A stretch of 64,000 bases of DNA from the NCBI RefSeq assembly GCF_016900095.1, contig NZ_JACJJP010000004.1, positions 62,001-126,000 on the forward strand. Reading direction: 5' to 3'. Below, one piece after another: positions 1 through 64,000 of this stretch. The notes below the pieces were generated by a model. That model was not told where the DNA came from, made no database searches, and worked only from the letters and a program-made list of their open reading frames with translations. Every line of letters starts with the position of its first letter. The first letter of the stretch is position 1. The DNA is from Gemmiger formicilis (lineage in GTDB: Bacteria; Bacillota; Clostridia; Oscillospirales; Ruminococcaceae). A program made the position numbers and the translations under genes.

Positions 1-79
1 CACGAAGGCGCCCACTATCCCACTGGGCGTGAACGCCTTCTCGTGCTTCCTGCTGGTACGGCCGCAATTCAGCGGCCAT
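1..79 (-). CDS. Phage DEAD/DEAH-type helicase, N-terminal fragment
   Basis: Only the first 26 codons are present; the rest lies beyond the left edge. The protein starts MAAELRPYQQEAREGV, which matches the start of phage superfamily II helicases, where an RPYQQEA segment precedes the Walker A motif. Its ATG overlaps the TGA of the DUF669-like gene (ATGA), so the two are translationally coupled. As a helicase it would unwind DNA during phage replication. No Walker motifs are visible in the fragment, so the family call rests on this short N-terminus and its place in a replication block. Confidence 0.6.
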   Translation of the reverse strand, partial: MAAELRPYQQEAREGVHAQWDSGRLR

Positions 80-558
80 CAAAACGACCCCTGTTTCCAG
101 GAAGTAGCTGCCGGCGCGGCCTTGGGTTCAGGCGGCGGCAGGAACTTCGTGATTTCATTGCTGGTACCAGGATTGCCGTCCTTCTTGGTATATTCATGGA
201 TTTCAAGATGGCAAAGTCCCTGGGAACCGACAAGCGCGTCCCAGCGCGGGCGCAGTTTCTCACCATGCTTACGCTGGCCGATGCTCTCAAAGAAGGCACA
301 GAGGAGGCCTTCGGTGCGAGTGTGCAGGTAGAGGCGGTGGGTCACATATGCATCCCCCTTGTCGCCGCCATGAACCGTGATGGACAACTTAGCCATAGAG
401 CAGGGCGGCAGCTTGGCGCTTCCATCAAAACGAGCCCGCTCGAACTTGGTGACAGTGAAGGGATAATCACCGTCCGGCAAAAGGACATAGTCGGGGCCGT
501 CGTTCTGGATTTCATCGTCCCAGCCAAAAGCGCGGCCGGTGTTTTCTTCGTATGCCAT
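79..558 (-). CDS. DUF669-like phage protein
   Basis: A 159-residue protein starting MAYEENTGRAFGWDDE, resembling the DUF669 family that usually sits between a RecA-like ATPase and a helicase in Firmicute phages. That is exactly its position here. The middle (LPDGDYPFTVTKFERARF) is typical of the family and the tail is proline-rich and probably disordered (LPPPEPKAAPAA). The exact role is unknown; a single-strand-binding or recombination accessory role is often proposed from context. The start is the ATG at 558, preceded by AAAGGAG at about 11 bases. It lies 21 bases after the ATPase gene in the same transcript. Confidence 0.65.
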   Translation of the reverse strand: MAYEENTGRAFGWDDEIQNDGPDYVLLPDGDYPFTVTKFERARFDGSAKLPPCSMAKLSITVHGGDKGDAYVTHRLYLHTRTEGLLCAFFESIGQRKHGEKLRPRWDALVGSQGLCHLEIHEYTKKDGNPGTSNEITKFLPPPEPKAAPAATSWKQGSF

Positions 559-579
559 AAGTATAAATCTCCTTTCGTA

Positions 580-1761
580 TCAAAACGGAACGTCGCCAAA
601 GTCTTTTACCATCTCGTACACCGCATCCCAGGCACCCACCAGGCAGCCTTCCACAAAGTCTGCCGGATAGTCCCGGATGGGCATATCTTCGGGGAAGTAG
701 CCCTTCTGGGCGACCACCTTGCGGATGTCGGCTTCCTCAACCTTGTTGGCCACCATCAGCGCACGCAGGTTGTCGGGGATACCGGCGTCCCGCAGGTTGG
801 CGTCCAGCCTGGCGCGGTAGCTGGCTTCCACCTCTGCAGGATCAAGGACAGGGGCCGCGTCCGTAGGCTTCGCAGTCGAAGTCGGCGCCGGTGCAGCAGT
901 AGCAACGCTGGGGGAAACCGAGGGCGCGGGGGTCGTCCTGCGGGTCGGCGTAGGGTTTGCGGGTTCATCCTCCACCATCACAGGGCGGCTTGCGGTCGCA
1001 GGGGCGGCGGGCGGCGCAGTGGCAGGCCGGACGCTGCCGGGCACCACCCCCGCGATGGCCCCATAGTCCAGCGGCAGTTCATCGGCCAGGCCGAAACGGT
1101 TCTTGGCGTCCCAACAGGCGTGGTGGGTGGTGTACATCACCCGCCGCCCGCCGCTGGCCTTGTTCTTTGCGTTGGGGCCGCTGCCGGATTTTTCCACCAC
1201 CGTCTTGTAGTTGGCGAACAGCAGCATATCGCACCATTCCCGAAGCAGCGGTGCCACCTGCTTGGTGGTCTTCATCTGCCAGCGGTCGTAGTTGCCAACG
1301 GCGTCTGGCTGCTCGAACTTGGCGATCGTGGCGTGGGCCAGCACCACCACGTTGCGACCGGTGGCCACAACCTCTTCCAGCTGGTCCAGCAGGCGGCCGA
1401 ATTCCTCCTTAACGTAGACGTAGCCTTTGCCGTAGCCGAAGCCTTCCAGCCCGTCCACCTTTGCCTTGGCGCAGATTGAGCGGATGCACAGCGTTTCGGC
1501 CCAGTCGGCGGTGTCCAGCACCAGGGTGGTACAAGGAACGCCACCCCGGGCGGCTTCGGCCACTTCGTCCAGCAACATCGCCCAGCTGGTGGGCCGGGGC
1601 AGCCGGCGTACGTCCAGGCGCTTGGTGCCGCCCTCGGTGTCGATGAACACCGGGTCCGGGAACCGCGCCGCGAAGGTGGACTTGCCGATGCCCTCCGGCC
1701 CGTACAGCACGACCTTAACCGGCGCGGGGATGGTCCCCCCTGTGATCTGGTATTTGCCCAT
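580..1761 (-). CDS. Phage RecA-like ATPase (Sak4-like, AAA_24)
   Basis: A 393-residue P-loop ATPase. Walker A is GPEGIGKST near residues 21-29, followed by FIDTEGG and a Walker B-like TLVLDTADW near residue 83. These features fit phage nucleotide-binding proteins of the Sak4/AAA_24 group, RecA-core proteins linked to single-strand annealing or recombination. After about residue 250 comes a Pro/Ala/Thr-rich linker, then a small C-terminal helical region (residues about 315-393). A start ATG at 1761 has GGAGAG upstream. Neighbours on both sides are recombination or replication genes, which supports the role. The C-terminal domain is not one I recognise. Confidence 0.75.
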   Translation of the reverse strand: MGKYQITGGTIPAPVKVVLYGPEGIGKSTFAARFPDPVFIDTEGGTKRLDVRRLPRPTSWAMLLDEVAEAARGGVPCTTLVLDTADWAETLCIRSICAKAKVDGLEGFGYGKGYVYVKEEFGRLLDQLEEVVATGRNVVVLAHATIAKFEQPDAVGNYDRWQMKTTKQVAPLLREWCDMLLFANYKTVVEKSGSGPNAKNKASGGRRVMYTTHHACWDAKNRFGLADELPLDYGAIAGVVPGSVRPATAPPAAPATASRPVMVEDEPANPTPTRRTTPAPSVSPSVATAAPAPTSTAKPTDAAPVLDPAEVEASYRARLDANLRDAGIPDNLRALMVANKVEEADIRKVVAQKGYFPEDMPIRDYPADFVEGCLVGAWDAVYEMVKDFGDVPF

Positions 1762-1762
1762 G

Positions 1763-3064
1763 TCAGAACTCTCCTTTCATCCACTGCCTGGGGGTGGTTG
1801 CCTCCAGGCGGGTCTCGGTATCCTGGCCGCGCACGCGGCCGTCCTCAATGATGATGCGGCACTCGCCGCCGGTGCTCACCCGGGTGGCAATAGCCTGCAG
1901 GCCCTCCCCTTCCAGCCAGGCACCGAATTCCCGCAAGGTGCGCAGGTCCATCTGCTCCAGCTTGTCCAGCAGCACAAAGCCGCAGTTGGGGTTCAGCTTC
2001 CGAACGATGGCCGTGGCCACACGCAACTGGTCACTGCCAGACATATCATTCCACTGGTGCCCGTTATAGGTCAGTCGGCCATCATCGACACCAAGGCCCG
2101 GAAGCGGCAGGTCCGCACCATTGAGCAAAGCAGTCCTCTTGGCGCGCAGGGCATTGATATTTTCGGTCAGCTGCTTATACTGTTCAGCCAACTGGCGTGC
2201 CTCATCCTCTGCACGCGCCTTGTCCATATTGGCACGAACCTTGCGGTTCGTCTCCTCGATGTTCTGCAGGTCGGCTTCCAACTCAGCGGTACTCTCATCC
2301 TGCAGATCAGAAGCAGACTTTCGAGCTGTTTCCAGATCCTGCATAGCCTTAGAACATGCCTCACTGGCTTCCCGCAGCTGCTCTGCCAGATTGTCAACCT
2401 TTTGCTGCAGCAGGTGCACCTGCTGTTCCAACTGCGCGGCAAGGTCCCGTTTGCGCTGGTTTTCTCCGTTACGGGCCAGGATGTCCTGTTGACGTCGAAT
2501 CAACTCTGTGGCGAAGATGGGTGCAGAGGGAGCTTCCGGGTACTCCAACATCTCGTCGGCATAGTGCTGTTTACTTTCAGCGATCTGGCCGATGGCGGTG
2601 CGTTTGTCGTATACCTGCTTGATTTCACGATCAATGCAAGCCAACATGTCCCCCACGCCGATGATCTTGAGCAGCGTGTCGGCCTTTTCGCGGTCGTTGG
2701 CGTTCATAAACCGGGGCAGGTCCAAGGCCAGGGCCTCCACGAATTCGTTGAGCAGCTGCTGGCCTGCCCGCTTGCCGGTGGGGTCGGTAACAGTCAGAGC
2801 GCTGTTCTTGCCTTTGCGCTCCACGATGCAGCCGTTGGAGAGTACCACCCGCAGGTGGGCGGGGGCGTTGGCACCGTCCCGCTGGGCGGCCGCCGGGCGG
2901 AACTTATCCCCACCCAAGGCCCATGCGATGGAATCCAGTACGCTGGTCTTGCCCTGGTTGTTGTCACCGCCAATCAGGGTCAGACCGTTTTCGGCGGGGA
3001 TGATTTGAACCGCCTTAATTCGCTTGACGTTTTCGGCCTCAAATTGAGTGATTTTCACAGACAT
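1763..3064 (-). CDS. SMC/Rad50-like phage ATPase
   Basis: A 433-residue protein of the RecF/SMC kind. It begins MSVKITQFEAENVKRIK, then a Walker A variant GGDNNQGKTS near residue 40, a central coiled coil (about residues 175-320), and near the end a signature-like MSGSDQLRVA followed by Walker B VLLDKLEQMD. Such proteins hold or process DNA ends during phage recombination; a nuclease partner is not seen here. The start at 3064 is chosen over an upstream in-frame codon because AAGGAG lies 8 bases before it. It overlaps the end of the Cys-rich gene by 10 bases. Confidence 0.72.
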   Translation of the reverse strand: MSVKITQFEAENVKRIKAVQIIPAENGLTLIGGDNNQGKTSVLDSIAWALGGDKFRPAAAQRDGANAPAHLRVVLSNGCIVERKGKNSALTVTDPTGKRAGQQLLNEFVEALALDLPRFMNANDREKADTLLKIIGVGDMLACIDREIKQVYDKRTAIGQIAESKQHYADEMLEYPEAPSAPIFATELIRRQQDILARNGENQRKRDLAAQLEQQVHLLQQKVDNLAEQLREASEACSKAMQDLETARKSASDLQDESTAELEADLQNIEETNRKVRANMDKARAEDEARQLAEQYKQLTENINALRAKRTALLNGADLPLPGLGVDDGRLTYNGHQWNDMSGSDQLRVATAIVRKLNPNCGFVLLDKLEQMDLRTLREFGAWLEGEGLQAIATRVSTGGECRIIIEDGRVRGQDTETRLEATTPRQWMKGEF

Positions 3065-4803
3065 GACATGATCTCCTTCTGGGTCTGGGCCCATTCTTTA
3101 TTGATACGGTCGACGGCTTCAACCCGTTGCAACTCGTCCATTTCCGCCAGGAAGGGGCGGACCATCTGCCAGGCCGTGTTAATTTGACGTCCAAGCAGTA
3201 TGATTGCATCCTCGGCATTGCGGGCAGAGATTTCCCTCTGTTCAGTCAGCTTGGCGGCAAGTACTTCCTGCGCACGGGCCTCGGCGCGGCGATTGACTTC
3301 GTCCTCATCTACTACAGCGGCCTCGATGGGACGGGCTTTCAGATCATCGTTCTCGGCTTTCAGTCGGTCGCCCCTCAGTTTGACGGCCTGCAGGGCATCC
3401 CGGGCGCCGTCCCTCTCCTTGCGGGCTTCGTCCCGGTCGTGCTCGGCGGCCCTGGCGCGGGCGTCGGCGTTTGCGGCGCGATTTTCTGCGGCAATGCGGG
3501 CCTCGTTGGCCTGCTGGCGGCGCTGCTGCTCATCGGCCAGCAGGGCGCTGGTGCCTGCACTGGACTGCTTTTCGGCGGCAAGGGCCTGCTCGGCTTGCTT
3601 CCGGGCGGTCTGTTCGGCCTTCAGTTGGGCCATGATCTCCTGGATGCGTGCAGAATCCCCTTGTCCGGCAGCCTCCAATACCTGCTCGGCAGCCCCCTGG
3701 CGGGCAATTAAGTTGATATCCTTTTTCGTGAGAGCTGGAAGATTTTTTAAATCCGCAGCAGTTGCGGATTTAAAACCGTCTCCATTTTGTACCATCGTGC
3801 GTGCACTTCCTTCGCTGATTCCCTTGCTTTGGTACCAGGAAGTCCATGTCCCGCCGCCGTATCTTCCGGCTTTTGCAGTAAGAGCATGGATGCGCGCCAT
3901 GTAGATGCAGGCAACCAGAAATTCATCTTGCGCACGGCCATAATGCAGATTAAACTGTTCATCTGCTTCTGCTGCCTGCCCGGCAAGATCGCCCAGCGCC
4001 GAGAAGTCAAAGGTAGGGACATTCATGTCCTTAGCTTCCAAAGAGACAGGTCCAGCAGTGGACAGGCCTTGTTCGGCAGCTCCAGCATCCGCACGGGAGG
4101 CGGGGGCCGGTGAGGAATTCGGGCCTTGCGTGGAGGATGATTCCGACAATGGCGTGCTTGCATCCGCCCCGCTCTCCGAGGTGGTCGAGATTTCCACCCC
4201 CCTGGGCTGCTCTTTCACAGCACGCTCGACCGTGGTCGCAGCAGCATCCCCAGTCGGGGCAGCGGTCGTTTGGCAGTTGCATGTGGTATCCGTCCTTTCG
4301 ATGTACTCCGGGCAGGTGACAGTCAGGCAGGATTCTTCTGCATTGGCGGGACACTCTTTTGCGCAGCCATGGGCGAAACAGCTTTCCCGCCCACATGTTT
4401 TGCACATGCAATCCGGCTCGCTGCATTCGTCCACGATCTCCGGCGGCTCGGAGCTGGCGGGCAAGCTCTTCTCGCCTTCCGTCTGGTAGCTGTTGCATTG
4501 GGTTACGAGATTGCCGCAGGCTGTGCAGTTGTGGAAGCAGCTTTCATGACATCCCGTACAGGTACAGGTGGAACACAGGCATTCGCTGGCGGTATCCTCT
4601 ACCTGTTTCCATCCTTTCACTGCGGCCCAGTTCTCAAGTTGGGCTTGCAATTCGTCCTCCGTCCAGGCCCCAGGCGTGAACGGGGCGATCATGCTGCTCA
4701 AAGACCACGTCTCGGAAATTTCTGCGCGGCACATGATCGCAGGCGCCCCCTTATATTCCCTCACGGCAAACACAGTGCCGTATTGTGTCTTGTATTGCTT
4801 CAC
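3055..4803 (-). CDS. Cys-rich, coiled-coil phage protein of unknown function
   Basis: A 582-residue protein I cannot assign to a known function. Residues about 75-177 hold 20 cysteines in two related blocks, each with a CxxC..SCF..(x)C core (CTGCHESCFHNC and CKTCGRESCFAHGC), suggesting bound zinc or another metal. A low-complexity Ser/Thr/Ala linker follows to about residue 255. A globular segment with FDFSALGDLAG and YGGGTWTSWYQSKG then resembles the DUF3102-like part of clostridial phage proteins. The rest to about residue 520 is an Ala/Glu/Arg-rich coiled coil. The start is the GTG at 4803, seven bases after GGAGG; the upstream in-frame GTG at 4809 is too close to that site. Confidence 0.6.
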   Translation of the reverse strand: MKQYKTQYGTVFAVREYKGAPAIMCRAEISETWSLSSMIAPFTPGAWTEDELQAQLENWAAVKGWKQVEDTASECLCSTCTCTGCHESCFHNCTACGNLVTQCNSYQTEGEKSLPASSEPPEIVDECSEPDCMCKTCGRESCFAHGCAKECPANAEESCLTVTCPEYIERTDTTCNCQTTAAPTGDAAATTVERAVKEQPRGVEISTTSESGADASTPLSESSSTQGPNSSPAPASRADAGAAEQGLSTAGPVSLEAKDMNVPTFDFSALGDLAGQAAEADEQFNLHYGRAQDEFLVACIYMARIHALTAKAGRYGGGTWTSWYQSKGISEGSARTMVQNGDGFKSATAADLKNLPALTKKDINLIARQGAAEQVLEAAGQGDSARIQEIMAQLKAEQTARKQAEQALAAEKQSSAGTSALLADEQQRRQQANEARIAAENRAANADARARAAEHDRDEARKERDGARDALQAVKLRGDRLKAENDDLKARPIEAAVVDEDEVNRRAEARAQEVLAAKLTEQREISARNAEDAIILLGRQINTAWQMVRPFLAEMDELQRVEAVDRINKEWAQTQKEIMSCL

Positions 4804-4805
4804 TC

Positions 4806-5006
4806 TCACACCTCCACATTCAGATCTTCCATGCGCTGGGCACGGCCGGAAGCGCGGGCATCCAACAGGCCGCGGATCTGTAAAAGTGCTTCAGTGTGGT
4901 CCGGCACCGAATCAAGCACTGCCAATATGTAGGCCAGACAATCTGAATCAGCTGCCGGATCTCCATTTCTATTGGCACGGTACACAATGTCTTCATAGTC
5001 AGGCAA
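4806..5006 (-). CDS. Small acidic phage protein, unknown
   Basis: A 66-residue acidic protein with no recognised domain. It uses a TTG start at 5006 preceded by GGAGGTGAAGG. It overlaps the previous gene by 8 bases and its stop lies just ahead of the GTG start of the Cys-rich gene, so it is clearly part of the leftward early operon. Predicted mostly helical (YILAVLDSVPDHTEALLQIRGLL). Real-gene support comes from tight packing and the ribosome site rather than from homology. Confidence 0.55.
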   Translation of the reverse strand: MPDYEDIVYRANRNGDPAADSDCLAYILAVLDSVPDHTEALLQIRGLLDARASGRAQRMEDLNVEV

Positions 5007-5310
5007 GATCCTTCACCTCCATCTGGCTCCACTGCCTCAACAGTGTTTCCTGTTCCTCTCGGGTCAACGACTGGGGGCGTCCTTTGCGCCAGCCAACGAT
5101 CAGCAATCGGCCGTAATACCACAGGCCATCATAGTAGCGTGTGGGCATTCCTCGCACAGCGTCTGTGTAAAGGAGTGCGGCAAACTGTCTGCGGATAGGC
5201 TTGCGCTTCAACGGTCCACCCACAAAGGCTGCCAGACCCTGCTCGGTATCCGCCAAATCATAAAGTACCGGGGGCTCACCGCTATCAATGAGAATTCCTT
5301 TCAGCCGCAT
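4999..5310 (-). CDS. Phage protein, unknown
   Basis: A 103-residue protein, ATG at 5310 with GGAGGTG nearby. It overlaps both neighbours (8 bases downstream, 26 bases upstream), the usual compact layout of phage early genes. The stretches DSGEPPVLYDLADTEQGL and YYDGLWYYGRLLIVG give it a beta-rich look, faintly like small DUF3846-type phage proteins. No catalytic motif is visible and the function is unknown. Confidence 0.55.
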   Translation of the reverse strand: MRLKGILIDSGEPPVLYDLADTEQGLAAFVGGPLKRKPIRRQFAALLYTDAVRGMPTRYYDGLWYYGRLLIVGWRKGRPQSLTREEQETLLRQWSQMEVKDLA

Positions 5311-5578
5311 CGCCGCGCACCTCCTCCCAGCAGCCCACTACCGTCATCAGTACGCCCAACACGAGCGGCCAGGGGCGGAAGCTCACGATGCCAAGCAACT
5401 GAGGAATGCCCGCGCCAATGAACAGTCCCACACCAGCAGCACCAAGCCCGACCACGAAGTTGTGGACAAACGCCCGAATCTTGGGTACAATGAAAATGCG
5501 GGTTTTCGTGATAGTTTCCCGCGCTTCTCGGCCGTTCCGGTGTTCCAGCACCGGGGCGGCCACTTTGTTTTTGGTCAT
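5285..5578 (-). CDS. Small phage membrane protein
   Basis: A 97-residue protein with a basic N-terminus and two hydrophobic segments (about residues 38-62, VVGLGAAGVGLFIGAGIP, and 64-83, ending VLGVLMTVVGCW), so probably a two-pass inner-membrane protein. The ATG at 5578 follows AAAGGAG. It is in the early leftward operon and overlaps the next gene by 26 bases. The role is unknown; size and topology would also fit a superinfection-exclusion type protein, but nothing in the sequence proves that. Confidence 0.55.
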   Translation of the reverse strand: MTKNKVAAPVLEHRNGREARETITKTRIFIVPKIRAFVHNFVVGLGAAGVGLFIGAGIPQLLGIVSFRPWPLVLGVLMTVVGCWEEVRGDAAERNSH

Positions 5579-5591
5579 AACGATTCTCCTT

Positions 5592-5918
5592 TCAGATAGG
5601 GCCGGGGTCGATGTGTCTCCCCCGCCGCCGGATTGCTTTTCCCTGCTGGTTTTTGTGGGCCGGGGCGGTGTGCGCCGATTCGAACTGGCGGACGCCCTCG
5701 GCGGTGACCAGGTGGGTGCGGGGGCCTGTATTGATCGTTTCCCCGAACTCTCCCGCCCGGATCAGGCGCTGAATGCTGCTCTTACTCATGCTGTACCGCT
5801 CTGCCAGCTGGGCGGCGGTGTAGGTAGGCGGCTGGCCTCTGGGCGGCAACCGCTCGGCCAGACGTTCGGCAAGGGCATCGGCCAGCGCATCAAGCAGGGC
5901 GTTCATAGTTTCGTTCAT
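5592..5918 (-). CDS. Helix-turn-helix DNA-binding protein (excisionase-like)
   Basis: A 108-residue protein. After a helical, leucine-rich N-terminus (ALLDALADALAERLAERL) comes a MerR/excisionase-type winged helix: YTAAQLAERYSMSKSSIQRLIRAGEFG and then a wing with TGPRTHLVTAEGVRQF. The C-terminal tail is basic. It could act as an excisionase, fitting the integrase at the other side of the element, or as an early-gene regulator. The start ATG at 5918 follows AAAGGAGGT. Position next to the antirepressor fits an early control gene. Confidence 0.65.
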   Translation of the reverse strand: MNETMNALLDALADALAERLAERLPPRGQPPTYTAAQLAERYSMSKSSIQRLIRAGEFGETINTGPRTHLVTAEGVRQFESAHTAPAHKNQQGKAIRRRGRHIDPGPI

Positions 5919-6016
5919 GGTGTACCTCCTTTGCTTGCCCCCCTTCCCGGCCCGTGCTACAATGGGGCAAGCAGAGCAGGAAATAAGGCAAAATCGAAAT
6001 TAAAAAGGGGCTTATT

Positions 6017-6568
6017 ATGATTCCAAAATTGATAGGGTGGCTATCCGTAAGGGATAACATTACTTTTTTTATTGCTCTGGCTGGCTTCGGTCTTTCTCTA
6101 TGGAACTTCTTTTCCGATCTCTGGCGCAACCGATGTTCCATTTCGGTTGAGTATATCAGCCATTGTTGCGGTATTCGCCCAAATGGAAAGACGGTTTTGC
6201 AGTTGCGCCTTAATATTGTGAATCGTTCTTCTGCTCCAATTTCGATTTCAAGAATGTTCCTGATTTATCAAGGGTGTGAGTTTGAATTCCTTTTCCCGTC
6301 TGTATGTGTTTGGGAGTTTACGAAACTCAAAAACCATGAAGTAGTAAAACAGGAAGAAATCAAATCGCAGGCGATCCCATTCAAAATCGAAGGTCGCGGT
6401 GCAATTGGAGGGTACTTTCTCGTATATGTACCGCCCGAAGCAAAAGACGTTTTTGCCAAGAAAACCGAAATCGAGCTTTCTTTGCAAACATCGAGACGAA
6501 AAAAGAACTTTTCACTTGTGGCGCATAATCCAGGTCGCGATGCTGAGCAATATGGCAAGAAGTCCTAA
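6017..6568 (+). CDS. Membrane-anchored protein, lone opposite-strand gene
   Basis: A 183-residue protein on the plus strand inside a leftward operon and visibly AT-richer than its neighbours. A hydrophobic segment at about residues 12-34 (NITFFIALAGFGLSLWNFF) is the only membrane span; the rest looks like a beta-sandwich domain (VLQLRLNIVNRSSAPISISRMFL). A purine-rich AAAAGGGG site precedes the ATG. This layout is common for single genes added late to prophages (morons), which often help the lysogen. I do not recognise the family. It has no visible enzyme motif. Confidence 0.6.
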   Translation: MIPKLIGWLSVRDNITFFIALAGFGLSLWNFFSDLWRNRCSISVEYISHCCGIRPNGKTVLQLRLNIVNRSSAPISISRMFLIYQGCEFEFLFPSVCVWEFTKLKNHEVVKQEEIKSQAIPFKIEGRGAIGGYFLVYVPPEAKDVFAKKTEIELSLQTSRRKKNFSLVAHNPGRDAEQYGKKS

Positions 6569-6611
6569 AATCAAAGAGAGGTCGTTTAATTCCAAGCTGT
6601 TCACCTCCTCC

Positions 6612-7292
6612 TTACTGCGGCTCTTTTCTTGAGACAAGCATTTGCTGCGCCATCTCATCCAGCATTGTGCTCAGCTCCTCGTCCAGCACCGGCGTGGTCA
6701 GTGCCACGATCTGGATCTGGTCGATATAGGAATTGATGTCGGCCTGTGCCTGCCTGGTCAGGTTCTCAAAGGTGCGGACCAGGTCACACCACTTACTGTA
6801 GTTGGCCTTGACTTCAAGGTAGTATGCCTTTGCGTCTTCCCTGCTCTTTCTGGCCTTTTCGCATTCATACTGAATCTCCACCAGGTCGCGCTTGCGGTCG
6901 GCCAGCAGGCTGAGCCAATCGCGCAGCGCCTGGTTGCTCCGGCGCAGGCGTTCCAGCTCTGCCGGGTCCGCACCGTACATTCCGTCTTTGCGGATGGCGG
7001 GCAGAACTTCATCGAACCCCCAGTGCTCGAACTTTTCCGCGCTGGGCAGCTTGCTGTGGGTGATGAGCCGGTACAGGTCGCCTTCGGGGAGGAAGTTTGC
7101 CTGCTGCTTTCCCCCGCTGGTAGGGATATAACGTTTCGTTACCCCCTTGCAATGGTCGTTGAGCGCCTTGCTCTGGTTCTTATACCCCAGCGCCTTACAG
7201 GCGTCCGTACCGCAGAACAGCGGTTTACCATCTTCGTACAGGACGCGTACGCTGCCAAACGCGGCGTTGGTGTAGGTTTGGATTTCGGTCAC
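6612..7292 (-). CDS. BRO-N domain antirepressor-like protein
   Basis: A 226-residue protein. Residues about 8-105 form a BRO-N domain (FGSVRVLYEDGKPLFCGTD, CKALGYKNQSKALNDH, LYRLITHSKLPSAEKFEHW), a DNA-binding module of phage antirepressors. The second half is a long coiled coil (residues 115-220) instead of the common KilAC or ANT domain. The start is the GTG at 7292, preceded by AAAGGAGGT; an upstream in-frame ATG has no ribosome site. It would counteract the S24 repressor during induction, or regulate other genes. It is the second gene of the leftward early transcript. Confidence 0.75.
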   Translation of the reverse strand: MTEIQTYTNAAFGSVRVLYEDGKPLFCGTDACKALGYKNQSKALNDHCKGVTKRYIPTSGGKQQANFLPEGDLYRLITHSKLPSAEKFEHWGFDEVLPAIRKDGMYGADPAELERLRRSNQALRDWLSLLADRKRDLVEIQYECEKARKSREDAKAYYLEVKANYSKWCDLVRTFENLTRQAQADINSYIDQIQIVALTTPVLDEELSTMLDEMAQQMLVSRKEPQ

Positions 7293-7326
7293 TTTGTACC
7301 TCCTTTGTAGTGGCGTTGGTATCTTT

Positions 7327-7545
7327 TTAAGATACTTTCCCGCCAAAAAAAATAGCGTCAATCTGGGCTTCACTGAGCGAATACCGCTTTTTGATAGCTG
7401 CAATCTCAGTCTGGAAGAACTGCGCGCCGCGATATTCATTGATTTTGGCGTTCAGCCGCGACAAGCTTATCCCAAGGTAATCCGCCAAATCCGACTGAGT
7501 ATCTGAGTTCAGCTTCATGACGCTCTCCAACATAGCTTTATTCAT
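7327..7545 (-). CDS. Small helix-turn-helix phage regulator (Cro-like position)
   Basis: A 72-residue DNA-binding protein with an XRE-like helix-turn-helix: TQSDLADYLGISLSRLNAKINEY. It is the first gene of the leftward early operon and diverges from the repressor, the position of Cro-type regulators in temperate phages. The start is the ATG at 7545 after AAAGGAGGT; the longer frame begins before this site without support. The promoter lies at 7583-7611 and overlaps an operator palindrome, so it is probably repressed in the lysogen. Confidence 0.7.
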   Translation of the reverse strand: MNKAMLESVMKLNSDTQSDLADYLGISLSRLNAKINEYRGAQFFQTEIAAIKKRYSLSEAQIDAIFFGGKVS

Positions 7546-7560
7546 TGCGCACCTCCTTTC

Positions 7561-7615
7561 AGTGTCTTTTTGGGACACTCACAAAATACCACCGTTTCGG
7601 TGTCTTGTCAAGACA
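7561..7615. promoter_or_regulatory. Repressor operator palindromes
   Basis: Two inverted repeats lie in the divergent control region. TGTCTT-GTC-AAGACA (7601-7615) is perfect and overlaps the -35 of the leftward promoter. AGTGTC-n7-GACACT (7561-7579) lies just downstream of its -10. A related half site AAGACAC (7652-7658) follows the -10 of the rightward promoter. Shared GTGTC/TGTCTT halves suggest one regulator, probably the S24 repressor, binds all three. Confidence 0.6.
7583..7611 (-). promoter_or_regulatory. Early leftward phage promoter
   Basis: Read on the minus strand: -35 TTGACA (7611-7606), 17-base spacer, -10 TATTTT (7588-7583). It drives the Cro-position gene and the early operon. 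Confidence 0.75.
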
Positions 7616-7622
7616 TTTTTTC

Positions 7623-7650
7623 TTGATTTTTTGAAAATCTATGGTATTAT
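7623..7650 (+). promoter_or_regulatory. Repressor promoter
   Basis: TTGATT (7623-7628), 16-base spacer, TATTAT (7645-7650). It faces right toward the S24 repressor gene and carries an operator half site just downstream, consistent with self-regulation. Confidence 0.6.
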
Positions 7651-7671
7651 TAAGACACGGAGGTATCCAAA

Positions 7672-8298
7672 ATGACGATGGGAGAAAGAATCAAGGCCCT
7701 GCGAATCCAGCATGGCTTGACGCAAGAAGAGCTCGGCCAAAAGGTTGGTGTTCAGAAATCTGCGATTTATAAATATGAAACGGGTCTTGTCGTAAACCTA
7801 AAACGCTCCATGATTGAAAAGCTAGCTCTCGCATTGGGGGTGAAGCCGACTTATTTGATGGGACTCTCGGATGAAGAAACCACCATCCCACCCGGCTTCG
7901 AACCTCTCCCCAAAACGGTAAAACGTCCACTTGTCGGCGCTATCGCCTGTGGCGAGCCCATCACCGCGGAGGAAAACATTGAGGACTATGTGGACGTGCC
8001 GGAGGATGCCCACTGTGATTTTTGCCTGCGCTGTAAGGGTGACAGCATGATCGACGCCGGCATCCATGACGGGGACGTTGTCTATATCCACATCCAGCCG
8101 GAGGTCGATAATGGCCAGATTGCCGCCGTCAGAATCGACGGAGAGGCAACCTTGAAGCGTGTGTTCTGGGACGAGCAGCAGCAGGTTCTGCAGCTGAACC
8201 CGTGCAATTCCTCCATGTCCCCCATGATATTCACCGGCTCTGTCCTGGAAACCGTCCACATTGAGGGCAAGGCCGTTGGATATACCCACTGGTTTTAA
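7672..8298 (+). CDS. Phage CI/LexA-type repressor with S24 peptidase domain
   Basis: A 208-residue repressor. Residues about 5-60 are an XRE helix-turn-helix (QHGLTQEELGQKVGVQKSAIYKYE) and residues about 85-205 are the S24 self-cleavage domain. The cleavage region is AIACGEP, with a Cys-Gly or Ala-Cys bond as in P22-type repressors. The catalytic Ser is in KGDSMIDAGI and the Lys in GEATLKRVFW. RecA-driven self-cleavage after DNA damage would induce the element. The ATG at 7672 lies 8 bases after GGAGG; the ATG at 7678 is an alternative. It faces away from the early operon across the operator region. Confidence 0.88.
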   Translation: MTMGERIKALRIQHGLTQEELGQKVGVQKSAIYKYETGLVVNLKRSMIEKLALALGVKPTYLMGLSDEETTIPPGFEPLPKTVKRPLVGAIACGEPITAEENIEDYVDVPEDAHCDFCLRCKGDSMIDAGIHDGDVVYIHIQPEVDNGQIAAVRIDGEATLKRVFWDEQQQVLQLNPCNSSMSPMIFTGSVLETVHIEGKAVGYTHWF

Positions 8299-8327
8299 TC
8301 CATACAAACAGACGAGGAGGAATTATC

Positions 8328-8549
8328 ATGATTTGCCCTAAGTGCGGAAGCCAAAATGTTCAAGTTCAGGCCGTTGCAGAAATGAAAAGCCGAGGTTGCC
8401 TGATCGTTCTTTTATACCTGGTTCTACTTTGCATCCCTGTGATTGGATGGATCGCATTGATTTTGCTCCTTCGTGGCCGAAAAAGTAAGACAAAGAGTTA
8501 TGCAGTTTGTCAGAATTGCGGCCATCGCTGGGAAATTAAAAACAGATAA
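8328..8549 (+). CDS. Zinc-ribbon membrane microprotein
   Basis: A 73-residue protein with CPKC near the N-terminus and CQNC near the C-terminus, the two halves of a zinc ribbon, separated by a hydrophobic span (about residues 25-49, LIVLLYLVLLCIPVIGWIALILLLR). Small zinc-ribbon membrane proteins of this kind are common next to phage repressors in Firmicutes; their role is not known to me. A clear GAGGAGG site precedes the ATG and it is 29 bases behind the repressor, so probably co-transcribed with it. Confidence 0.65.
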   Translation: MICPKCGSQNVQVQAVAEMKSRGCLIVLLYLVLLCIPVIGWIALILLLRGRKSKTKSYAVCQNCGHRWEIKNR

Positions 8550-8946
8550 ATGTTTTCGTTAGCTGTATTCCATCATATACACGCTTTGTGTATACTTTTA
8601 TGGCACGCAAAATTGGTTGCCTAAAAAGTATACAGTTCTCACGATTGGGGGAACCTCTGGAAAGCCCATCCGTTCGCGGTTTGAGAAGCATAATGCCTTA
8701 TCGCTGAGCAACCAGGTGTGGAATGTGGGTGTGCTCGGAACTCAAACACAGGAATAAAAACCACACAAGGAAAACGAATACACACGGTGTGTTTTTTGTT
8801 ATGTTTTTGTTTCGTTTTTCACTTTTTCCATTAACTTATTTCAAAAACAGAGACAAAAACTCTAATTTTTAACTTTAAGTTACAGTTTTTGCCTGCAATA
8901 ACTGCAACTACACTTACCATTTCGACACGATGGGAAGAAATAAAAA
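8550..8946. other. AT-rich gap with a 44-base inverted repeat
   Basis: No convincing gene. An inverted repeat with perfect 10-base arms, GTATACTTTT (8590-8599) and AAAAGTATAC (8624-8633), encloses GGCA/TGCC arms. A second palindrome, TATACAC-GCTTT-GTGTATA (8576-8594), overlaps it. A roughly 50-codon open frame without a good start crosses 8600-8757 and could be the remnant of a gene. A weak hairpin with a T-run near 8795 could end the repressor transcript. Confidence 0.4.
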
Positions 8947-9077
8947 ACGCCCCGCCGGCGGCAACCGACAGGGCGTAAGAAGATCAGCTTGTCCCAAGAG
9001 AACAATACCGACCAGACATCTGTATTGTACCACCTTCGGGGCAGGCTTTGCAAGTCATACCCCGGAGGTGTTTTTTT
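8947..9077 (+). promoter_or_regulatory. Structured integrase leader hiding the ribosome site
   Basis: Three stem-loops in a row: ACGCCC/GGGCGT (8947-8952 with 8971-8976), ACAATAC/GTATTGT (9002-9008 with 9022-9028), and an 11-pair stem CACCTTCGGGG/CCCCGGAGGTG (9031-9041 with 9060-9070) followed by seven Ts and then the integrase ATG at 9078. The last hairpin has the form of an intrinsic terminator and contains the GGAGGTG ribosome site, so it could block both transcription and translation of the integrase. Confidence 0.65.
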
Positions 9078-10133
9078 ATGGCAAAACTGAAGAAGCGAAA
9101 AGACGGACGGTACCAGCGCAAAGTCACGCTGTCAGATGGCCGGCAGAAGATCGTATACGGCAAGACCCTGGCCGAGCTGAATGCGGCCGAAGATGCTCTG
9201 CGTGCTCAGGATCACGCCGGACTTCAGGTCGGTGACCACACTCTGGTGGGTGAATGGGCCAAGGTATGGCTGCAAAGCTACAAAGCCGATCTCCGGGCCA
9301 GCACCGTGCGTATGTACCGCGGCGCCTACAACAAGCACATCATGCCGGAACTGGGCATGATGGAACTGCAAGACGTTCGCCCTGTCCATATCCGGCGGGT
9401 CATGGCCCGTGTGGCCGGAAAGTCGGTCAGCCTGCAGCACAAGGTCTTGCTGACCATGCGGCAACTGTTTGAAACAGCACGCTTGAACAATCTCATCATG
9501 CGCAATCCAACAGACGGCATCAAGACCACACCGCATGCCAGACCGTCCAGGAAGGAATATCTGACCCCAGAAGAAGCCCGTGCACTGATGCTGGCCATCC
9601 TGGAGCCCCGCGCCCGTGTTTTCTGCGCGCTCTGCCTGTACTGTGGGCTCAGGAAAGAAGAAGCCCTCGGCCTTAAATGGACTGATATAGGGCCTGCCAG
9701 CCTTGTCGTGGCGCGTGCCGTCACATTCCCGGACGGAAACCAGCCCGACCCCAGCATGGAGCTGAAGAGCAAAGCAGCCCACCGGGTGCTGCCGATTCCG
9801 GCCCCGTTGCGCAAGATTCTGGATGAAACGCCACACCCCAGCGTATATGTTGTCCCCTCCCCTTCTGGCGGCGTGATGACCAGCACTTGCTTTGACCGCA
9901 TGTGGCGGCAGAACGTCAGAGCTATGGTTGATTTTGAGGTCAGGCCCCACATGCTGCGCCATACCTTTGCTACCACCCTGTATCACGCCGGCGTGGATCT
10001 GCGCACCGCCCAGAAGCTGATGGGCCACGCTTCCATCCAGATGACAGCCAACATCTACACACATCTGGAAGCCGAGGACGGACTGCAAGTTGTAGGGCGA
10101 TTGGATGCCTATTATGATTCCATGTCCGTATAA
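9078..10133 (+). CDS. int: Phage tyrosine integrase
   Basis: A 351-residue tyrosine recombinase. It has a small basic N-terminal arm-binding domain (KLKKRKDGRYQRKVTL), a core-binding domain at about residues 65-150, and the catalytic domain with Arg in CGLRKEEALGL, HMLRHTF (His-x-x-Arg), a second His in MGHASIQ and the nucleophile Tyr in NIYTH. It would insert and excise the element at the adjoining tRNA-Thr. The start ATG at 9078 has GGAGGTG seven bases upstream, inside a hairpin; the longer frame from 9048 would put the start within the stem. Downstream are tandem arm-type repeats. Confidence 0.92.
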   Translation: MAKLKKRKDGRYQRKVTLSDGRQKIVYGKTLAELNAAEDALRAQDHAGLQVGDHTLVGEWAKVWLQSYKADLRASTVRMYRGAYNKHIMPELGMMELQDVRPVHIRRVMARVAGKSVSLQHKVLLTMRQLFETARLNNLIMRNPTDGIKTTPHARPSRKEYLTPEEARALMLAILEPRARVFCALCLYCGLRKEEALGLKWTDIGPASLVVARAVTFPDGNQPDPSMELKSKAAHRVLPIPAPLRKILDETPHPSVYVVPSPSGGVMTSTCFDRMWRQNVRAMVDFEVRPHMLRHTFATTLYHAGVDLRTAQKLMGHASIQMTANIYTHLEAEDGLQVVGRLDAYYDSMSV

Positions 10134-10138
10134 AATGT

Positions 10139-10199
10139 CGTCACTTTTTCGAATTAAAAAGCGTCACTTTTTTCATGAAAAGTAGTCAAAAAGTAGTCA
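10139..10199 (+). repeat. Direct repeats, likely integrase arm sites
   Basis: CGTCACTTTTT occurs at 10139-10149 and 10162-10172, and AAAAGTAGTCA occurs twice without a gap at 10178-10188 and 10189-10199. Their place between the integrase stop and the tRNA 3' end is where arm-binding sites of tyrosine integrases lie. Binding is inferred. Confidence 0.6.
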
Positions 10200-10213
10200 A
10201 ATATCAAGAAAGC

Positions 10214-10266
10214 AAAAAAAGCCGCGTCACCGGTTGCAAAATGCAACGCAATGACGCGGTATTTTT
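10214..10266. terminator. Bidirectional terminator between int and tRNA-Thr
   Basis: A stem GCCGCGTCA/TGACGCGGT (10221-10229 with 10252-10260) with inner GTTGC/GCAAC arms. T-runs follow on both strands (10262-10266 plus; 10214-10220 minus), so it can end both the integrase and the tRNA-Thr transcripts. Confidence 0.75.
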
Positions 10267-10341
10267 GGAGCTGGCAACAGGAATCGAACCTGCAACCTGC
10301 TGATTACAAATCAGCTGCTCTGCCAATTGAGCTATGCCAGC
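10266..10341 (-). tRNA. tRNA-Thr (TGT)
   Basis: A 76-base cloverleaf on the minus strand. Acceptor arms are GCTGGCA and TGCCAGC, the T arm holds GGTTCGATTCC, and the anticodon stem GCTGA/TCAGC frames loop TTTGTAA (anticodon TGT). The CCA end is encoded. It lies 37 bases after rsmA on the same strand and may be read from that transcript. Its 3' end faces the integrase and is the likely attachment site. Confidence 0.95.
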
Positions 10342-10378
10342 GGGGACTATATTATTGTAACATGGCCGGGCTGCCCTG

Positions 10379-11239
10379 TCAACCGGACAGCGCCCCCAGC
10401 AGGTCACAATACTGCTGCAGCGTCAGCTGTTCGGGGCGCAGGCGGGCGTCCAGGCCGGCAACCTGCAAGGCCTCCTGCACCTGAGATTTGGGCAGATTCA
10501 ACCCGGAAGCCACCACGTTGGCAATGGTCTTGCGCCGCTGGGAGAAGGCCGCCCGGATCAAGCGGAACAACCCCGCTTCGTCCCCGCCCGGCACCTGCAC
10601 GGTGGGTTGTTTGTGCACATCCAGACGAATGACCGCGCTGGTGACCTTGGGCGCCGGGTAAAAACTGCCCGGCTGCACCGTGAAGAGCATTTTGGGGCTG
10701 GAGTAATAGGCCACGGCGTAGCTGATGGCCCCGGCTTCCCGGGTGCCGGGGGCGGCACACAGGCGCTGTGCGGCCTCTTTCTGCACCATGACGGTGATAT
10801 TCTCCACCGGCAGTTTCTCTTCCAGAAGGCGCATCAGAATGGGGCTGGTAATGTAATACGGCAGATTGGCGCAGACCGCCACCGGACGGTCGCCGAATTC
10901 TTCTTTCAGCAAAGCGGCCAGGTCTACCTTGAGCACGTCCCCCATGACCAATTTAAAGTTGTCGTACCCGGCCATAGTCTCGGCCAGAAGGGGTTCCAGG
11001 CGCTTGTCCACCTCCACCGAAACCACCTTGTCGGCCCGTTGGGCCAGCTGTTCGGTGAGGACACCGATACCGGGGCCCACCTCCAGGGCACCCCAGCCGG
11101 GGCCGATGCCGGAGGCTTCCGCAATGCGGGGACAGACGCCGGGATTGATGATGAAGTTCTGACCAAAGCCCTTGGAAAGGGCAAAGTCATACCGCGCACA
11201 CAGGTCGCGGATGGTGGAAAGGTCGGTTAAAGCCGGCAT
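10379..11239 (-). CDS. rsmA: 16S rRNA dimethyladenosine transferase
   Basis: A 286-residue protein of the KsgA/RsmA family, which dimethylates two adenosines near the 3' end of 16S rRNA during 30S assembly using S-adenosylmethionine. It shows the SAM site LEVGPGIGVLTEQL near residue 50, a GDVLKVD segment and the catalytic ANLPYYITSPI near residues 124-134. Length is normal. The ATG at 11239 follows GGAGGG. It is 12 bases behind the S41 gene and closes the ftsE-led leftward gene run. Confidence 0.95.
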   Translation of the reverse strand: MPALTDLSTIRDLCARYDFALSKGFGQNFIINPGVCPRIAEASGIGPGWGALEVGPGIGVLTEQLAQRADKVVSVEVDKRLEPLLAETMAGYDNFKLVMGDVLKVDLAALLKEEFGDRPVAVCANLPYYITSPILMRLLEEKLPVENITVMVQKEAAQRLCAAPGTREAGAISYAVAYYSSPKMLFTVQPGSFYPAPKVTSAVIRLDVHKQPTVQVPGGDEAGLFRLIRAAFSQRRKTIANVVASGLNLPKSQVQEALQVAGLDARLRPEQLTLQQYCDLLGALSG

Positions 11240-11251
11240 AGGTGGCCCTCC

Positions 11252-12463
11252 TTACCCGACCATGGCCATGACCGAGTTCACCGCTTTGTTGATCTGCGGG
11301 TCGGTCTCGACCGTAAAGTCATAGTAGCTGTTCTGTTCGTCGGCGGTCAGGGTAGCCTCCACATCCGGGGTCAGGCCGCTGCCGTTCCAGCTCTGGCCTT
11401 CGTTGTCCAGCAGCAGGCCGATGGTGATGACCGCCGCGCTGCCGTCGGAAAAGCTCTGGGGTTCGCTGAGGACCACACCCTTGCCGGCGGTGGCAGTGCC
11501 CACAATGCTGGCGCCCGCCATCTTGCGCAGGGCGTTGGCAAACAGCTCGGCCCCGCCCGCAGTGTTGCCGTTGACCAGGCAAACCATGGGCACGGTGATC
11601 TCGTGGTCATCCGAAATGCGCAGGTCGGTCACGGTGCCGTCCTTGGCCTGACTCTGGGCAATCAGCCCCGCAGGCACGCAGTAGTCGGCGGCCACCAGCG
11701 CCGCCTCCAACGACTCGCCGGTGTTGTTGCGCAGGTCAAACACCAGTGCCTTGGCCCCCTGGTTCAGCAGGGATTCCACCGCGGTGCGGAACTCGGTGCC
11801 GGTGGTGGAGGCAAAGGCATCAATACACACATACCCGCAGTTGTCCCCCGTCATCTGGGTGAAGACGGTGGCGGTGGTATAGTTGGAACGAACCAGCTCC
11901 ACCGCCGGCTGTTCCTGGCGGTCGGGGTTCAGATAGGTGATGCGGACGGTGGTGCCTTCCTCCCCCAGCAGAGCGGAGGTGATGGCCGCCGTGTCGGTCA
12001 TGGTGCGCACGCTGGCATCGTCGATGTTGGTAATAAAGCCGCCCACCTGCAAGCCAACCTCGCTGGCAGGGCTGTTCTCATATACCCGGATGATGCGGGC
12101 GTACCCGGAAGAGGCATCCTTGATCACCGACACGCCGATGTTCATCAGGCGGCCGCTTTCCACCCCCACCTTTTCGGTGTAGGCTTTGGCCGAATAGTAG
12201 CGGGCATATTTATCGCTGATGCCCAGCATATACCCGGACGCAATGGTGTCGTTGAGGGTGTCCTCATTGATGTCGAAGTATTCGTTGTCGCGCACGTAGC
12301 GGTCGATTTCCGACAGCTTGTTGTACATGCGTTCCTTGTTCTTGACGCTGGACACCGTATTGTTGAACATATCCATGGACACGACCATGGTGATCGAGAA
12401 GGTCACGGCCATTGCGATGAGGGTGACGGTGGCGGCCACGGCCAGGTTGACTTTTCTGCTCAT
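11252..12463 (-). CDS. S41 (CtpA-like) peptidase with altered active site
   Basis: A 403-residue membrane-anchored protein: hydrophobic N-terminal segment (residues 7-30), a PDZ-like domain (about 105-180; SPASEVGLQVGGFITNI) and an S41 tail-specific peptidase domain (about 205-375). The region that holds the nucleophile Ser in the family (consensus SASASE) reads VNGNTAGGAEL, so Thr301 stands in the Ser place; the Lys of the dyad appears kept in AGKGVVL (Lys328). It may use Thr, or be an inactive binding protein. It sits with ftsEX and a PcsB-like protein, so a role in cell-wall processing is likely. AAGGAG precedes the ATG at a long 12-base spacing. Confidence 0.8.
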   Translation of the reverse strand: MSRKVNLAVAATVTLIAMAVTFSITMVVSMDMFNNTVSSVKNKERMYNKLSEIDRYVRDNEYFDINEDTLNDTIASGYMLGISDKYARYYSAKAYTEKVGVESGRLMNIGVSVIKDASSGYARIIRVYENSPASEVGLQVGGFITNIDDASVRTMTDTAAITSALLGEEGTTVRITYLNPDRQEQPAVELVRSNYTTATVFTQMTGDNCGYVCIDAFASTTGTEFRTAVESLLNQGAKALVFDLRNNTGESLEAALVAADYCVPAGLIAQSQAKDGTVTDLRISDDHEITVPMVCLVNGNTAGGAELFANALRKMAGASIVGTATAGKGVVLSEPQSFSDGSAAVITIGLLLDNEGQSWNGSGLTPDVEATLTADEQNSYYDFTVETDPQINKAVNSVMAMVG

Positions 12464-12528
12464 GAATCAGGTAATCTCCTTATCCGGCAGGCGGAACAAA
12501 GCCGTCTGCCACAGTCTTGGCGGTAGGA

Positions 12529-12630
12529 TCAGACCAGGGAATAAACGACCGAGGAAAACAGACCCGCAACCATCAGCACCGCGATGACCAGACAGACCAC
12601 GCGGATACCGGTCTTGTGATGATTTTCCAT
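12529..12630 (-). CDS. 33-residue membrane peptide in the ftsEX operon
   Basis: A short gene coding MENHHKTG followed by one hydrophobic span (about residues 10-29, rich in V, L, I) and ending VVYSLV. The ATG at 12630 has a good GGAGG seven bases upstream. It lies 22 bases after the PcsB-like gene and 65 bases before the S41 gene, all in one direction. A single-span microprotein in a division-hydrolase operon could modulate FtsX or the peptidases; that is inference. I know no named family for it. Confidence 0.6.
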   Translation of the reverse strand: MENHHKTGIRVVCLVIAVLMVAGLFSSVVYSLV

Positions 12631-12652
12631 GGGAACGCCTCCTAACATACAA

Positions 12653-13888
12653 TTACGACGGGATATACAGGGCCGGGTTGATGCGGGCGCCGTTCTGGCG
12701 CAGCTCAATGTGCAGGTGGTTGCCGGTGGAATTGCCGGTGGAACCCACATACCCGATCACATCGCCTTTGGACACGGCCTGGCCAACGCTGACGGGAGGC
12801 CAGGAGTTCATGTGCGCGTACAGGGTGGTGTAGTTGTTGCCGTCGTCAGCGGTGCCGTGGTAGATCATGACGTAGTAGCCGTAGCTGTAGTGGCTTTCCA
12901 CCGTGATGACCTGGCCGGACGCCACCGCGTGGATGGGCGTACCGCCGGGGGCTGCATAGTCACGGCCCTTATGGCCGCCGCTGCCGTACTCACAGGAGAT
13001 GTACTTATAACTGTCCAGGGGGCAGATAAAATCCAGAGAGCAGGACAGGGTGGCGTTGGTGCCGCTGCTGCTACTGCTGTTGATCAACGAGCGCAGGTAG
13101 GAGTCGTACTCGTCCGCCGCCTTGTTGAACTCAGCCTGCTTCTCACTTTCGGCGGCGGCCAGGGCCTCGGCCCGGGCTTCCGCCTCGCTGATGGTGGCGT
13201 CCTGCTGCTGGATGTTGGCCACCAGCTTATCGATGGTGCTATTCAGCTGGTTCTGGCTGTCGGCCAGGGTGGCCTCCTGGGATTCCAGCTGGGCCTTTTG
13301 GTCCTCCAGTTCCTGCTTTTCCTGGTTCAGCGCGGCTTTTTCGTCATCCAGTTCCTGGCACACTTCCTCGTCCTTCTCGGAGATATCGGCCAGAGCCTGG
13401 GTGAAGTTGAGCAGCTGAAACAGGTTGGTGGCGTTGGACAGAATATCGATGCCGCCGCTGTAATGGAGCATCTGCATACTGCTCATGCGCTCCTTGAAGC
13501 CGTCCCAGCGGGCGTCAAATTCCGCCTGCTTCTGGTCCACCTCCGCCTGCTTGGCGGTGATGGCATCCTCCGTTTCGCCGATCTGGGTCTTGATGTCGTC
13601 CAGCTGGTTGGAGATGGTGGCCACTTGCTGTTTCAGCTCGGCATTCTGGGCTTCCAGCTGCTGTTTCTGGTCCTGGGCATTTTCCAGGTTTTCCTGGTTG
13701 GCCGACTGCTGGTTGTGAATCTCGTTCAGTTCTTCCTGAAGCTGGTTTTTCTTGTCTTCCAGTTCCTGCTGCTTCTGATCGGCGTAAGCCGGCGTGGCTG
13801 CCTGGCAGAACAGCGCCGTGGCCATTACCAGGGTAAGGGCCAGCGAAGCGGCCTGCCGTAGATGTTTTTTGACTGCGAGTGAGATCAT
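12653..13888 (-). CDS. Secreted coiled-coil M23 peptidase (PcsB/EnvC-like)
   Basis: A 411-residue exported protein. Signal peptide at residues about 8-35 (ASLALTLVMATALFCQAATPAYA), then a long Glu/Gln-rich coiled coil to about residue 275, then an M23 domain with the zinc ligands in GHKGRDYAAP (His and Asp) and NHLHIELR (His-x-His). It would cut peptidoglycan cross-links at division sites under control of FtsEX, which contacts the coiled coil, as known for EnvC and PcsB. The ftsX gene lies 25 bases upstream, supporting this. The ATG at 13888 is chosen since GGAGG precedes it. Confidence 0.88.
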   Translation of the reverse strand: MISLAVKKHLRQAASLALTLVMATALFCQAATPAYADQKQQELEDKKNQLQEELNEIHNQQSANQENLENAQDQKQQLEAQNAELKQQVATISNQLDDIKTQIGETEDAITAKQAEVDQKQAEFDARWDGFKERMSSMQMLHYSGGIDILSNATNLFQLLNFTQALADISEKDEEVCQELDDEKAALNQEKQELEDQKAQLESQEATLADSQNQLNSTIDKLVANIQQQDATISEAEARAEALAAAESEKQAEFNKAADEYDSYLRSLINSSSSSGTNATLSCSLDFICPLDSYKYISCEYGSGGHKGRDYAAPGGTPIHAVASGQVITVESHYSYGYYVMIYHGTADDGNNYTTLYAHMNSWPPVSVGQAVSKGDVIGYVGSTGNSTGNHLHIELRQNGARINPALYIPS

Positions 13889-13913
13889 GCTTTGGATTTC
13901 CTCCACCTAATAA

Positions 13914-14819
13914 TCAGACGTTGAGGTGTTTGCGGATGCTGGTGGCGGTGCCGATGCCGCACATGACAAAGCCGAAGGCCACGAAACCGATGACGATGTA
14001 ATACCACACATTCTCCAGCGGAACCAGCGTCCCGCCCAGCAGGTTGGACAGGTTGGTGGGATTTTCCAAGTACCAGCGGTAGAGGGCGTAATAGGCGCCG
14101 CAGACCACGCCGGAGGAAATGGCGGCGGAGATCAGGCCGGAGGTAACGCCCTCCACAAAGAAGGGGAACCGGATAAAGCCGTTGGTGGCCCCCACCAGCT
14201 TCATGATGCCGATTTCCTTGCGGCGGGCAAAGACGGTCAGACGGATGGTGTTGTTGATGACCACGATGCTGACCAGGGCCAGCACCGCCACCAGGCCGTA
14301 GCTGATGTAGTTGACCACCTGCTGGATGGAGACGAACAGCTTGGACAGTTCCCGGGTGGCGCTGACGCTTTCCACATTTTCGATCATGCACAGCTGGTTG
14401 ATGATGCTGTCGATGTTGGCCACATCATCCACGGTTACCCGGTACATGGAATGGAAAGGGTTATCCTCCGCAAAGGTATCCATCAGGTTGGTGTAGTTCT
14501 GGAGCATATCGTCAAATTCCGTCAGCACGTCGGTGGGCGAAATGTAGCTGACCGAAACCACCCCGGGCACCCCCTTGATGGCGTCGCCGGCGGCGGTGAT
14601 CTGCTCATCGCTCAGCCCGTCCACCAGGTAGACATAGCTTTCATTCTGATCCCCGATATAATCCACCATGGCGTCGATGTTCATGCCGAACAGCATCGCC
14701 GCGCCCACCAGAATCATGCAGACGGTCTGCACGCCCATGGACGCAAAGGTCATCAGGCGGTTGGCCCGCATGTTGTGCAGGCCCTGCCCTACCAGATAAG
14801 TAAAACTGGAAAAACGCAT
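13914..14819 (-). CDS. ftsX: Cell division ABC permease FtsX
   Basis: A 301-residue four-pass membrane protein. A first span at about residues 20-45 is followed by the extracellular domain (about 50-165; YVYLVDGLSDEQI), then three spans in a FtsX/MacB-type core (VVINNTIRLTVFARRKEIGIMKLVGAT is the cytoplasmic coupling region). It works with FtsE to relay ATP hydrolysis across the membrane to the cell-wall hydrolase encoded next. The ATG at 14819 is preferred over an in-frame TTG at 14825 because GGGGG lies seven bases before it. Confidence 0.93.
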   Translation of the reverse strand: MRFSSFTYLVGQGLHNMRANRLMTFASMGVQTVCMILVGAAMLFGMNIDAMVDYIGDQNESYVYLVDGLSDEQITAAGDAIKGVPGVVSVSYISPTDVLTEFDDMLQNYTNLMDTFAEDNPFHSMYRVTVDDVANIDSIINQLCMIENVESVSATRELSKLFVSIQQVVNYISYGLVAVLALVSIVVINNTIRLTVFARRKEIGIMKLVGATNGFIRFPFFVEGVTSGLISAAISSGVVCGAYYALYRWYLENPTNLSNLLGGTLVPLENVWYYIVIGFVAFGFVMCGIGTATSIRKHLNV

Positions 14820-14831
14820 CCTCAAGCCCCC

Positions 14832-15581
14832 TTACAGATAAGCCGGTTCCATACCCATTTCCCGCATACGGGCTTCGTACTGTTCGGCCACTTCCGGGTG
14901 GGAAGTATCCGAAGCCACCTGCCCGTGCGCCAGGGTAATGACGCGGTTGTTGTATTTCTGGGCCAGCTTGTGCACCAGTTCGTGTTCGTGGGTGACCACC
15001 ACCACGGTGATATGTACCTTGTTGATGGCCTCAAACAGCTGCATGATGTCCATGCTCATTTCCGGGTCGATGTTGCCGGTGGGCTCGTCCGCAATGATGA
15101 GCTTGGGACCGTGGGCCAGGGCACGGGCCACCGCCACGCGCTGCTGCTCGCCGCCGGAAAGCTCGTCCGGCAGGCGGTCCATCTTGTCTTCCAGGCCCAC
15201 CAGGCTCAGGGCAAAGGGCACCCGGTTCTTGATGGTCTTGGTGGAAATGTTGGTCACACGCATGGCAAAGGCCACGTTCTCGTAGACGGTCATGGTGGGA
15301 ATCAGGCGGAAATCCTGGAACACCACGCCCATCTGGCGACGCATGTAGGGCACCTTGCGGCGGCGCAGGCGGGTCAGGTCCTGGCCGTTGATGAAGACCT
15401 TGCCTTCGGTGGGCTTTTCCTCCATCAGCATCAACTTGAGGAAGGTGGATTTGCCCGCGCCGGAATGGCCCAGGATGAAGACAAACTCCCCTTCTTCGAT
15501 CTCGATATTGATATCCTCCAGGGCAACGTTTTCGTCGCTCTGGGTTTCATACACTTTGGAAACGTGTTCAAACTGAATCAT
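14832..15581 (-). CDS. ftsE: Cell division ATP-binding protein FtsE
   Basis: A 249-residue ABC ATPase: Walker [10 protein letters not shown] (about residues 36-44), Q-loop in [10 protein letters not shown], signature [15 protein letters not shown] and Walker [13 protein letters not shown]. The order ftsE-ftsX-peptidase is typical. It powers FtsX in controlling septal peptidoglycan hydrolysis. The ATG at 15581 follows AGGAG. A strong promoter lies about 60 bases upstream and can drive the whole run down to rsmA. Confidence 0.95.
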
Positions 15582-15641
15582 GGCAATCTCCTGCGGTTCT
15601 GAGACTTCCCTGCCCCAAACGGGCAGAACGATACAGATACT

Positions 15642-15670
15642 AATGTACCATGAATCGCCCCTTGCGTCAA
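15642..15670 (-). promoter_or_regulatory. Promoter of the ftsE operon
   Basis: On the minus strand: TTGACG (15670-15665), 17-base spacer, TACATT (15647-15642). The leader would be about 55 bases. Confidence 0.75.
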
Positions 15671-15821
15671 GGTTGCGGCGGGGGATCTTCTCTTGTACAA
15701 ACGTGATTTTTGCGGGGTGATAAGGGCTTTTTGATAAGTTTGTAAAAATTTGGCCGACTGGCCTTTTCTTTTGTAAAAACGGAAAAAGGGACTCGACGTT
15801 ACCGCCCGTGTGTCCACCGCA

Positions 15822-15856
15822 TACAAAAGCGCCCCGTTCCCGAAGGAACAGGGCGC
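15822..15856 (-). terminator. Terminator of the CdaR-type gene
   Basis: Hairpin GCGCCC-n-GTTCC / GGAAC-n-GGGCGC at 15829-15856 with a CGAA loop. The A-run at its left gives the T-run on the minus strand. Confidence 0.7.
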
Positions 15857-15870
15857 CGCAAAGGCTTTTC

Positions 15871-16956
15871 TCAGTATTTGGCCGGGTTGGCGGACAGATA
15901 CTTCTTGACCATCAGGGCCACCTTGAAGACGATGGCGTCGTCGAACTTGCGCAGGTCCAGGCCGGTGAGCTTCTTGATCTTTTCCAGGCGGTAGACCAGG
16001 GTATTGCGGTGCACAAACAGGCCGCGGCTGGTCTCGGAAACGTTCAGGTTGTTTTCAAAGAAGCGCTGGATGGTGAACAGAGTCTCGGAATCCAGGCTGT
16101 CGATGCTGTCCTGCTTGAACACTTCGTGCAGGAAGGCTTCACACAGAGTGGTGGGCAGCTGATAGATCAGCCGGGCAATGCCCAGGTGATCGTAGGAGAT
16201 GACCTGCTTTTCGGTGTCGAAGACCTTGCCCACTTCCATGGCGATCTGGGCTTCCTTGAAGCTGGCGGCCAGATCCTTGATGTTGCCGATGGGGGTACCG
16301 ATGCCCACCACGGCCTTGATGTAATGTTCACCCTGGAGGTTATCCACGATGGACGCGGCCAGCTTTTCCATATCGCGGGTGCTGGTGTCGGGACGGATTT
16401 CCTTGACCAGGACGGTATCACTCTCGCTGATATTGAAGACAAAGTCCTTCTGCTTATCCGGGAACAGACCGCTGACCACATCGTAGGCGGAAATATCGTT
16501 GCCGCTGGTCACGCGGATCAGCAGCACCACCCGCTGCACGTCGGAGACGAAATGCAGTTCCCGGGCCTTGGCGTAGATATCGCCGGGCAGGATATTGTCC
16601 AGCACCACGTTCTTGATGAAGTTGGTCTTGTCAAACTTTTCATCATGGTACTGCTTGATGCTCTGCAGGCTGATGGACAGCAGCGCCGCAAACTGGCTGG
16701 CGGTGGTATCGCTGCCTTCCACAAACACGGCATAATCGTTATGCTTTGCGTTGGAGAACTGGTGGTAGGCGTAGCCGTCCTTGAAGAAGGCGTCCCCCGC
16801 CGTCAGCCGGACGGCGGCAAACCCTTCCCGCACTTCGCCGATCTGCCCCAGTTCCGAGCAGGAGATCACAGCCCCCGTTTCATCCACCACACCCACTACG
16901 CGGTCGATCGCGTCTTTCATCTGGTAGACCACATTTTGGAATACCCTGTTCGCCAT
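15871..16956 (-). CDS. CdaR/PucR-type transcriptional regulator
   Basis: A 361-residue protein with the layout of CdaR-family regulators: an N-terminal ligand-sensing part (VVDETGAVISCSELGQIG), a degenerate GGDEF-like middle (about residues 120-240) and a C-terminal PucR helix-turn-helix (FVHRNTLVYRLEKIKKLTGLDLRKFDDA). Family members act as activators for sugar-acid or purine use. No metabolic partner is adjacent; it is a single-gene unit with its own promoter and terminator, so the target is unknown. The ATG at 16956 is supported by AAGGAGAGG; the longer frame has no ribosome site. Confidence 0.85.
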   Translation of the reverse strand: MANRVFQNVVYQMKDAIDRVVGVVDETGAVISCSELGQIGEVREGFAAVRLTAGDAFFKDGYAYHQFSNAKHNDYAVFVEGSDTTASQFAALLSISLQSIKQYHDEKFDKTNFIKNVVLDNILPGDIYAKARELHFVSDVQRVVLLIRVTSGNDISAYDVVSGLFPDKQKDFVFNISESDTVLVKEIRPDTSTRDMEKLAASIVDNLQGEHYIKAVVGIGTPIGNIKDLAASFKEAQIAMEVGKVFDTEKQVISYDHLGIARLIYQLPTTLCEAFLHEVFKQDSIDSLDSETLFTIQRFFENNLNVSETSRGLFVHRNTLVYRLEKIKKLTGLDLRKFDDAIVFKVALMVKKYLSANPAKY

Positions 16957-17061
16957 ATGCTGCCTCTCCTTACCATTGTGCTGAATGACCAATTTGCCAT
17001 ACGGCCCCTCGACGGTCACTCTGCCGTTATTTTGACCCAAACCAACGGGTCCCTGATGTAT

Positions 17062-17090
17062 ATTTTACACAATCAACTTGACTTTTGCAA
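17062..17090 (-). promoter_or_regulatory. Promoter of the CdaR-type gene
   Basis: On the minus strand: TTGCAA (17090-17085), 17-base spacer, TAAAAT (17067-17062); leader about 100 bases. Confidence 0.6.
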
Positions 17091-17195
17091 CATATTTCAA
17101 CGAGAATTTCAATATTTTCTTGTGTAGTTTTGTTTTGTGCAAAATTTATTCGTTTTTGGCGGGAAAATGTACCCTGGTTTTTTCCGTCAAAATGA

Positions 17196-17220
17196 CAAAA
17201 CCCGGCCGAAATCGGCCGGG
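17196..17220 (-). terminator. Terminator of the polysaccharide unit
   Basis: Perfect stem CCCGGCCGA/TCGGCCGGG at 17201-17220, followed on the minus strand by TTTTG. It ends the dehydratase-sugar transferase transcript. Confidence 0.75.
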
Positions 17221-17248
17221 CAAAAAAGGCAAAAACCGGTATATACCG

Positions 17249-17869
17249 TCAATTTTTCTTCTTTTTTTCCTCTTCCAGGGCACCTGTGCCCCCTTCCACC
17301 ACACCGCGGCGCTCAAACACGTAGGTGATGGAACGGAAAAAGATGGCAAGATCTTTCCGGAAGGTAATGTCGGCGGCATACTCTCCATCGTACCGGGCCT
17401 TCACGTCGATGGGCAGTTCGTCCCGCCCGTTGACCTGGGCCAGACCGGTCAGACCGGGACGGATATCGTTGGCATGCACCGCGTCCCGGGCTTCGATCAG
17501 ATCGTACTGGTTGTACAACGCCGGACGAGGGCCGATGATGCTCATCTGCCCTGCCAGGATGTTGTAGATCTGGGGCAGTTCGTCCAGGCTGGTGCGGCGC
17601 AGGAAAGCCCCGCTTTTGGTGATATAGGAGTTGGCGTTTTTAAGTAGATGGGTGGGCACATCGTGAGGGGTGTCCCCGCGCATGGTCCGGAACTTCAGAA
17701 TGTTGAAATGGGTCTTGTGCGCCCCCACCCGCCGCTGCTTGAAAAACACCGGCCCCGGGGAATCGATCTTGATCCAGATGGCCAGAATGGCCATGGGAAT
17801 GGCCAGCACCACCGCCGCAACGGCCGAAAGAAGCAGATCCAGCAGGCGTTTGATATAGTTACGATACAT
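17249..17869 (-). CDS. Initiating sugar-phosphate transferase
   Basis: A 206-residue polyprenyl-phosphate sugar-phosphotransferase of the short PglC-like kind. It has one N-terminal membrane segment (residues 8-33), the SPGPVFFKQRRVG and FKFRTM-like NILKFRTM motifs, RRTSLDELPQIYNIL and IGPRPAL. It moves a sugar phosphate from a UDP-sugar to undecaprenyl phosphate to begin a surface polysaccharide or glycoprotein glycan. The preceding dehydratase gene overlaps it by 11 bases, hinting the substrate is a UDP-diacetamido sugar made there; that is inference. The Lys-rich tail is not part of the family core. Confidence 0.88.
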   Translation of the reverse strand: MYRNYIKRLLDLLLSAVAAVVLAIPMAILAIWIKIDSPGPVFFKQRRVGAHKTHFNILKFRTMRGDTPHDVPTHLLKNANSYITKSGAFLRRTSLDELPQIYNILAGQMSIIGPRPALYNQYDLIEARDAVHANDIRPGLTGLAQVNGRDELPIDVKARYDGEYAADITFRKDLAIFFRSITYVFERRGVVEGGTGALEEEKKKKN

Positions 17870-19874
17870 CTTTGCCCTCCTTGCTTTCTTTGGCGGCCTG
17901 GGACATGGCGTGCTCGATCTCGCTCTTGTCCATGACGGCGGTGTTGCCGTGGGCCGCGCTGACGGTGTGGTCCTCGTTCAGTTTGCGGTTGGGATGGTAC
18001 CGCCCCACAATGCGCTGCAACCCCACCACCACCGCTTCGTCGTTGTGCTCGGCGCAGGCGTGCAGGTTCTGCAGTTCCTCATAGAAACGGGCCAGGTCGA
18101 TGTCCATGGGCGGCGCAATGAAGATCTTGTTGTGGGCGGTGCTCATCATCTTGTCCTGCTCGGAATCCAGCATAAGCTCCTCGTACAGCTTTTCGCCGGG
18201 GCGCAAGCCAGTGATCTCGATGGGAATATCCACCCCCGGTTCGTACCCGTAGAAGCGGATCAGCCGGTTGGCCAGGTCCATGATGCGCACCGGCTCGCCC
18301 ATATCCAGCACGTAGATGCTGCCGCTCTTGGCCAGACCGCCGGCCTGCAGCACCAGCTGGGCCGCTTCGGTGATGGTCATGAAATACCGCACGATGTCCG
18401 GATGGGTGATGGTGACGGGACCGCCCCGCTTGATCTGCTCTTCAAACAGCGGAATGACGCTGCCGTGGCTACCCAGCACGTTGCCGAAACGCACCGCCAT
18501 GCACTTCATGGTGGTGTTGCTGGCAAAGGTCTGAATGAGCATTTCGCAGATACGCTTGGTGCAGCCCATGACGTTGGTGGGGTTGACCGCCTTGTCGGTG
18601 GACAGCTGTACAAACCGCTCCACGTCGTGCTCGGCGGCGGAGGTCAGCAGGTTCTTGGTGCCGAAGACGTTGTTTTTCACCGCTTCGGCGGGGCTTACCT
18701 CCATCAGCGGCACGTGCTTGTGGGCCGCCGCGTGGAACACCACCGACGGGTGGTAGGTTTCAAACACTTCATCCAGGCGGGCTTTGTCCCGGATGGAGCC
18801 GATGAGGGTGATGATGGGAGCGTCGGCGCCGTACTTGTTGTGCAGCTCCATTTCCAGCTCGTAGGCACAGTTTTCGTAGATGTCGAAGATCAGCAGCTGG
18901 CGGGGGCTGTAGCGCATGATCTGGCGGCAGAGTTCGCTGCCGATGGAGCCGCCGCCACCGGTGACCAGCACGATCTTGTCATGCAGATACTCCGAAATCT
19001 GGGCGTTGTTCAGCTGGATTTCGTCCCGGGAGAGGAAGTCGGCGGTGTTCAGCTCACGCAGGCCCGCCACCACCGGCTTGCCACTTTCGTCCACGGCCTG
19101 GGGATCGTTGAGCATGCGCACCCGGCAATGGGTGGAGTTGCAGAGGTTGATGACCTCCCGCAGGCGCTCACCTTTCAGGGTGGTGATGGCGATGACGATC
19201 TCCACAATATGGTACTTGCGCACCAGTTCGGGAATATCCGAAATGGTCCCCCGCACCGGTACCCCCTGCACCCGCAGATTCTTTTTGGTCAGGTCGTCAT
19301 CCACGATGACCACCGGGTTGCCGAAGGTGGAATTTTTGGTTTTGCACAGGTTGACCGCCCAGGCGCCCGCATTGCCGGCGCCCACGATGAGCAGCGGCGT
19401 TTTGTCCCGGGCGCGGCGGGTGGACTTGGGGGAATTATGGGTGTATTGCCGCACGGTGCGCATGAGCCGCCACAAAAAGCGCACGCCGGCCACCGCCGCC
19501 GTGTTGAGCACCGCGCCGATGATCAGCACCGTACCGCTGATGGTACGGGTGCGGAACAGCATATCAAACAGCAAACTGAACCCGGTGGCCAGCCCTGACA
19601 GACACATCAGGCGCGCCAGGTCCCGCATACCGGCATACTCCCACATGATCTCGTACAGGCCGCCGAACCAGAACACCACCATGTAGATGGGCAGGATATA
19701 GCTCAGCATGGGCGCCATGGCCGTGATGACCTCATGGCGGCGGAAAGCGTCCTCGCCGTCAAAGCGCAGCAGAATGGCAATGTAATAACACAGCACAATC
19801 AGCCCGCAGTCCAGCAGCATCAGCAGAATGCGGCGGGGCAGGCCTTTGATGAGTTGTTCGTTTGTTTTCTTCAT
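17859..19874 (-). CDS. Membrane UDP-sugar 4,6-dehydratase (PglF/CapD-like)
   Basis: A 671-residue protein with four N-terminal membrane spans (about residues 15-130), a first Rossmann-like domain (LLIVGAGNAGAWAVNL) and a second NAD-binding domain with VTGGGGSIGSELCRQI. The active-site stretch is STDKAVNPTNVMGCTKR, with Met in the place of the usual Tyr, as in the PglF/WbpM group. It likely makes a UDP-4-keto-6-deoxy sugar for bacillosamine-type glycans, feeding the sugar transferase it overlaps. The ATG at 19874 has a weak AGGGA upstream; the longer frame lacks one. Confidence 0.88.
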   Translation of the reverse strand: MKKTNEQLIKGLPRRILLMLLDCGLIVLCYYIAILLRFDGEDAFRRHEVITAMAPMLSYILPIYMVVFWFGGLYEIMWEYAGMRDLARLMCLSGLATGFSLLFDMLFRTRTISGTVLIIGAVLNTAAVAGVRFLWRLMRTVRQYTHNSPKSTRRARDKTPLLIVGAGNAGAWAVNLCKTKNSTFGNPVVIVDDDLTKKNLRVQGVPVRGTISDIPELVRKYHIVEIVIAITTLKGERLREVINLCNSTHCRVRMLNDPQAVDESGKPVVAGLRELNTADFLSRDEIQLNNAQISEYLHDKIVLVTGGGGSIGSELCRQIMRYSPRQLLIFDIYENCAYELEMELHNKYGADAPIITLIGSIRDKARLDEVFETYHPSVVFHAAAHKHVPLMEVSPAEAVKNNVFGTKNLLTSAAEHDVERFVQLSTDKAVNPTNVMGCTKRICEMLIQTFASNTTMKCMAVRFGNVLGSHGSVIPLFEEQIKRGGPVTITHPDIVRYFMTITEAAQLVLQAGGLAKSGSIYVLDMGEPVRIMDLANRLIRFYGYEPGVDIPIEITGLRPGEKLYEELMLDSEQDKMMSTAHNKIFIAPPMDIDLARFYEELQNLHACAEHNDEAVVVGLQRIVGRYHPNRKLNEDHTVSAAHGNTAVMDKSEIEHAMSQAAKESKEGKDVS

Positions 19875-20004
19875 GCGTTCTATCTTCCCTGTTTCCGGCG
19901 AAAAAGTGGCCCGGACGAAAAAAACGGCCGCCACGCCACAGTATATGGCGGGGCGCATCGGGCTGCGACGCCGGCCCCGCACGAAAATTTTGACTTCGTT
20001 TTGT

Positions 20005-20054
20005 ATTATAACACGAAATTGCCCCGTTTGTCCCGGCTCAGCCGGGCCAAACGG
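20005..20054 (-). promoter_or_regulatory. Promoter of the polysaccharide unit with palindrome
   Basis: On the minus strand an extended -10, TG-T-TATAAT (20013-20005), has a weak GGGACA at -35. A long inverted repeat, CCGTTTG-n-CCCGGC-TCA-GCCGGG-n-CAAACGG (20024-20054), covers the -35 area. It may be an operator, or the hairpin of a terminator for glmS, although no T-run follows. Confidence 0.5.
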
Positions 20055-20123
20055 AGCAAAAGGCGCACAAAATCACTGCCAAATTTTTGGCAATTCAGAC
20101 AAAAGTGCCCGCCGTGTTCAGTT

Positions 20124-21965
<1,842 letters not shown>

Positions 21966-22031
21966 ATCGGATTTCCTCCATATCAAAGGTTCATTGTTTT
22001 ACAGGGCAATTCCATCACATAATATCCTCTA

Positions 22032-22060
22032 AGTATATGCGATTTTGGTGTAAATGTCCA
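22032..22060 (-). promoter_or_regulatory. glmS promoter
   Basis: On the minus strand: TGGACA (22060-22055), 17-base spacer, TATACT (22037-22032). The leader of about 60 bases is too short for a glmS ribozyme. Confidence 0.75.
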
Positions 22061-22335
22061 CCTCGAATTTTGCGTGCGCAATAAAAAACGGACGGCCGTC
22101 AAGGGCAACGGTCGCCCGTCGCACGCACGCTCCCTTTCCAGTTTCTTACACCATAAAGACTTTTCAAAGCAGAGTTGCGTACTTCGTATAGAATACCACG
22201 AATCCTTCCGCGGAGCAAGTCAAAAAAGGCTACGCCAGGCTTTCTGCGTGTTTTTGCCGGGCACATTTTAAGAATCTTTTGTTTTTTGGCCTGTTTTTTG
22301 AATAAACAAAAGCATTTTTCCGCCACAGCCTCCCC
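22061..22335. other. Gap between divergent glmS and antiporter genes
   Basis: No gene is supported here. Around 22085-22118 a GC-rich hairpin read on the minus strand ends in six Ts, so it may stop leftward read-through. The rest is AT-rich with no repeat I can define. Confidence 0.4.
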
Positions 22336-22365
22336 TTGGCAGAACCTGTGCCGATATGGTATAGT
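22336..22365 (+). promoter_or_regulatory. Promoter of the antiporter gene
   Basis: TTGGCA (22336-22341), 18-base spacer, TATAGT (22360-22365), 45 bases before the ATG. Confidence 0.55.
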
Positions 22366-22409
22366 TAATTACAGTACGTTTTAATGTCCTTTCAAAGAAG
22401 GGAGGCTTC

Positions 22410-24017
22410 ATGCTCGCATCTTTGCTTTTGTTCGCGGCCGTGGTTATGCTGGCCTGCACGCTGTTTTTGAAACTGAGTGCCCGGCTGGGGATTCCGGCCT
22501 TGCTGGTGTTTCTGTTTCTGGGCATGCTCTTCGGGTCCGACGGCCTTTTCAGGATTGCCTTTGACGACTACGCCGTCACCGAACAGATCTGCTCGGTGGC
22601 GTTGGTGTTCATCATGTTCTACGGCGGGTTCGGCACCAACTGGCGCGCTGCCCGCCCGGTGGCGGTCCCGTCCATCCTGCTTTCCAGCGTCGGCACCCTG
22701 CTGACCGCCCTGCTCACCGGCGGGTTCTGCCATCTGGTGCTGGGCATGTCCCTGCTGCAGGGGCTTCTGTGCGGGGCGGTACTGGGCTCCACCGACGCCG
22801 CATCGGTATTTTCCATCCTGCGCGCCCGCAATCTGGCTCTGAAAGAAAACACCGACTCCCTTCTGGAGGTGGAGAGCGGCAGCAACGACCCCTTTGCTTA
22901 CATGCTGACGGCGGTGCTGCTGGCCGCCATGGAGGGCGGCATCACCCCGGGCGGCGCCGCTTTGCTGTTGATGCAACAGCTGGCCTTCGGGCTGGTATTC
23001 GGCTTTGGCGTGGGGGCAGCGGCCCTGTGGCTGCTGCGCCGGGCGCGGTTTTCCTTCCCCGGTTCGGACGTGATTCTGGTGGTGGCCACCGCCCTGCTGG
23101 CCTACGCCGCCCCCACCATGCTGGGCGGAAACGGATTTCTGAGCGTTTACATTGCAGGCATCATCCTGGGCAACGGGGACATCGGCCACAAGGAAACGCT
23201 GGTTCCCTTCTTTGACGGGGTGACCAGCATCATGCAGATGATCCTGTTCTTTGTGCTGGGTCTGCTCTCCTTCCCCTCCCGCATGCCGGCGGTGCTGCTG
23301 CCCGCTCTGGGTATCGCCCTGTTCCTGACCCTGGTGGCCCGTCCGGTGGCGGTGTTCCTGCTCATGGCGCCTTTCCGGGGCAGCCTGGGACAAAAACTGC
23401 TGGTTTCCTTCTCCGGACTGCGGGGCGCCGCTTCGGTGGTCTTTGCGGTGATGGCGGTGATCAGCCCCGCCTACATGGAGACGGACATCTTCCACATCGT
23501 GTTTGTGGTGGTATTGTTCTCCATTCTGGTGCAGGGGTCGCTGCTGCCCGCCGCGGCCCGCCGGCTGGACATGATCGACACCCAGGGTAACATTCTCAAG
23601 ACTTTCACCGACTATGTGGACGAAGCGCCGGTACAGTTCATCCAGATTGCGGTTCCGGAAGGCCATACCTGGTGCGGCAAGGCGGTGCGGGAGATTCTGC
23701 TGCCCCCCGGTACCATTCTGGTCAGTCTGTGCCGGGGAGAAGCAACCCTGGTACCCACCGGCAGTACCGTGCTGGAACCGGGGGATCTGCTGGTTCTCTG
23801 CGCCCTGGAGCAGGACAAAGCCCCCGCCGCTTCCCTGACCGAGAAGGTCATCCATGCCGGGGACCTGCCCGAGAGCCGCCGTCTGGCCGATCTGCCCCGC
23901 CGCACGGGTGCCCTGATCGTGCTGATCCGCCGGGGTCAGGAATACCTGATTCCCAACGGGGACACCGTGTTGGAAGACGGAGACCTGCTGGTCATCAACA
24001 ACACCGTGGCCCATTAA
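22410..24017 (+). CDS. K+/H+ antiporter, NhaP2/CvrA-type (CPA family)
   Basis: A 535-residue antiporter. Residues 1 to about 385 give roughly 12 membrane spans with the family motifs GSTDAASVFS and ESGSNDPFAY, the latter holding the acidic pair region of ion exchange. Residues about 400-535 hold two TrkA-C-like regulatory domains (IAVPEGHTWCGKAVREILLPPGTILVSL and a second repeat with GDTVLEDGDLLVI), as in NhaP2-type exchangers. It would move K+ or Na+ out in exchange for protons. GAAGGGAGG precedes the ATG. It is a single-gene unit ended by a strong terminator. Confidence 0.9.
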   Translation: MLASLLLFAAVVMLACTLFLKLSARLGIPALLVFLFLGMLFGSDGLFRIAFDDYAVTEQICSVALVFIMFYGGFGTNWRAARPVAVPSILLSSVGTLLTALLTGGFCHLVLGMSLLQGLLCGAVLGSTDAASVFSILRARNLALKENTDSLLEVESGSNDPFAYMLTAVLLAAMEGGITPGGAALLLMQQLAFGLVFGFGVGAAALWLLRRARFSFPGSDVILVVATALLAYAAPTMLGGNGFLSVYIAGIILGNGDIGHKETLVPFFDGVTSIMQMILFFVLGLLSFPSRMPAVLLPALGIALFLTLVARPVAVFLLMAPFRGSLGQKLLVSFSGLRGAASVVFAVMAVISPAYMETDIFHIVFVVVLFSILVQGSLLPAAARRLDMIDTQGNILKTFTDYVDEAPVQFIQIAVPEGHTWCGKAVREILLPPGTILVSLCRGEATLVPTGSTVLEPGDLLVLCALEQDKAPAASLTEKVIHAGDLPESRRLADLPRRTGALIVLIRRGQEYLIPNGDTVLEDGDLLVINNTVAH

Positions 24018-24041
24018 AAGATATGTCTGCTGAACAAAAAG

Positions 24042-24075
24042 CCCCGCCGTACACAATGTACGGCGGGACTTTTTT
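24042..24075 (+). terminator. Terminator after the antiporter gene
   Basis: Stem CCCGCCGTACA/TGTACGGCGGG (24043-24067) with a CAA loop, then a T-run. It is a strong terminator on the plus strand. Confidence 0.85.
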
Positions 24076-24098
24076 GTATGGGGCTCAGAAAAACATCA

Positions 24099-26516
24099 TC
24101 AGCGGATTTCCACGTTCAGACGATATTTCAGGTTGCCCAGAATCTTCTTGACGAAGCGGTCGATCTCCTCGGGCGTCAGAGCCTTGCCGGCGGGCACGAA
24201 GTGCAGGGTGAAAGCCATACTCTTCTTTCCTTCGCCCACTGCCTCACTGCGGTAGATGTCGAAGAGTTCCACATCTCCCAGGCTGGGGCATGCGCGGTGC
24301 ATTTCGGCAATGATATCGCCGCAGGCGGTCTCCTCGTCGGCCACCAGCGCCAGGTCACGGGCCACCGAGGCGAACTCGGAGATGGGGGCATAGCGCAGGG
24401 CCGGACGGCGGTGGGCCATGAGGGCGGGCCAGTCGATCTCCGCCAGGAAGATCTTCTGGTTGTCGCGGCTGTCCTTGGGCAGCTTGAGCTCGGCGGTCAC
24501 GTCGTTGGCCAGCTTGCCGAAGACGCCGATCTTCTCATCTCCGCACAGGATGTCGGCGGAGATGCCGGGGTGCAGCCAGGGGGTGTTCTGGGCACGGCGG
24601 TAGTCGAAGGTGACGCCGAAGGCGGCGCCCAGGGCCTCGATGGCCCCCTTGAGGGCGAAGAAGTCCTCCTTTTCACCGAAGGCGGCCAGACCCAGGTGCA
24701 GGGTCTCGTTGGGCAGCTGGTTGACGGTCTCGGCGGGGGCGTAGACGTTGGCCAGCTCGAACAGGCGGCCGGCGGTGTTGCCCTTCTTCAGGTTTTCCAC
24801 CACCACGTTGAGCAGGGACGGAGCCAGCAGCGGACGCATGATGGTCAGGTTGGAGGTCAGGGGGTTGAGGATGCGCACCACGTTGCGCTCCGGTGCATCG
24901 GCGGCGATGTGCAGGGCGTCCAGGTCGGCGTCGGCGTAGAACGCCAGGGTGATGGCCTCATAGAAGCCCTGGGCGCAGACGGTGTTCTTGGCCCGGGCCT
25001 GGCGCTGCTGGTCGGGATTCAGGCCGCCGTTGGTGACGGTGGCGTTTTTCAGGAAGGTGGGGGTGATGTGCTCGTAGCCGTATTCCCGGATGACCTCTTC
25101 GGCCAGGTCGGGCTCGCCCACCTCGATATCCTCACGCCAGCGGGGCGCCACCACCTGCATGGTGTCGCCGTCCGGCTGCAGCTCCACCTGGAAATCCAGA
25201 CGGCGCAGGATGTCCAGCACCGCGTCGGTGGGGACCTCGATGCCCAGAATGGCGTTGATGCGGCTGATGCGGGCGGAGAAGTGCTTGCCTTCCCGGGAAG
25301 CGCCGGCGGACACATCAAACTCGCTGGAGGTGATCTCGCCGCAGTTCAGCTCCTGAATCAGGTGCAGGGCACGGGCCATGCCCAGCTCGGTGGTGTACTC
25401 CGACACGCCCTTCTCGTAATGGGCGGAAGCATCGGTGTTCTGGCCCAGACCGCGGGCGGTCTTGCGGATGTTGTCCCGGGCGAACTTGGCGGATTCAAAC
25501 AGCAGCTGGGTGGTGTTCTCGGTGATTTCGCTGTTCAGACCGCCCATGACACCGGCCAGGGCTACCGGCTTGTGGCCGTCGCAGATGACCAGGTTCTGGG
25601 GGGTCAGGGTGAACTCCTTGCCGTCCAGGGTGGTGATGGTCTCCCCTTCTGCGGCGCGGCGGACGATGATCTGGCAGCTTTCCAGGGTGCTCATGTCAAA
25701 GGCGTGCATGGGCTGGCCGATCTCCAGCATGACGTAGTTGGTGATATCCACCACGTTGGAGATGCTGCGCAGGCCGCACAGGGCCAGCTGACGGCGCATC
25801 CACCGGGGAGACGTGCCCCAGGTGATGTTGCGCACGTAATGCCCCATGTAGCGGGGGCACAGGTCGGGGGCTTCCACCGTGATGGACAGGCGGGGGTCCT
25901 TGTAGTCGGTGGTGGTGTAGTCGGTAGCGGGCATCTTCAGGGGCTTGCCCAACACGGCGGCCACCTCCCGGGCAATGCCCAGGATGCTCTGGCAGTCGGC
26001 GCGGTTGGCGGTGATGGAGATATCGAAGATATACTCATCCAGGCCCACCACCTTGCGGATGTCATCGCCGGGGACGGTGTCCTTGGGCAGGTCGAGCAGG
26101 CCGTAGACTTCGGCGCCGGGGTACAGGTCCTCATTCAGGCCCAGTTCCTCGCCGGAGCAGAGCATACCGTTGGATTCCACGCCGCGCAGGGGCTTGGCCT
26201 TGATGGTAATGCCGCCGGGCAGGGTGGCGCCATCCAGGGCGGCGGGGGTGTGCATGCCCACGTAGACGTTGGGGGCGCCGGTGGAAATCTGGATGTCATG
26301 GCCGTAGGGGCCGCAGTCCACCTTGCAGATGTGCAGATGGGTGCCTTCCTGGGGGACGGCCTCGGTGACAACACCCACGACCACCTTGGAGATTTCGGCG
26401 CCCATATAAATCAGTTCTTCCACCTCAAAACCGCAGGAGAAAAGCTTTTCCTGCAGGATTTCGGGGGTCACGTCGATATCGACATATTGTTTCAGCCAGC
26501 TGAACGGTACTTTCAT
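24099..26516 (-). CDS. pheT: Phenylalanine-tRNA ligase beta subunit
   Basis: An 805-residue PheT, the large subunit of the alpha2-beta2 enzyme that charges tRNA-Phe. It starts MKVPFSWLKQYV, carries a tRNA-binding EMAP-like domain (about residues 40-150), the B3/B4 editing domain (about 200-400), B5 and a C-terminal ferredoxin-fold anticodon-binding domain (YAPISEFASVARDLALVAD to the end). Length and order are normal. It is 15 bases after pheS under the same T-box control. GGGAGG precedes the ATG. Confidence 0.97.
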   Translation of the reverse strand: MKVPFSWLKQYVDIDVTPEILQEKLFSCGFEVEELIYMGAEISKVVVGVVTEAVPQEGTHLHICKVDCGPYGHDIQISTGAPNVYVGMHTPAALDGATLPGGITIKAKPLRGVESNGMLCSGEELGLNEDLYPGAEVYGLLDLPKDTVPGDDIRKVVGLDEYIFDISITANRADCQSILGIAREVAAVLGKPLKMPATDYTTTDYKDPRLSITVEAPDLCPRYMGHYVRNITWGTSPRWMRRQLALCGLRSISNVVDITNYVMLEIGQPMHAFDMSTLESCQIIVRRAAEGETITTLDGKEFTLTPQNLVICDGHKPVALAGVMGGLNSEITENTTQLLFESAKFARDNIRKTARGLGQNTDASAHYEKGVSEYTTELGMARALHLIQELNCGEITSSEFDVSAGASREGKHFSARISRINAILGIEVPTDAVLDILRRLDFQVELQPDGDTMQVVAPRWREDIEVGEPDLAEEVIREYGYEHITPTFLKNATVTNGGLNPDQQRQARAKNTVCAQGFYEAITLAFYADADLDALHIAADAPERNVVRILNPLTSNLTIMRPLLAPSLLNVVVENLKKGNTAGRLFELANVYAPAETVNQLPNETLHLGLAAFGEKEDFFALKGAIEALGAAFGVTFDYRRAQNTPWLHPGISADILCGDEKIGVFGKLANDVTAELKLPKDSRDNQKIFLAEIDWPALMAHRRPALRYAPISEFASVARDLALVADEETACGDIIAEMHRACPSLGDVELFDIYRSEAVGEGKKSMAFTLHFVPAGKALTPEEIDRFVKKILGNLKYRLNVEIR

Positions 26517-26531
26517 TGGTTTCTTCCTCCC

Positions 26532-27554
26532 TTAGCCCTTGAACTGCTGCAAGAAGCGCAGGTCGTTTTCAAACATCAGGCCGATGTTGTTGATGCCGTA
26601 CTTGAGCATGGCAATCCGCTCGATGCCGATGCCGAAGGCAAAGCCGGAGTACACTTCGGGGTCGATGCCGCAGTTGCGCAGCACGTTCTGGTGCACCACG
26701 CCGGCGCCCAGCACTTCGATCCAGCCGGTGTGCTTGCACAGGCTGCAGCCCTTGCCGCCGCACTCAAAGCAGGAAACGTCCACTTCCACGCTGGGTTCGG
26801 TGAAGGGGAAGTAAGAAGGACGCAGGCGGGTCTTGACTTCCGGTCCGAAGAGGGCCTGGACGAACTTGTCCAGCATGCCCTGCAGGTCACACAGGGTGAT
26901 GCCCTTGTCCACCACCAGGCCTTCCATCTGGTGGAACATGGGAGAATGGGTGGCGTCGGAGTCGGAACGGAAGACGCGGCCGGGCACCAGCACCTTGATG
27001 GGCGGGCGTTCGGCGTCCATGACGCGGATCTGGCCGCCGCTGGTCTGGGTGCGCAGCACGATGTCCTCGGCCACATAGAAGGTGTCCTGCATATCCCGGG
27101 CGGGATGGTTCTTGGGCACGTTCAGGCGGGTGAAGTTGTGCTCGTCGTCCTCGATTTCGGGGCCTTCGTAGATCTCAAAGCCCATGCCGGAGAAGACGTC
27201 GATGATCTCGTTCTTGACCAGGGTGATGGGATGCAGCCCGCCGGTCAGGTTGGCCTTGCCGGGCAGGGTGATGTCCACCGTCTCGGCCTTGTTGCGAGCT
27301 TCCAGCTCGGCGGCCTCGATCTGGGCGGACAGGGCTTCGTACACGCCCTCGGCCCAGACCTTGCATTCGTTGATGAGCTTGCCGGCGGCGGGGCGGTCTT
27401 CCTTGGCCACGTCCCGCAGGCTCTTGGTCAGGCCGGTGACGGCGCCGTTCTTGCTGAGGTATTTCTGCCAGAAGGCGGAAAGTTCCTCCTTGTTGTGCAC
27501 GGCGTCACGGTCGGCTTCCAGCTGCGCGCGCAGTGCGTTGATCTTTTCCTGCAT
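26532..27554 (-). CDS. pheS: Phenylalanine-tRNA ligase alpha subunit
   Basis: A 340-residue PheS, the catalytic subunit. It has an N-terminal coiled coil (residues 1-90), class II motif 2 (FRSDSDATHSPMFHQMEGL) and motif 3 (GFAFGIGIERIAMLKYGI) close to the C-terminus. A CFECGGKGCSLCKHTGW segment gives a four-cysteine zinc-like knot, present in many Firmicute PheS proteins. The start ATG at 27554 follows GGAGAGG; the longer frame would run into the T-box terminator. First gene of pheST. Confidence 0.97.
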   Translation of the reverse strand: MQEKINALRAQLEADRDAVHNKEELSAFWQKYLSKNGAVTGLTKSLRDVAKEDRPAAGKLINECKVWAEGVYEALSAQIEAAELEARNKAETVDITLPGKANLTGGLHPITLVKNEIIDVFSGMGFEIYEGPEIEDDEHNFTRLNVPKNHPARDMQDTFYVAEDIVLRTQTSGGQIRVMDAERPPIKVLVPGRVFRSDSDATHSPMFHQMEGLVVDKGITLCDLQGMLDKFVQALFGPEVKTRLRPSYFPFTEPSVEVDVSCFECGGKGCSLCKHTGWIEVLGAGVVHQNVLRNCGIDPEVYSGFAFGIGIERIAMLKYGINNIGLMFENDLRFLQQFKG

Positions 27555-27593
27555 TTCGCACCTCTCCTTTTGTTGCGGTTGCGGGACGAAGCC

Positions 27594-27892
27594 AAATAAA
27601 AAAGCTCCGTCCCTGATGTTGTTCAGGGACGAAGCTGTAAAAACTCCGCGGTACCACCCGTGTTCCGCCGGCAGATGCGGCGGCACTCTGCGGACACTGG
27701 CGTGTCCTTCCGCCGTAACGGGGCGGGACCGTTCCGCACTACTGAGCCCTTGGCAGGGCCGTTCCCGCGGACCACTCGGGAGGGAACTTCCGCGCGGGAC
27801 CCATGGGGCGGCTTTCAGCCGGTGACCGCCCTCTCTTTGCCTGGGTTTGCAGCGCGCGTACTTTCTCCGTCAGCGTGTTTTGCAAAATAACG
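27594..27892 (-). promoter_or_regulatory. T-box leader for pheST (Phe)
   Basis: The minus strand carries the T-box core GGGTGGTACCGCGG (about 27644-27657), a terminator hairpin AGCTTCGTCCCTGAA/TCAGGGACGGAGCT (27602-27636) with a T-run, and a long stem I. In stem I the candidate specifier is TTC (27786-27784) in the setting GAAG-TTC-C, matching Phe. Uncharged tRNA-Phe would favour the antiterminator and allow pheST expression. Confidence 0.93.
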
Positions 27893-27898
27893 CTACTA

Positions 27899-27927
27899 AT
27901 TATAGGCGCGGGGGCGGGGTTTGTCAA
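27899..27927 (-). promoter_or_regulatory. pheST promoter
   Basis: On the minus strand: TTGACA (27927-27922), 17-base spacer, TATAAT (27904-27899), a perfect sigma-A match just upstream of the T-box. Confidence 0.88.
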
Positions 27928-27937
27928 GGGCGGACCT

Positions 27938-28330
27938 TCAGGCCCGGGGCTTGCGCAGACGGCGTGCCAGGCAAACCAGCCCCCATACCAGCCAGCCGCA
28001 CAGGCAGCCCAGCAAGGGAGCCACACACCAGAACCCGGCCAGAATCCAGCCCATAAGCGCCCCGCCGGTGCACAGCGCAAAGAGCACGGCAGGCACCAGA
28101 AACAGGGCCAGAGGCAGGACCCGGTGCCAGGCAGGACCGGGCATATGGCACATGAGCAGCTGCAAAAAGAACAGGGGCACAAAATGGAAGAAGAGCAGCA
28201 GCCTCTGGTGCCAGGGACGGATATTCAGGGGCAGTTCCACAAAGGCGGAAGCAAAGATGGCCACATACACCCCCAGGCTGACCACAAAGCAGGCCAGCAG
28301 GAAGAGGTCGGTCTTTTCTTGTCTTGTCAT
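27938..28330 (-). CDS. Small four-pass membrane protein downstream of valS
   Basis: A 130-residue hydrophobic protein with about four membrane segments and a basic C-terminus (RRLRKPRA). It has no motif I recognise. It lies 43 bases after valS and shares its direction, so it is probably on the same T-box controlled transcript; this does not by itself imply a role in translation. The ATG at 28330 follows AGGAAAG. The frame upstream of this start is a shadow of the valS end. Confidence 0.65.
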   Translation of the reverse strand: MTRQEKTDLFLLACFVVSLGVYVAIFASAFVELPLNIRPWHQRLLLFFHFVPLFFLQLLMCHMPGPAWHRVLPLALFLVPAVLFALCTGGALMGWILAGFWCVAPLLGCLCGWLVWGLVCLARRLRKPRA

Positions 28331-28373
28331 GGGTTTTCTTTCCTGTAAGGGAACGTTACCAGCGTCCGGCCTG

Positions 28374-31088
28374 TCAGGACAGGGCGGCGATGGACTGCTG
28401 GATGCCGGCCTGCTTGTCCTGGGCGGCGGCCAGCTTGCGGCGGGTCTCCTCCACCAGGGCGGCAGGGGCCTTTTCCACAAAGCGGGGGTTGTCCAGCTGC
28501 TTCTGGAACATGGCAATTTCCTTTTCGTTCTTGGCCAGTTCCTTCTGCAGGCGGGCCAGCTCCTTCTCCCGGTCGATGAGTTCCATCATGGGGATGAAGC
28601 CGCGGGCGGCCGGGGTGACCACCGTGACCATGCCTTCGGTGCTGCCCTCATACTTGGGGGTGAGGGTCACGTCGGTGGCAAAGGCGAAGCGGGCCAGGTA
28701 GACGCTGCCCTTCTCGAAGGCGGCGGGGACGGAAGTCTCGATGATCATGCTGGTCTTCTTGGACGGCGGCACGTTCATGTCGCTGCGGGTGGCGCGGACC
28801 GCCTTGATATAGGCCATCATGGTTTCAAAGTCGGCGCTCTCCTCCGGCCAGGTGGGCAGGGTCCTGGCGTCCGGCCAGGACTGGGTCATGATGGTCTCGG
28901 CGCTGCCGGGCAGAGCCTGGTAGATTTCCTCGGTGATGAAGGGCATGAAGGGATGCAGCAGCCGCAGGGCGTTGTCCAGCACATACACCAGGACCTTGCG
29001 GGCGGTGTCGGCCTGGGTCTCGTCGCCGGAATTCAGGCGGGACTTGCAGATCTCGATATACCAGTCGCAGTAGATCTCCCAGATGAACTTTTCCACCTTG
29101 TCGGCGGCCAGGCCCAGCTCATACTTGTCCAGGTTGGCGGTGACCTCGGCGGCCACGTTGGCCAGCTCGGACAGCACCCACTTGTCGCTCATGTCCAGCA
29201 GGGATTCATCGGGCATGCCGGGGGCGAAGTTCTCGGGCAGGTTCATCTGCACAAAGCGGGAAGCGTTCCACAGCTTGTTGGCAAAGTTGCGGCTGGCGGT
29301 GACCTTTTCTTCGCTGTAGCGCATATCGTTGCCGGCGGTGGAGCCCACCACCAGGGTCATGCGCAGGGCGTCTGCGCCGTACTGGTCGATGACTTCCAGC
29401 GGGTCGATGCCGTTGCCCAGGCTCTTGGACATCTTGCGGCCCTGGCTGTCCCGCACCAGACCGTGAATGAGCACGGTGTCAAAGGGCGCCTTGCCGGTGT
29501 AGGCCAGGCCGGAGAAGATCATGCGGGAAACCCAGAAGCCGATGATGTCGTACCCGGTGACCAGGGCGTTGGTGGGATAGAAGAAGTCCAGGTCTTCGGT
29601 CTTGTCCGGCCAGCCCAGGGTAGAGAAGGGCCACAGGGCGGAAGAGAACCAGGTGTCCAGGGTGTCGGGGTCCTGATCCAGATGGGTGCTGCCGCACTTG
29701 GGGCAGACGGTGGGGGCTTCCTTGGCCACGATGGTCTCGCCGCAGTCGGCGCAGTACCAGGCCGGAATGCGGTGACCCCACCACAGCTGGCGGCTGATGC
29801 ACCAGTCGCGGCTGCCCTTCATCCAGTTGATATAGTTCTTGGTGAAGCGCTCGGGCACAAATTTGATATCGCCCTTTTCCACGGCCTCGATGGCGGGGCC
29901 GGCCAGGGGATCCATCTTGACGAACCACTGCTTGGAGATCATGGGTTCGATGACGGTGTGGCAGCGGTAGCAGGTGCCCACCTCGTGGGTCAGGGGCTCG
30001 GTCTCCTTCAGGTAGCCGCCCTCAGCCAGGTCGGCCAGAATGGCCTTGCGGGCCTCCATGGCGGTCATGCCGGCATACTTGCCGCAGTCCAGCACTTCGG
30101 GTTCGTCGGCGCTGGCCCGGCCGCTGGCGCGCAGGGCGTCGGCCTCGGCCTTGTCGGCGGCACCGGTCATGCGGCCGTCGTAGGTCAGCACCCGGACCAT
30201 GGGCAGGTTGTGGCGCTTGCCCACCTCAAAGTCGTTGGGGTCGTGAGCGGGGGTGATTTTCACCACGCCGGTCCCCTTTTCCATGTCGGCGTGCTCGTCG
30301 CAGACAATGGGGATTTCCTTGTTCAGCAACGGCAGGATGACATGGCAGCCGTGCAGGTGCTTGTAGCGGGGGTCGTCAGTGTTGATGGCCACGGCGGTAT
30401 CGCCCAGCATGGTTTCGGGACGGGTGGTGGCCAGTTCCAGCATCTCGCCGGTCTCCTTGACCTTGTACAGCAGATGCCAGAAGCTGCCTTCCTTCTCCTC
30501 ATACTCCACCTCGGCGTCGGAAATGGAGGTGTTGCAGTGGGGGCACCAGTTGACCATGCGGCTGCCGCGGTAGATCAGACCCTGGTTGTACAGGTTGACG
30601 AACACGTCCAGAACAGCCTTGGAGCAGCCCTCGTCCATGGTAAAGCGTTCCCGCTGCCAGTCGCAGGAGCAGCCCAGCTTCTTCAGCTGGCTGACAATGC
30701 GGTTGCCGTACTTGTTCTTCCAGGCCCAAGCCCGTTCCAGGAAGCCATCCCGACCCAGCATCTCCTTGGTCAGGCCCTCTTCCTTCATCTGGGCCACCAC
30801 CTTGGCTTCGGTGGCAATGGAGGCGTGGTCGGTGCCGGGCACCCACAAAGCGGCGTAGCCCTGCATGCGCTTGTAGCGGATGAGGATATCCTGCCAGGTT
30901 TCGTCCATGGCATGGCCCATATGCAGCTGCCCGGTGACGTTGGGCGGCGGCATCACGATGGTGAAGGGCCGCTTGCTGCGGTCGATCTGGGTGTGGAAAT
31001 ACCCCTTGTCGCACCAGTTCTGATAGACACGATCCTCGGTGCCTTTGGGGTCATACTGTTTGGCCAGAGTTTTCTCGGTTTCTGCCAT
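28374..31088 (-). CDS. valS: Valine-tRNA ligase
   Basis: A 904-residue class I synthetase that charges tRNA-Val and edits threonine. The ATP-binding HIGH-like motif is PPPNVTGQLHMGHA (about residues 44-57) and KMSKS is in GRKMSKSLGNGIDP. A zinc-like CPKCGSTH/ YCADCGE pair lies in the connective region, and the C-terminal coiled-coil tRNA-binding arm covers about residues 840-904. The ATG at 31088 has GGAGG upstream. A Val T-box precedes it. Confidence 0.97.
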   Translation of the reverse strand: MAETEKTLAKQYDPKGTEDRVYQNWCDKGYFHTQIDRSKRPFTIVMPPPNVTGQLHMGHAMDETWQDILIRYKRMQGYAALWVPGTDHASIATEAKVVAQMKEEGLTKEMLGRDGFLERAWAWKNKYGNRIVSQLKKLGCSCDWQRERFTMDEGCSKAVLDVFVNLYNQGLIYRGSRMVNWCPHCNTSISDAEVEYEEKEGSFWHLLYKVKETGEMLELATTRPETMLGDTAVAINTDDPRYKHLHGCHVILPLLNKEIPIVCDEHADMEKGTGVVKITPAHDPNDFEVGKRHNLPMVRVLTYDGRMTGAADKAEADALRASGRASADEPEVLDCGKYAGMTAMEARKAILADLAEGGYLKETEPLTHEVGTCYRCHTVIEPMISKQWFVKMDPLAGPAIEAVEKGDIKFVPERFTKNYINWMKGSRDWCISRQLWWGHRIPAWYCADCGETIVAKEAPTVCPKCGSTHLDQDPDTLDTWFSSALWPFSTLGWPDKTEDLDFFYPTNALVTGYDIIGFWVSRMIFSGLAYTGKAPFDTVLIHGLVRDSQGRKMSKSLGNGIDPLEVIDQYGADALRMTLVVGSTAGNDMRYSEEKVTASRNFANKLWNASRFVQMNLPENFAPGMPDESLLDMSDKWVLSELANVAAEVTANLDKYELGLAADKVEKFIWEIYCDWYIEICKSRLNSGDETQADTARKVLVYVLDNALRLLHPFMPFITEEIYQALPGSAETIMTQSWPDARTLPTWPEESADFETMMAYIKAVRATRSDMNVPPSKKTSMIIETSVPAAFEKGSVYLARFAFATDVTLTPKYEGSTEGMVTVVTPAARGFIPMMELIDREKELARLQKELAKNEKEIAMFQKQLDNPRFVEKAPAALVEETRRKLAAAQDKQAGIQQSIAALS

Positions 31089-31117
31089 ACGTGTGTCCTC
31101 CTTACGTTGTGTGCGGG

Positions 31118-31391
31118 ACGAAAAAAAGACCGTCCCGTGAGAGAATCTCATGGGACGGCCATGTAAATTGTACAATAACCGCGGTACCACCCAAATTGCC
31201 TTTGAACCCAAAGGCCCCTTGACCGCCCGGTAACGGGGGCGAAACGGAAGGCACTACTGCGCCCCGGCGGGCGGTTCGCACCTTCTGCTTGGGGGCGACA
31301 ACCGCCGGGCTCCTTTGCCGGGTTTCCACCCTCCCCGGCTTTCTATAAAAGGAAACTGCCCGCACGGAACTCCCCCGCACTGCATTTGATA
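31118..31391 (-). promoter_or_regulatory. T-box leader for valS (Val)
   Basis: On the minus strand the T-box core GGGTGGTACCGCGG lies at about 31181-31194, and a terminator GGCCGTCCCATGAGA/TCTCACGGGACGGTC (about 31127-31162) ends in seven Ts. The candidate specifier is GTG (31281-31279) in the setting GAAG-GTG-C, the same frame as in the pheS leader, matching Val. Confidence 0.93.
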
Positions 31392-31397
31392 CCATTC

Positions 31398-31426
31398 AGT
31401 TTAGTGCAAGGGCGGCCGGTTGTCAA
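31398..31426 (-). promoter_or_regulatory. valS promoter
   Basis: On the minus strand: TTGACA (31426-31421), 17-base spacer, TAAACT (31403-31398), just upstream of the T-box. Confidence 0.8.
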
Positions 31427-31453
31427 GGTCTTTTTGCGGCGTTTGACCGTGTT

Positions 31454-33358
31454 TTACTCCTGGGCCCAGGCGGTGTCCATGGCACAGCCGTAGGCGTCCA
31501 GCCGGTGCCCGGCCGTGACCTGTACCCGGGAAGAGAAGTTCATAAAGAAGGTACAGGTGCGCTTGCCGTCGGTGCGGCGGCGCAGCATCAGGTCCTGGGT
31601 ATAGGGGATATCGGCCAGGCGGGGCACACCGGCTTCCCGCAGGATATCGGCGTACAGCTGGCGCAGGAATTTGGCGTCGCTGTGGCAGCCCAAATACCAG
31701 GCGCAGCCGAAGCCCAGCGGCCGCTTGGTCAGGGCGGGCTGGCCCCGGTAGAAGTCCTTTTCGTAGGAGGCCAGCATCCGGGCCCCGGTGCGGCGCAGGA
31801 TATCGCAGCAGAAAACCGCCGGGTAGGTCCGGTCATCGTAGGTGAAGCTGTTGGTCTCCCCGTGCAGCAGCGGGTCGCAGTCCTCCGACCCCACCCCGAA
31901 CACGTTGTTCAGTCCGATGGGCGGCCAGCCGGGCACGGCGGTGCCGTTTTCATCGGTGAGGCCGGACCCGAAGGTGAGCAGGAAGTGCCCGCCGCGCTGG
32001 ATGTACTCCTCCATGCGTTTGGGCATATCGGGGCGGAACACCGCCAGCAGCGGGGCGGTGACCACCTTGTAGCCGGACCAGTCCGCTGCCGGGTCCAGCA
32101 CGTCCACATCCACGTAGTTTTCCAGCAGGGCGGCGTAGTGGTCCAGAATCACATTCTGGGGATCCCCGCAGCGGTGGGCGGCGGCCAGGGCGGCCAGGCC
32201 CGCCGGGGTGCGCCCGTCATACAGAAAAGCCACCGGCGCCTTGGCGGTCATACCGCCCACGAAATTCAGCTTTTGCAGCACCTGCCCGGCTTCGGCGGTT
32301 TCCCGGAAAAGGCGGGTTTCGGCGCTGCCGTTGCGGCTGAGGATGGCGCTGTTGTCCAGCCCCGCAGGCAGCTGCCGCCAGACAGCGTGTTCCACCCCGT
32401 CTGCCCCGCAGGCCACCGCCAGCAGCATACCCAGCAGCTGCTGACCGGGACGCAGGCATTTGATGCCGGGCAGCTGCCGGGCCACAAACGGCCGCCGGGC
32501 ACAGCGGGCGCGGTCATAGGCGAAGGCGGTGCGCACCGCCCGGTTCCACTCGCTGGACGGGTCGGTGCCGGTGCGCCAGTCCGGACGGACCACGGCCAGG
32601 GTCAGGTCGGCCCCTTCCCCGCCCTGCTCGGGCAGCATGTCGGTGAAGATGCGGGCGTCGGGGCTGCCCTTGCGGATGGCCTGGGCTTCCATGTGCAGCA
32701 GTTCCGCCCTCTGCCGGGCGCAGAATCCATCCCAGTCCATGGCGGCGCACAGGTCCGTATGATCCGGTGCGGGGGCGCTCACCTCTTCCCAGTCGGAATA
32801 GGCGGTGCCGCCGGCCTCGTTGAAGGCGCCCAGCGTCTCGTACTTTTTGCGCAGCCAGGCACGGTAAGCCTTCTGACAGGAGGAACAGTAGCAGGGCCGG
32901 TCCATGCCGGTGACCAGCCAGCCCAGTACCGCCGGGTGATTGCCGTACCGCCGAGCCAACTGTTCGTCCATCTCCCGCACCTTCTTGCGGCGGGCGGTGT
33001 GGCTGGGGCACAGTCCGCCCGCCATCCGGGGCGCCGGGCGGGAGCCGTCCGCCTCGGTGTGCAGCGCGCCGGGATAATGCCGGCCCAGCCAGGGCGGGCA
33101 TACCTGCCCCTGGGCGGAGAGGATCACCCGGATTTTGGCCTTTTCCAGTGCGGCCAGGGCTTCGTCCAGCCAATCAAAGGCGTACTCCCCTTCCCTGGGT
33201 TCCAGCCAGGGCCAGGCCCCGGATGCCAGGGTGACCGTGTTCAGCCCGGCCTTGTGCATCAGTTCCAGATCACGGCGCAAAATTTCCGGCTGCCCGGCCC
33301 AGCGCTGGGGTGAGTAAACCGCGCTGTGCAGCAGCCCTTTCCAGTATCCATCCGGCAT
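31454..33358 (-). CDS. GH42-like protein lacking catalytic glutamates
   Basis: A 634-residue protein with the full GH42 beta-galactosidase layout: TIM barrel (about residues 1-375), trimerisation domain (about 380-580) and a small C-terminal beta domain. Flanking motifs are kept (NHPAVLGWLV, CYCSSCQKAYRAWL, NEAGGTAYSDW). The acid/base Asn-Glu motif is replaced by TGMD (residues 150-153), and the Glu expected after the WRQ motif (327-329) reads Asp335. It may be a non-catalytic sugar-binding protein or use other residues. The ATG at 33358 follows GGAGGTG. It is a lone gene without transporter or regulator next to it. Confidence 0.8.
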   Translation of the reverse strand: MPDGYWKGLLHSAVYSPQRWAGQPEILRRDLELMHKAGLNTVTLASGAWPWLEPREGEYAFDWLDEALAALEKAKIRVILSAQGQVCPPWLGRHYPGALHTEADGSRPAPRMAGGLCPSHTARRKKVREMDEQLARRYGNHPAVLGWLVTGMDRPCYCSSCQKAYRAWLRKKYETLGAFNEAGGTAYSDWEEVSAPAPDHTDLCAAMDWDGFCARQRAELLHMEAQAIRKGSPDARIFTDMLPEQGGEGADLTLAVVRPDWRTGTDPSSEWNRAVRTAFAYDRARCARRPFVARQLPGIKCLRPGQQLLGMLLAVACGADGVEHAVWRQLPAGLDNSAILSRNGSAETRLFRETAEAGQVLQKLNFVGGMTAKAPVAFLYDGRTPAGLAALAAAHRCGDPQNVILDHYAALLENYVDVDVLDPAADWSGYKVVTAPLLAVFRPDMPKRMEEYIQRGGHFLLTFGSGLTDENGTAVPGWPPIGLNNVFGVGSEDCDPLLHGETNSFTYDDRTYPAVFCCDILRRTGARMLASYEKDFYRGQPALTKRPLGFGCAWYLGCHSDAKFLRQLYADILREAGVPRLADIPYTQDLMLRRRTDGKRTCTFFMNFSSRVQVTAGHRLDAYGCAMDTAWAQE

Positions 33359-33449
33359 GGGTGTACACCTCCTGTCACAAAACAAGCGCCGCCCCGGCCG
33401 GGGCGGCGCTCCTTCCTGTTTGCATTGTAGCGTGGATGGTCGAACTTTG

Positions 33450-34145
33450 TCAACGGTTTGTGACCGCGGCGTTGTCCCGGTACAGCAGAACCGTTCCGGC
33501 TATGGCTGCCGCCAGCCCCACCAGAGGCAAAAATACCGGCAGTATTTCCACCAGAAGCTCCAGGGCATCTTTGGATGTGATTTCCAGCAGCTGGGGCACC
33601 TGGCACAGCACCATAAAGGACAGCCAGAGCACCAGACCGCCTTTTGCGCCGAAGCGGCGCAGCACTCCCACTGCCAGCGCCGACAAGGCTGCCGGCATCA
33701 ACGCCAGGCAGAGCCAGCCCCAGGCAGGAATCTGACGAAGGAAGCTTTCCCCCTGACCGCCGGTCAGTACAAAATACCAGAAGGCCTCCAGAGCGGCAGA
33801 GAGCGCGGTTGTCACCACGCCGTATCCCAGCACAGCCACCCAGCCCACCTGCAGGGCACGGCGGCGGGCAATGCCGAAGTTGATCAGCACCACAAAATCC
33901 ATGTTGAACTGCTGCATGCCTTCTATAAATAGAAGGATAGCACCGGCACACACGGTAAAGATACCCGGCAGTCCCAGGAAGAGCGCCGGCGGCTCGCTTC
34001 GGGCATCCCCATCCACCACGGCCAGAATTCCGACCGTAAGGGCCCAGACGGCCACCTGAACGCCTGTCAGGGTCGCCATCATCCTGGTGTCCAGTTGGAG
34101 AACACTGCCCAACGTGCGGGCAAAAGTTTGTCCTTTGTTTTTCAC
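33450..34145 (-). CDS. ABC transporter permease, second subunit (YtrA-like operon)
   Basis: A 231-residue protein with about six membrane spans and no solute-binding motif. It is the last gene of the GntR-ATPase-permease-permease unit. The GTG start at 34145 overlaps the TGA of the previous permease (GTGA), which together with the hydrophobicity pattern decides the start. In the related ytr/bcr systems such permeases pair with the ATPase to export or counter cell-wall active compounds; the substrate here is unknown. Confidence 0.75.
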   Translation of the reverse strand: MKNKGQTFARTLGSVLQLDTRMMATLTGVQVAVWALTVGILAVVDGDARSEPPALFLGLPGIFTVCAGAILLFIEGMQQFNMDFVVLINFGIARRRALQVGWVAVLGYGVVTTALSAALEAFWYFVLTGGQGESFLRQIPAWGWLCLALMPAALSALAVGVLRRFGAKGGLVLWLSFMVLCQVPQLLEITSKDALELLVEILPVFLPLVGLAAAIAGTVLLYRDNAAVTNR

Positions 34146-34792
34146 AGCCGGATCACCGCCTTTCGATAGAAACGCCAGGTCAGGATGCCCAGAATCACGG
34201 CAGCTGCCGCACAGACCAGAGAAAACACCGCCCAACCGGGACGCAGCACATGGATGGGGAAAAGGGCCAGCGGAACCCCGATTGCCTTGACAAAACCGAT
34301 GGTGATGGAAGAAGACAAGACAATTATGATGAGGACCATCAGAATGGAGGCGGTTCGCTGTTTGGCCTCCCGGGGCAGATACTGTGCCAGCAGAGCCATC
34401 TCGGTGACAGTGAGGGATGCAGCCAGAAGCACCGGGATTCCCCCCGCGCTCAGCACCATGTCATACTCCGGATTCCAGGAAGCGATCAGAGAAGTCCCTT
34501 CAACCGCCAAGGCCAGCGTACACAGTTCCATGACCACCGCCAGGATCTGCACACAGAGAAATGTATTCCACCGGCGCACCCCGAAATAGGTGGGAAGCGC
34601 CATGGTGGAATGGCAGCCGACCAGTGTCAGCGGAGCGAGCCACAACCCCATCGTGGGCATCATATATGTGTAGCTTTCAAACAGAGACAGCGGGGTGTAC
34701 CGGGCCCCCAGCACCACCAGCACCACAAAGGCTATCACCACCCCGATATATTGCAGAAAGGTCAGGCCGAAATATCGCACCAGATTGCGCAT
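34142..34792 (-). CDS. ABC transporter permease, first subunit (YtrA-like operon)
   Basis: A 216-residue protein with about six membrane spans (first at residues 15-35, last near 190-210). The ATG at 34792 lies two bases after the ATPase stop and nine after a GGAGGGG site. It resembles small ABC-2 type permeases of GntR-controlled operons in Firmicutes. It probably forms a heterodimer with the following permease. Confidence 0.75.
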   Translation of the reverse strand: MRNLVRYFGLTFLQYIGVVIAFVVLVVLGARYTPLSLFESYTYMMPTMGLWLAPLTLVGCHSTMALPTYFGVRRWNTFLCVQILAVVMELCTLALAVEGTSLIASWNPEYDMVLSAGGIPVLLAASLTVTEMALLAQYLPREAKQRTASILMVLIIIVLSSSITIGFVKAIGVPLALFPIHVLRPGWAVFSLVCAAAAVILGILTWRFYRKAVIRL

Positions 34793-34794
34793 GG

Positions 34795-35706
34795 TCACCC
34801 CTCCTCGTCGCCGTGGCCGCACAAGGCCACAAACACATTCTGCAGGTTCATGCCCTCCACGGTCAGGCCGTCCCGGGCCTCCAACGCATCAAAGAGGGTC
34901 TCGTTTCCCCGCACAGCCACCATCTTGTGGCCACCCAGCACCTGGGTCTGCAGGGGTGCGATCCCCTGTTCGGCCAGAGCCGCGTCCAGTTCTGCGGCAG
35001 GGCCGCTGATGTAGCGGAATTCGCTGATCAGATCATCGGTGTCCGTGTCTGCCACCACCTTGCCCTCGTCCAGGATGACCACCTTTTCAAACACCGAGGC
35101 GGCTTCCTCAATGATGTGGGTGGAGATGACAAAGGTGCGGCCGGTGCGCTGGTATTCCTCCAGCAGAATGCGGTAAAACCGTTCCCGCACCACCACGTCC
35201 AGCCCGGCGGTGGGTTCGTCCAGCAGGGTGACCGGCGCCTTGGAAGCCAGCGCCGCCGTGATGGACACCATGCTCATCTGCCCGCGGGACAGGCGGTTGA
35301 TCATCTTGTTGGGCAGTTCGAACTTTTTGATCAGCTCGTCGGCGTAGCCCTGGTCCCAGTAGGGGCAGAACAGCCGCCCGGCCCGCAGGAAGTTCTTGAC
35401 CGAAAGGCCGGCCAGTTCACTGGATGCGGACAGCTCCCGGGCAAAATGCAGGTTACCCAGCACGGTGCTGTTTTCCCACACCGGCTGGCCGCCGTACAGG
35501 GCCTGGCCACCGGTGGCAAAGTTCTGCCCGGACAGAATGCCCAGCAGAGTGGTTTTTCCGGCGCCGTTGCGGCCGATGAGCCCGTAAATGCGCCCGGGTT
35601 CAAAGGTCAGGTCCAGGTCCTGCAAGACCTGCTGCTTGCCATAGTGTTTGCAGAGTTTCGCCGCCTGCAAAGGCTGCGGGGCGGGTGCTTTTTGGATGGT
35701 AGTCAT
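34795..35706 (-). CDS. ABC transporter ATP-binding protein (YtrB-like)
   Basis: A 303-residue ABC ATPase: Walker A GRNGAGKTT, Q-loop with YGGQPVW, a signature reading NRLSRGQMSM (LSRGQ in place of LSGGQ), Walker B VTLLDEPTAGLD and the switch His in ISTHIIEEA. A C-terminal extension of about 90 residues follows. It overlaps the GntR gene by ATGA. This order is the ytr-type operon, induced by cell-wall antibiotics in some Firmicutes; the inducer here is not known. Confidence 0.88.
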   Translation of the reverse strand: MTTIQKAPAPQPLQAAKLCKHYGKQQVLQDLDLTFEPGRIYGLIGRNGAGKTTLLGILSGQNFATGGQALYGGQPVWENSTVLGNLHFARELSASSELAGLSVKNFLRAGRLFCPYWDQGYADELIKKFELPNKMINRLSRGQMSMVSITAALASKAPVTLLDEPTAGLDVVVRERFYRILLEEYQRTGRTFVISTHIIEEAASVFEKVVILDEGKVVADTDTDDLISEFRYISGPAAELDAALAEQGIAPLQTQVLGGHKMVAVRGNETLFDALEARDGLTVEGMNLQNVFVALCGHGDEEG

Positions 35707-36083
35707 GGCAGTTGCTCCTCTTCCGCCTGGGCTTGCACCAGGCTGTACAGTTCTTGTTGGGTCAGGCCCAGACGCTTGGCTTCCCGCACGAAGGCCCTGA
35801 CCTGCGTTTTGGCAAAATCTTCCCGCCGCTTTTTCCGCAGGGCTTCGGCCGCGCCGGGCGACACGAACATGCCGATGCCTCGCCGCTTGTACAGAAGTCC
35901 TTCGTCCACCAGGCGATTGATGCCCTTGGCGGCAGTGGCCGGGTTGATGTTGAAGGCCCGGGCCAGTTCGTTGGTGCTGGGCACCTGGGTGTCGGCGGGG
36001 TATTCCCCCCGCAGGATGCCGTCTTCCAGCAGTTGGGCGATCTGCCGGTAAATCAGGCTCTGGTCATTGAGAGTTCCCTTCAA
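35703..36083 (-). CDS. GntR-family regulator (YtrA subfamily)
   Basis: A 126-residue repressor. It has a GntR winged helix (IYRQIAQLLEDGILRGEYPADTQVPSTNELARAFNINPATAAKGINRLVDEGLLYKRRG in outline) and a short C-terminal dimer region, the small size typical of the YtrA subfamily. It is the first gene of the ABC operon and probably represses it by binding the palindrome over its own promoter. GGGGGCG precedes the ATG. Confidence 0.88.
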   Translation of the reverse strand: MKGTLNDQSLIYRQIAQLLEDGILRGEYPADTQVPSTNELARAFNINPATAAKGINRLVDEGLLYKRRGIGMFVSPGAAEALRKKRREDFAKTQVRAFVREAKRLGLTQQELYSLVQAQAEEEQLP

Positions 36084-36148
36084 AACAGCGCCCCCTTTCT
36101 TGTGTAGAACAGGCAGGAACCAGAACCGGCTGCGCAGCCCGGTTTATT

Positions 36149-36198
36149 GGTTCATTACTTGTGTAATTAACCATATCACCTTTTGTCTTTTTCGTCAA
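36149..36198 (-). promoter_or_regulatory. Promoter and GntR operator of the ABC operon
   Basis: On the minus strand: TTGACG (36198-36193), 17-base spacer, TATGGT (36175-36170). A near-perfect palindrome GGTTCATTAC-TTGT-GTAATTAACC (36149-36172) overlaps the -10 and the start site, so binding there would block transcription. The match is 9 of 10 between arms. Confidence 0.75.
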
Positions 36199-36246
36199 GA
36201 GGTCTGAACGCATTTTTTTGATTTCTGGGGTGAAAATCCGGCAAAG

Positions 36247-36295
36247 AAAAAGGCGGCGGACAGCCGCACCGGATGGGTGCACACTGTCCGCCGCC
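36247..36295 (-). terminator. pfkA terminator
   Basis: Perfect 12-base stem GGCGGCGGACAG/CTGTCCGCCGCC (36252-36263 with 36284-36295), followed on the minus strand by five Ts. Confidence 0.85.
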
Positions 36296-36320
36296 GAAGC
36301 TGCGGTTTTTGTTATTGCGA

Positions 36321-37397
36321 TCAGCCCAGGCTGATGCCCATAGAGCGGGCCACGTTGAGCATGGCGCAGTCATCGGGCACGCCGCGGGTCTTGCCGGCGA
36401 TCTCGATGAGCGGGTTGGCGGTGACATTGCGGTTGACCATGGCCACGGTCACACCGTAGTGCTCGTCCGCCACCAGGCCGGCGGCATAGGCGCCAAACTG
36501 GGTGGCCAGCACACGGTCGTAGGCGGAAGGAGAACCGCCGCGCTGCATATGGCCGGGCACACAGATGCGGGTCTCGGCACCGGTCATCTGCTCGATCTGG
36601 CGGGCAATGCGGTTGGTGGCGGTGGTGTAGCCATCGGCAGCCCGCTTGGCAGTCCATTCCTTGCGCTTCATCTTGGCTTCCTCCACCGAGACGGCGCCCT
36701 CGGCCACCGCCAGAATGGAGAAGTTCTTGCCGGCTTTGGCGCGGCGCTCCACAGCGTTGGCCACCTTCTTGATATCATAAGGATGCTCGGGGATCAGGAT
36801 GATGTCGGCACCGCCGGCAATACCGGAGTACAGCGTCAGCCACCCGGCCTTGTTGCCCATGATCTCGATGCACATCACCCGGCTGTGGCTGCCGGCGGTG
36901 GTGTGAATGCGGTCGATGACCTCGGTGGCGATGTCCACGGCGGTGTGGAAACCGAAGGTCACGTCGGTACCGTAGATATCGTTATCAATGGTCTTGGGCA
37001 GGCCGATGATGTTGAGGCCTTCCTGGCTGAGGAGGTTGGCAGTCTTGTGGGTACCGTTGCCGCCCAGGCAGAGCAGGCAGTCCAGCTTGGCCGCCTTGTA
37101 GGTCTTCTTCATGGCAGCAACCTTGTCCACGTTGTCATCGCCAACCACGCGCATCATCTTGAAGGGGGTCCGCTTGGTGCCCAGAATGGTACCGCCCACC
37201 GTCAGGATACCGGAAAATTCCGAGGGATCCATGACACGGTAGTTCCCGTTGATCAGTCCGTCATAACCGTTCATGACGCCGATGATCTCCACATTGTCGC
37301 CCATGCGCTGATACAGGGCCTTGGCCACGCCGCGAATGGTTGCGTTCAGGCCGGGGCAGTCGCCGCCGGACGTAAGGATACCAACACGCATTTTCAT
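36321..37397 (-). CDS. pfkA: 6-phosphofructokinase
   Basis: A 358-residue phosphofructokinase, which phosphorylates fructose 6-phosphate in glycolysis. It shows TSGGDCPGLNA (residues 9-19), the substrate loop PKTIDND (134-140) and the C-terminal PGHMQRGGSPSAYDR. The nucleotide loop reads GGNGT (112-116): the last Gly of GGxG favours ATP, while Asn replaces the Asp usual in ATP enzymes and the Lys in PKTIDND is shared with pyrophosphate-using enzymes. The phosphate donor should therefore be treated as open. GGAGGG precedes the ATG. Confidence 0.92.
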   Translation of the reverse strand: MKMRVGILTSGGDCPGLNATIRGVAKALYQRMGDNVEIIGVMNGYDGLINGNYRVMDPSEFSGILTVGGTILGTKRTPFKMMRVVGDDNVDKVAAMKKTYKAAKLDCLLCLGGNGTHKTANLLSQEGLNIIGLPKTIDNDIYGTDVTFGFHTAVDIATEVIDRIHTTAGSHSRVMCIEIMGNKAGWLTLYSGIAGGADIILIPEHPYDIKKVANAVERRAKAGKNFSILAVAEGAVSVEEAKMKRKEWTAKRAADGYTTATNRIARQIEQMTGAETRICVPGHMQRGGSPSAYDRVLATQFGAYAAGLVADEHYGVTVAMVNRNVTANPLIEIAGKTRGVPDDCAMLNVARSMGISLG

Positions 37398-37471
37398 TGT
37401 GTAACCCTCCCGTTATTTGGCTGCGCGGGCGCTGTGCGGCGCACCGCTGCCGAATCGTTTTCTTCGGTTTA

Positions 37472-37501
37472 AGAGTACGCCACCGGGCACCAATTTGTCA
37501 A
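37472..37501 (-). promoter_or_regulatory. pfkA promoter
   Basis: On the minus strand: TTGACA (37501-37496), 18-base spacer, TACTCT (37477-37472). Confidence 0.6.
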
Positions 37502-37614
37502 TGCCTTGCCCGACCGACGACGCAAAAAATTCTGTTGTGTCAGTCTTTTTTGTTTTTGCTTCGGTACTCGGAGCCCCCTGCAAAAAATATATCCCATTTT
37601 TTTGCAAAAAACTG

Positions 37615-37643
37615 TTGACAAACCGGGATCAAGTGGCTATAAT
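37615..37643 (+). promoter_or_regulatory. tRNA promoter
   Basis: TTGACA (37615-37620), 17-base spacer, TATAAT (37638-37643): a perfect sigma-A promoter 39 bases before tRNA-Gln. Confidence 0.92.
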
Positions 37644-37682
37644 AAATAAACGTCGAGGGCAGCAAGCCCAGACAAAACCTAC

Positions 37683-37756
37683 TGGGGATTCGCATAATGG
37701 TAGTGCAGCGGACTCTGACTCCGCCCGTGGGAGTTCGATCCTCTCATCCCCAACCA
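37683..37756 (+). tRNA. tRNA-Gln (CTG)
   Basis: A 74-base tRNA with acceptor arms TGGGGAT/ATCCCCA, anticodon stem GCGGA/TCCGC framing loop CTCTGAC (anticodon CTG), T arm GAGTTCGATCCTC and an encoded CCA. Confidence 0.95.
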
Positions 37757-37760
37757 CTGA

Positions 37761-37792
37761 AACCGCAGCAGCAAGAATGCTGCGGTTTTTTT
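37761..37792 (+). terminator. Hairpin between the two tRNAs
   Basis: Perfect 10-base stem AACCGCAGCA/TGCTGCGGTT followed by a T-run. It would end or attenuate transcription after tRNA-Gln, only two bases before tRNA-Pro. Confidence 0.85.
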
Positions 37793-37794
37793 CT

Positions 37795-37870
37795 CGGGGT
37801 GTAGCGCAGATGGTAGCGCGCTTGGTTCGGGACCAAGAGGCCGTGGGTTCGAATCCCGTCACTCCGACCA
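37795..37870 (+). tRNA. tRNA-Pro (CGG)
   Basis: A 76-base tRNA with acceptor arms CGGGGTG/CACTCCG (one G-T pair), anticodon stem CTTGG/CCAAG framing loop TTCGGGA (anticodon CGG), T arm GGGTTCGAATCCC and an encoded CCA. Confidence 0.95.
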
Positions 37871-37872
37871 AA

Positions 37873-37908
37873 AAGCTCTCAGCTTTGGCTGGGAGCTTTT
37901 TTTGTTGC
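37873..37908 (+). terminator. Terminator after tRNA-Pro
   Basis: Stem AAGCTCTCAGC/GCTGGGAGCTT with a TTTG loop, followed by a run of Ts. Confidence 0.85.
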
Positions 37909-37973
37909 CCGGAAGTTGCGAGGCAGAATGCGGCACCACTTTTGAGTGTTACATCCTTAGCCGCTTTCTTCCA

Positions 37974-38002
37974 TTGTTATTGCCTTTCAGATAATGTATA
38001 AT
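37974..38002 (+). promoter_or_regulatory. Promoter of the Mrr gene
   Basis: TTGTTA (37974-37979), 17-base spacer, TATAAT (37997-38002), 32 bases before the ATG. Confidence 0.65.
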
Positions 38003-38034
38003 TAAACCAGTTTATTGTAAAGGGGATATCTCGA

Positions 38035-38997
38035 ATGGCAATTCCTAAATACGATGACATGTATCGAGAATTTCTAGAAGTTCTTTCCGATAATGCACCG
38101 CACAAAATCGGTGAGATACGAAATATCCTTGCAACTGTATTTCATCTTTCCGACGAAGAACGAAGAGAATTGCTGCCCAGTGGCAAACAGTTTTTGTTCA
38201 ACAACAGAGTGAACTGGACCGCCAGTTATTTGAAGCAAGCCGGCCTCGTCAAGAACATTTCTCGTGGTACATATCAAATTTCGGATTCGGGAAAAAGTGT
38301 CCTCTCTTCGAACGTTCCAAAAATCGATAACAATGTTCTTCTTGAGTTTGACTCATTCAAACACTTTCTTTCTCGCAGTTCTACTACGTCTTCCGACATT
38401 ACTGCCATCGATTCCACCGGTGTAACCGGATCCACCTTTGCGCAACAGTCTGTCATCTCCAGCGAATCCCCTCAGGATATACTGGACAGTGCTTACACAA
38501 AAATCAAAGATGCATTGATTGACGATCTATTGTCGGAAATCATGAAGCAATCTCCTACATTTTTTGAGCACCTTGTGGTAACCCTATTAACAAAAATGGG
38601 ATACGGCAGTTCACTGAAAGGTGCCGGAACCGTCACCAAGAGTACCGGTGACGAAGGAATTGATGGCATTATTCGCGAGGACAAATTGGGATTCAACTTG
38701 ATTTATATACAAGCGAAACGCTGGGATCGCAACAGTACGGTGGGGCGTCCCGAACTGCAAAAATTCGTAGGTGCTTTGGCAGGCCAGGGTGCTACAAAAG
38801 GTTTATTCATTACCACAGCTCAATTCACCAAAGAAGCCAGGGAATATGCAAATAAGCAGCACACAACCAAAATCATACTGATCGACGGCAATGCCTTGGC
38901 TGAACTGATGATCGAACACAATGTAGGTGTATCCGTTGAAGCCATCTATTCCATTAAAAGAATCGATTCAGATTTTTTTGATGATTCCTTGAGTTGA
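38035..38997 (+). CDS. mrr: Mrr-type restriction endonuclease
   Basis: A 320-residue protein with an N-terminal Mrr winged helix (about residues 1-90), a Ser/Thr-rich linker (about 110-150) and a C-terminal Mrr nuclease domain (about 170-305). The PD-(D/E)xK core shows TGDEGIDGIIR, then IYIQAKRW with the Gln-x-Lys pair. Such enzymes cut methylated foreign DNA without a partner methylase (type IV). Codon use is clearly AT-richer than the flanking core genes and the gene follows two tRNA genes, both signs of transfer. GGGGATAT lies before the ATG. Confidence 0.9.
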   Translation: MAIPKYDDMYREFLEVLSDNAPHKIGEIRNILATVFHLSDEERRELLPSGKQFLFNNRVNWTASYLKQAGLVKNISRGTYQISDSGKSVLSSNVPKIDNNVLLEFDSFKHFLSRSSTTSSDITAIDSTGVTGSTFAQQSVISSESPQDILDSAYTKIKDALIDDLLSEIMKQSPTFFEHLVVTLLTKMGYGSSLKGAGTVTKSTGDEGIDGIIREDKLGFNLIYIQAKRWDRNSTVGRPELQKFVGALAGQGATKGLFITTAQFTKEAREYANKQHTTKIILIDGNALAELMIEHNVGVSVEAIYSIKRIDSDFFDDSLS

Positions 38998-39057
38998 TGG
39001 GATGTTTTTCAAGATTCGGTTTTTCACTCCGCCCTCAAAACCGGTAAAGCTGCCGTC

Positions 39058-39096
39058 ATCCGGACTTGTTTCCCACAGGAAACGGTCCGGATTTTT
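39058..39096 (+). terminator. Terminator after mrr
   Basis: Stem ATCCGGAC/GTCCGGAT with inner GTTTCC/GGAAAC and a CACA loop (39058-39092), then Ts. Confidence 0.85.
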
Positions 39097-39222
39097 CTTT
39101 TGTGTGCCTTTCTCTCCCCCCTTCTGCGGCGCGGTATCATATCTGCAAAAGCCGAATATACTGATACAGGCGCTTATTTCCAAGAAAAGCGCCTTGTACT
39201 TTTTTAGTTGCGGGGTGTGCTT

Positions 39223-41067
39223 ATGTGCGGAATTGCCGGATTTTGCAGCTTCAAAGCTGATTTTCTTCAGGAGCCCGGGCGTTGGCCCCGGGCTCTTGTG
39301 AGGATGCGGACAGCGATTGCCCACCGGGGCCATGATCAGACCGGGGAATATCTGCAACACAATGTAGGGCTTGCCCATACCCGGCTTTCCATCCGGGACC
39401 TGCGCGGCGGGGCGCAGCCCATGCTGCGGCGGCGGGGCGAGAGCGACTATGGAATTGTGTACAACGGAGAAATCTACAACGCCGATGAGCTGAAGCAGGA
39501 ACTGCTCCGGCGCGGATACCACTTTGAAACCACCTGCGACACCGAGGTTATTCTTTGCGGGTACATGGAATACGGCATGGAGATCGCAAAAAAGCTGAAT
39601 GGAATTTTTGCGTTCGCCATATGGGATGAAAAACGGAATACCCTGTTTCTATGCCGGGACCGGCTGGGGGTCAAACCGCTGTTCTATGCCGTGAAAGGGG
39701 ATACCCTTGTCTTCGGGTCAGAGCCCAAGGCCCTGTTTGCTCATCCGCTGGTTCACCCGGAAGCCGACCTGGACAGCTTCCGGGAAATCTTTGGGCTGGG
39801 GCCGGCCAGAACCCCCGGGTGCGGCGTATTCCGTGGTCTGCGGGAAGTCAGACCCGGGTGTATTGTGGAATACTCCCGGAAGAATGTGCAGGAGTATTCC
39901 TATTGGACGTTGGAAGCAAAGCCACATACGGACAGCTATGCCCGAACAGTGGAAACCGTATCCTGGCTGCTGCACGACGCCATTCAACGGCAACTGGTAT
40001 CCGATGTGCCGGTGTGCAGCTTTTTATCCGGCGGCATCGATTCCACCGTGGTGACCGCCATCGCCTGCCGACAGCTGCAGTCGGAAGGGCAGACGCTCAA
40101 CACCTTTTCCTTTGATTTTACCCACAACGATACCTGCTTCCAATCCAACGCCTTTCAGCCCACCCGGGACCGCCCGTATGTGGACCTGGTCCTGGGTTTG
40201 TATCCCCTGCACCACACCTATCTGGAATGTGACGAGACCACGCTGGCAGATTTGCTGGAGGATGCTGTCCGGATCAAGGACCTGCCGGGCATGACCGATG
40301 TGGACGCCTCCCTGTATTACTTCTGCGGCCTGGTGAAGCAGCACAACAAGGTGGCGTTGACCGGCGAATGTGCCGACGAGATTTTCGGCGGCTATCCCTG
40401 GTTCTACCGGGAAGACCTGTTCTATGCCGACGGCTTTCCCTGGTCGGCGGACCTGTCGGCCCGGACAGCCCTGCTTTCGGACGAAGCCATCCGCATTTTG
40501 CAGCTGGAGGACTACATGAACGAGCAATACCGGGATACCCTGGCCCGGGTGCCTGCCCTGCCGGAGGAACACGGCGACGCACTGCGCAGGCGGGAGATGG
40601 GCTTTCTGAATCTGCGCTGGTTCATGCAAACCCTGTTGGACCGCATGGACCGTACCAGCATGGCCTGGGGGCTGGAAGCCCGTGTCCCCTTTGCGGATCA
40701 CCGGATTGTGGAGTATGTATATAATGTCCCCTGGGAGATGAAATACGAAAAGGGCATGGAAAAGAAGCTGCTGCGGGATGCCTGCAAGGACCTTTTACCG
40801 CCACAGCTGCTGTACCGTAAAAAGAGCCCCTACCCCAAGACCTACTCGCCGGTATACGAAGCTTTGCTGGCCAAGCGGTTCCGGCAGATCCTGGAGGACC
40901 CCCAGGCCCCCGTGCATCGCTTTCTGGACCGCAAAAAGGCGGAACGTTTTCTGGAACAGCCTAAGGACTACGGCAAGCCGTGGTTCGGCCAGCTGATGGC
41001 AGGGCCGCAGATGATCGCCTACTTTTTGCAGATCAACTATTGGATGAAGCAGTACAACATCACCTGA
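39223..41067 (+). CDS. asnB: Asparagine synthase (glutamine-hydrolysing)
   Basis: A 614-residue AsnB. The N-terminal MCGIAGF places the glutaminase Cys at residue 2 after Met; NGEIYN and GCRDRLG-like LCRDRLGVKPLFY follow. The synthetase domain has the pyrophosphatase loop FLSGGIDSTVV (about residue 268) and GECADEIFGGYPWF. It makes asparagine from aspartate, ATP and glutamine. The ATG at 39223 fixes Cys2; the longer frame from 39208 would bury it. A single-gene unit between two hairpins. Confidence 0.93.
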   Translation: MCGIAGFCSFKADFLQEPGRWPRALVRMRTAIAHRGHDQTGEYLQHNVGLAHTRLSIRDLRGGAQPMLRRRGESDYGIVYNGEIYNADELKQELLRRGYHFETTCDTEVILCGYMEYGMEIAKKLNGIFAFAIWDEKRNTLFLCRDRLGVKPLFYAVKGDTLVFGSEPKALFAHPLVHPEADLDSFREIFGLGPARTPGCGVFRGLREVRPGCIVEYSRKNVQEYSYWTLEAKPHTDSYARTVETVSWLLHDAIQRQLVSDVPVCSFLSGGIDSTVVTAIACRQLQSEGQTLNTFSFDFTHNDTCFQSNAFQPTRDRPYVDLVLGLYPLHHTYLECDETTLADLLEDAVRIKDLPGMTDVDASLYYFCGLVKQHNKVALTGECADEIFGGYPWFYREDLFYADGFPWSADLSARTALLSDEAIRILQLEDYMNEQYRDTLARVPALPEEHGDALRRREMGFLNLRWFMQTLLDRMDRTSMAWGLEARVPFADHRIVEYVYNVPWEMKYEKGMEKKLLRDACKDLLPPQLLYRKKSPYPKTYSPVYEALLAKRFRQILEDPQAPVHRFLDRKKAERFLEQPKDYGKPWFGQLMAGPQMIAYFLQINYWMKQYNIT

Positions 41068-41074
41068 AAATACA

Positions 41075-41112
41075 AAGAGGGTGTCCCTTCGCGGGACACC
41101 CTCCCTGTTTTT
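41075..41112. terminator. Terminator between asnB and the GtrA gene
   Basis: Perfect stem GAGGGTGTCCC/GGGACACCCTC (41077-41103) with a TTCGC loop and Ts on the plus side. It may serve both convergent genes. Confidence 0.75.
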
Positions 41113-41611
41113 ATTGTTTGGGCATGATCCAGAATTTCATGGTCGGGTAGCTGAGTACCACCTGCACCACGATGTTCAGCACATTGGCCAGGGTGGGCGC
41201 CAGGGCGGCTGGCAGGCCCAGCCAGACAAAGAAACTCTGGCTATAGGCGGGCAGCGCACTGGACACGATGACCAGCACCACCGCCAGCACCACGTACCGC
41301 GGCACCGCACGGCTGAACGCCGCGTTGGATTTGAACACCCAGTTTTTCTGTACAAAGAAGTTCACCGTCTGGGCGGCGGCGGTGGCCACAAGAAAGCTCA
41401 GAAAGCCGCACAGTCCCAGATCGCTTTCCACATTGGTGTAGCGGAAGATCAAAAATGAGAAGGGTTGATTCCGGAACGCTGTGAACACGAATCCGGTACA
41501 CACCCACATGACCACAAAATTGACCACAGTGGCACAGTTGGACAGCAGGTTGAAGAGGATGAACTCCCACACGGTGGGATGCGCCTTGATCCAGGCCTTG
41601 ACTGCGTTCAT
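41111..41611 (-). CDS. GtrA-family membrane protein
   Basis: A 166-residue protein with four membrane spans and the GtrA signature around FILFNLLSNCATVVNFVVMW and NFFVQKNWVFKS. Family members move polyprenyl-linked sugars or assist surface glycosylation. The extracellular loop between the first spans is longer than usual (FRNQPFSFLIFRYTNVESDLG). It overlaps the end of the GH3 gene (ATGA), so glycan handling and glycan hydrolysis are translationally linked here. The substrate is unknown. Confidence 0.85.
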   Translation of the reverse strand: MNAVKAWIKAHPTVWEFILFNLLSNCATVVNFVVMWVCTGFVFTAFRNQPFSFLIFRYTNVESDLGLCGFLSFLVATAAAQTVNFFVQKNWVFKSNAAFSRAVPRYVVLAVVLVIVSSALPAYSQSFFVWLGLPAALAPTLANVLNIVVQVVLSYPTMKFWIMPKQ

Positions 41612-44040
41612 GGTGTTTCCTCCTTTGCCGGCGCATTCAGGCGCTGTTCCAGCGCCCTGTTGCGAAGGCCGTTGAGCACAAACTCCGCCACAAGCCGCAC
41701 CAGCCCGATGATCCAGAAGCCTTTCAGTTCCATGACCAGAGCGTCAATCATCCCCATGCTGACCATGCCGTTGGTCATTTTGGCCACGGCACGCAGAGGC
41801 ATGTTGTAATTGAACAGCAGGTTCAGGTCGGGGGTTCCGGCTTGCAGGCTGCGGCGCAGCAAGGCCGTATGCACCCGGTTGATCAGCCAGGCCAGCGGAC
41901 TGCGGCTGTGGCCGATCTCCCCCAGAGTCATATTGCGGTCAATCACCGTCTTTTCCTGGGGGATGGGGTGTCCCAACAAGCGCTCGAATTCCCGGTTGGT
42001 CACATGGACGATGTCCCCAGTCTCGTAATGTGGCAGGGCCAGCCCCGTATAGGGCAGGGGGTCGCCGCTGCCCGGCAGGGTGACCGCCGCACGGAACCGG
42101 ATATCCGCCGCCGATGTACCGGCACAGATCTGGTAGTCGCCCCCTTCCACCGCCCAGCGGTCGGTTTCCACGTTCCAGTAGCGGAACGCACGCCGGTCCA
42201 GCGGGATGGTCAGGGTAGCGCTCTCCCCCGCTTTCAGGAACACCTTGCGGAAGGCCTTGAGCTGACGCCGGGGTCCGAACACCTTGGCATCCGGCTTTCC
42301 CAGATAAATCTGCACCAGTTCGGCGCCGTCAAAGCTGCCGGTGTTTTCCACCGTCAGGGTCACTTTTGTGGAATCGGCCCGGAAATCCCGCCAGGCGAAG
42401 GTGGTATAGCTCAGACCATACCCGAAGGGAAACGCCACCGGGACCCCCACCGTCTGATAATAGCGGTAGCCCACATACACGCTCTCCCGGTAGGGCACGA
42501 TCCGCCCCGGCCCCGCAAACGTTCCGGCGGCAGGGGTATCCTGGTACCGCAGGGGCCAGGTTTCGGCCAGATGTCCGCCGGGGCACGCCTTGCCGGTGAG
42601 CAGGTCCAGCACCGCACCGGCACCGGCCTGCCCGCCCAGCGCCGCATACAGCAGCGCCTTGCAGTGCGGCAGCCAGGGTGTTTCCACCGGGGCCCCCGCG
42701 CTGAGCACCACCACCGTGTTGGGGTTGACTTCGGCCACGGCAGACAGCAGGTCCACCTGGTTGGGAGCCAGGCACATGTCCGTCCGGTCCATGCCCTCGC
42801 TTTCCCGCAGCTCGTCCAGCCCCAGGAAAAGCAGCACCACATCCGCCGTTTGGGCCAGGGCCACCGCCTCGGCCTGCCTGGCCGGGTCGGGGTTGCCGTT
42901 GCGGGCAAAGCCCGGGGCATAGCCCACGGCGCAGATGCCGCTTTCTTCCAGCAGGCCGGTGACGGTATCCACCCGGCTGGCGTTGACGGCGCTGGACCCG
43001 GCCCCTTGGTACCGGGGCACGGCGGCAAAATCGCCGATGACCGCCACCGTGGCGGCAGGGTCCAGGGGCAGGATGCCTTCGTTTTTCAGCAGCACCATGC
43101 CTTCGGCCGCGGCACGGCGGGCCAGGCGATGGTGGGCTTCCGGGTCGGCGGAAGGCTTGTTCTGCCGGATGCGTCGGGCATCCTCAACGAGGGTGAGCAG
43201 CTCCCCTACCCGGGCGTCGATGTCCTGCTCGGTGATCTTGCCGGTTCGCACAGCTTCCATCAGTTCCCGCACGGCGTCCCCGCCGGGGGCGGGCATTTCC
43301 AGGGTGGAACCGTTTTTTACCCCCAGGGCATGGTCGTTGGACCCGCCCCAGTCGGAGACCACCGTCCCGGTAAAGCCCCACTCTCCCCGCAGGATGTCCT
43401 GCAGCAGATGGGTGTTTTCGTTGGCGTAGGTCCCGTTGATGAGGTTGTAGGAGGTCATGAGGGAGCGGGGTTTGCCTTCCTCCACGGCAATCTCAAACCC
43501 GGTGAGGTAGATTTCCCGCAGGGTACGCTCATCCAGGGTGGAATCCGACACCATGCGGCGGGTCTCCTGGTTGTTGACCGCAAAATGCTTGGGACAGGCG
43601 GCGGCACCGCCTTTCTGGATCCCCCGGATCATGCCGGCGGCCAGTTTACCCGCCAGGATGGGGTCTTCGGAATAATATTCAAAGTTGCGCCCGCACAACG
43701 GGCTGCGCTTGATGTTGAGGCCTGGGGCCAGCAGCACGTCCACGTCCTGGGCGGCGGCCTCCTGCCCCATGGCCCGGCCCACTTCCTCCAGCAGGTCGGG
43801 GTCCCAGCTGCCGGCCAGGGTGACCGCCGTGGGAAAGCAGGTGGACGGCGCACTGGGATTGATGCCCAGATGGTCGCTGGCACCTTCCTGTTTGCGCACC
43901 CCGCTGGGGCCGTCGGACAGCCAGAGAGACGGGATGCCGTGTCCGGGCAGAGCCCAGGTGCAGAAGGTGTCGGCACCGGAGAGCAGGGCACATTTTTGTT
44001 CGAGGGTGAGGGTGGAAATTTTCTTGTCAGTCACCGTCAT
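41608..44040 (-). CDS. GH3 beta-glucosidase family enzyme
   Basis: An 810-residue glycoside hydrolase family 3 protein in the usual order: barrel (residues 1 to about 300) with substrate site KHFAVNNQE and the nucleophile Asp230 in VVSDWGG; alpha/beta sandwich (about 315-540); fibronectin-like domain (about 580-660). A C-terminal extension of about 110 residues contains hydrophobic helices and may attach it to the membrane. No signal peptide is seen. An ATG at 44040 is close to AAGGAG; a GTG at 44034 has better spacing. It precedes the GtrA gene in one transcript. Confidence 0.9.
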   Translation of the reverse strand: MTVTDKKISTLTLEQKCALLSGADTFCTWALPGHGIPSLWLSDGPSGVRKQEGASDHLGINPSAPSTCFPTAVTLAGSWDPDLLEEVGRAMGQEAAAQDVDVLLAPGLNIKRSPLCGRNFEYYSEDPILAGKLAAGMIRGIQKGGAAACPKHFAVNNQETRRMVSDSTLDERTLREIYLTGFEIAVEEGKPRSLMTSYNLINGTYANENTHLLQDILRGEWGFTGTVVSDWGGSNDHALGVKNGSTLEMPAPGGDAVRELMEAVRTGKITEQDIDARVGELLTLVEDARRIRQNKPSADPEAHHRLARRAAAEGMVLLKNEGILPLDPAATVAVIGDFAAVPRYQGAGSSAVNASRVDTVTGLLEESGICAVGYAPGFARNGNPDPARQAEAVALAQTADVVLLFLGLDELRESEGMDRTDMCLAPNQVDLLSAVAEVNPNTVVVLSAGAPVETPWLPHCKALLYAALGGQAGAGAVLDLLTGKACPGGHLAETWPLRYQDTPAAGTFAGPGRIVPYRESVYVGYRYYQTVGVPVAFPFGYGLSYTTFAWRDFRADSTKVTLTVENTGSFDGAELVQIYLGKPDAKVFGPRRQLKAFRKVFLKAGESATLTIPLDRRAFRYWNVETDRWAVEGGDYQICAGTSAADIRFRAAVTLPGSGDPLPYTGLALPHYETGDIVHVTNREFERLLGHPIPQEKTVIDRNMTLGEIGHSRSPLAWLINRVHTALLRRSLQAGTPDLNLLFNYNMPLRAVAKMTNGMVSMGMIDALVMELKGFWIIGLVRLVAEFVLNGLRNRALEQRLNAPAKEETP

Positions 44041-44057
44041 CTTCTCCTTTTGCAAAT

Positions 44058-44095
44058 ACCGCAGCCATCCCCGCGTGAGCAGGGACGGCTGCGGT
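44058..44095 (-). repeat. Inverted repeat between the two GH3 genes
   Basis: Perfect arms ACCGCAGCC/GGCTGCGGT (44058-44066 with 44087-44095), extended by ATCCC/GGGAC-like bases. There is no T-run on the minus strand, so it looks more like an mRNA stabiliser or weak attenuator than a full terminator. Confidence 0.6.
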
Positions 44096-44109
44096 GCCTT
44101 TACATCACG

Positions 44110-46992
44110 TTACTGCTCTTTCTGGGGCGCAGTTGCCTGTTTGCGTTTTTTGTACTGTTTGCGGATCACCGTCAGATCCAGGGCAGCCAGAACCAGAACC
44201 GCCACGACATCGATGGCAATGGCAGTGACCTTCCAGCCTTCCATGCCGGCATTGGCCGCATCTTCGGCATAGGCACTGCTGTTGACCACGGTGTACAGAA
44301 TGTTCTTGCTGGTCTTGCGCAGGGTGGCCACGTTGGAAGCCGCCGTCAGATCCTTCATGTGGTTGTAGTCGGAATCGTAGGTGGTGAGCAGAGCGTCCAC
44401 ACCGTTGTGGAAGGCCAGGTCGGCGTTCATGTAGCCGCGTCCGTTGGGGGTGAAGTTGTCGGTCAGGACAAACCCGCGGAAGCCCCATTCGTCCCGCAGC
44501 ACGGTTTCCAGCAGTTCGCTGCAGGTGCCGGCCCAGCGGTTGCCGATATCACACCAGGCACACATGACCGCGTTGGCGCCGCCTTCCTTGACGGCATACT
44601 CAAAGGGCTTGAAGTAGATTTCGCGCATGGCCTGCTCGTTGGACCAGATGGAGACCATCATGGCGTTGGAGTCGTACATGGCAAAGTGCTTGATGTAGGC
44701 ATACACGCCGCGGCTCTTGGCACCGGCCACCGCGTTGGCTGCAATCTTACCGGCCAGGACGCCGTCCTCGGAGTAATACTCGAAGTTGCGGCCGCCAAAG
44801 GGGGTGCGATGGGTGTTCATGGCCGGTGCATACCAGCCGTTGACGTTCATCTCGTTGGCCATCTTGCCGATGTTTTCGCCAAACTGATAGGCCAGCTCCT
44901 GGTTCCAGGTGCAGGCGATCATGACAGCCACCGGGAAACCGATGGAGCCGGTGCCGGTGAAGTTGTTGTTGATGGAAGCGGGGCCGTCGCAATCCACGGT
45001 GGCCACCTTGCCGATGGAGGGCACTTCCGCTGTCTGGAAGCCTTCCAGACCGCACAGGTTGCTCATCTCTTCCACGGTCATCTCGTCCAGCAGGTCCTCC
45101 CACATGGGATCGTCGTAATCCTTGCCGCGCATATCGGCCAGTTTCAGGCCATTGTCCGCGCCGGTGGTGGGCATCTCCACGCTGTCATCGATGTACATGT
45201 TGAAGTCAAAGACTTCGTTGGTATAGAATCCTTCCACGTATTCCGGCGCCATATCCAGCGATGCGGGCGCCGCCGTGGCCTGGGCGTAGTTGGCAAAGCC
45301 ATCTTTGCGGGACAGGTAGGTCACGTCCCCCGCGGCAAAATCAAACTGGTTGGTGGCCACGATGTTGTCGGTGGAACGGGGCTGGGTATCATAGACCACA
45401 TCGCTGTCCACGGTATAGGTGCGGGAGTCGATGACATTGTGGGAATCCTTGTTGATGGAGATAATGTAGTCACCGGCTTCCAGCACATAGCTGCGGTGCA
45501 CATTCATATCGTAGGAGGCCAGATCGTCCACCGGGAAGGAGATGGCAACCTCCTCGGATTCGCCGGGCTGCAGCAGGGCGGTCTTTTCGAAGGTGATCAG
45601 GTTGGCGGCGGATTTTTCGATGCCGCCGTTGGTGTAAGGCGGGTTGGAGTATACTTCCACCACGTCCTTGCCGGCCGCAGAACCGGTGTTGGTAACCGTG
45701 ACGGTGAAGCTGATGTTGCCATCCGCCACTGTCATGTCACTCATCTTCTGGTCAAAGGTGGTGTAGCTCAGGCCGTAGCCGAAGGGATACTGCACGACCT
45801 TGTCATAGTCCAGGAAGCCTTCCGCGGCGGCAGTCTCATACCACTTGTAGCCCACGTAGATGCCTTCCACGTAGTTGGTGAACTTGGGCGCCGCCACCAC
45901 CTCGCTGCCGTCGGTGCGGTAGGAAGTGACCGCCATATCGCTGATGTTCTCGTAAGGCAGCTGGTTGGAGTTGTTCCACCAGGGAGTGTTGGTCAGGTCA
46001 TACACAAAGGTATCCGAGGTACGGCCGGAAGGGTTGATCTCGCCGTTAAGGATCTTGCCCAGCGAATTGAAGCCCACGTTGCCGGTGCCGGGGCACCACA
46101 GCACGCTCTTGATCTGGGGATACTCATCCACAAAGCCCAGCTCAAAGGAATGGGCGCTGTTGTATACCAGCAGAACGTTATCAAAGTTGCTGCACACCAG
46201 ATCCACCATGTTGCGCTCGGTCTGGGACAGTTCCAGGTAATGGCGGCCTTCGGGGAAATCGTCGTACTCGGTGCTGTTGCTGTCATAGGCCACGGTGCTC
46301 AGGTCTTTGGGCATATCGTTATAGCCTTCGCCGCCGATACGGGCAATGACGATGACGGCCACATCGGAGAAGTTCTTGGCGTTGTTCATCATCTCGTCGG
46401 TGTACATGTCCGCGGTGGGTTCCGGCAGGGTCCAGGCCTGCTTGGATTCGGACATCTTGAGCCGGCTGGAGGTGTAGGACGCGTAGAAGTCATGCAGTTC
46501 GGTGTTCAGGGTGAAGCCGGCATTCTGCAGGCCTTCCTCCAGGCTGACAATGGGCCACAGGTCGTTGATGGACCCGGAACCGGCGCCACCATACACCGGA
46601 TTGATGGAGGCCCAGCCGAACAGGTTCAGGTTTTTCTGCTGGGTCAGAGGCAGCATGCCGTCGTTTTTCAACAGAACCATGCCTTCCCCGGCGATCTCCT
46701 CCGCCACTTCGGAGGCAGCGTCGGCGCTTTCCTGGCTGACGGTGCCGTTGCCGGTAGCCAGACCGATCAGGGTGGACATGGGGCCGAAAGCAATCAGGTT
46801 GACCACCACGCCGGCTGCCAGGATACCGGCCAGGATGGACTGGCTGCGAACCAGATATTTCTTGTGTTTTTCCAGCTTGCGGCAAGCAATGACAATGGCC
46901 ACGACAAGCACAAGAATACAGGCCAGCGCAATGAGATAAGGCTTGCAGAGATCCAGAACGCCTATAACGTCGTTAATGTTGATTTCCAGCAT
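44110..46992 (-). CDS. Circularly permuted, membrane-anchored GH3 protein
   Basis: A 960-residue GH3 protein with reversed domain order. After two N-terminal membrane spans (about residues 18-37 and 50-72) comes the alpha/beta sandwich (about 95-420; GEGMVLLKNDGMLPL, QYPFGYGLSYTTF), a fibronectin-like domain (about 425-520), and only then the barrel (about 640-880; GGRNFEYYSEDGVLAGK, YIKHFAMYD). The likely nucleophile is Asp845 in FVLTDNF. A third hydrophobic segment (about 921-943) and a basic tail end it. The catalytic part would thus be held at the outer face by both ends. Activity and substrate are not known. Confidence 0.88.
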   Translation of the reverse strand: MLEININDVIGVLDLCKPYLIALACILVLVVAIVIACRKLEKHKKYLVRSQSILAGILAAGVVVNLIAFGPMSTLIGLATGNGTVSQESADAASEVAEEIAGEGMVLLKNDGMLPLTQQKNLNLFGWASINPVYGGAGSGSINDLWPIVSLEEGLQNAGFTLNTELHDFYASYTSSRLKMSESKQAWTLPEPTADMYTDEMMNNAKNFSDVAVIVIARIGGEGYNDMPKDLSTVAYDSNSTEYDDFPEGRHYLELSQTERNMVDLVCSNFDNVLLVYNSAHSFELGFVDEYPQIKSVLWCPGTGNVGFNSLGKILNGEINPSGRTSDTFVYDLTNTPWWNNSNQLPYENISDMAVTSYRTDGSEVVAAPKFTNYVEGIYVGYKWYETAAAEGFLDYDKVVQYPFGYGLSYTTFDQKMSDMTVADGNISFTVTVTNTGSAAGKDVVEVYSNPPYTNGGIEKSAANLITFEKTALLQPGESEEVAISFPVDDLASYDMNVHRSYVLEAGDYIISINKDSHNVIDSRTYTVDSDVVYDTQPRSTDNIVATNQFDFAAGDVTYLSRKDGFANYAQATAAPASLDMAPEYVEGFYTNEVFDFNMYIDDSVEMPTTGADNGLKLADMRGKDYDDPMWEDLLDEMTVEEMSNLCGLEGFQTAEVPSIGKVATVDCDGPASINNNFTGTGSIGFPVAVMIACTWNQELAYQFGENIGKMANEMNVNGWYAPAMNTHRTPFGGRNFEYYSEDGVLAGKIAANAVAGAKSRGVYAYIKHFAMYDSNAMMVSIWSNEQAMREIYFKPFEYAVKEGGANAVMCAWCDIGNRWAGTCSELLETVLRDEWGFRGFVLTDNFTPNGRGYMNADLAFHNGVDALLTTYDSDYNHMKDLTAASNVATLRKTSKNILYTVVNSSAYAEDAANAGMEGWKVTAIAIDVVAVLVLAALDLTVIRKQYKKRKQATAPQKEQ

Positions 46993-47249
46993 TTTGGTGT
47001 ATTCCTCCTTTTCGTTTCCAGTTCAAGCGGTACCGCTGCCGAACTTTCCATGGCCTTATTGTACACGATTCCCTTCCGGCATGTTCTTCTTTTGCATAAT
47101 CTGGCGATTTTGTGGCATATTCTGTGCAATCTCCGGTTTTGGTTTTCCTTTTTCTTGTCATAATTTCTAAAGGCAATCGGTCTGGTCTTGTGCAGAATGC
47201 TTAACCACCGCAAAACAGGCCCGCCGCGTTCCCGCTGCGGCGGACCTGC

Positions 47250-48533
47250 TTATTTTTGTGTTTCCGGCAGCAATACCCGCAGGGTAAACCAGTTGTTTTC
47301 CCAGTGGACAGTGACAGTGCCGCCGTATTTCTGGGCCGTGGCCCGGATACTCTTGATGCCGTACCCTCCGTGGCCGCCCGGCCGGGGTGTGCCGTCGGCA
47401 GAAAGTTCCGGCGCCGTTTCACAGTAGTTCTCAAACCGCAGCATGACAAACCCGTTCTGGGCGTACACCGCCGTTCGGATCAGACGCTTTTCGGTGTCCG
47501 GGATGGCCTCCACGCTCTCGGTGGCGTTGTCCAGGGCAGTGCCCACGATGGTACAGATATCCGCCGTGGGCATAAAGTCCAAAAGATGGCCGTCCGCCAC
47601 GCAGGTCAGGTTGATCTCATGCTGCTGGCAGTACAGGCTTTTGGCGGTGAGAAGGGTATCCAGCACCGGGTTGCCGGTCTTGTTCTGGGCCTCGTACATG
47701 CGGATGCCGCTCTCCATCTCGTCCAGGGCGGCCGCCTGCTTGCCGGGGTCCCGTTCCGCCCGGATGGCCGCTATCTGCACCTTCAGGTCATGGTAACGGC
47801 GGTTGAGCAGGTGGATGTTTTCCTTGCTCTGGCGGTACTGCTCATACTGGCGATGCAGCACGTTGTCCATGGCGGACAGTTCTTCATGCAGGCGGGCCTC
47901 CCGCAGCTGTTCCTGCTGGATGGAGAGAATCAGCACCCCCGCAAAATCTACCAGAGTGCGGATATAAAACACGCTCATGGTGTTGCTGCCCGCCTGGGCA
48001 AAGCTCAGGTTGCTCACCGCAAAGGCGGTCAGTGCCATGACCACCGCGCTGGCCAGTGACCGCCAGGATGCCCCGATGGCCCCCACATGGCGCCCCATAC
48101 GGCGCACATCGAACCAGAACACAAACCCGTACACCACCGCATACACCGCCACCATCAGCAGCAGGGAAAGCGGGTGTCCGCCGGGAAGGTCGGGCCACAA
48201 AAGACAGTGCAGCTGCCATTCCAGGCTGGCAGCAAATTCCGCCAGGATAAAGGCCCGGGCACAGCAGTATCCGGCATCCTGCGCCGAAAGTTCGCACCCC
48301 AGCAGCAAAAACAGGTACATGGCCGCCACCGCCGCCATCATGCAGGGAATCCACCACACAAGGGGCACATGGCCGGTGAGCTGCAAAAAGGCGCCCATGC
48401 CCACCAGCCAGCCGGCGCCGAGCAGAACAGTGCCCACCCGCCCGAACCGCGGGCGCAAAGCCAGCAGATACAGCAGGCAGGCCAGCCACTCGGCCAAAGC
48501 GGTATACAGCCGCGGAATATCCGGCAGTGTCAT
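47250..48533 (-). CDS. GHKL sensor histidine kinase (AgrC-like)
   Basis: A 427-residue kinase with about six N-terminal membrane spans (residues 10-205), a linker coiled coil, the phospho-acceptor His in RRYHDLKVQ and a HATPase_c_5 domain (GTALDNATESV as N box, GGHGGYGIKS as G box). This is the peptide-sensing AgrC/ComD architecture, but no AgrB or precursor peptide gene lies near. It overlaps the response regulator gene by ATGA. The following gene on the strand is the permuted GH3, 257 bases away, a likely target. Confidence 0.88.
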   Translation of the reverse strand: MTLPDIPRLYTALAEWLACLLYLLALRPRFGRVGTVLLGAGWLVGMGAFLQLTGHVPLVWWIPCMMAAVAAMYLFLLLGCELSAQDAGYCCARAFILAEFAASLEWQLHCLLWPDLPGGHPLSLLLMVAVYAVVYGFVFWFDVRRMGRHVGAIGASWRSLASAVVMALTAFAVSNLSFAQAGSNTMSVFYIRTLVDFAGVLILSIQQEQLREARLHEELSAMDNVLHRQYEQYRQSKENIHLLNRRYHDLKVQIAAIRAERDPGKQAAALDEMESGIRMYEAQNKTGNPVLDTLLTAKSLYCQQHEINLTCVADGHLLDFMPTADICTIVGTALDNATESVEAIPDTEKRLIRTAVYAQNGFVMLRFENYCETAPELSADGTPRPGGHGGYGIKSIRATAQKYGGTVTVHWENNWFTLRVLLPETQK

Positions 48534-49240
48534 CGGACGCCTCCCCCGATATAGTCTGTAAGTGCTTCCATGAAGGCCTTCTTCTTGGGGCGGCTGATCT
48601 GCAGTTCGTAAGGCCCTACCTGCACCGTGTTCTGCTGCACCCCCAGCACCTGGGCCAGATTGACCAGGTAGCCGCTGTTGCAGCGGGCAAAGGGTTTGCC
48701 GGCCAGCTTTTCCTCAAAGCTCTTGAGGGTGCCCGGGGCGGTGAGTTCCCCGTCCTCCCCATACAGGCGCACCTTGTGGCCGTCGCTTTCCAGATAGTAG
48801 AGGGTGGCCACATTTACCCGCCGCAGACCGCCTTCCACCGGCACGGTGAGAAAGGTCTTCTGCCTGGCCTGCAGCCTGGCCACCGCCTTTTGCAGCTGCT
48901 GGGAAAAGGCAAAGTAGGGCACCGGCTTGAGCACATAGTCCAGGGCATCCACCGCATACCCGCGGATGGCAAACTGGGCCATGTTGGTGATGAAGATGAG
49001 CAGCACATCCTTATCCATCTGACGGATCCGCTCGGCGGCCGCCATGCCGTCCATGCGGCGCATCTGCACATCCAGCAGGATGATATCGTACACCGCGCGG
49101 TAGTCCGAAACGATCTCGTCCCCGTCCTCAAACAGGCTCAGTTCAAACATCCGCCCGAACTGGCGCTCATACCGGCGGATATAATCGGCCAGCTGGGCCT
49201 GCACCTGCCGGTCATCTTCCACAATGGCAATCCGGATCAT
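48530..49240 (-). CDS. LytTR-family response regulator
   Basis: A 236-residue regulator: receiver domain (residues 1-120) with acidic pair EDD (8-10), phospho-acceptor Asp57 in IILLDVQM and a Lys in VLKPVPY; then a LytTR DNA-binding domain (about 135-232; YYLESDGHKVRLY, FARCNSGYLVNL). It pairs with the overlapping GHKL kinase. LytTR proteins bind direct repeats upstream of target promoters. The ATG at 49240 follows GGGGGAG; the longer frame has no ribosome site. Confidence 0.9.
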   Translation of the reverse strand: MIRIAIVEDDRQVQAQLADYIRRYERQFGRMFELSLFEDGDEIVSDYRAVYDIILLDVQMRRMDGMAAAERIRQMDKDVLLIFITNMAQFAIRGYAVDALDYVLKPVPYFAFSQQLQKAVARLQARQKTFLTVPVEGGLRRVNVATLYYLESDGHKVRLYGEDGELTAPGTLKSFEEKLAGKPFARCNSGYLVNLAQVLGVQQNTVQVGPYELQISRPKKKAFMEALTDYIGGGVR

Positions 49241-49346
49241 GGCTGTGTCTCCCCCTTTCCCCACCGAAAACGTGTTTGCCTTCATTATGCCGGAGCCCGC
49301 CCTTCCTGTAAACGGCCGGACTGTCCTTTTCCGGCCGCCGGGCAGC

Positions 49347-49373
49347 AAAAAATCCCCCGCCCTTCGGCGGAGG
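49347..49373 (-). terminator. Terminator of the second sugar transferase gene
   Basis: On the minus strand TCCTCCGCC-GAA-GGGCGGGGGA with a T-run of six. It separates the transferase from the LytTR gene. Confidence 0.75.
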
Positions 49374-49382
49374 AAGCCGTTT

Positions 49383-50828
49383 TTATTCTGCGCCGGTGCG
49401 CTTGAACACAACGCCCACCGTCTTGATCAGGATACGCACATCCAGCCCCAGGGACCAGTTATCGATATAGGCCACGTCCAGCTTGACCACATCTTCAAAG
49501 TCCTGGATGTTGCTGCGTCCGCTGACCTGCCACAATCCGGTCAGGCCCGGTTTCATGGAAAGGCGGCGCTTGTGGTGGGAGTCGTACCGGTCATACTCAT
49601 CCAGCGTGGGCGGCCGGGTTCCCACCAGGCTCATATCCCCCTTCAGAATGTTCCAGAACTGGGGCAGCTCGTCGATGGAGGTGCGGCGGATGAACTTGCC
49701 CACCCTGGTGATGCGGGGGTCGTCGTCCATCTTGAACATCAGGCCCTGCATCTTGTTCTGTTTCATCAGTTCCTGCTTGCGCTGCTCCGCATCCACATAC
49801 ATGCTGCGCAGCTTATAAATACGGAAAATACGCCCGTTGAGCCCCACCCGTTTCTGGCAGAAAAAGAGGGGGCCGGGGCTTTCCAGTTTGAGAGGAATGG
49901 CGGTGACGGCGATGATCGGCACCGAGATGACCAGCCCTACCAGCGCCCCTGCAATGTCCATCAGCCGCTTGAGGACCATGGCTCCGAAATCATGTTCGGT
50001 AGCCATGATGGTGACAAAGGGCACCCCACCGGCGGTTTCCACGGTGGTTTGCAGCTTGGGGAACCACTGTTCCTCTTTGCGGGCAGCGGCGGTGTAGGGT
50101 TCCAGAACCGTCACGTTGAGATGCACGCACAGGCCCATGCTCTCCATCTCACTGAGAAGCGGCCGCAGGGAGTCGCCGCTTTGGTAGGGTACATTCACAT
50201 ACACTTCGTCCAGGGGTTCGCGGCGAATCCATTCCAGGGCGTCTTCGTACACTGCCGCCACCGGCACGCCGTCCACCTGTGCGCCGGGCTTGGCGGCATC
50301 CAGCAGCACCAGCCCCTGCAGCTTTTTGGTCCAGTCATGCTTGAGGTCATGAATCAGGGCGGGGGCCCGGTCGGAGGTGGTAATGATGCCCACCAGGGTG
50401 GCCAGAGAACCCTTGTAGAAATATTGGTTCAGGTAGGTTTTCAGGCCCATATGAGAAAGGTACAGGCAGACGGCGTTGGCGGTCAGCAGCCCCACATACA
50501 GGTAGCGGGATTCCAGCAAAGTGGCCTTGGTCAGCAGCAGACAGACCGCCAGCGCTGCCCCCAGCAGCACGGTGTTGCGCGCACAGTGGAGCAATTCGGC
50601 CTTCCAGCCGCGCCGGGTCAGCCTGGCTGCGCCGTTGAACCCGGCATACACCACCACAAAGGCCAGCAGCAGAATCAGGATAAACTGCCCCCAGTCCTGC
50701 CGGGTATAGTCCAGCAGCACATGCAGCCCTTTATCGGTGACCGCCCATGCAATCACGACACTGACCAGCAGGCTGAGCGCATCCGCCGCAAAATTCAGCG
50801 CATATTGGATTTTGTCCTTTTTAGCCAC
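49383..50828 (-). CDS. Exopolysaccharide initiating glycosylphosphotransferase
   Basis: A 481-residue polyprenyl glycosylphosphotransferase of the long WbaP/CpsE-like kind. Four N-terminal spans (about residues 10-130), a CoA-binding-like middle domain (about 140-270), another span (about 285-310) and the catalytic part with SPGPLFFCQKRVG, YKLRSMYVDAE, RRTSIDELPQFWNIL and GTRPPTLDE. It starts a surface polysaccharide by loading a hexose 1-phosphate on undecaprenyl phosphate. No glycosyltransferase cluster is adjacent. The ATG at 50828 lies close to the upstream hairpin. Confidence 0.9.
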   Translation of the reverse strand: MAKKDKIQYALNFAADALSLLVSVVIAWAVTDKGLHVLLDYTRQDWGQFILILLLAFVVVYAGFNGAARLTRRGWKAELLHCARNTVLLGAALAVCLLLTKATLLESRYLYVGLLTANAVCLYLSHMGLKTYLNQYFYKGSLATLVGIITTSDRAPALIHDLKHDWTKKLQGLVLLDAAKPGAQVDGVPVAAVYEDALEWIRREPLDEVYVNVPYQSGDSLRPLLSEMESMGLCVHLNVTVLEPYTAAARKEEQWFPKLQTTVETAGGVPFVTIMATEHDFGAMVLKRLMDIAGALVGLVISVPIIAVTAIPLKLESPGPLFFCQKRVGLNGRIFRIYKLRSMYVDAEQRKQELMKQNKMQGLMFKMDDDPRITRVGKFIRRTSIDELPQFWNILKGDMSLVGTRPPTLDEYDRYDSHHKRRLSMKPGLTGLWQVSGRSNIQDFEDVVKLDVAYIDNWSLGLDVRILIKTVGVVFKRTGAE

Positions 50829-50903
50829 AGGTTTTCCCCCTGGTGTTTTTATTTCTTCCTAAGCCCGCAAACAAGCGGAAACACACTGTATTCCAGCATA
50901 CCA

Positions 50904-50936
50904 CAAAACCCCTGCCGGTGCAACGGCAGGGGTTTT
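50904..50936 (-). terminator. Terminator after the phosphoribosyltransferase-like gene
   Basis: Stem AAAACCCCTGCCG/CGGCAGGGGTTTT around a GTGCAA loop; symmetric A and T ends allow function on both strands. Confidence 0.85.
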
Positions 50937-50983
50937 GCGAAAAGAGAAAAGGACATCGGGGCAAAATGCCCCACTCATGGGTT

Positions 50984-51622
50984 TTACAGGCTGGAATAGC
51001 CGTAGCTGTTGACCAGCGCGTCGATCTTGACCCCCTGTTTGCACCACGGGCAGTTGCGGGAATCGTAGCTTTCGTAATCGCCCAGGGTAGAGGGATCGAA
51101 AATGGAGGTGACGGGATAGCCCGCACATTCGGTGACGGTGGCAAAGATGGAGGTGATGCCCGCCACCAGGCCGCCGTAATAGTCCACCGCTTCCACAGCT
51201 GCCTGGGCCGTGTAGCCGGTGGTGACCGAAGCCGCCAGAATCAGCACATGCTTGTTGGTGATCATGGGGGCGGTATTCTCCCGGAAAAGCAGCTGGCTGC
51301 CGCTGGTGTGTTCGGGGCTGACCACGTAAATGGTCTGGTGGGCGTTCATGTTCACATAGCCGCCGCGGGTGAGCTCGGAAGCCAGGCAGGCGCCGATGAC
51401 TTCGGTGCCGTCCAGGCAGAGGACCGTATCCACAATGGTGGTGGCGGTGTAATGGCGCACCAGTTCCTGGGCCACCGCGCGGGCCTCGGACAGACGGGTC
51501 TTCTGCATGGTGACGTCAATGTAATAGTTGATGTGGCTGTGGCTGGTGGCAAAATGTCCTTTTGCCACGCGCAGCAGAAGATCCTTCTTTTTGGTGGGCA
51601 GCTTGACCAGGCTGATGGCCAT
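50984..51622 (-). CDS. Phosphoribosyltransferase-fold protein, non-canonical
   Basis: A 212-residue protein resembling orotate-type phosphoribosyltransferases in layout (DGTEVIGACLASEL, then a PRPP loop). The PRPP loop reads ILAASVTTGYTA (residues 128-139): the two acidic residues usual in this motif are Ala130 and Ala131, while TTG is kept. A C-terminal CPWC pair (near residue 194) follows. It may bind PRPP or a nucleotide without catalysis, or act on an unusual substrate. Single gene with its own terminator; AAGGAG precedes the ATG at 51622. Confidence 0.7.
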   Translation of the reverse strand: MAISLVKLPTKKKDLLLRVAKGHFATSHSHINYYIDVTMQKTRLSEARAVAQELVRHYTATTIVDTVLCLDGTEVIGACLASELTRGGYVNMNAHQTIYVVSPEHTSGSQLLFRENTAPMITNKHVLILAASVTTGYTAQAAVEAVDYYGGLVAGITSIFATVTECAGYPVTSIFDPSTLGDYESYDSRNCPWCKQGVKIDALVNSYGYSSL

Positions 51623-51787
51623 GGAAATCACTCCTTTTTCCACTTTTTGTCTGCACCGCGGGGTGCGGGAGTTATTACTTTTATTGTAAGTTTTTTTCGC
51701 TGTGTACGCAAGCGGCGGGCCCCGGAAATACCCGCCAAGATTTCGTCTTTGTTTTTGTCGGTTTTGCTATGGGGTGCCGGTCCTTGC

Positions 51788-51816
51788 TTTACACCCCGCC
51801 CGAGCGATGGTATAAT
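51788..51816 (+). promoter_or_regulatory. Promoter of the dnaD-dnaI unit
   Basis: TTTACA (51788-51793), 17-base spacer, TATAAT (51811-51816), 40 bases before the ATG. Confidence 0.8.
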
Positions 51817-51856
51817 ATGGGGAATCAAAACAAGGAACATACGGAGGAAAACAGGC

Positions 51857-52762
51857 ATGGGATATCGGCTGGCGGCGCACAATGGGGATACGGTGGCAGT
51901 GCCCCGTCTGGTGTGGCAGCACCTGCCCCGGGCGGACGGAGACTCGGTGCGGGTGGCGCTGTACCTGATCGGCGGTGGTGCCCCCGACCCGCGTACCATC
52001 GCCCATGACCTGGGGCTGAAAAGCATCGAGGCCGCCAAGCGCGCGCTGCAATACTGGGCCGGCGCCGGGCTGCTGGAGAACGACCAGGGCGGTCTGCCCC
52101 AGCCCGAGACGCCCAAGGCCCCGCACATCGACCTGACCACCCTGAACGACCCCTATGTGGCGGTGCTGTGCCAGGAGGCCCAGGTTGCTCTGGGACGGGC
52201 ACTGAGCCGCAGCGAGATGCAGCGGCTGGTGGGGTTATACCTGCAGGACGGCTGGCTGCCCGACGTGATCCTGACCTGCTGCGCCGAAGTGGCCCGGCAA
52301 GGCCGGTGCACGGTGGCGGCGGTGAGCCGGGAACTGACCCGCTGGCGGGAAGCCGGGGTGGAAACCGGCGCCGATGCCGAGCGTTTTCTGAAGCAGGAGG
52401 CGGTGCGGGCTGCCCGCTGGAGCGAGGTGGCCTTGCAGTTCGGCACCGAGGCGGCCCGCCTGACCCGGTGGGAGCGCAACGCCATCACCCGCTGGTATGA
52501 GGAATGGGGCTTTGGCGGCGAGATGATTGCCGAGGCCCTGCTTCACGCCGAAGCCCACCGCACCGTGCGGTATGTGGACGGTATTCTGCGGTCCTGGCGT
52601 GCCCAGGGCCTGACCACGTTGCAGGCGGTGCGGGGCAAGGGGCAGCTGGCAGGCGCCAACATTCTGGCCACCAGCCAGAAACCCGCCGCCCCCGCCCCGG
52701 GCAAGAAGGACCTGTTCCACGCCAACTGGAACGCCATGTTTGAGGACGAAAAGGAGGACTAA
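51857..52762 (+). CDS. DnaD-domain replication protein
   Basis: A 301-residue primosome protein. A winged-helix region (about residues 15-75; ARTIAHDLGLKSIEAAKRALQYW-like) is followed by two DnaD/DnaB-type helical domains (about 95-165 and 200-270; RWERNAITRWYEEWGFGGEMI, with YVDGILRSWRAQGL). It would help load the replicative helicase at origins or stalled forks together with the DnaI-like protein encoded four bases later. GGAGG precedes the ATG at 51857; the longer frame upstream is a shadow. Confidence 0.88.
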   Translation: MGYRLAAHNGDTVAVPRLVWQHLPRADGDSVRVALYLIGGGAPDPRTIAHDLGLKSIEAAKRALQYWAGAGLLENDQGGLPQPETPKAPHIDLTTLNDPYVAVLCQEAQVALGRALSRSEMQRLVGLYLQDGWLPDVILTCCAEVARQGRCTVAAVSRELTRWREAGVETGADAERFLKQEAVRAARWSEVALQFGTEAARLTRWERNAITRWYEEWGFGGEMIAEALLHAEAHRTVRYVDGILRSWRAQGLTTLQAVRGKGQLAGANILATSQKPAAPAPGKKDLFHANWNAMFEDEKED

Positions 52763-52765
52763 GCC

Positions 52766-53734
52766 ATGCGCACCAAGGACGAACTGTTCCGCGAAGCCCA
52801 GCGCCATATTGCGGGGCGCCGCCAGCAGGCCGTGACCCGGGCCGAGCGCATGCGGGCCGCCGCCTTTGCGGCCCATCCTGAACTGGCCGCCGCCGAGGAA
52901 GCCCGTGTCCAGGCCGGTCTGGCCCTGACCCTGGCCGCCGCCCGGGGCGCCGACACCGCCGGGGCCGCCCAGAAGCTGGAAGCCGCAGGCCAGGCCCTGG
53001 AAGAAGCCCTGCGCAAGGCGGGGCGCTCCCCCGCTGACCTGGAGCCCCGGTTTACCTGTCCTTTATGCCACGACACCGGCCTGTACAAAGGGGCCCCCTG
53101 CCGCTGCGTGGCCCAGGTAGCCCGCACCCTGCGGCGGGAGGAGATCAACGCCGCCAGCCCCCTGGCCCTGTGCGGGTTCGATACCTTTGATGTGAACCGC
53201 TACCCTGCCGAGGTGGAACCCGAGCTGGGCGGCCCGCCCCGGGAATACATGGCCAAGGTGTTGCAGTTCTGCCGCCGTTGGGCGGAGAATTTCGGCCCCC
53301 AGAGCCCCAACCTGCTGTTCATGGGTGGGGCCGGGCTGGGCAAGACCCATCTAGCCCTGGCTGTGGCCGACGCCGTGCTGGAAAAAGGGTTTGATGTGCT
53401 GTACACCAGCAGTGCCGCCCTGGCTGCCCAGCTGAGCCGGGAACATTTTGACCGGGACAGTGAGGACAGCTGGCTGGAAGCCTGCAAGGAAGCCGACCTG
53501 CTGATTCTGGACGACCTGGGCACCGAGCACATCACCGCCCTGACCATCAGCGTCCTGTACGAGCTGGTCAACACCCGCATGCTCTGCCACCGGCCCACCG
53601 TGTACACCACCAACATCACCGACCAGGGCATTTTTGAGGCCCGCTACACCGAGAAGGTATCCAGCCGGATGCTGGGCAACTGCCGGTTGTTCAAATTCTT
53701 CGGCGAAGACCAGCGTCTGAAACAGGGTCGGTGA
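52766..53734 (+). CDS. DnaI/DnaC-like helicase loader ATPase
   Basis: A 322-residue AAA+ loader. A helical N-terminus (residues 1-95) leads to a zinc knot CPLCHDTGLYKGAPCRC (about 97-113), as in DnaI. The ATPase follows: Walker A GGAGLGKTHLAL (about 186-197), Walker B LLILDDLGTE, sensor-like TTNIT and an Arg finger region SSRMLGNC. It loads the replicative helicase onto DNA. It lies four bases after the DnaD-domain gene with GGAGG inside that gene's end. Confidence 0.92.
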   Translation: MRTKDELFREAQRHIAGRRQQAVTRAERMRAAAFAAHPELAAAEEARVQAGLALTLAAARGADTAGAAQKLEAAGQALEEALRKAGRSPADLEPRFTCPLCHDTGLYKGAPCRCVAQVARTLRREEINAASPLALCGFDTFDVNRYPAEVEPELGGPPREYMAKVLQFCRRWAENFGPQSPNLLFMGGAGLGKTHLALAVADAVLEKGFDVLYTSSAALAAQLSREHFDRDSEDSWLEACKEADLLILDDLGTEHITALTISVLYELVNTRMLCHRPTVYTTNITDQGIFEARYTEKVSSRMLGNCRLFKFFGEDQRLKQGR

Positions 53735-53756
53735 TGTTTTTGCCATACAATAAATA

Positions 53757-53796
53757 TCCCCCGCCGTCCGGCCATGCCGGGCAGCGGGGGTCTTTT
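53757..53796 (+). terminator. Terminator after dnaI
   Basis: Stem CCCCCGC/GCGGGGG (53758-53764 with 53784-53790) with inner GC pairs, then TCTTTTTG. Confidence 0.8.
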
Positions 53797-53800
53797 TGTT

Positions 53801-56245
53801 TCAGGCAGCGCGGTGCCGCCGCCACAGGGTGTGGAGTGCCTCCACAGTTTTGGTCAGCAGCCGCAGCACATAAGGTATGACAGCCCAGAAGATGAGCAGC
53901 ACCAGGCATTCCTGCCGGCCGGGGACCACCAGGTCCAGCGCCCGGCCGAACAGCGCCACACCGGCCACCGCCAGCACCAGCATACCCACCCAAAGGGCCG
54001 TGTGGGTGGGTGTGAAGGGGCGGCAGACCCGCCACAGAACCGCAAGTCCCACCCCCAGCATGACCAGGGTGGTCAGGGTGGACAGCATCTCATAGGGCAT
54101 ATCAAAGGCCGCTGCCACGCCTTCCAGGGCCAGCACCAGCACCAGGTCGGTCAGGCCGCCGGGCAGGGCCGCCCGCAGCACGTTGGGCAGGAATCGCCCG
54201 CGCACCAGTTCATGGTTGGGTTCCAGAGCCAGCACAAAGGAGGGAATGCCGATGGTCACCGCCGCAATCAGGGTGAGCTGGATGGGCTGCAGCGGATAGG
54301 GCAGGGTGATGAACAGCGCCGCCAGGGTGAAGGTGAAGGAAAACAGATTCTTCACCAGGTAGAGGGCCGCCGAACGCTGGATGTTGTTGATGACCCGCCG
54401 GCCTTCGGCCACAACGGCGGGCAGGCCGGAAAAGTCCGAGTCCAGCAGCACCAGCTGGGCCACCTGGCTGGCCGCCTGTGCGCCGGAAGCCATGGCAATG
54501 CCGCAGTCTGCATCCTTGAGGGCCAGCACATCATTGACGCCGTCCCCGGTCATGGCCACCGTGTGTCCCGCCGCCTGCATGGCCCGCACCAGCTGCCGTT
54601 TCTGGTCCGGGGTCACCCGGCCGAACACGGTACACCGCTCGGCAGCTTCGGCCAGGGCCTCCGGGGTGTGCAGGGTGGTGGCATCCACAAAGTTTTCGGC
54701 GCCCGCCACCCCCGCCTGCCGGGCCACCCGGCTGACGGTGAGGGGGTTATCTCCCGAAATGACCTTGATGGCCACCCCCTGGTCCTCAAAATACCGGAAG
54801 GTGCGGGGGGCTTGTGCCCGCACCCGGTTGGTCAGGGGCAGAAGGGCCAGGAACCGCAGTTTTTGCGGGTCCAGCCCGGTCTTGGGGTCGGGGCGGCCGT
54901 CGTAGGCGGCCAGAAGCAGCAACCGGCAGCCCCGTTCCAGGTAAGATTCCATCTCCAGGCGCAGTTCCCGGGCCCTGGGCCCCGCCACCACATCCGGGGC
55001 CCCCACCACAAAGGAACCGTGCTCCCGGAAGGTGGCGGCGCTCCATTTCCAGGCGGAACTGAAGGGCACCGTGGCGGTGCGCTGCCAGCGCTCTCCCCCC
55101 TCCCCCACAAACCGGCGGCAGAGGGCCCGGGCGGTGTCGTTGTCCGGTTCGGCATCGGCATACAGGCTGCGCAGCACCGTCTCCACCCCGGCCATGGTCC
55201 AGCTTTCGTCCAGCAGCTGGGGTTCGCCCGCCTCCATGCGGTTTTCGGTGATGGTGCCGGTCTTGTCCACACACAGCACATCCACCCGGGCCAGGGTTTC
55301 GATGCAGTTCATGTCCTGGGCCAGCACCTTGCGCCGGGCCAGCCGGATCATGCTGACGGCCAGCGCCACGCTGGTGAGCAGGTACAGCCCTTCGGGGATC
55401 ATGCCCACCAGGGACGCCACGGTGGCTTCCACCGCGTCCCGCAAGGTCATGTCCAGGGCCGCAAACTGGTTGAAGAACATCAGGATGCCCAGCGGCACCA
55501 GCGCAATGCCGATGAACCGGATCAGCTTGTCCAGGGAGCGCATCATTTCTCCCTTAGGCACCGTGTGCCCGGCGCGGGCTTCCTCCGCCAGGCGGTTGGC
55601 GTAGCTGTCCGCCCCCACATGGGTCAGCTGGGCCCGGCACCGGCCGGAAATCAGGAAGGAACCCGACCGCAGCACATCCCCGGGGCCTTTTTCCACCGCG
55701 TCGGCCTCGCCGGTGATCAGGGCTTCGTTGGCCTGGGCCGTGCCGGTGCGCACCACCGCGTCGGCACAAATCTGTTCTCCTGCCGTGAACTCCACAATGT
55801 CGTCCCGCACCAGTTCTTCCGAGGGAAGCAGGCAGATGGTTCCATCCCGCACGCAGCGGACCTTGTGTGCCGCCAGCAGGGTCAGCTGATCGATGGTATG
55901 CTTGGCCCGCAGCTGCTGCACAATGCCGATGACCGCATTGCACACCACCACGCCCAGAAAGCCGGCGTTCAGGTAGGACCCCACCGCAAACAGGCATGCG
56001 GCCAGCACCACAAACACCAGATTGAAAAAGGTAAAGAGGTTGTCCCGCAGGATCTGGCCTTCGGTCTTGCTGGTTCCCCGGGGGGCCTGGTTGGTCAGTC
56101 CGGCCTTGGTCCGGGCTTCGGCCTGGGCGGCGGTCAGCCCTTTTTCCGGCCTGGAATTCACCACCGGCAGCGCGGGTTGTGCGGGTTCGGGCCGGGCCGT
56201 ATCGGCCGGGCGGCGGACATGCGGCAGGGTGGGACGATGCAACAA
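53801..56245 (-). CDS. P-type cation ATPase (CtpE-like)
   Basis: An 814-residue P-type ATPase. Motifs: TGE loop (EALITGEAD, about 174-182), a membrane PEGL in GMIPEGLYLLTSVAL (284-287), phosphorylation site DKTGT (Asp327), and hinge TGDGVNDVLALKDAD. Ten membrane spans are plausible. The PEGL motif and length match the CtpE group, proposed to import Ca2+; the ion here is unproven. The first 45 residues are Pro/Arg-rich. The start is a TTG at 56245, six bases after GGAGG, with a second TTG following. Confidence 0.88.
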   Translation of the reverse strand: MLHRPTLPHVRRPADTARPEPAQPALPVVNSRPEKGLTAAQAEARTKAGLTNQAPRGTSKTEGQILRDNLFTFFNLVFVVLAACLFAVGSYLNAGFLGVVVCNAVIGIVQQLRAKHTIDQLTLLAAHKVRCVRDGTICLLPSEELVRDDIVEFTAGEQICADAVVRTGTAQANEALITGEADAVEKGPGDVLRSGSFLISGRCRAQLTHVGADSYANRLAEEARAGHTVPKGEMMRSLDKLIRFIGIALVPLGILMFFNQFAALDMTLRDAVEATVASLVGMIPEGLYLLTSVALAVSMIRLARRKVLAQDMNCIETLARVDVLCVDKTGTITENRMEAGEPQLLDESWTMAGVETVLRSLYADAEPDNDTARALCRRFVGEGGERWQRTATVPFSSAWKWSAATFREHGSFVVGAPDVVAGPRARELRLEMESYLERGCRLLLLAAYDGRPDPKTGLDPQKLRFLALLPLTNRVRAQAPRTFRYFEDQGVAIKVISGDNPLTVSRVARQAGVAGAENFVDATTLHTPEALAEAAERCTVFGRVTPDQKRQLVRAMQAAGHTVAMTGDGVNDVLALKDADCGIAMASGAQAASQVAQLVLLDSDFSGLPAVVAEGRRVINNIQRSAALYLVKNLFSFTFTLAALFITLPYPLQPIQLTLIAAVTIGIPSFVLALEPNHELVRGRFLPNVLRAALPGGLTDLVLVLALEGVAAAFDMPYEMLSTLTTLVMLGVGLAVLWRVCRPFTPTHTALWVGMLVLAVAGVALFGRALDLVVPGRQECLVLLIFWAVIPYVLRLLTKTVEALHTLWRRHRAA

Positions 56246-56336
56246 AATCAGCCTCCTTTGCGGATGGGAAAGTTATCCAGCATTATAAAGAGGTTTTTGT
56301 GAACAAATAAAGGGTTGACGGCAAAAAACCGGCAAA

Positions 56337-56365
56337 ACAAAAATGCTCCCGGGGTCCGGGAGCAT
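56337..56365 (-). terminator. prfB terminator
   Basis: Stem ATGCTCCCGG/CCGGGAGCAT (56343-56365), followed on the minus strand by TTTTTG. Confidence 0.85.
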
Positions 56366-56377
56366 GAAAATGCCAGT

Positions 56378-57499
56378 TTACACTTCCTGCAGCTCGCCGC
56401 GGGAAGAGGCTTTCAGGTAGGCGTAGATGAACCCGTCCAGGTCGCCGTCCATGACAGCCTGCACGTTGCCGCTCTCATAGTTGGTGCGATGGTCCTTGAC
56501 CAGGGTGTAGGGCATAAAGACGTAGCTGCGGATCTGGTGACCCCAGGCGATCTCGTTCTGCACGCCCTTGATGTCGTCGATCTTGTCCTTGTGCTGCTGC
56601 AGGGCGATCTGGTACAGCTTGGCCTTCATCATTTCCATGGCGTACTCACGGTTCTGCAGCTGGCTGCGCTGGGTCTGGCAGGAAGTAACGATGCCGGTGG
56701 GCTTGTGGATCAGGCGGACGGCGGAAGAGGTCTTGTTGATGTGCTGGCCGCCGGCGCCGGAGGAACGGAACACCTGCATTTCGATGTCGTTGGGGTTGAT
56801 CTCGATCTGGATGTCGTCGTTCAGCTCAGGCATGACTTCCAGGCTGGCAAAGCTGGTCTGGCGGCGGGCGTTGGCGTCGAAGGGACTGATGCGCACCAGG
56901 CGGTGAACGCCGTTTTCGCTCTTGAGCATACCGTAGGCGTTGGCGCCCTTGACCATCATGGACGCGCTCTTGATGCCGGCTTCGTCACCGTCCAGCACGT
57001 CCAGCACCTCCACCGAGTAGCCGTGGGCTTCGGCCCAGCGGGTGTACATGCGGTAGAGCATCTCGGCCCAGTCCTGGGCTTCGGTTCCGCCGGTGCCGGC
57101 GTGGAAGGTCAGGATGGCGTTGTTGTGGTCGTATTCGCCGTTGAGCATGGTCATCAGCTGCAGCTCGTCGATGGCCTTGGCCACCCCTTCCACCGCCTCT
57201 TCCCCTTCGGCGGTCAGGGCGGGATCGTTTTCTTCCTCGATCATCTCCAGCAGGGTGCCCGCCTCCTCATACTGGGTGGACAGCTTGCGGAACCGCTCCA
57301 GCTTGTTTTTCAGTTCGCCCATCTCGGAATAAACCTTCTGGCTGCGGGCCTGGTCGTCAAAAAAGCCGGGCATGGTCATCTGGTGTTCCAGCTCCGCCAG
57401 GCGTTTTTCGCTGGCTTCGATGGACAGCGCATCCCGCAGATCGTTGACGGCGGTCTGGTAGCCGCCGAGTTTGGATTTCAGTTCGTCAATGGTGATCAT
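56378..57499 (-). CDS. prfB: Peptide chain release factor 2
   Basis: A 373-residue RF2. It carries the stop-codon reading motif SPF (RISPFDANARRQT) and the GGQ catalytic loop in RSSGAGGQHINKTSS. It recognises UGA and UAA stops and releases the finished protein. The reading frame is continuous from MITIDELKSKLGG: the CUU-UGA frameshift site usual near codon 25 in most prfB genes is absent (the region reads ...LRDALSIEASEK). Thus the common self-regulation by frameshift does not operate. No ribosome site stronger than AGGGG is seen before the ATG. Confidence 0.95.
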   Translation of the reverse strand: MITIDELKSKLGGYQTAVNDLRDALSIEASEKRLAELEHQMTMPGFFDDQARSQKVYSEMGELKNKLERFRKLSTQYEEAGTLLEMIEEENDPALTAEGEEAVEGVAKAIDELQLMTMLNGEYDHNNAILTFHAGTGGTEAQDWAEMLYRMYTRWAEAHGYSVEVLDVLDGDEAGIKSASMMVKGANAYGMLKSENGVHRLVRISPFDANARRQTSFASLEVMPELNDDIQIEINPNDIEMQVFRSSGAGGQHINKTSSAVRLIHKPTGIVTSCQTQRSQLQNREYAMEMMKAKLYQIALQQHKDKIDDIKGVQNEIAWGHQIRSYVFMPYTLVKDHRTNYESGNVQAVMDGDLDGFIYAYLKASSRGELQEV

Positions 57500-57538
57500 A
57501 TATCAATACCCCTAAGTTTATGATAGTTATACAGGATA

Positions 57539-57567
57539 AGTATAAACCATAACCCAACACTTGTAAA
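57539..57567 (-). promoter_or_regulatory. prfB promoter
   Basis: On the minus strand: TTTACA (57567-57562), 17-base spacer, TATACT (57544-57539). Confidence 0.75.
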
Positions 57568-57601
57568 GAGTCGCTGCGGCGCATTGTTCACGGAAAATTC
57601 T

Positions 57602-57630
57602 TTGCTTTCGCCGTTGGCATGGTGTATAAT
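57602..57630 (+). promoter_or_regulatory. Promoter of the RING-like gene
   Basis: TTGCTT (57602-57607), 17-base spacer, TATAAT (57625-57630). Confidence 0.7.
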
Positions 57631-57681
57631 GATTTCTGATAATAGCCGCTTTGGCGCGGCTTATGAATCACGGAGGCTACC

Positions 57682-58695
57682 ATGAGCAATTATACAGGCA
57701 GCACATGTCCTGTGTGCCATAAACCTTTCACCCCCACCGACGATGTGGTCGTCTGCCCGGACTGCGGCACCCCATACCACCGCGTCTGCTGGCCCCGGGA
57801 CGGTGTGTGCGTCAACGCCGCCCGTCACGGCACCAGCTTTGAATGGAAGCCGGACGGCGAGGCCGACGACGGCCAGCCCGCCTGCCCCAACTGCGGGGCC
57901 CACAACCCGGCGGGGGCTCACTTCTGCAACCACTGCGGCGTTCCCCTGCCGGATCATCCCCAGAATGCCGGGCAGCAGCCCGGTGCCCAGGGCGGTGCCA
58001 ACGCGGCCCAGCGCCCCATCTATGAAAACCCCAACTACGATGGCCCCAATCCACGCCGGGACAACGCCGCCCCCCACATTGACGCCTACACCGCCGGGCC
58101 GGACGGACTGTACCGCCGGGAGGTGGGACCGGATGATCCCATCGACGGCATCAAGGCCCGGGATTGGGCCACCTTCGTGGGGCCGTCCAGCCTGTATTAT
58201 CTGATGCAGTTTTTCCGGATGGAACAGACCCACCACAAGGTCAGCCTGTCCTTCTCGGCCTTTCTCTTCGGCCCCATCTACTTCTTCTACCGCAAAATGT
58301 GGAAGCTGGGGGCGCTGTTCGCCGCCCTGGACCTGCTGGTCACCGTCCCCACCTACCTGTCCCTGCTGGTGCTCTCCCATGCGCCCATCGTCAGCGGCAT
58401 GAGCACCGAATGGCTGATCCCCGCCATGAACGTCTGCGCCGTAGTCAGCTGGGTGGTCATGCTGGTGCGGGCCCTGTTTGCCGGGTACTGGTACAAGAAA
58501 GCCTGCACCGACCGCATCCATTCCATCTATGACCGTATTCCCGAAGGGCAGGACCGGCAGGATATGCTGGCCCTGCGGGGCGGCGTGTCTGTACCCGCGG
58601 TGGTGATCTATCTGGTGGCCTGCCTGGCCCTGACCTGGGTAATGGTGGCGCTGGGTGTGACCCCTGCGGCGGCCATCTCCATGTTCGGAATGTAA
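57682..58695 (+). CDS. RING-like zinc finger membrane protein (DUF2628-type)
   Basis: A 337-residue protein. Residues 9-45 form a prokaryotic RING-like finger (CPVC, CPDC, then PYHRVCW). Residues about 68-87 are a zinc ribbon (CPNC, FCNHC). A disordered Pro/Gly/Asn-rich linker follows to about residue 135. The C-terminal half has four hydrophobic segments with LSFSAFLFGPIYFFYRKMWKLG, typical of DUF2628 proteins. The function is unknown; ubiquitin-type activity should not be assumed. CGGAGG precedes the ATG. It is first in a rightward run with the nucleotidyltransferase. Confidence 0.75.
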   Translation: MSNYTGSTCPVCHKPFTPTDDVVVCPDCGTPYHRVCWPRDGVCVNAARHGTSFEWKPDGEADDGQPACPNCGAHNPAGAHFCNHCGVPLPDHPQNAGQQPGAQGGANAAQRPIYENPNYDGPNPRRDNAAPHIDAYTAGPDGLYRREVGPDDPIDGIKARDWATFVGPSSLYYLMQFFRMEQTHHKVSLSFSAFLFGPIYFFYRKMWKLGALFAALDLLVTVPTYLSLLVLSHAPIVSGMSTEWLIPAMNVCAVVSWVVMLVRALFAGYWYKKACTDRIHSIYDRIPEGQDRQDMLALRGGVSVPAVVIYLVACLALTWVMVALGVTPAAAISMFGM

Positions 58696-58754
58696 AATTG
58701 TAATACGGCCGGGCATCCTCAGGGAGTCCGGCGGCAAATACAGGAGGAATTTTT

Positions 58755-59681
58755 ATGAAAACCACCCTGGTTATTATGGCAGCCGGCATCGGCTCCCGGT
58801 ACGGCGGCGGCATCAAGCAGCTGGCGGCCGTGGGCCCCAACGGCGAAATCATCATGGATTATTCCATCCATGACGCCATCGAAGCCGGTTTCGACAAGAT
58901 TGTGTTCATCATCCGCCGGGATATTGAGGAAGCCTTCCGGGAAGCCATCGGCGACCGGATTCAGGGCATCTGCGCCGGGCTGGGCGTGGAGCTGGGCTAC
59001 GCCTTCCAGGAGCTGGACGCTCTGCCCGCCGGTGTGACCCTGCCCGAGGGCCGCACCAAGCCCTGGGGTACCGGCCAGGCCGTGCTGGCCTGCAAAGACC
59101 AGCTGGACACCCCCTTTGCGGTCATCAACGCCGACGACTACTACGGCAAACAGGCCTTTGTGCTGCTGCATGACTTTTTGCAGAACTACACCCCCGATAA
59201 GCCGGGTGATCTGGCCATGGCGGGCTTTGTGCTGAAGAACACCCTGAGCGACAACGGCGCCGTGACCCGCGGCATCTGCCGCATGAATGACGCCGGATAT
59301 CTGACCGGCGTGGACGAGACTTCCGGCATTGAAAAGACTGCCGACGGCGCCCAGGCAGGCGGCAAGGTCATCGACGCCGACAGCCTGGTTTCCATGAACA
59401 TGTGGGCCTTGACCCCCGAGTTCGTGACCATGCTGGAGCAGGGCTTTGTGGACTTCTTCGGCGGCATTGCCGGCAACGAGATGAAGGCCGAATATCTGCT
59501 GCCCATCTTCATCGACAGCCTGCTCAAGCAGGGCAAGGTGGACGTGAAGGTTCTGCCCACCCATGACCGCTGGTTCGGCGTGACCTACCAGGAGGACAAG
59601 CCCGTGGTGGTGGAGTCCTTTGCCAAACTGATCGAGGCTGGCGTGTACCAGAAAGATCTGTTCAGCGATCTGCGCAAGTAA
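58755..59681 (+). CDS. Sugar nucleotidyltransferase-like protein
   Basis: A 308-residue protein with a GT-A type nucleotidyltransferase fold: MAAGIGSRYGGGIKQL (residues 9-24) binds the nucleotide, FAVINADDYYG (about 121-131) holds the metal-binding Asp pair, and AEYLLPIFIDSLLKQG follows. It probably joins an NTP and a sugar phosphate. The closest biological guess is a hexose 1-phosphate uridylyltransferase or related enzyme working with the GalT encoded next, as the two often occur together in gut Firmicutes; the substrate is not visible in the sequence. AGGAGG precedes the ATG. Confidence 0.8.
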   Translation: MKTTLVIMAAGIGSRYGGGIKQLAAVGPNGEIIMDYSIHDAIEAGFDKIVFIIRRDIEEAFREAIGDRIQGICAGLGVELGYAFQELDALPAGVTLPEGRTKPWGTGQAVLACKDQLDTPFAVINADDYYGKQAFVLLHDFLQNYTPDKPGDLAMAGFVLKNTLSDNGAVTRGICRMNDAGYLTGVDETSGIEKTADGAQAGGKVIDADSLVSMNMWALTPEFVTMLEQGFVDFFGGIAGNEMKAEYLLPIFIDSLLKQGKVDVKVLPTHDRWFGVTYQEDKPVVVESFAKLIEAGVYQKDLFSDLRK

Positions 59682-59698
59682 AAAACAGGAATTTCTTT

Positions 59699-59730
59699 CC
59701 GCCCCGGCTCGTTCTGCGCCGGGGCGCTTT
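59699..59730 (+). terminator. Hairpin between nucleotidyltransferase and galT
   Basis: Stem GCCCCGGC/GCCGGGGC (59701-59708 with 59718-59725) with only three Ts after it; a weak terminator or attenuator. Confidence 0.45.
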
Positions 59731-59824
59731 GGTACGCAGGAACGAAAATCACAAAACAATGACATTACTGGGCATGGAAAGAGAGGGCAAAATGCGGTAT
59801 CGTAAAAACAGGAGGGATATCAGT

Positions 59825-61432
59825 ATGAGCAAGCCGAACAATGAACCCGTTATCGTCGAAAAGCCCGTGGCCGAAATGACCGCCGCCGAGCTGGATTCCG
59901 CCCTGGCCCTGGATGTGGAGCGCCTGCTGCGTTTCGGGCGCAAGCACAAGATGATCAAGGATCTGGACATGCTGGTGGCGCGCAACACCCTGCTGGATCT
60001 GCTGGGGCTGAGTGCGCCCAGCGAGGAGAAAGTGCCGAAGGAAAACTTCGACACCCCCACCGAGATCCTGGAACACATGCTGGACCTGGCCGCCGCCAAG
60101 CAGCTGTTTGACAACGACGTGCCCCAGTACCGCATCAACTTTGAGACCCGCCTGATGGGCGCCATGATGCCCCGGGAAAGCGAGATCCTGCGCAAGTTCC
60201 GCAAGCTGTACGCCAAGAAGGGTCCCGAAGCCGCCACCGACTGGTTCTATGATCTGTGCGTGGTGTCCAACTACATCCGCACCGCCCAGATTGCCAAGAA
60301 CATCCAGTGGAACACCAAGACCCCTTACGGCGAGCTGGAAATCACCATCAACCTGACCAAGCCGGAAAAAGACCCCAAGGTCATTGCCATGGAGCGCCTG
60401 CAGCCGGCCGCCAGCTATCCCAAGTGCATGCTGTGCAAGGAAAATATCGGCTACGCCGGACGCATCAACTTCCCCGCCCGGCAGACCCACCGCATTGTGC
60501 CAGTGCATCTGGCCGGTGAGGACTTCTACCTGCAGTACAGCCCCTACGCCTACTTCCATGAGCACTGCATCATCCTGCATGACGAGCACAAGCCCATGGA
60601 GATGGACCGCCGCACCCTGGCCCAGATCTTTGATTTCGTGAGCCAGTTCCCCCACTACACCTGCGGTTCCAACGCCGACCTGCCCATTGTGGGCGGCAGC
60701 ATCCTGAGCCACTCCCACTTCCAGGGCGGCCGGTATGTCTTCCCCATGCAGAAGGCCGGCATCGCCACGCCTCTGCGGGACGAGCGGTACCCCGGCGTGC
60801 GCGCCGGGATCCTGAACTGGCCGGTGTCCACCGTGCGGCTCATCGGCCGCAGCTCCCAGGAAGTGCAGACCGTGGCCAACAACATCCTGAGCGCCTGGCG
60901 GGAATACAGCGACGCCAGTGTGGACATTCTGTCCCATACCGGCGACACCCCGCACAACACCGTCACCCCCATCCTGCACTATGACGACCAGGACGGCTAC
61001 ATTCTGGACCTGGCGCTGCGCAACAACCGCACCACTGAGGAATATCCCGACGGCATCTTCCATCCCCACAAGGAATACCACAACATCAAGAAGGAAAACA
61101 TCGGCCTGATCGAGGTCATGGGTCTGGCCATCCTGCCCGCCCGCCTGAAGGACCAGAGCGCCCAGATTGCCGACATCCTGTGTGGGCTGGCCCACAACAC
61201 CAGCCGGGAGGAAGGCAGCCCCCTGGCCGTGCACGCCGACTGGATCGACGCCCTGATTGCCAAATACGGCACCAGTATGACCCCGGTGGCCGCCAACGCC
61301 GCCGTGCGGGACGAGATCGGCGTGGTGTTCAGCCATGTGCTGGAAAACGCCGGTGTGTTCAAGCAGGATGAGGCCGGTCAGGCCGCCTTCCTGCGGTTTG
61401 TGGAGAGCGTGGGCTTCAAAACCGTCGAATAA
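59825..61432 (+). CDS. galT: UDP-glucose-hexose-1-phosphate uridylyltransferase (Firmicute type)
   Basis: A 535-residue GalT of the long Firmicute family. It transfers UMP between UDP-glucose and galactose 1-phosphate in the Leloir pathway. The region LSHSHFQGGRYVFPM (about residues 296-310) carries the His motif of the active site, and HPHKEYHNIKKENIGLIEVMG is the family signature in the C-terminal half. CxxC (KCMLCKE) may bind metal. The ATG at 59825 follows AGGAGGG; the longer frame has no site. A galactokinase or epimerase gene is not in the window. Confidence 0.93.
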   Translation: MSKPNNEPVIVEKPVAEMTAAELDSALALDVERLLRFGRKHKMIKDLDMLVARNTLLDLLGLSAPSEEKVPKENFDTPTEILEHMLDLAAAKQLFDNDVPQYRINFETRLMGAMMPRESEILRKFRKLYAKKGPEAATDWFYDLCVVSNYIRTAQIAKNIQWNTKTPYGELEITINLTKPEKDPKVIAMERLQPAASYPKCMLCKENIGYAGRINFPARQTHRIVPVHLAGEDFYLQYSPYAYFHEHCIILHDEHKPMEMDRRTLAQIFDFVSQFPHYTCGSNADLPIVGGSILSHSHFQGGRYVFPMQKAGIATPLRDERYPGVRAGILNWPVSTVRLIGRSSQEVQTVANNILSAWREYSDASVDILSHTGDTPHNTVTPILHYDDQDGYILDLALRNNRTTEEYPDGIFHPHKEYHNIKKENIGLIEVMGLAILPARLKDQSAQIADILCGLAHNTSREEGSPLAVHADWIDALIAKYGTSMTPVAANAAVRDEIGVVFSHVLENAGVFKQDEAGQAAFLRFVESVGFKTVE

Positions 61433-61447
61433 ACGGGCAAAATTCTC

Positions 61448-61555
61448 TTGACTTTTCGGCACGGATTTGATAAAATAAATTGCTGTGCCGAGAGGCACAT
61501 ATCCTTGCTCCTGCGCAAGGCAGGGGCCCTATGTCCAAAAGGAGGTGTACAGAAT
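61448..61555 (+). promoter_or_regulatory. Promoter and leader of rpsF-ssb-rpsR
   Basis: TTGACT (61448-61453), 17-base spacer, TAAAAT (61471-61476). The leader has two hairpins: TGTGCC-GAGA-GGCACA (about 61484-61499) and CCTTGC-n-GCAAGG (about 61502-61520). They may bind the S6:S18 pair for autoregulation, as known for other rpsF leaders; I could not confirm the full motif. Confidence 0.6.
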
Positions 61556-61840
61556 ATGGCTAAGTACGAAACCATGCTGGTTACCAGTTCCAACCTGGAT
61601 GAGGAAGCGAGCGCTGCCCTGGTGGGCAAGTTCAAGTCCCTGATCGAGGCGAATGGTACGATCGATTCTGTCGACGAGTGGGGCAAGCGCCGTCTGGCGT
61701 ATCCCATCGAAGACGAGACCGAAGGCGTGTACACGGTGATCAAGTTCACCAGCGACCCGTCTTTCCCCGCCGAGCTGGACCGTGTCTACAAGATCACGGA
61801 AGGCGTGCTCCGCACCATCATCATCGCGGAGGAAGCCTGA
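61556..61840 (+). CDS. rpsF: 30S ribosomal protein S6
   Basis: A 94-residue S6, starting MAKYETMLVTSSNLDEE, with GKRRLAYPIEDETEGVYTVIKF typical of the family. It binds 16S rRNA with S18, encoded two genes later. The start ATG at 61556 follows AAAGGAGGTG; the frame upstream is in the leader hairpins. First gene of rpsF-ssb-rpsR. Confidence 0.97.
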   Translation: MAKYETMLVTSSNLDEEASAALVGKFKSLIEANGTIDSVDEWGKRRLAYPIEDETEGVYTVIKFTSDPSFPAELDRVYKITEGVLRTIIIAEEA

Positions 61841-61861
61841 GAGGTTTAAGGAGTTAACACC

Positions 61862-62332
61862 ATGCTGAATGTTGTTGCAATCATGGGCCGCCTTGTGGCC
61901 GACCCGCAGCTGCGCCAGACGACCACCGGCAAGAACGTGGCGTCCTTCCGCATCGCCTGCGATCGCGGACGCCGCGACCCTAACGGCCAGAATCAGGCTG
62001 ATTTCCTGGACGTTGTTGCCTGGGACCGCACGGCGGAATTTGTCTGCCGTTACTTCCAGAAGGGTTCTCTCATTGCCATCGACGGCCGTCTGCAGACCCG
62101 CAGCTATCAGGACAAGAACGGCAACAACCGGCAGGCTGTTGAGATCGTGGCCAACAACGTGAATTTCACCGGCCCGAAATCCCAGAACCCCGGCATGGGC
62201 GCCCCTGCTATGAGCGCGCCCGCCCCGGCAGACTATTCCCGTCCCGCCGCACAGCCCGCTGCGCCCGCCTATTCGGCCGGCAGCAACGACGACTTTGCGC
62301 TGATCGAGGACGAGGGCGACCTGCCGTTCTGA
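61862..62332 (+). CDS. ssb: Single-stranded DNA-binding protein
   Basis: A 156-residue SSB. The OB fold covers residues 1-105 ([43 protein letters not shown]). A Pro/Ala-rich linker ends in the acidic tip EDEGDLPF, the docking site for replication and repair partners. The rpsF-ssb-rpsR order is conserved in Firmicutes. AAGGAG precedes the ATG. Confidence 0.97.
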
Positions 62333-62369
62333 TTATCGAATCGTATCATTCTATAAGGAGGTTAAGACC

Positions 62370-62612
62370 ATGGCTATGGATCGTTCTTCCCGCCCGATGC
62401 ATCGCGGCCGCCGCAAGGTGTGCAGCTTCTGCGTCGATCGCATCGATCACATCGATTACAAGGATCTGCCGCGCCTGCGCAAGTACGTCACTGAGCGCGC
62501 CAAGATCATTCCCCGCCGCGTCACCGGCACCTGCGCTTTCCATCAGCGCGAGCTGACCGTTGCCATCAAGCGCGCCCGTCATATGGCTCTGATGCCCTAC
62601 GTCAGCGACTAA
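62370..62612 (+). CDS. rpsR: 30S ribosomal protein S18
   Basis: An 80-residue S18 with the conserved core [24 protein letters not shown] and [12 protein letters not shown]. It keeps the Cys set CSFC...C...H (VCSFCVD and TCAFHQ), so it is likely a zinc-binding C+ form. It partners S6. AAGGAGG precedes the ATG. Last gene of the unit, followed by a strong terminator. Confidence 0.96.
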
Positions 62613-62657
62613 TTGACAACGGCCTCTTCGGTTTTCCACCGAAGATCCCAGACATGT

Positions 62658-62700
62658 GAAAAACCCGCCGCGAAGCAGCTGCTTCGCGGCGGGTTTTGTT
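62658..62700. terminator. Terminator between rpsR and the PASTA gene
   Basis: Long perfect stem AACCCGCCGCGAAGCAGC/GCTGCTTCGCGGCGGGTT (about 62662-62695) with A and T ends, able to serve both convergent genes. Confidence 0.85.
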
Positions 62701-62716
62701 TGTTATGGCAGAAATC

Positions 62717-64000
62717 TCAGCCTTCCGGCTGGGCGGCGGCACTGTCCGGGTCACCGGCCGGCTGGATGGATACGGTGGGGCTGTCATCCCGCTCCCCTGC
62801 AATATACACCGTCACAATGGCGGTGCCGGTATCCAGCTTGCGGCCCGGTTCCAGGTCCTGGCCGTCCAGCTCGCACTTGGCCACGCACCCGGCGGCATAC
62901 TGGCCGTCGTTGACCATGATTTCCATGCGGTACTGGATGCCCTTGGCATCCAGCAGTTTGATGGCGTTGTCCTGGGTAAAGCCCACAATGTTGGGCATCT
63001 CCACCAGGTTGGGACCTTTGCTGACCACGATCTGGATGATGGGCGTGGCCTCGGTCTGCAGGGTCCCGGCCAGGGGGTCCTGGCTGATAACGCAGCCCTT
63101 TTCCACCTCGGAGGAATAATCCTCGGTCATCACAATGCGGTATTTCTGGTACAGATCACTGTTCTTGATCTCGGTGGCATAGTTCTTGCCCACCAGATCG
63201 GGCACGATGAGCAGGTCGCTCTCCTCCTCCGCGATGCTTTCCGCCTCCGGCTCGGCGGTGGACGCCGGGGTGGGGGTGGGTTTGGCCGTTTCCCCTTCCG
63301 AGGACCCCCGGGGCGACAGCAGGCTCCAGAGCAGCAACAGAATCAGAACAACAATCACCACCATGGAGGCGCCCAGAATCTTTTTGGTGGAGATCTGGTT
63401 ATCCCCCCGCTCAAACATGGCGTTGGCCACGCTGGGGTCGGTGAGGGCACTCATCAGTTCGGGCACCGTCTGCATCCGCTTGGCGGGGTCCAGGCGCATG
63501 GCGCAGGCCAGCACCTGGGCAAAGTAGGTGGGCACCCCGTTTTCCAGGCTGTGGGCGCTTTCCAGGCTGTCCCGCACCTTCCGCTGGGGGGCGGCCACCG
63601 GGGTCTGTCCGGTGACCAGGCGGTAGGTCACCGCGGCCAGGGCATACACGTCGGTGTATCGGCCGGAAAACTCCGCCGCGCTGTACTGTTCCGGCGCCGC
63701 ATACCCGGCGTAGAGCTGGCTTTTCAGCTCGCTGCCGCCGGTGCGCAGGGCCAGGGTGCCGTATCCGGTGAGCCGGGCGGCCCCGTCGATGGGCAGCAGG
63801 ATGTTGTCCGGGCAGATGCCCCGGTGGATGAGCCCCGCCTTGTGCAGCTGGGTCACCCCTTCCATCACCGGCTGCAGCAGGGTGCGGGCCTCGGCGGGGG
63901 TCAGGTTGCGGGAGCGCAGGGAGAGATAATGGGTCAGGGTCATGCCCTTCTCGTTTTCCTCCACCGCATAGACGGTGTTGTTCTCCTCCAGCACATCCAG
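62717..64000 (-). CDS. PASTA-domain kinase-like protein, probable pseudokinase (5' end missing)
   Basis: 428 codons are visible; the N-terminal kinase lobe is beyond the right edge. The C-lobe lacks key residues: the HRD motif reads HRGICPDN (63826-63803) and the DFG motif reads GYG (63766-63758), so both catalytic Asp are Gly. AAPEQY, equivalent to the APE motif, is kept. One membrane span (VVIVVLILLLLW) follows, then a Thr/Pro/Glu-rich stalk and two extracellular PASTA domains (VPDLVGKNYATEI, MPNIVGFTQDNAIKLL). It probably senses muropeptides or lipid II and signals by binding, not phosphorylation. Confidence 0.85.
   Translation of the reverse strand: MDVLEENNTVYAVEENEKGMTLTHYLSLRSRNLTPAEARTLLQPVMEGVTQLHKAGLIHRGICPDNILLPIDGAARLTGYGTLALRTGGSELKSQLYAGYAAPEQYSAAEFSGRYTDVYALAAVTYRLVTGQTPVAAPQRKVRDSLESAHSLENGVPTYFAQVLACAMRLDPAKRMQTVPELMSALTDPSVANAMFERGDNQISTKKILGASMVVIVVLILLLLWSLLSPRGSSEGETAKPTPTPASTAEPEAESIAEEESDLLIVPDLVGKNYATEIKNSDLYQKYRIVMTEDYSSEVEKGCVISQDPLAGTLQTEATPIIQIVVSKGPNLVEMPNIVGFTQDNAIKLLDAKGIQYRMEIMVNDGQYAAGCVAKCELDGQDLEPGRKLDTGTAIVTVYIAGERDDSPTVSIQPAGDPDSAAAQPEG

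Follow-up and report, generated by a model that had tools for sequence, protein, structure and literature searches.

A permuted GH3 protein with membrane segments at both ends and its linkage to a two-component module in Gemmiger formicilis

GH3 enzymes from gut anaerobes usually receive the name beta-glucosidase on the strength of sequence alone. A remark of 2010 on LytTR and GH3 genes of Butyrivibrio proteoclasticus is reportedly that of Kelly and colleagues. In this bacterium, three LytTR genes each lie near a gene for a secreted GH3 with a C-terminal transmembrane helix (PMC2914790, 2010), and, as far as the available excerpts go, no other paper in the open-access literature searched mentions LytTR genes near membrane GH3s. 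The B. proteoclasticus protein Bgl3A was detected by mass spectrometry and termed possibly membrane-anchored (PMC5217386). In B. hungatei, bgl3B (808 aa) and bgl3D (982 aa, with a C-terminal transmembrane helix) have neighbouring locus tags (PMC5716241), bgl3D was among the genes upregulated on pectin (PMC6344614), and the GH3 enzymes were predicted by their authors to be intracellular (PMC5716241, PMC6344614). The excerpts of PMC5217386 and PMC5716241 give no biochemical characterisation of Bgl3A or bgl3D.

The permuted type of GH3 is represented by the ruminal enzyme GlyA1 (PDB 5K6L-O), the catalytic and glycon-site residues of which have been assigned (PMC5104943), and by a beta-glucosidase of Paenibacillus barengoltzii (PDB 5WUG/5WVP). 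BrGH3A, a permuted GH3 of gut origin, is described in the excerpts of PMC11233000 as a protein of 814 aa without a signal peptide and is thought to be intracellular. Among two-component systems, VirSR of Clostridium perfringens pairs a kinase with a regulator, the latter binding to two imperfect direct repeats (VirR boxes) that lie upstream of its targets (PMC4877802). Here, we describe a permuted GH3 protein of Gemmiger formicilis, pGH3, encoded in a stretch of 64,000 nucleotides, which is referred to below as the window.

Domain order, membrane segments and catalytic residues of pGH3

The pGH3 open reading frame of Gemmiger formicilis lies on the minus strand at positions 44110-46992, with the ATG at 46992, preceded by AGGAGG, and the stop at 44110, and encodes 960 aa. 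Its three Pfam domains, all above the cut-off, appear in the order sandwich, Fn3-like, barrel, which is the reverse of the usual GH3 order:

44110..46992, minus strand: pGH3, permuted GH3 protein of 960 aa (ORF, Pfam, AlphaFold2 model, structure comparison)
45847..46680, minus strand: alpha/beta sandwich, GH3 C-type, residues 105-382 (PF01915, Glyco_hydro_3_C)
45442..45666, minus strand: fibronectin III-like domain, residues 443-517 (PF14310, Fn3-like)
44371..44940, minus strand: barrel, residues 685-874 by Pfam and ~615-915 by structure match (PF00933, Glyco_hydro_3)

With 93.2 bits for PF00933 (cut-off 27) and 79.4 bits for PF01915 (cut-off 31), the protein belongs to the GH3 family. In an AlphaFold2 model of pGH3 (27 sequences; pLDDT 87.4, pTM 0.88), the only near-full-length matches among the 50 PDB matches listed were permuted enzymes, 5wvp/5wug and 5k6l-o, with VIA-align Z scores of 38.5-42.1 spanning model residues 82-922. 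The next-best matches listed were partial (Z <=20.4), and the best of these covered the barrel only. The Paenibacillus barengoltzii enzyme (Z ~42) matched model residues 82-922, i.e., the part outside the membrane segments, and GlyA1 matched colinearly over residues 84-919 (Z ~39), in the same sandwich-FnIII-barrel order. The normal GH3 domain order is ruled out by the order of the Pfam domains and by the structure comparison. The permuted order of pGH3, which the preliminary description had read from the sequence, is real, and it is of a known kind, as that description had also supposed in pointing to permuted relatives. The likeness to GlyA1 is limited to 28-29% identity over the structure alignment; moreover, GlyA1 has a C-terminal domain of 120 residues, and membrane segments are not mentioned in the excerpts of PMC5104943.

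The hydrophobic segments of pGH3 were located by the Kyte-Doolittle method with a window of 19, and helices were taken from the AlphaFold2 model. Both bear out the two N-terminal and one C-terminal segments originally proposed:

46882..46938, minus strand: membrane segment 1, residues 19-37 (Kyte-Doolittle; predicted helix 6-39)
46783..46839, minus strand: membrane segment 2, residues 52-70 (Kyte-Doolittle; predicted helix 42-69)
44164..44220, minus strand: C-terminal membrane segment, residues 925-943, with a tail rich in Lys/Arg behind it (Kyte-Doolittle; predicted helix 919-954)

The preliminary description had regarded such double anchoring as unusual, and this did not hold. In a set of 66 aligned proteins (the window's and 65 others, each >300 bits and >880 aa), 41, window included, have the same three-segment layout, which rules out its uniqueness, and 15 of the remaining 25 have one segment at each end. 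In a tree of 59 of the 66 rows (>350 bits, <1300 aa, quick maximum-likelihood method), the layout is confined to a single supported clade, the 42 rows of which include one (L075) with a broken ORF start. The clade comprises Oscillospiraceae, Lachnospiraceae, Bifidobacteriaceae and one metagenome-assembled genome named Merdibacter (Erysipelotrichaceae), which may be misbinned; its row groups with Bifidobacteriaceae. To judge from layout alone, i.e., a GH3 with a C-terminal membrane helix as in pGH3 and, for bgl3D, a tag adjoining that of the 808-aa GH3, Butyrivibrio Bgl3A and bgl3D would also belong to it. No assayed enzyme with the same double anchoring was found in the open-access literature searched.

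The lysine and arginine residues of all 41 three-segment proteins are concentrated in the N-terminal loop (mean 5.2) and the C-terminal tail (mean 5.3), as compared to a mean of 0.3-1.0 in the remaining three flanks. Because the positive charge lies in this loop and this tail, we place the enzyme domain outside; the charge pattern suggests a topology with the N-terminus out, the loop in, the enzyme out and the C-terminus in, with which 41/41 proteins agree.

The presumed catalytic residues are at the following positions:

46327..46329, minus strand: presumed acid/base Glu222 (alignment to GlyA1 and T. neapolitana Bgl3B; invariant in the 27-protein alignment)
44458..44460, minus strand: presumed nucleophile Asp845 (alignment to GlyA1 Asp709; invariant in the 27-protein alignment)

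By alignment and residue count, Asp845, which the preliminary description had already taken as the presumed nucleophile near the C-terminus, corresponds to the GlyA1 nucleophile Asp709, and Glu222 corresponds to the acid/base Glu143. The 27 proteins in which both are invariant include that of the window. pGH3 also shares with GlyA1 the Asp, Arg, Lys and His of the glycon site (Asp532=Asp669, Arg597=Arg735, Lys630=Lys768, His631=His769, GlyA1 residues given first). Three other residues of this site differ: Arg641 is gone with a two-residue deletion, Tyr677 is replaced by Trp813, and the stacking Trp710 by Asn846. The complete GlyA1 glycon-site set, a property of GlyA1 and not a criterion of the permuted fold group, is therefore not present in pGH3. 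In the window's subclade, which is fully supported in the same 59-row quick maximum-likelihood tree (SH-aLRT 100), all eight rows, window included, lack the Arg641 equivalent and have Trp at the Tyr677 site and Asn or Phe after the nucleophile, and all eight keep Asp845 and Glu222. The residue after the nucleophile in the other 33 three-segment proteins is Tyr (26), Trp (6) or Ala (1). The remote protein L054 (394 bits) likewise has no Arg641 equivalent.

The five-gene module and its upstream repeat

In the window, pGH3 is located among same-strand genes in the order LytTR regulator, GHKL kinase, pGH3, canonical-order GH3 (cGH3), GtrA-like protein. Its neighbours are:

48530..49240, minus strand: LytTR response regulator (PF00072 and PF04397; ORF open from TTG 49411, start MIRIAIVED set by eye)
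47250..48533, minus strand: GHKL-type histidine kinase with the H-box YHDL (PF14501)
41608..44040, minus strand: cGH3, canonical-order GH3 with a C-terminal tail (Pfam; ORF open from TTG 44055, ATG 44040 set by eye)
41111..41611, minus strand: GtrA-like small membrane protein (PF04138; its ATG overlaps the cGH3 stop)

A regulator with a receiver and a LytTR domain thus adjoins a GHKL kinase with an H-box, the composition of a LytTR/GHKL two-component system. The kinase scored 26 bits against the AgrC model (cut-off 500), and no solved structure was matched by its sequence at E 0.01. The closest solved relatives of cGH3 are named beta-glucosidases, and no N-terminal hydrophobic segment was found in it. 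Its C-terminal tail past residue 770 was present in 32 of 33 loci with a long match, compared to 5 of 20 canonical controls; cGH3 was matched in 40 loci, and seven of these matches, short cross-matches to other GH3 proteins, were left out of the tail count. No gene for a sugar transporter was found in the operon of the window. Two further genes of the window were considered as module members and dropped: a sugar transferase (49383-50828), which 1 of the 55 other loci matched in part, and an asparagine synthase (39208-41067), which is not conserved in other loci.

The linkage was counted in 40 loci that encode three-segment proteins, including the window and L075, the GH3 ORF of which is broken near its start; the counts are raw and uncorrected for contig ends. 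A regulator was present in 28 loci, a kinase in 27, cGH3 in 28 and GtrA in 28, and all four in 21. The cGH3 and GtrA genes go as a pair in 40/40 loci, both being present in 28 and missing in 12. The regulator was missing from 12 loci and the kinase from 13, and a contig end truncates at least one partner-lacking locus (L078). When 391 genomes of the class were searched with the N-terminal 104 aa of pGH3 alone, nine matched, the window's own included, and each of the eight further ones had all five genes in one locus; these eight are also counted among the 40 loci, and two of them are near-identical. The order of the module varies, with cGH3 and GtrA ahead of pGH3 in some loci and the regulator and kinase on the opposite strand in L142. 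Other genes separate the kinase from the GH3 gene in L145, L146 and L147; those in L145 encode a GGDEF protein, a GH114-like protein and a chemotaxis receptor.

Kinase, regulator and GtrA were found in none of 20 loci with canonical GH3s from the same family of genomes, two of which came from the window's own genome. Similarly, none of 20 loci with permuted GH3s without membrane ends carried a kinase, regulator or GtrA gene (this control comprised 21 proteins; L153 has one hydrophobic stretch at the frame start and L158 one internal), which rules out that the permuted order alone brings the two-component linkage with it. Since kinase, regulator and GtrA are absent from both control sets, the linkage tracks the membrane anchors and not the permuted order. 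It is this conserved sensor-linked module, which the preliminary description had passed over, and not the anchors, that is the unusual part of the locus. No description of the five-gene module or its repeat was found in the open-access literature searched.

The genome to which the window belongs has six LytTR genes in 3.26 Mb, three of them within ~4 kb of its three membrane-bound permuted GH3 genes. At least five permuted GH3 genes were found in it: three with membrane segments, on contigs C44, C22 and C66, and two without. One of the latter (773 aa, C66) adjoins the same LytTR gene as its membrane-bound neighbour, and the other (846 aa, C55) has no LytTR gene nearby. The reading frame of the C22 copy is interrupted by a stop.

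Between the kinase gene and pGH3 there is a paired repeat followed by a promoter-like hexamer:

47094..47124, minus strand: direct repeat CAGAATATGC-N11-CAGATTATGC, presumed LytTR site, with its 5' end 132 bp ahead of the pGH3 start codon
47058..47063, minus strand: -10-like TACAAT, 30 bp after the direct repeat

This direct repeat is the presumed binding site of the LytTR regulator, and no other site in the whole genome fits the CAGAATATGC-N11-CAGATTATGC pattern with fewer than two mismatches. A dyad motif, CAGTTTATGC, was learned by Gibbs sampling in six kinase-to-GH3 regions and then scored in 15 held-out ones, i.e., in 21 of 30 such regions, those of at least 80 bases with the GH3 start covered by the match. 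Relative to 500 shuffles, 11 of the 15 held-out regions gave p<=0.002, three gave 0.038-0.086 and one failed; near-duplicates among them are L081/L082, L083/L084, L075/L078 and L076/L080. Among the six training regions, L041 and L043 have poor dyad sites. A -10-like hexamer lies ~30 bp downstream of the dyad in the 15 regions where the dyad is good, counted without the near-duplicates L078, L082 and L084 and without regions below 14/20 matches, and 0 of 500 permutations were as good. Regions in which no kinase or regulator gene directly precedes the GH3 gene had no significant site in a scan with a by-eye consensus from the same sequences. Scanning 46950-47300 for sigma-70 signals gave no hit, a neutral result. 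As in VirSR, a kinase and a regulator are accompanied by paired direct repeats upstream, known here from sequence; unlike in this locus, the VirSR targets include toxin genes and regulatory RNAs (PMC4877802). The response regulator treated in PMC6222199 is of the OmpR type and was left out of the comparison. The promoter repeat offers a ready reporter.

Possible function of the module

pGH3 is most likely a surface exo-glycosidase under two-component control and represents a variation on an established enzyme type. Together with the roles of the partner genes, this is the best explanation of the locus as a whole, and we consider it, on balance, probable. In this explanation, pGH3 would be a permuted GH3 enzyme that works as a retaining exo-glycosidase, its N-terminal helical hairpin and C-terminal helix fixing it to the outer face of the cytoplasmic membrane. 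The membrane histidine kinase would sense an outside signal and phosphorylate the LytTR regulator, which would bind the upstream direct repeat and turn on pGH3 and the genes behind it. By double displacement with Asp845 and Glu222, pGH3 would take the non-reducing end sugar off a cell-surface oligosaccharide or glycoside, and the products would enter the cell, where the tailed, presumably cytoplasmic cGH3 would continue. While we infer the topology, regulation and catalysis from the features described above, the substrate and the role of the GtrA-like protein are guesses; the latter perhaps moves a substrate or a lipid-linked sugar across the membrane.

Our confidence about the substrate, for which the preliminary description had suggested a cell-surface glycan, is modest because the clues from the neighbourhood pull in different directions. 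The C22 paralogue is flanked by genes for a GH2 and an MFS sugar transporter, which, like the upregulation of a similar-looking gene on pectin (PMC6344614), hints at nutrient use. The GtrA-like, GT2 and UDP-galactopyranose mutase (glf) neighbours hint at envelope glycans, and they fit biosynthesis and breakdown equally. It is possible, if doubtful, that the module serves to trim or recycle an envelope glycan or glycolipid of the cell itself, with pGH3 acting outside, cGH3 at the inner face, GtrA as a carrier of lipid-linked sugar and the kinase as a sensor of the envelope. The strict pairing of cGH3 with GtrA, as opposed to the lack of GtrA in the 20 canonical and 20 soluble permuted loci, would agree with this, as would the GT2 and glf genes that follow GtrA in five loci, the related GT2 in Alloscardovia and the same-strand sugar transferase upstream in the window. 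However, this transferase is the gene dropped above as not conserved, the five GT2/glf loci are a minority that includes two near-duplicate pairs, and the named NCBIfam models that come closest, all below their cut-offs, are for glycosidases of the catabolic type. One such model, NF041610 (exo-alpha-(1->6)-L-arabinopyranosidase), gave 254.4 bits with pGH3 and 711.5 with cGH3, the curated cut-off being 1300.

The association of kinase and regulator genes with membrane-bound but not soluble permuted GH3s, the position of three of the genome's six LytTR genes beside membrane-bound permuted GH3 genes, and the altered glycon site of the window's subclade could also be understood as if pGH3 were mainly a signalling partner that processes or presents the ligand of the kinase, the pair being a sensor and not a digestive enzyme. 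We consider this improbable, as regulator or kinase is missing in 12-13 of 40 loci, the upstream repeat points to pGH3 as a target of the kinase-regulator pair, and the catalytic residues are invariant in the 27 aligned proteins. We likewise give little credence to pGH3 being inactive or drifting, with cleavage lost together with the glycon contacts of the subclade. The equivalents of Arg641 and Trp710 are indeed lost, and as three GlyA1 glycon-site residues differ, the activity of the subclade on common aryl-glucosides may be low. Nevertheless, Asp845 and Glu222 are kept in 8/8 subclade rows, and pGH3 is under strong purifying selection relative to its three closest relatives, which are 74-76% identical to it: nonsynonymous change is ~0.19 per site and 60-99% of the synonymous sites differ, which rules out a lone pseudogene. 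Moreover, the uniform Tyr-to-Trp change in 8/8 rows looks like altered specificity rather than decay.

The most far-reaching reading would be a widespread, undescribed five-gene gut module (LytTR regulator, GHKL kinase, double-anchored pGH3, tailed cytoplasmic cGH3 and GtrA-like carrier) dealing on either side of the membrane with a glycoside that is linked to it or amphipathic, the window's subclade having a new glycon specificity; we regard this reading as rather unlikely. The subclade with the changed glycon site marks where a new specificity might lie. For a double-anchored clade in which most loci combine a constant pair of partners with one type of two-component system, the signal of the kinase offers a route to the substrate. 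Among the more remote permuted GH3s, in 24 other loci, a regulator was present in 13 and a kinase in 15.

Permuted GH3 paralogues in the source genome

Further permuted GH3 genes were located in assembly GCF_016900095.1:
contig C66, 82845-85745 (G000:C66:82845-85745, locus L089): permuted GH3, approximately 1169 aa
contig C22, 50415-53168 (G000:C22:50415-53168, locus L088): permuted GH3 gene

The L089 protein carries four N-terminal hydrophobic segments and one C-terminal segment, as indicated by a simple scan. Its gene directly follows a LytTR/GHKL pair, which is itself preceded by a gene for a soluble permuted GH3 (773 aa). A relative is present in a Gemmiger MAG (L069), with 85% DNA identity across 3.5 kb. 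The L088 gene is interrupted, as read in this assembly, by an internal TAA; its neighbours are LytTR/GHKL genes, a GH2 gene and an MFS sugar transporter gene.

Genes adjoining or interrupting the module

window 49383-50828, same strand as the regulator and directly upstream of it: bacterial sugar transferase
L145:10216-15717: stretch separating the kinase from the permuted GH3

Membership of the sugar transferase in the module was without support from the relatives. In the compared locus L145, the intervening genes code for a GGDEF membrane protein, a GH114-like protein and a chemotaxis receptor of the dCache type.

Lipoprotein-like proteins

L058:4799-7801 (also in L055), between GtrA and the permuted GH3: lipoprotein-like protein, 950-1000 aa

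The L058 protein matched the GH3 barrel with 53 bits and the sandwich under the cut-off, the two lying in canonical order; it is possibly a divergent GH3. Additionally, one cluster of small proteins resembling lipoproteins, with a length of about 165-210 aa in L047 and L048, occurs near the permuted GH3 in L047, L048, L049, L060, L086 and L087; the same cluster took in a larger, unrelated-looking ORF in L044.
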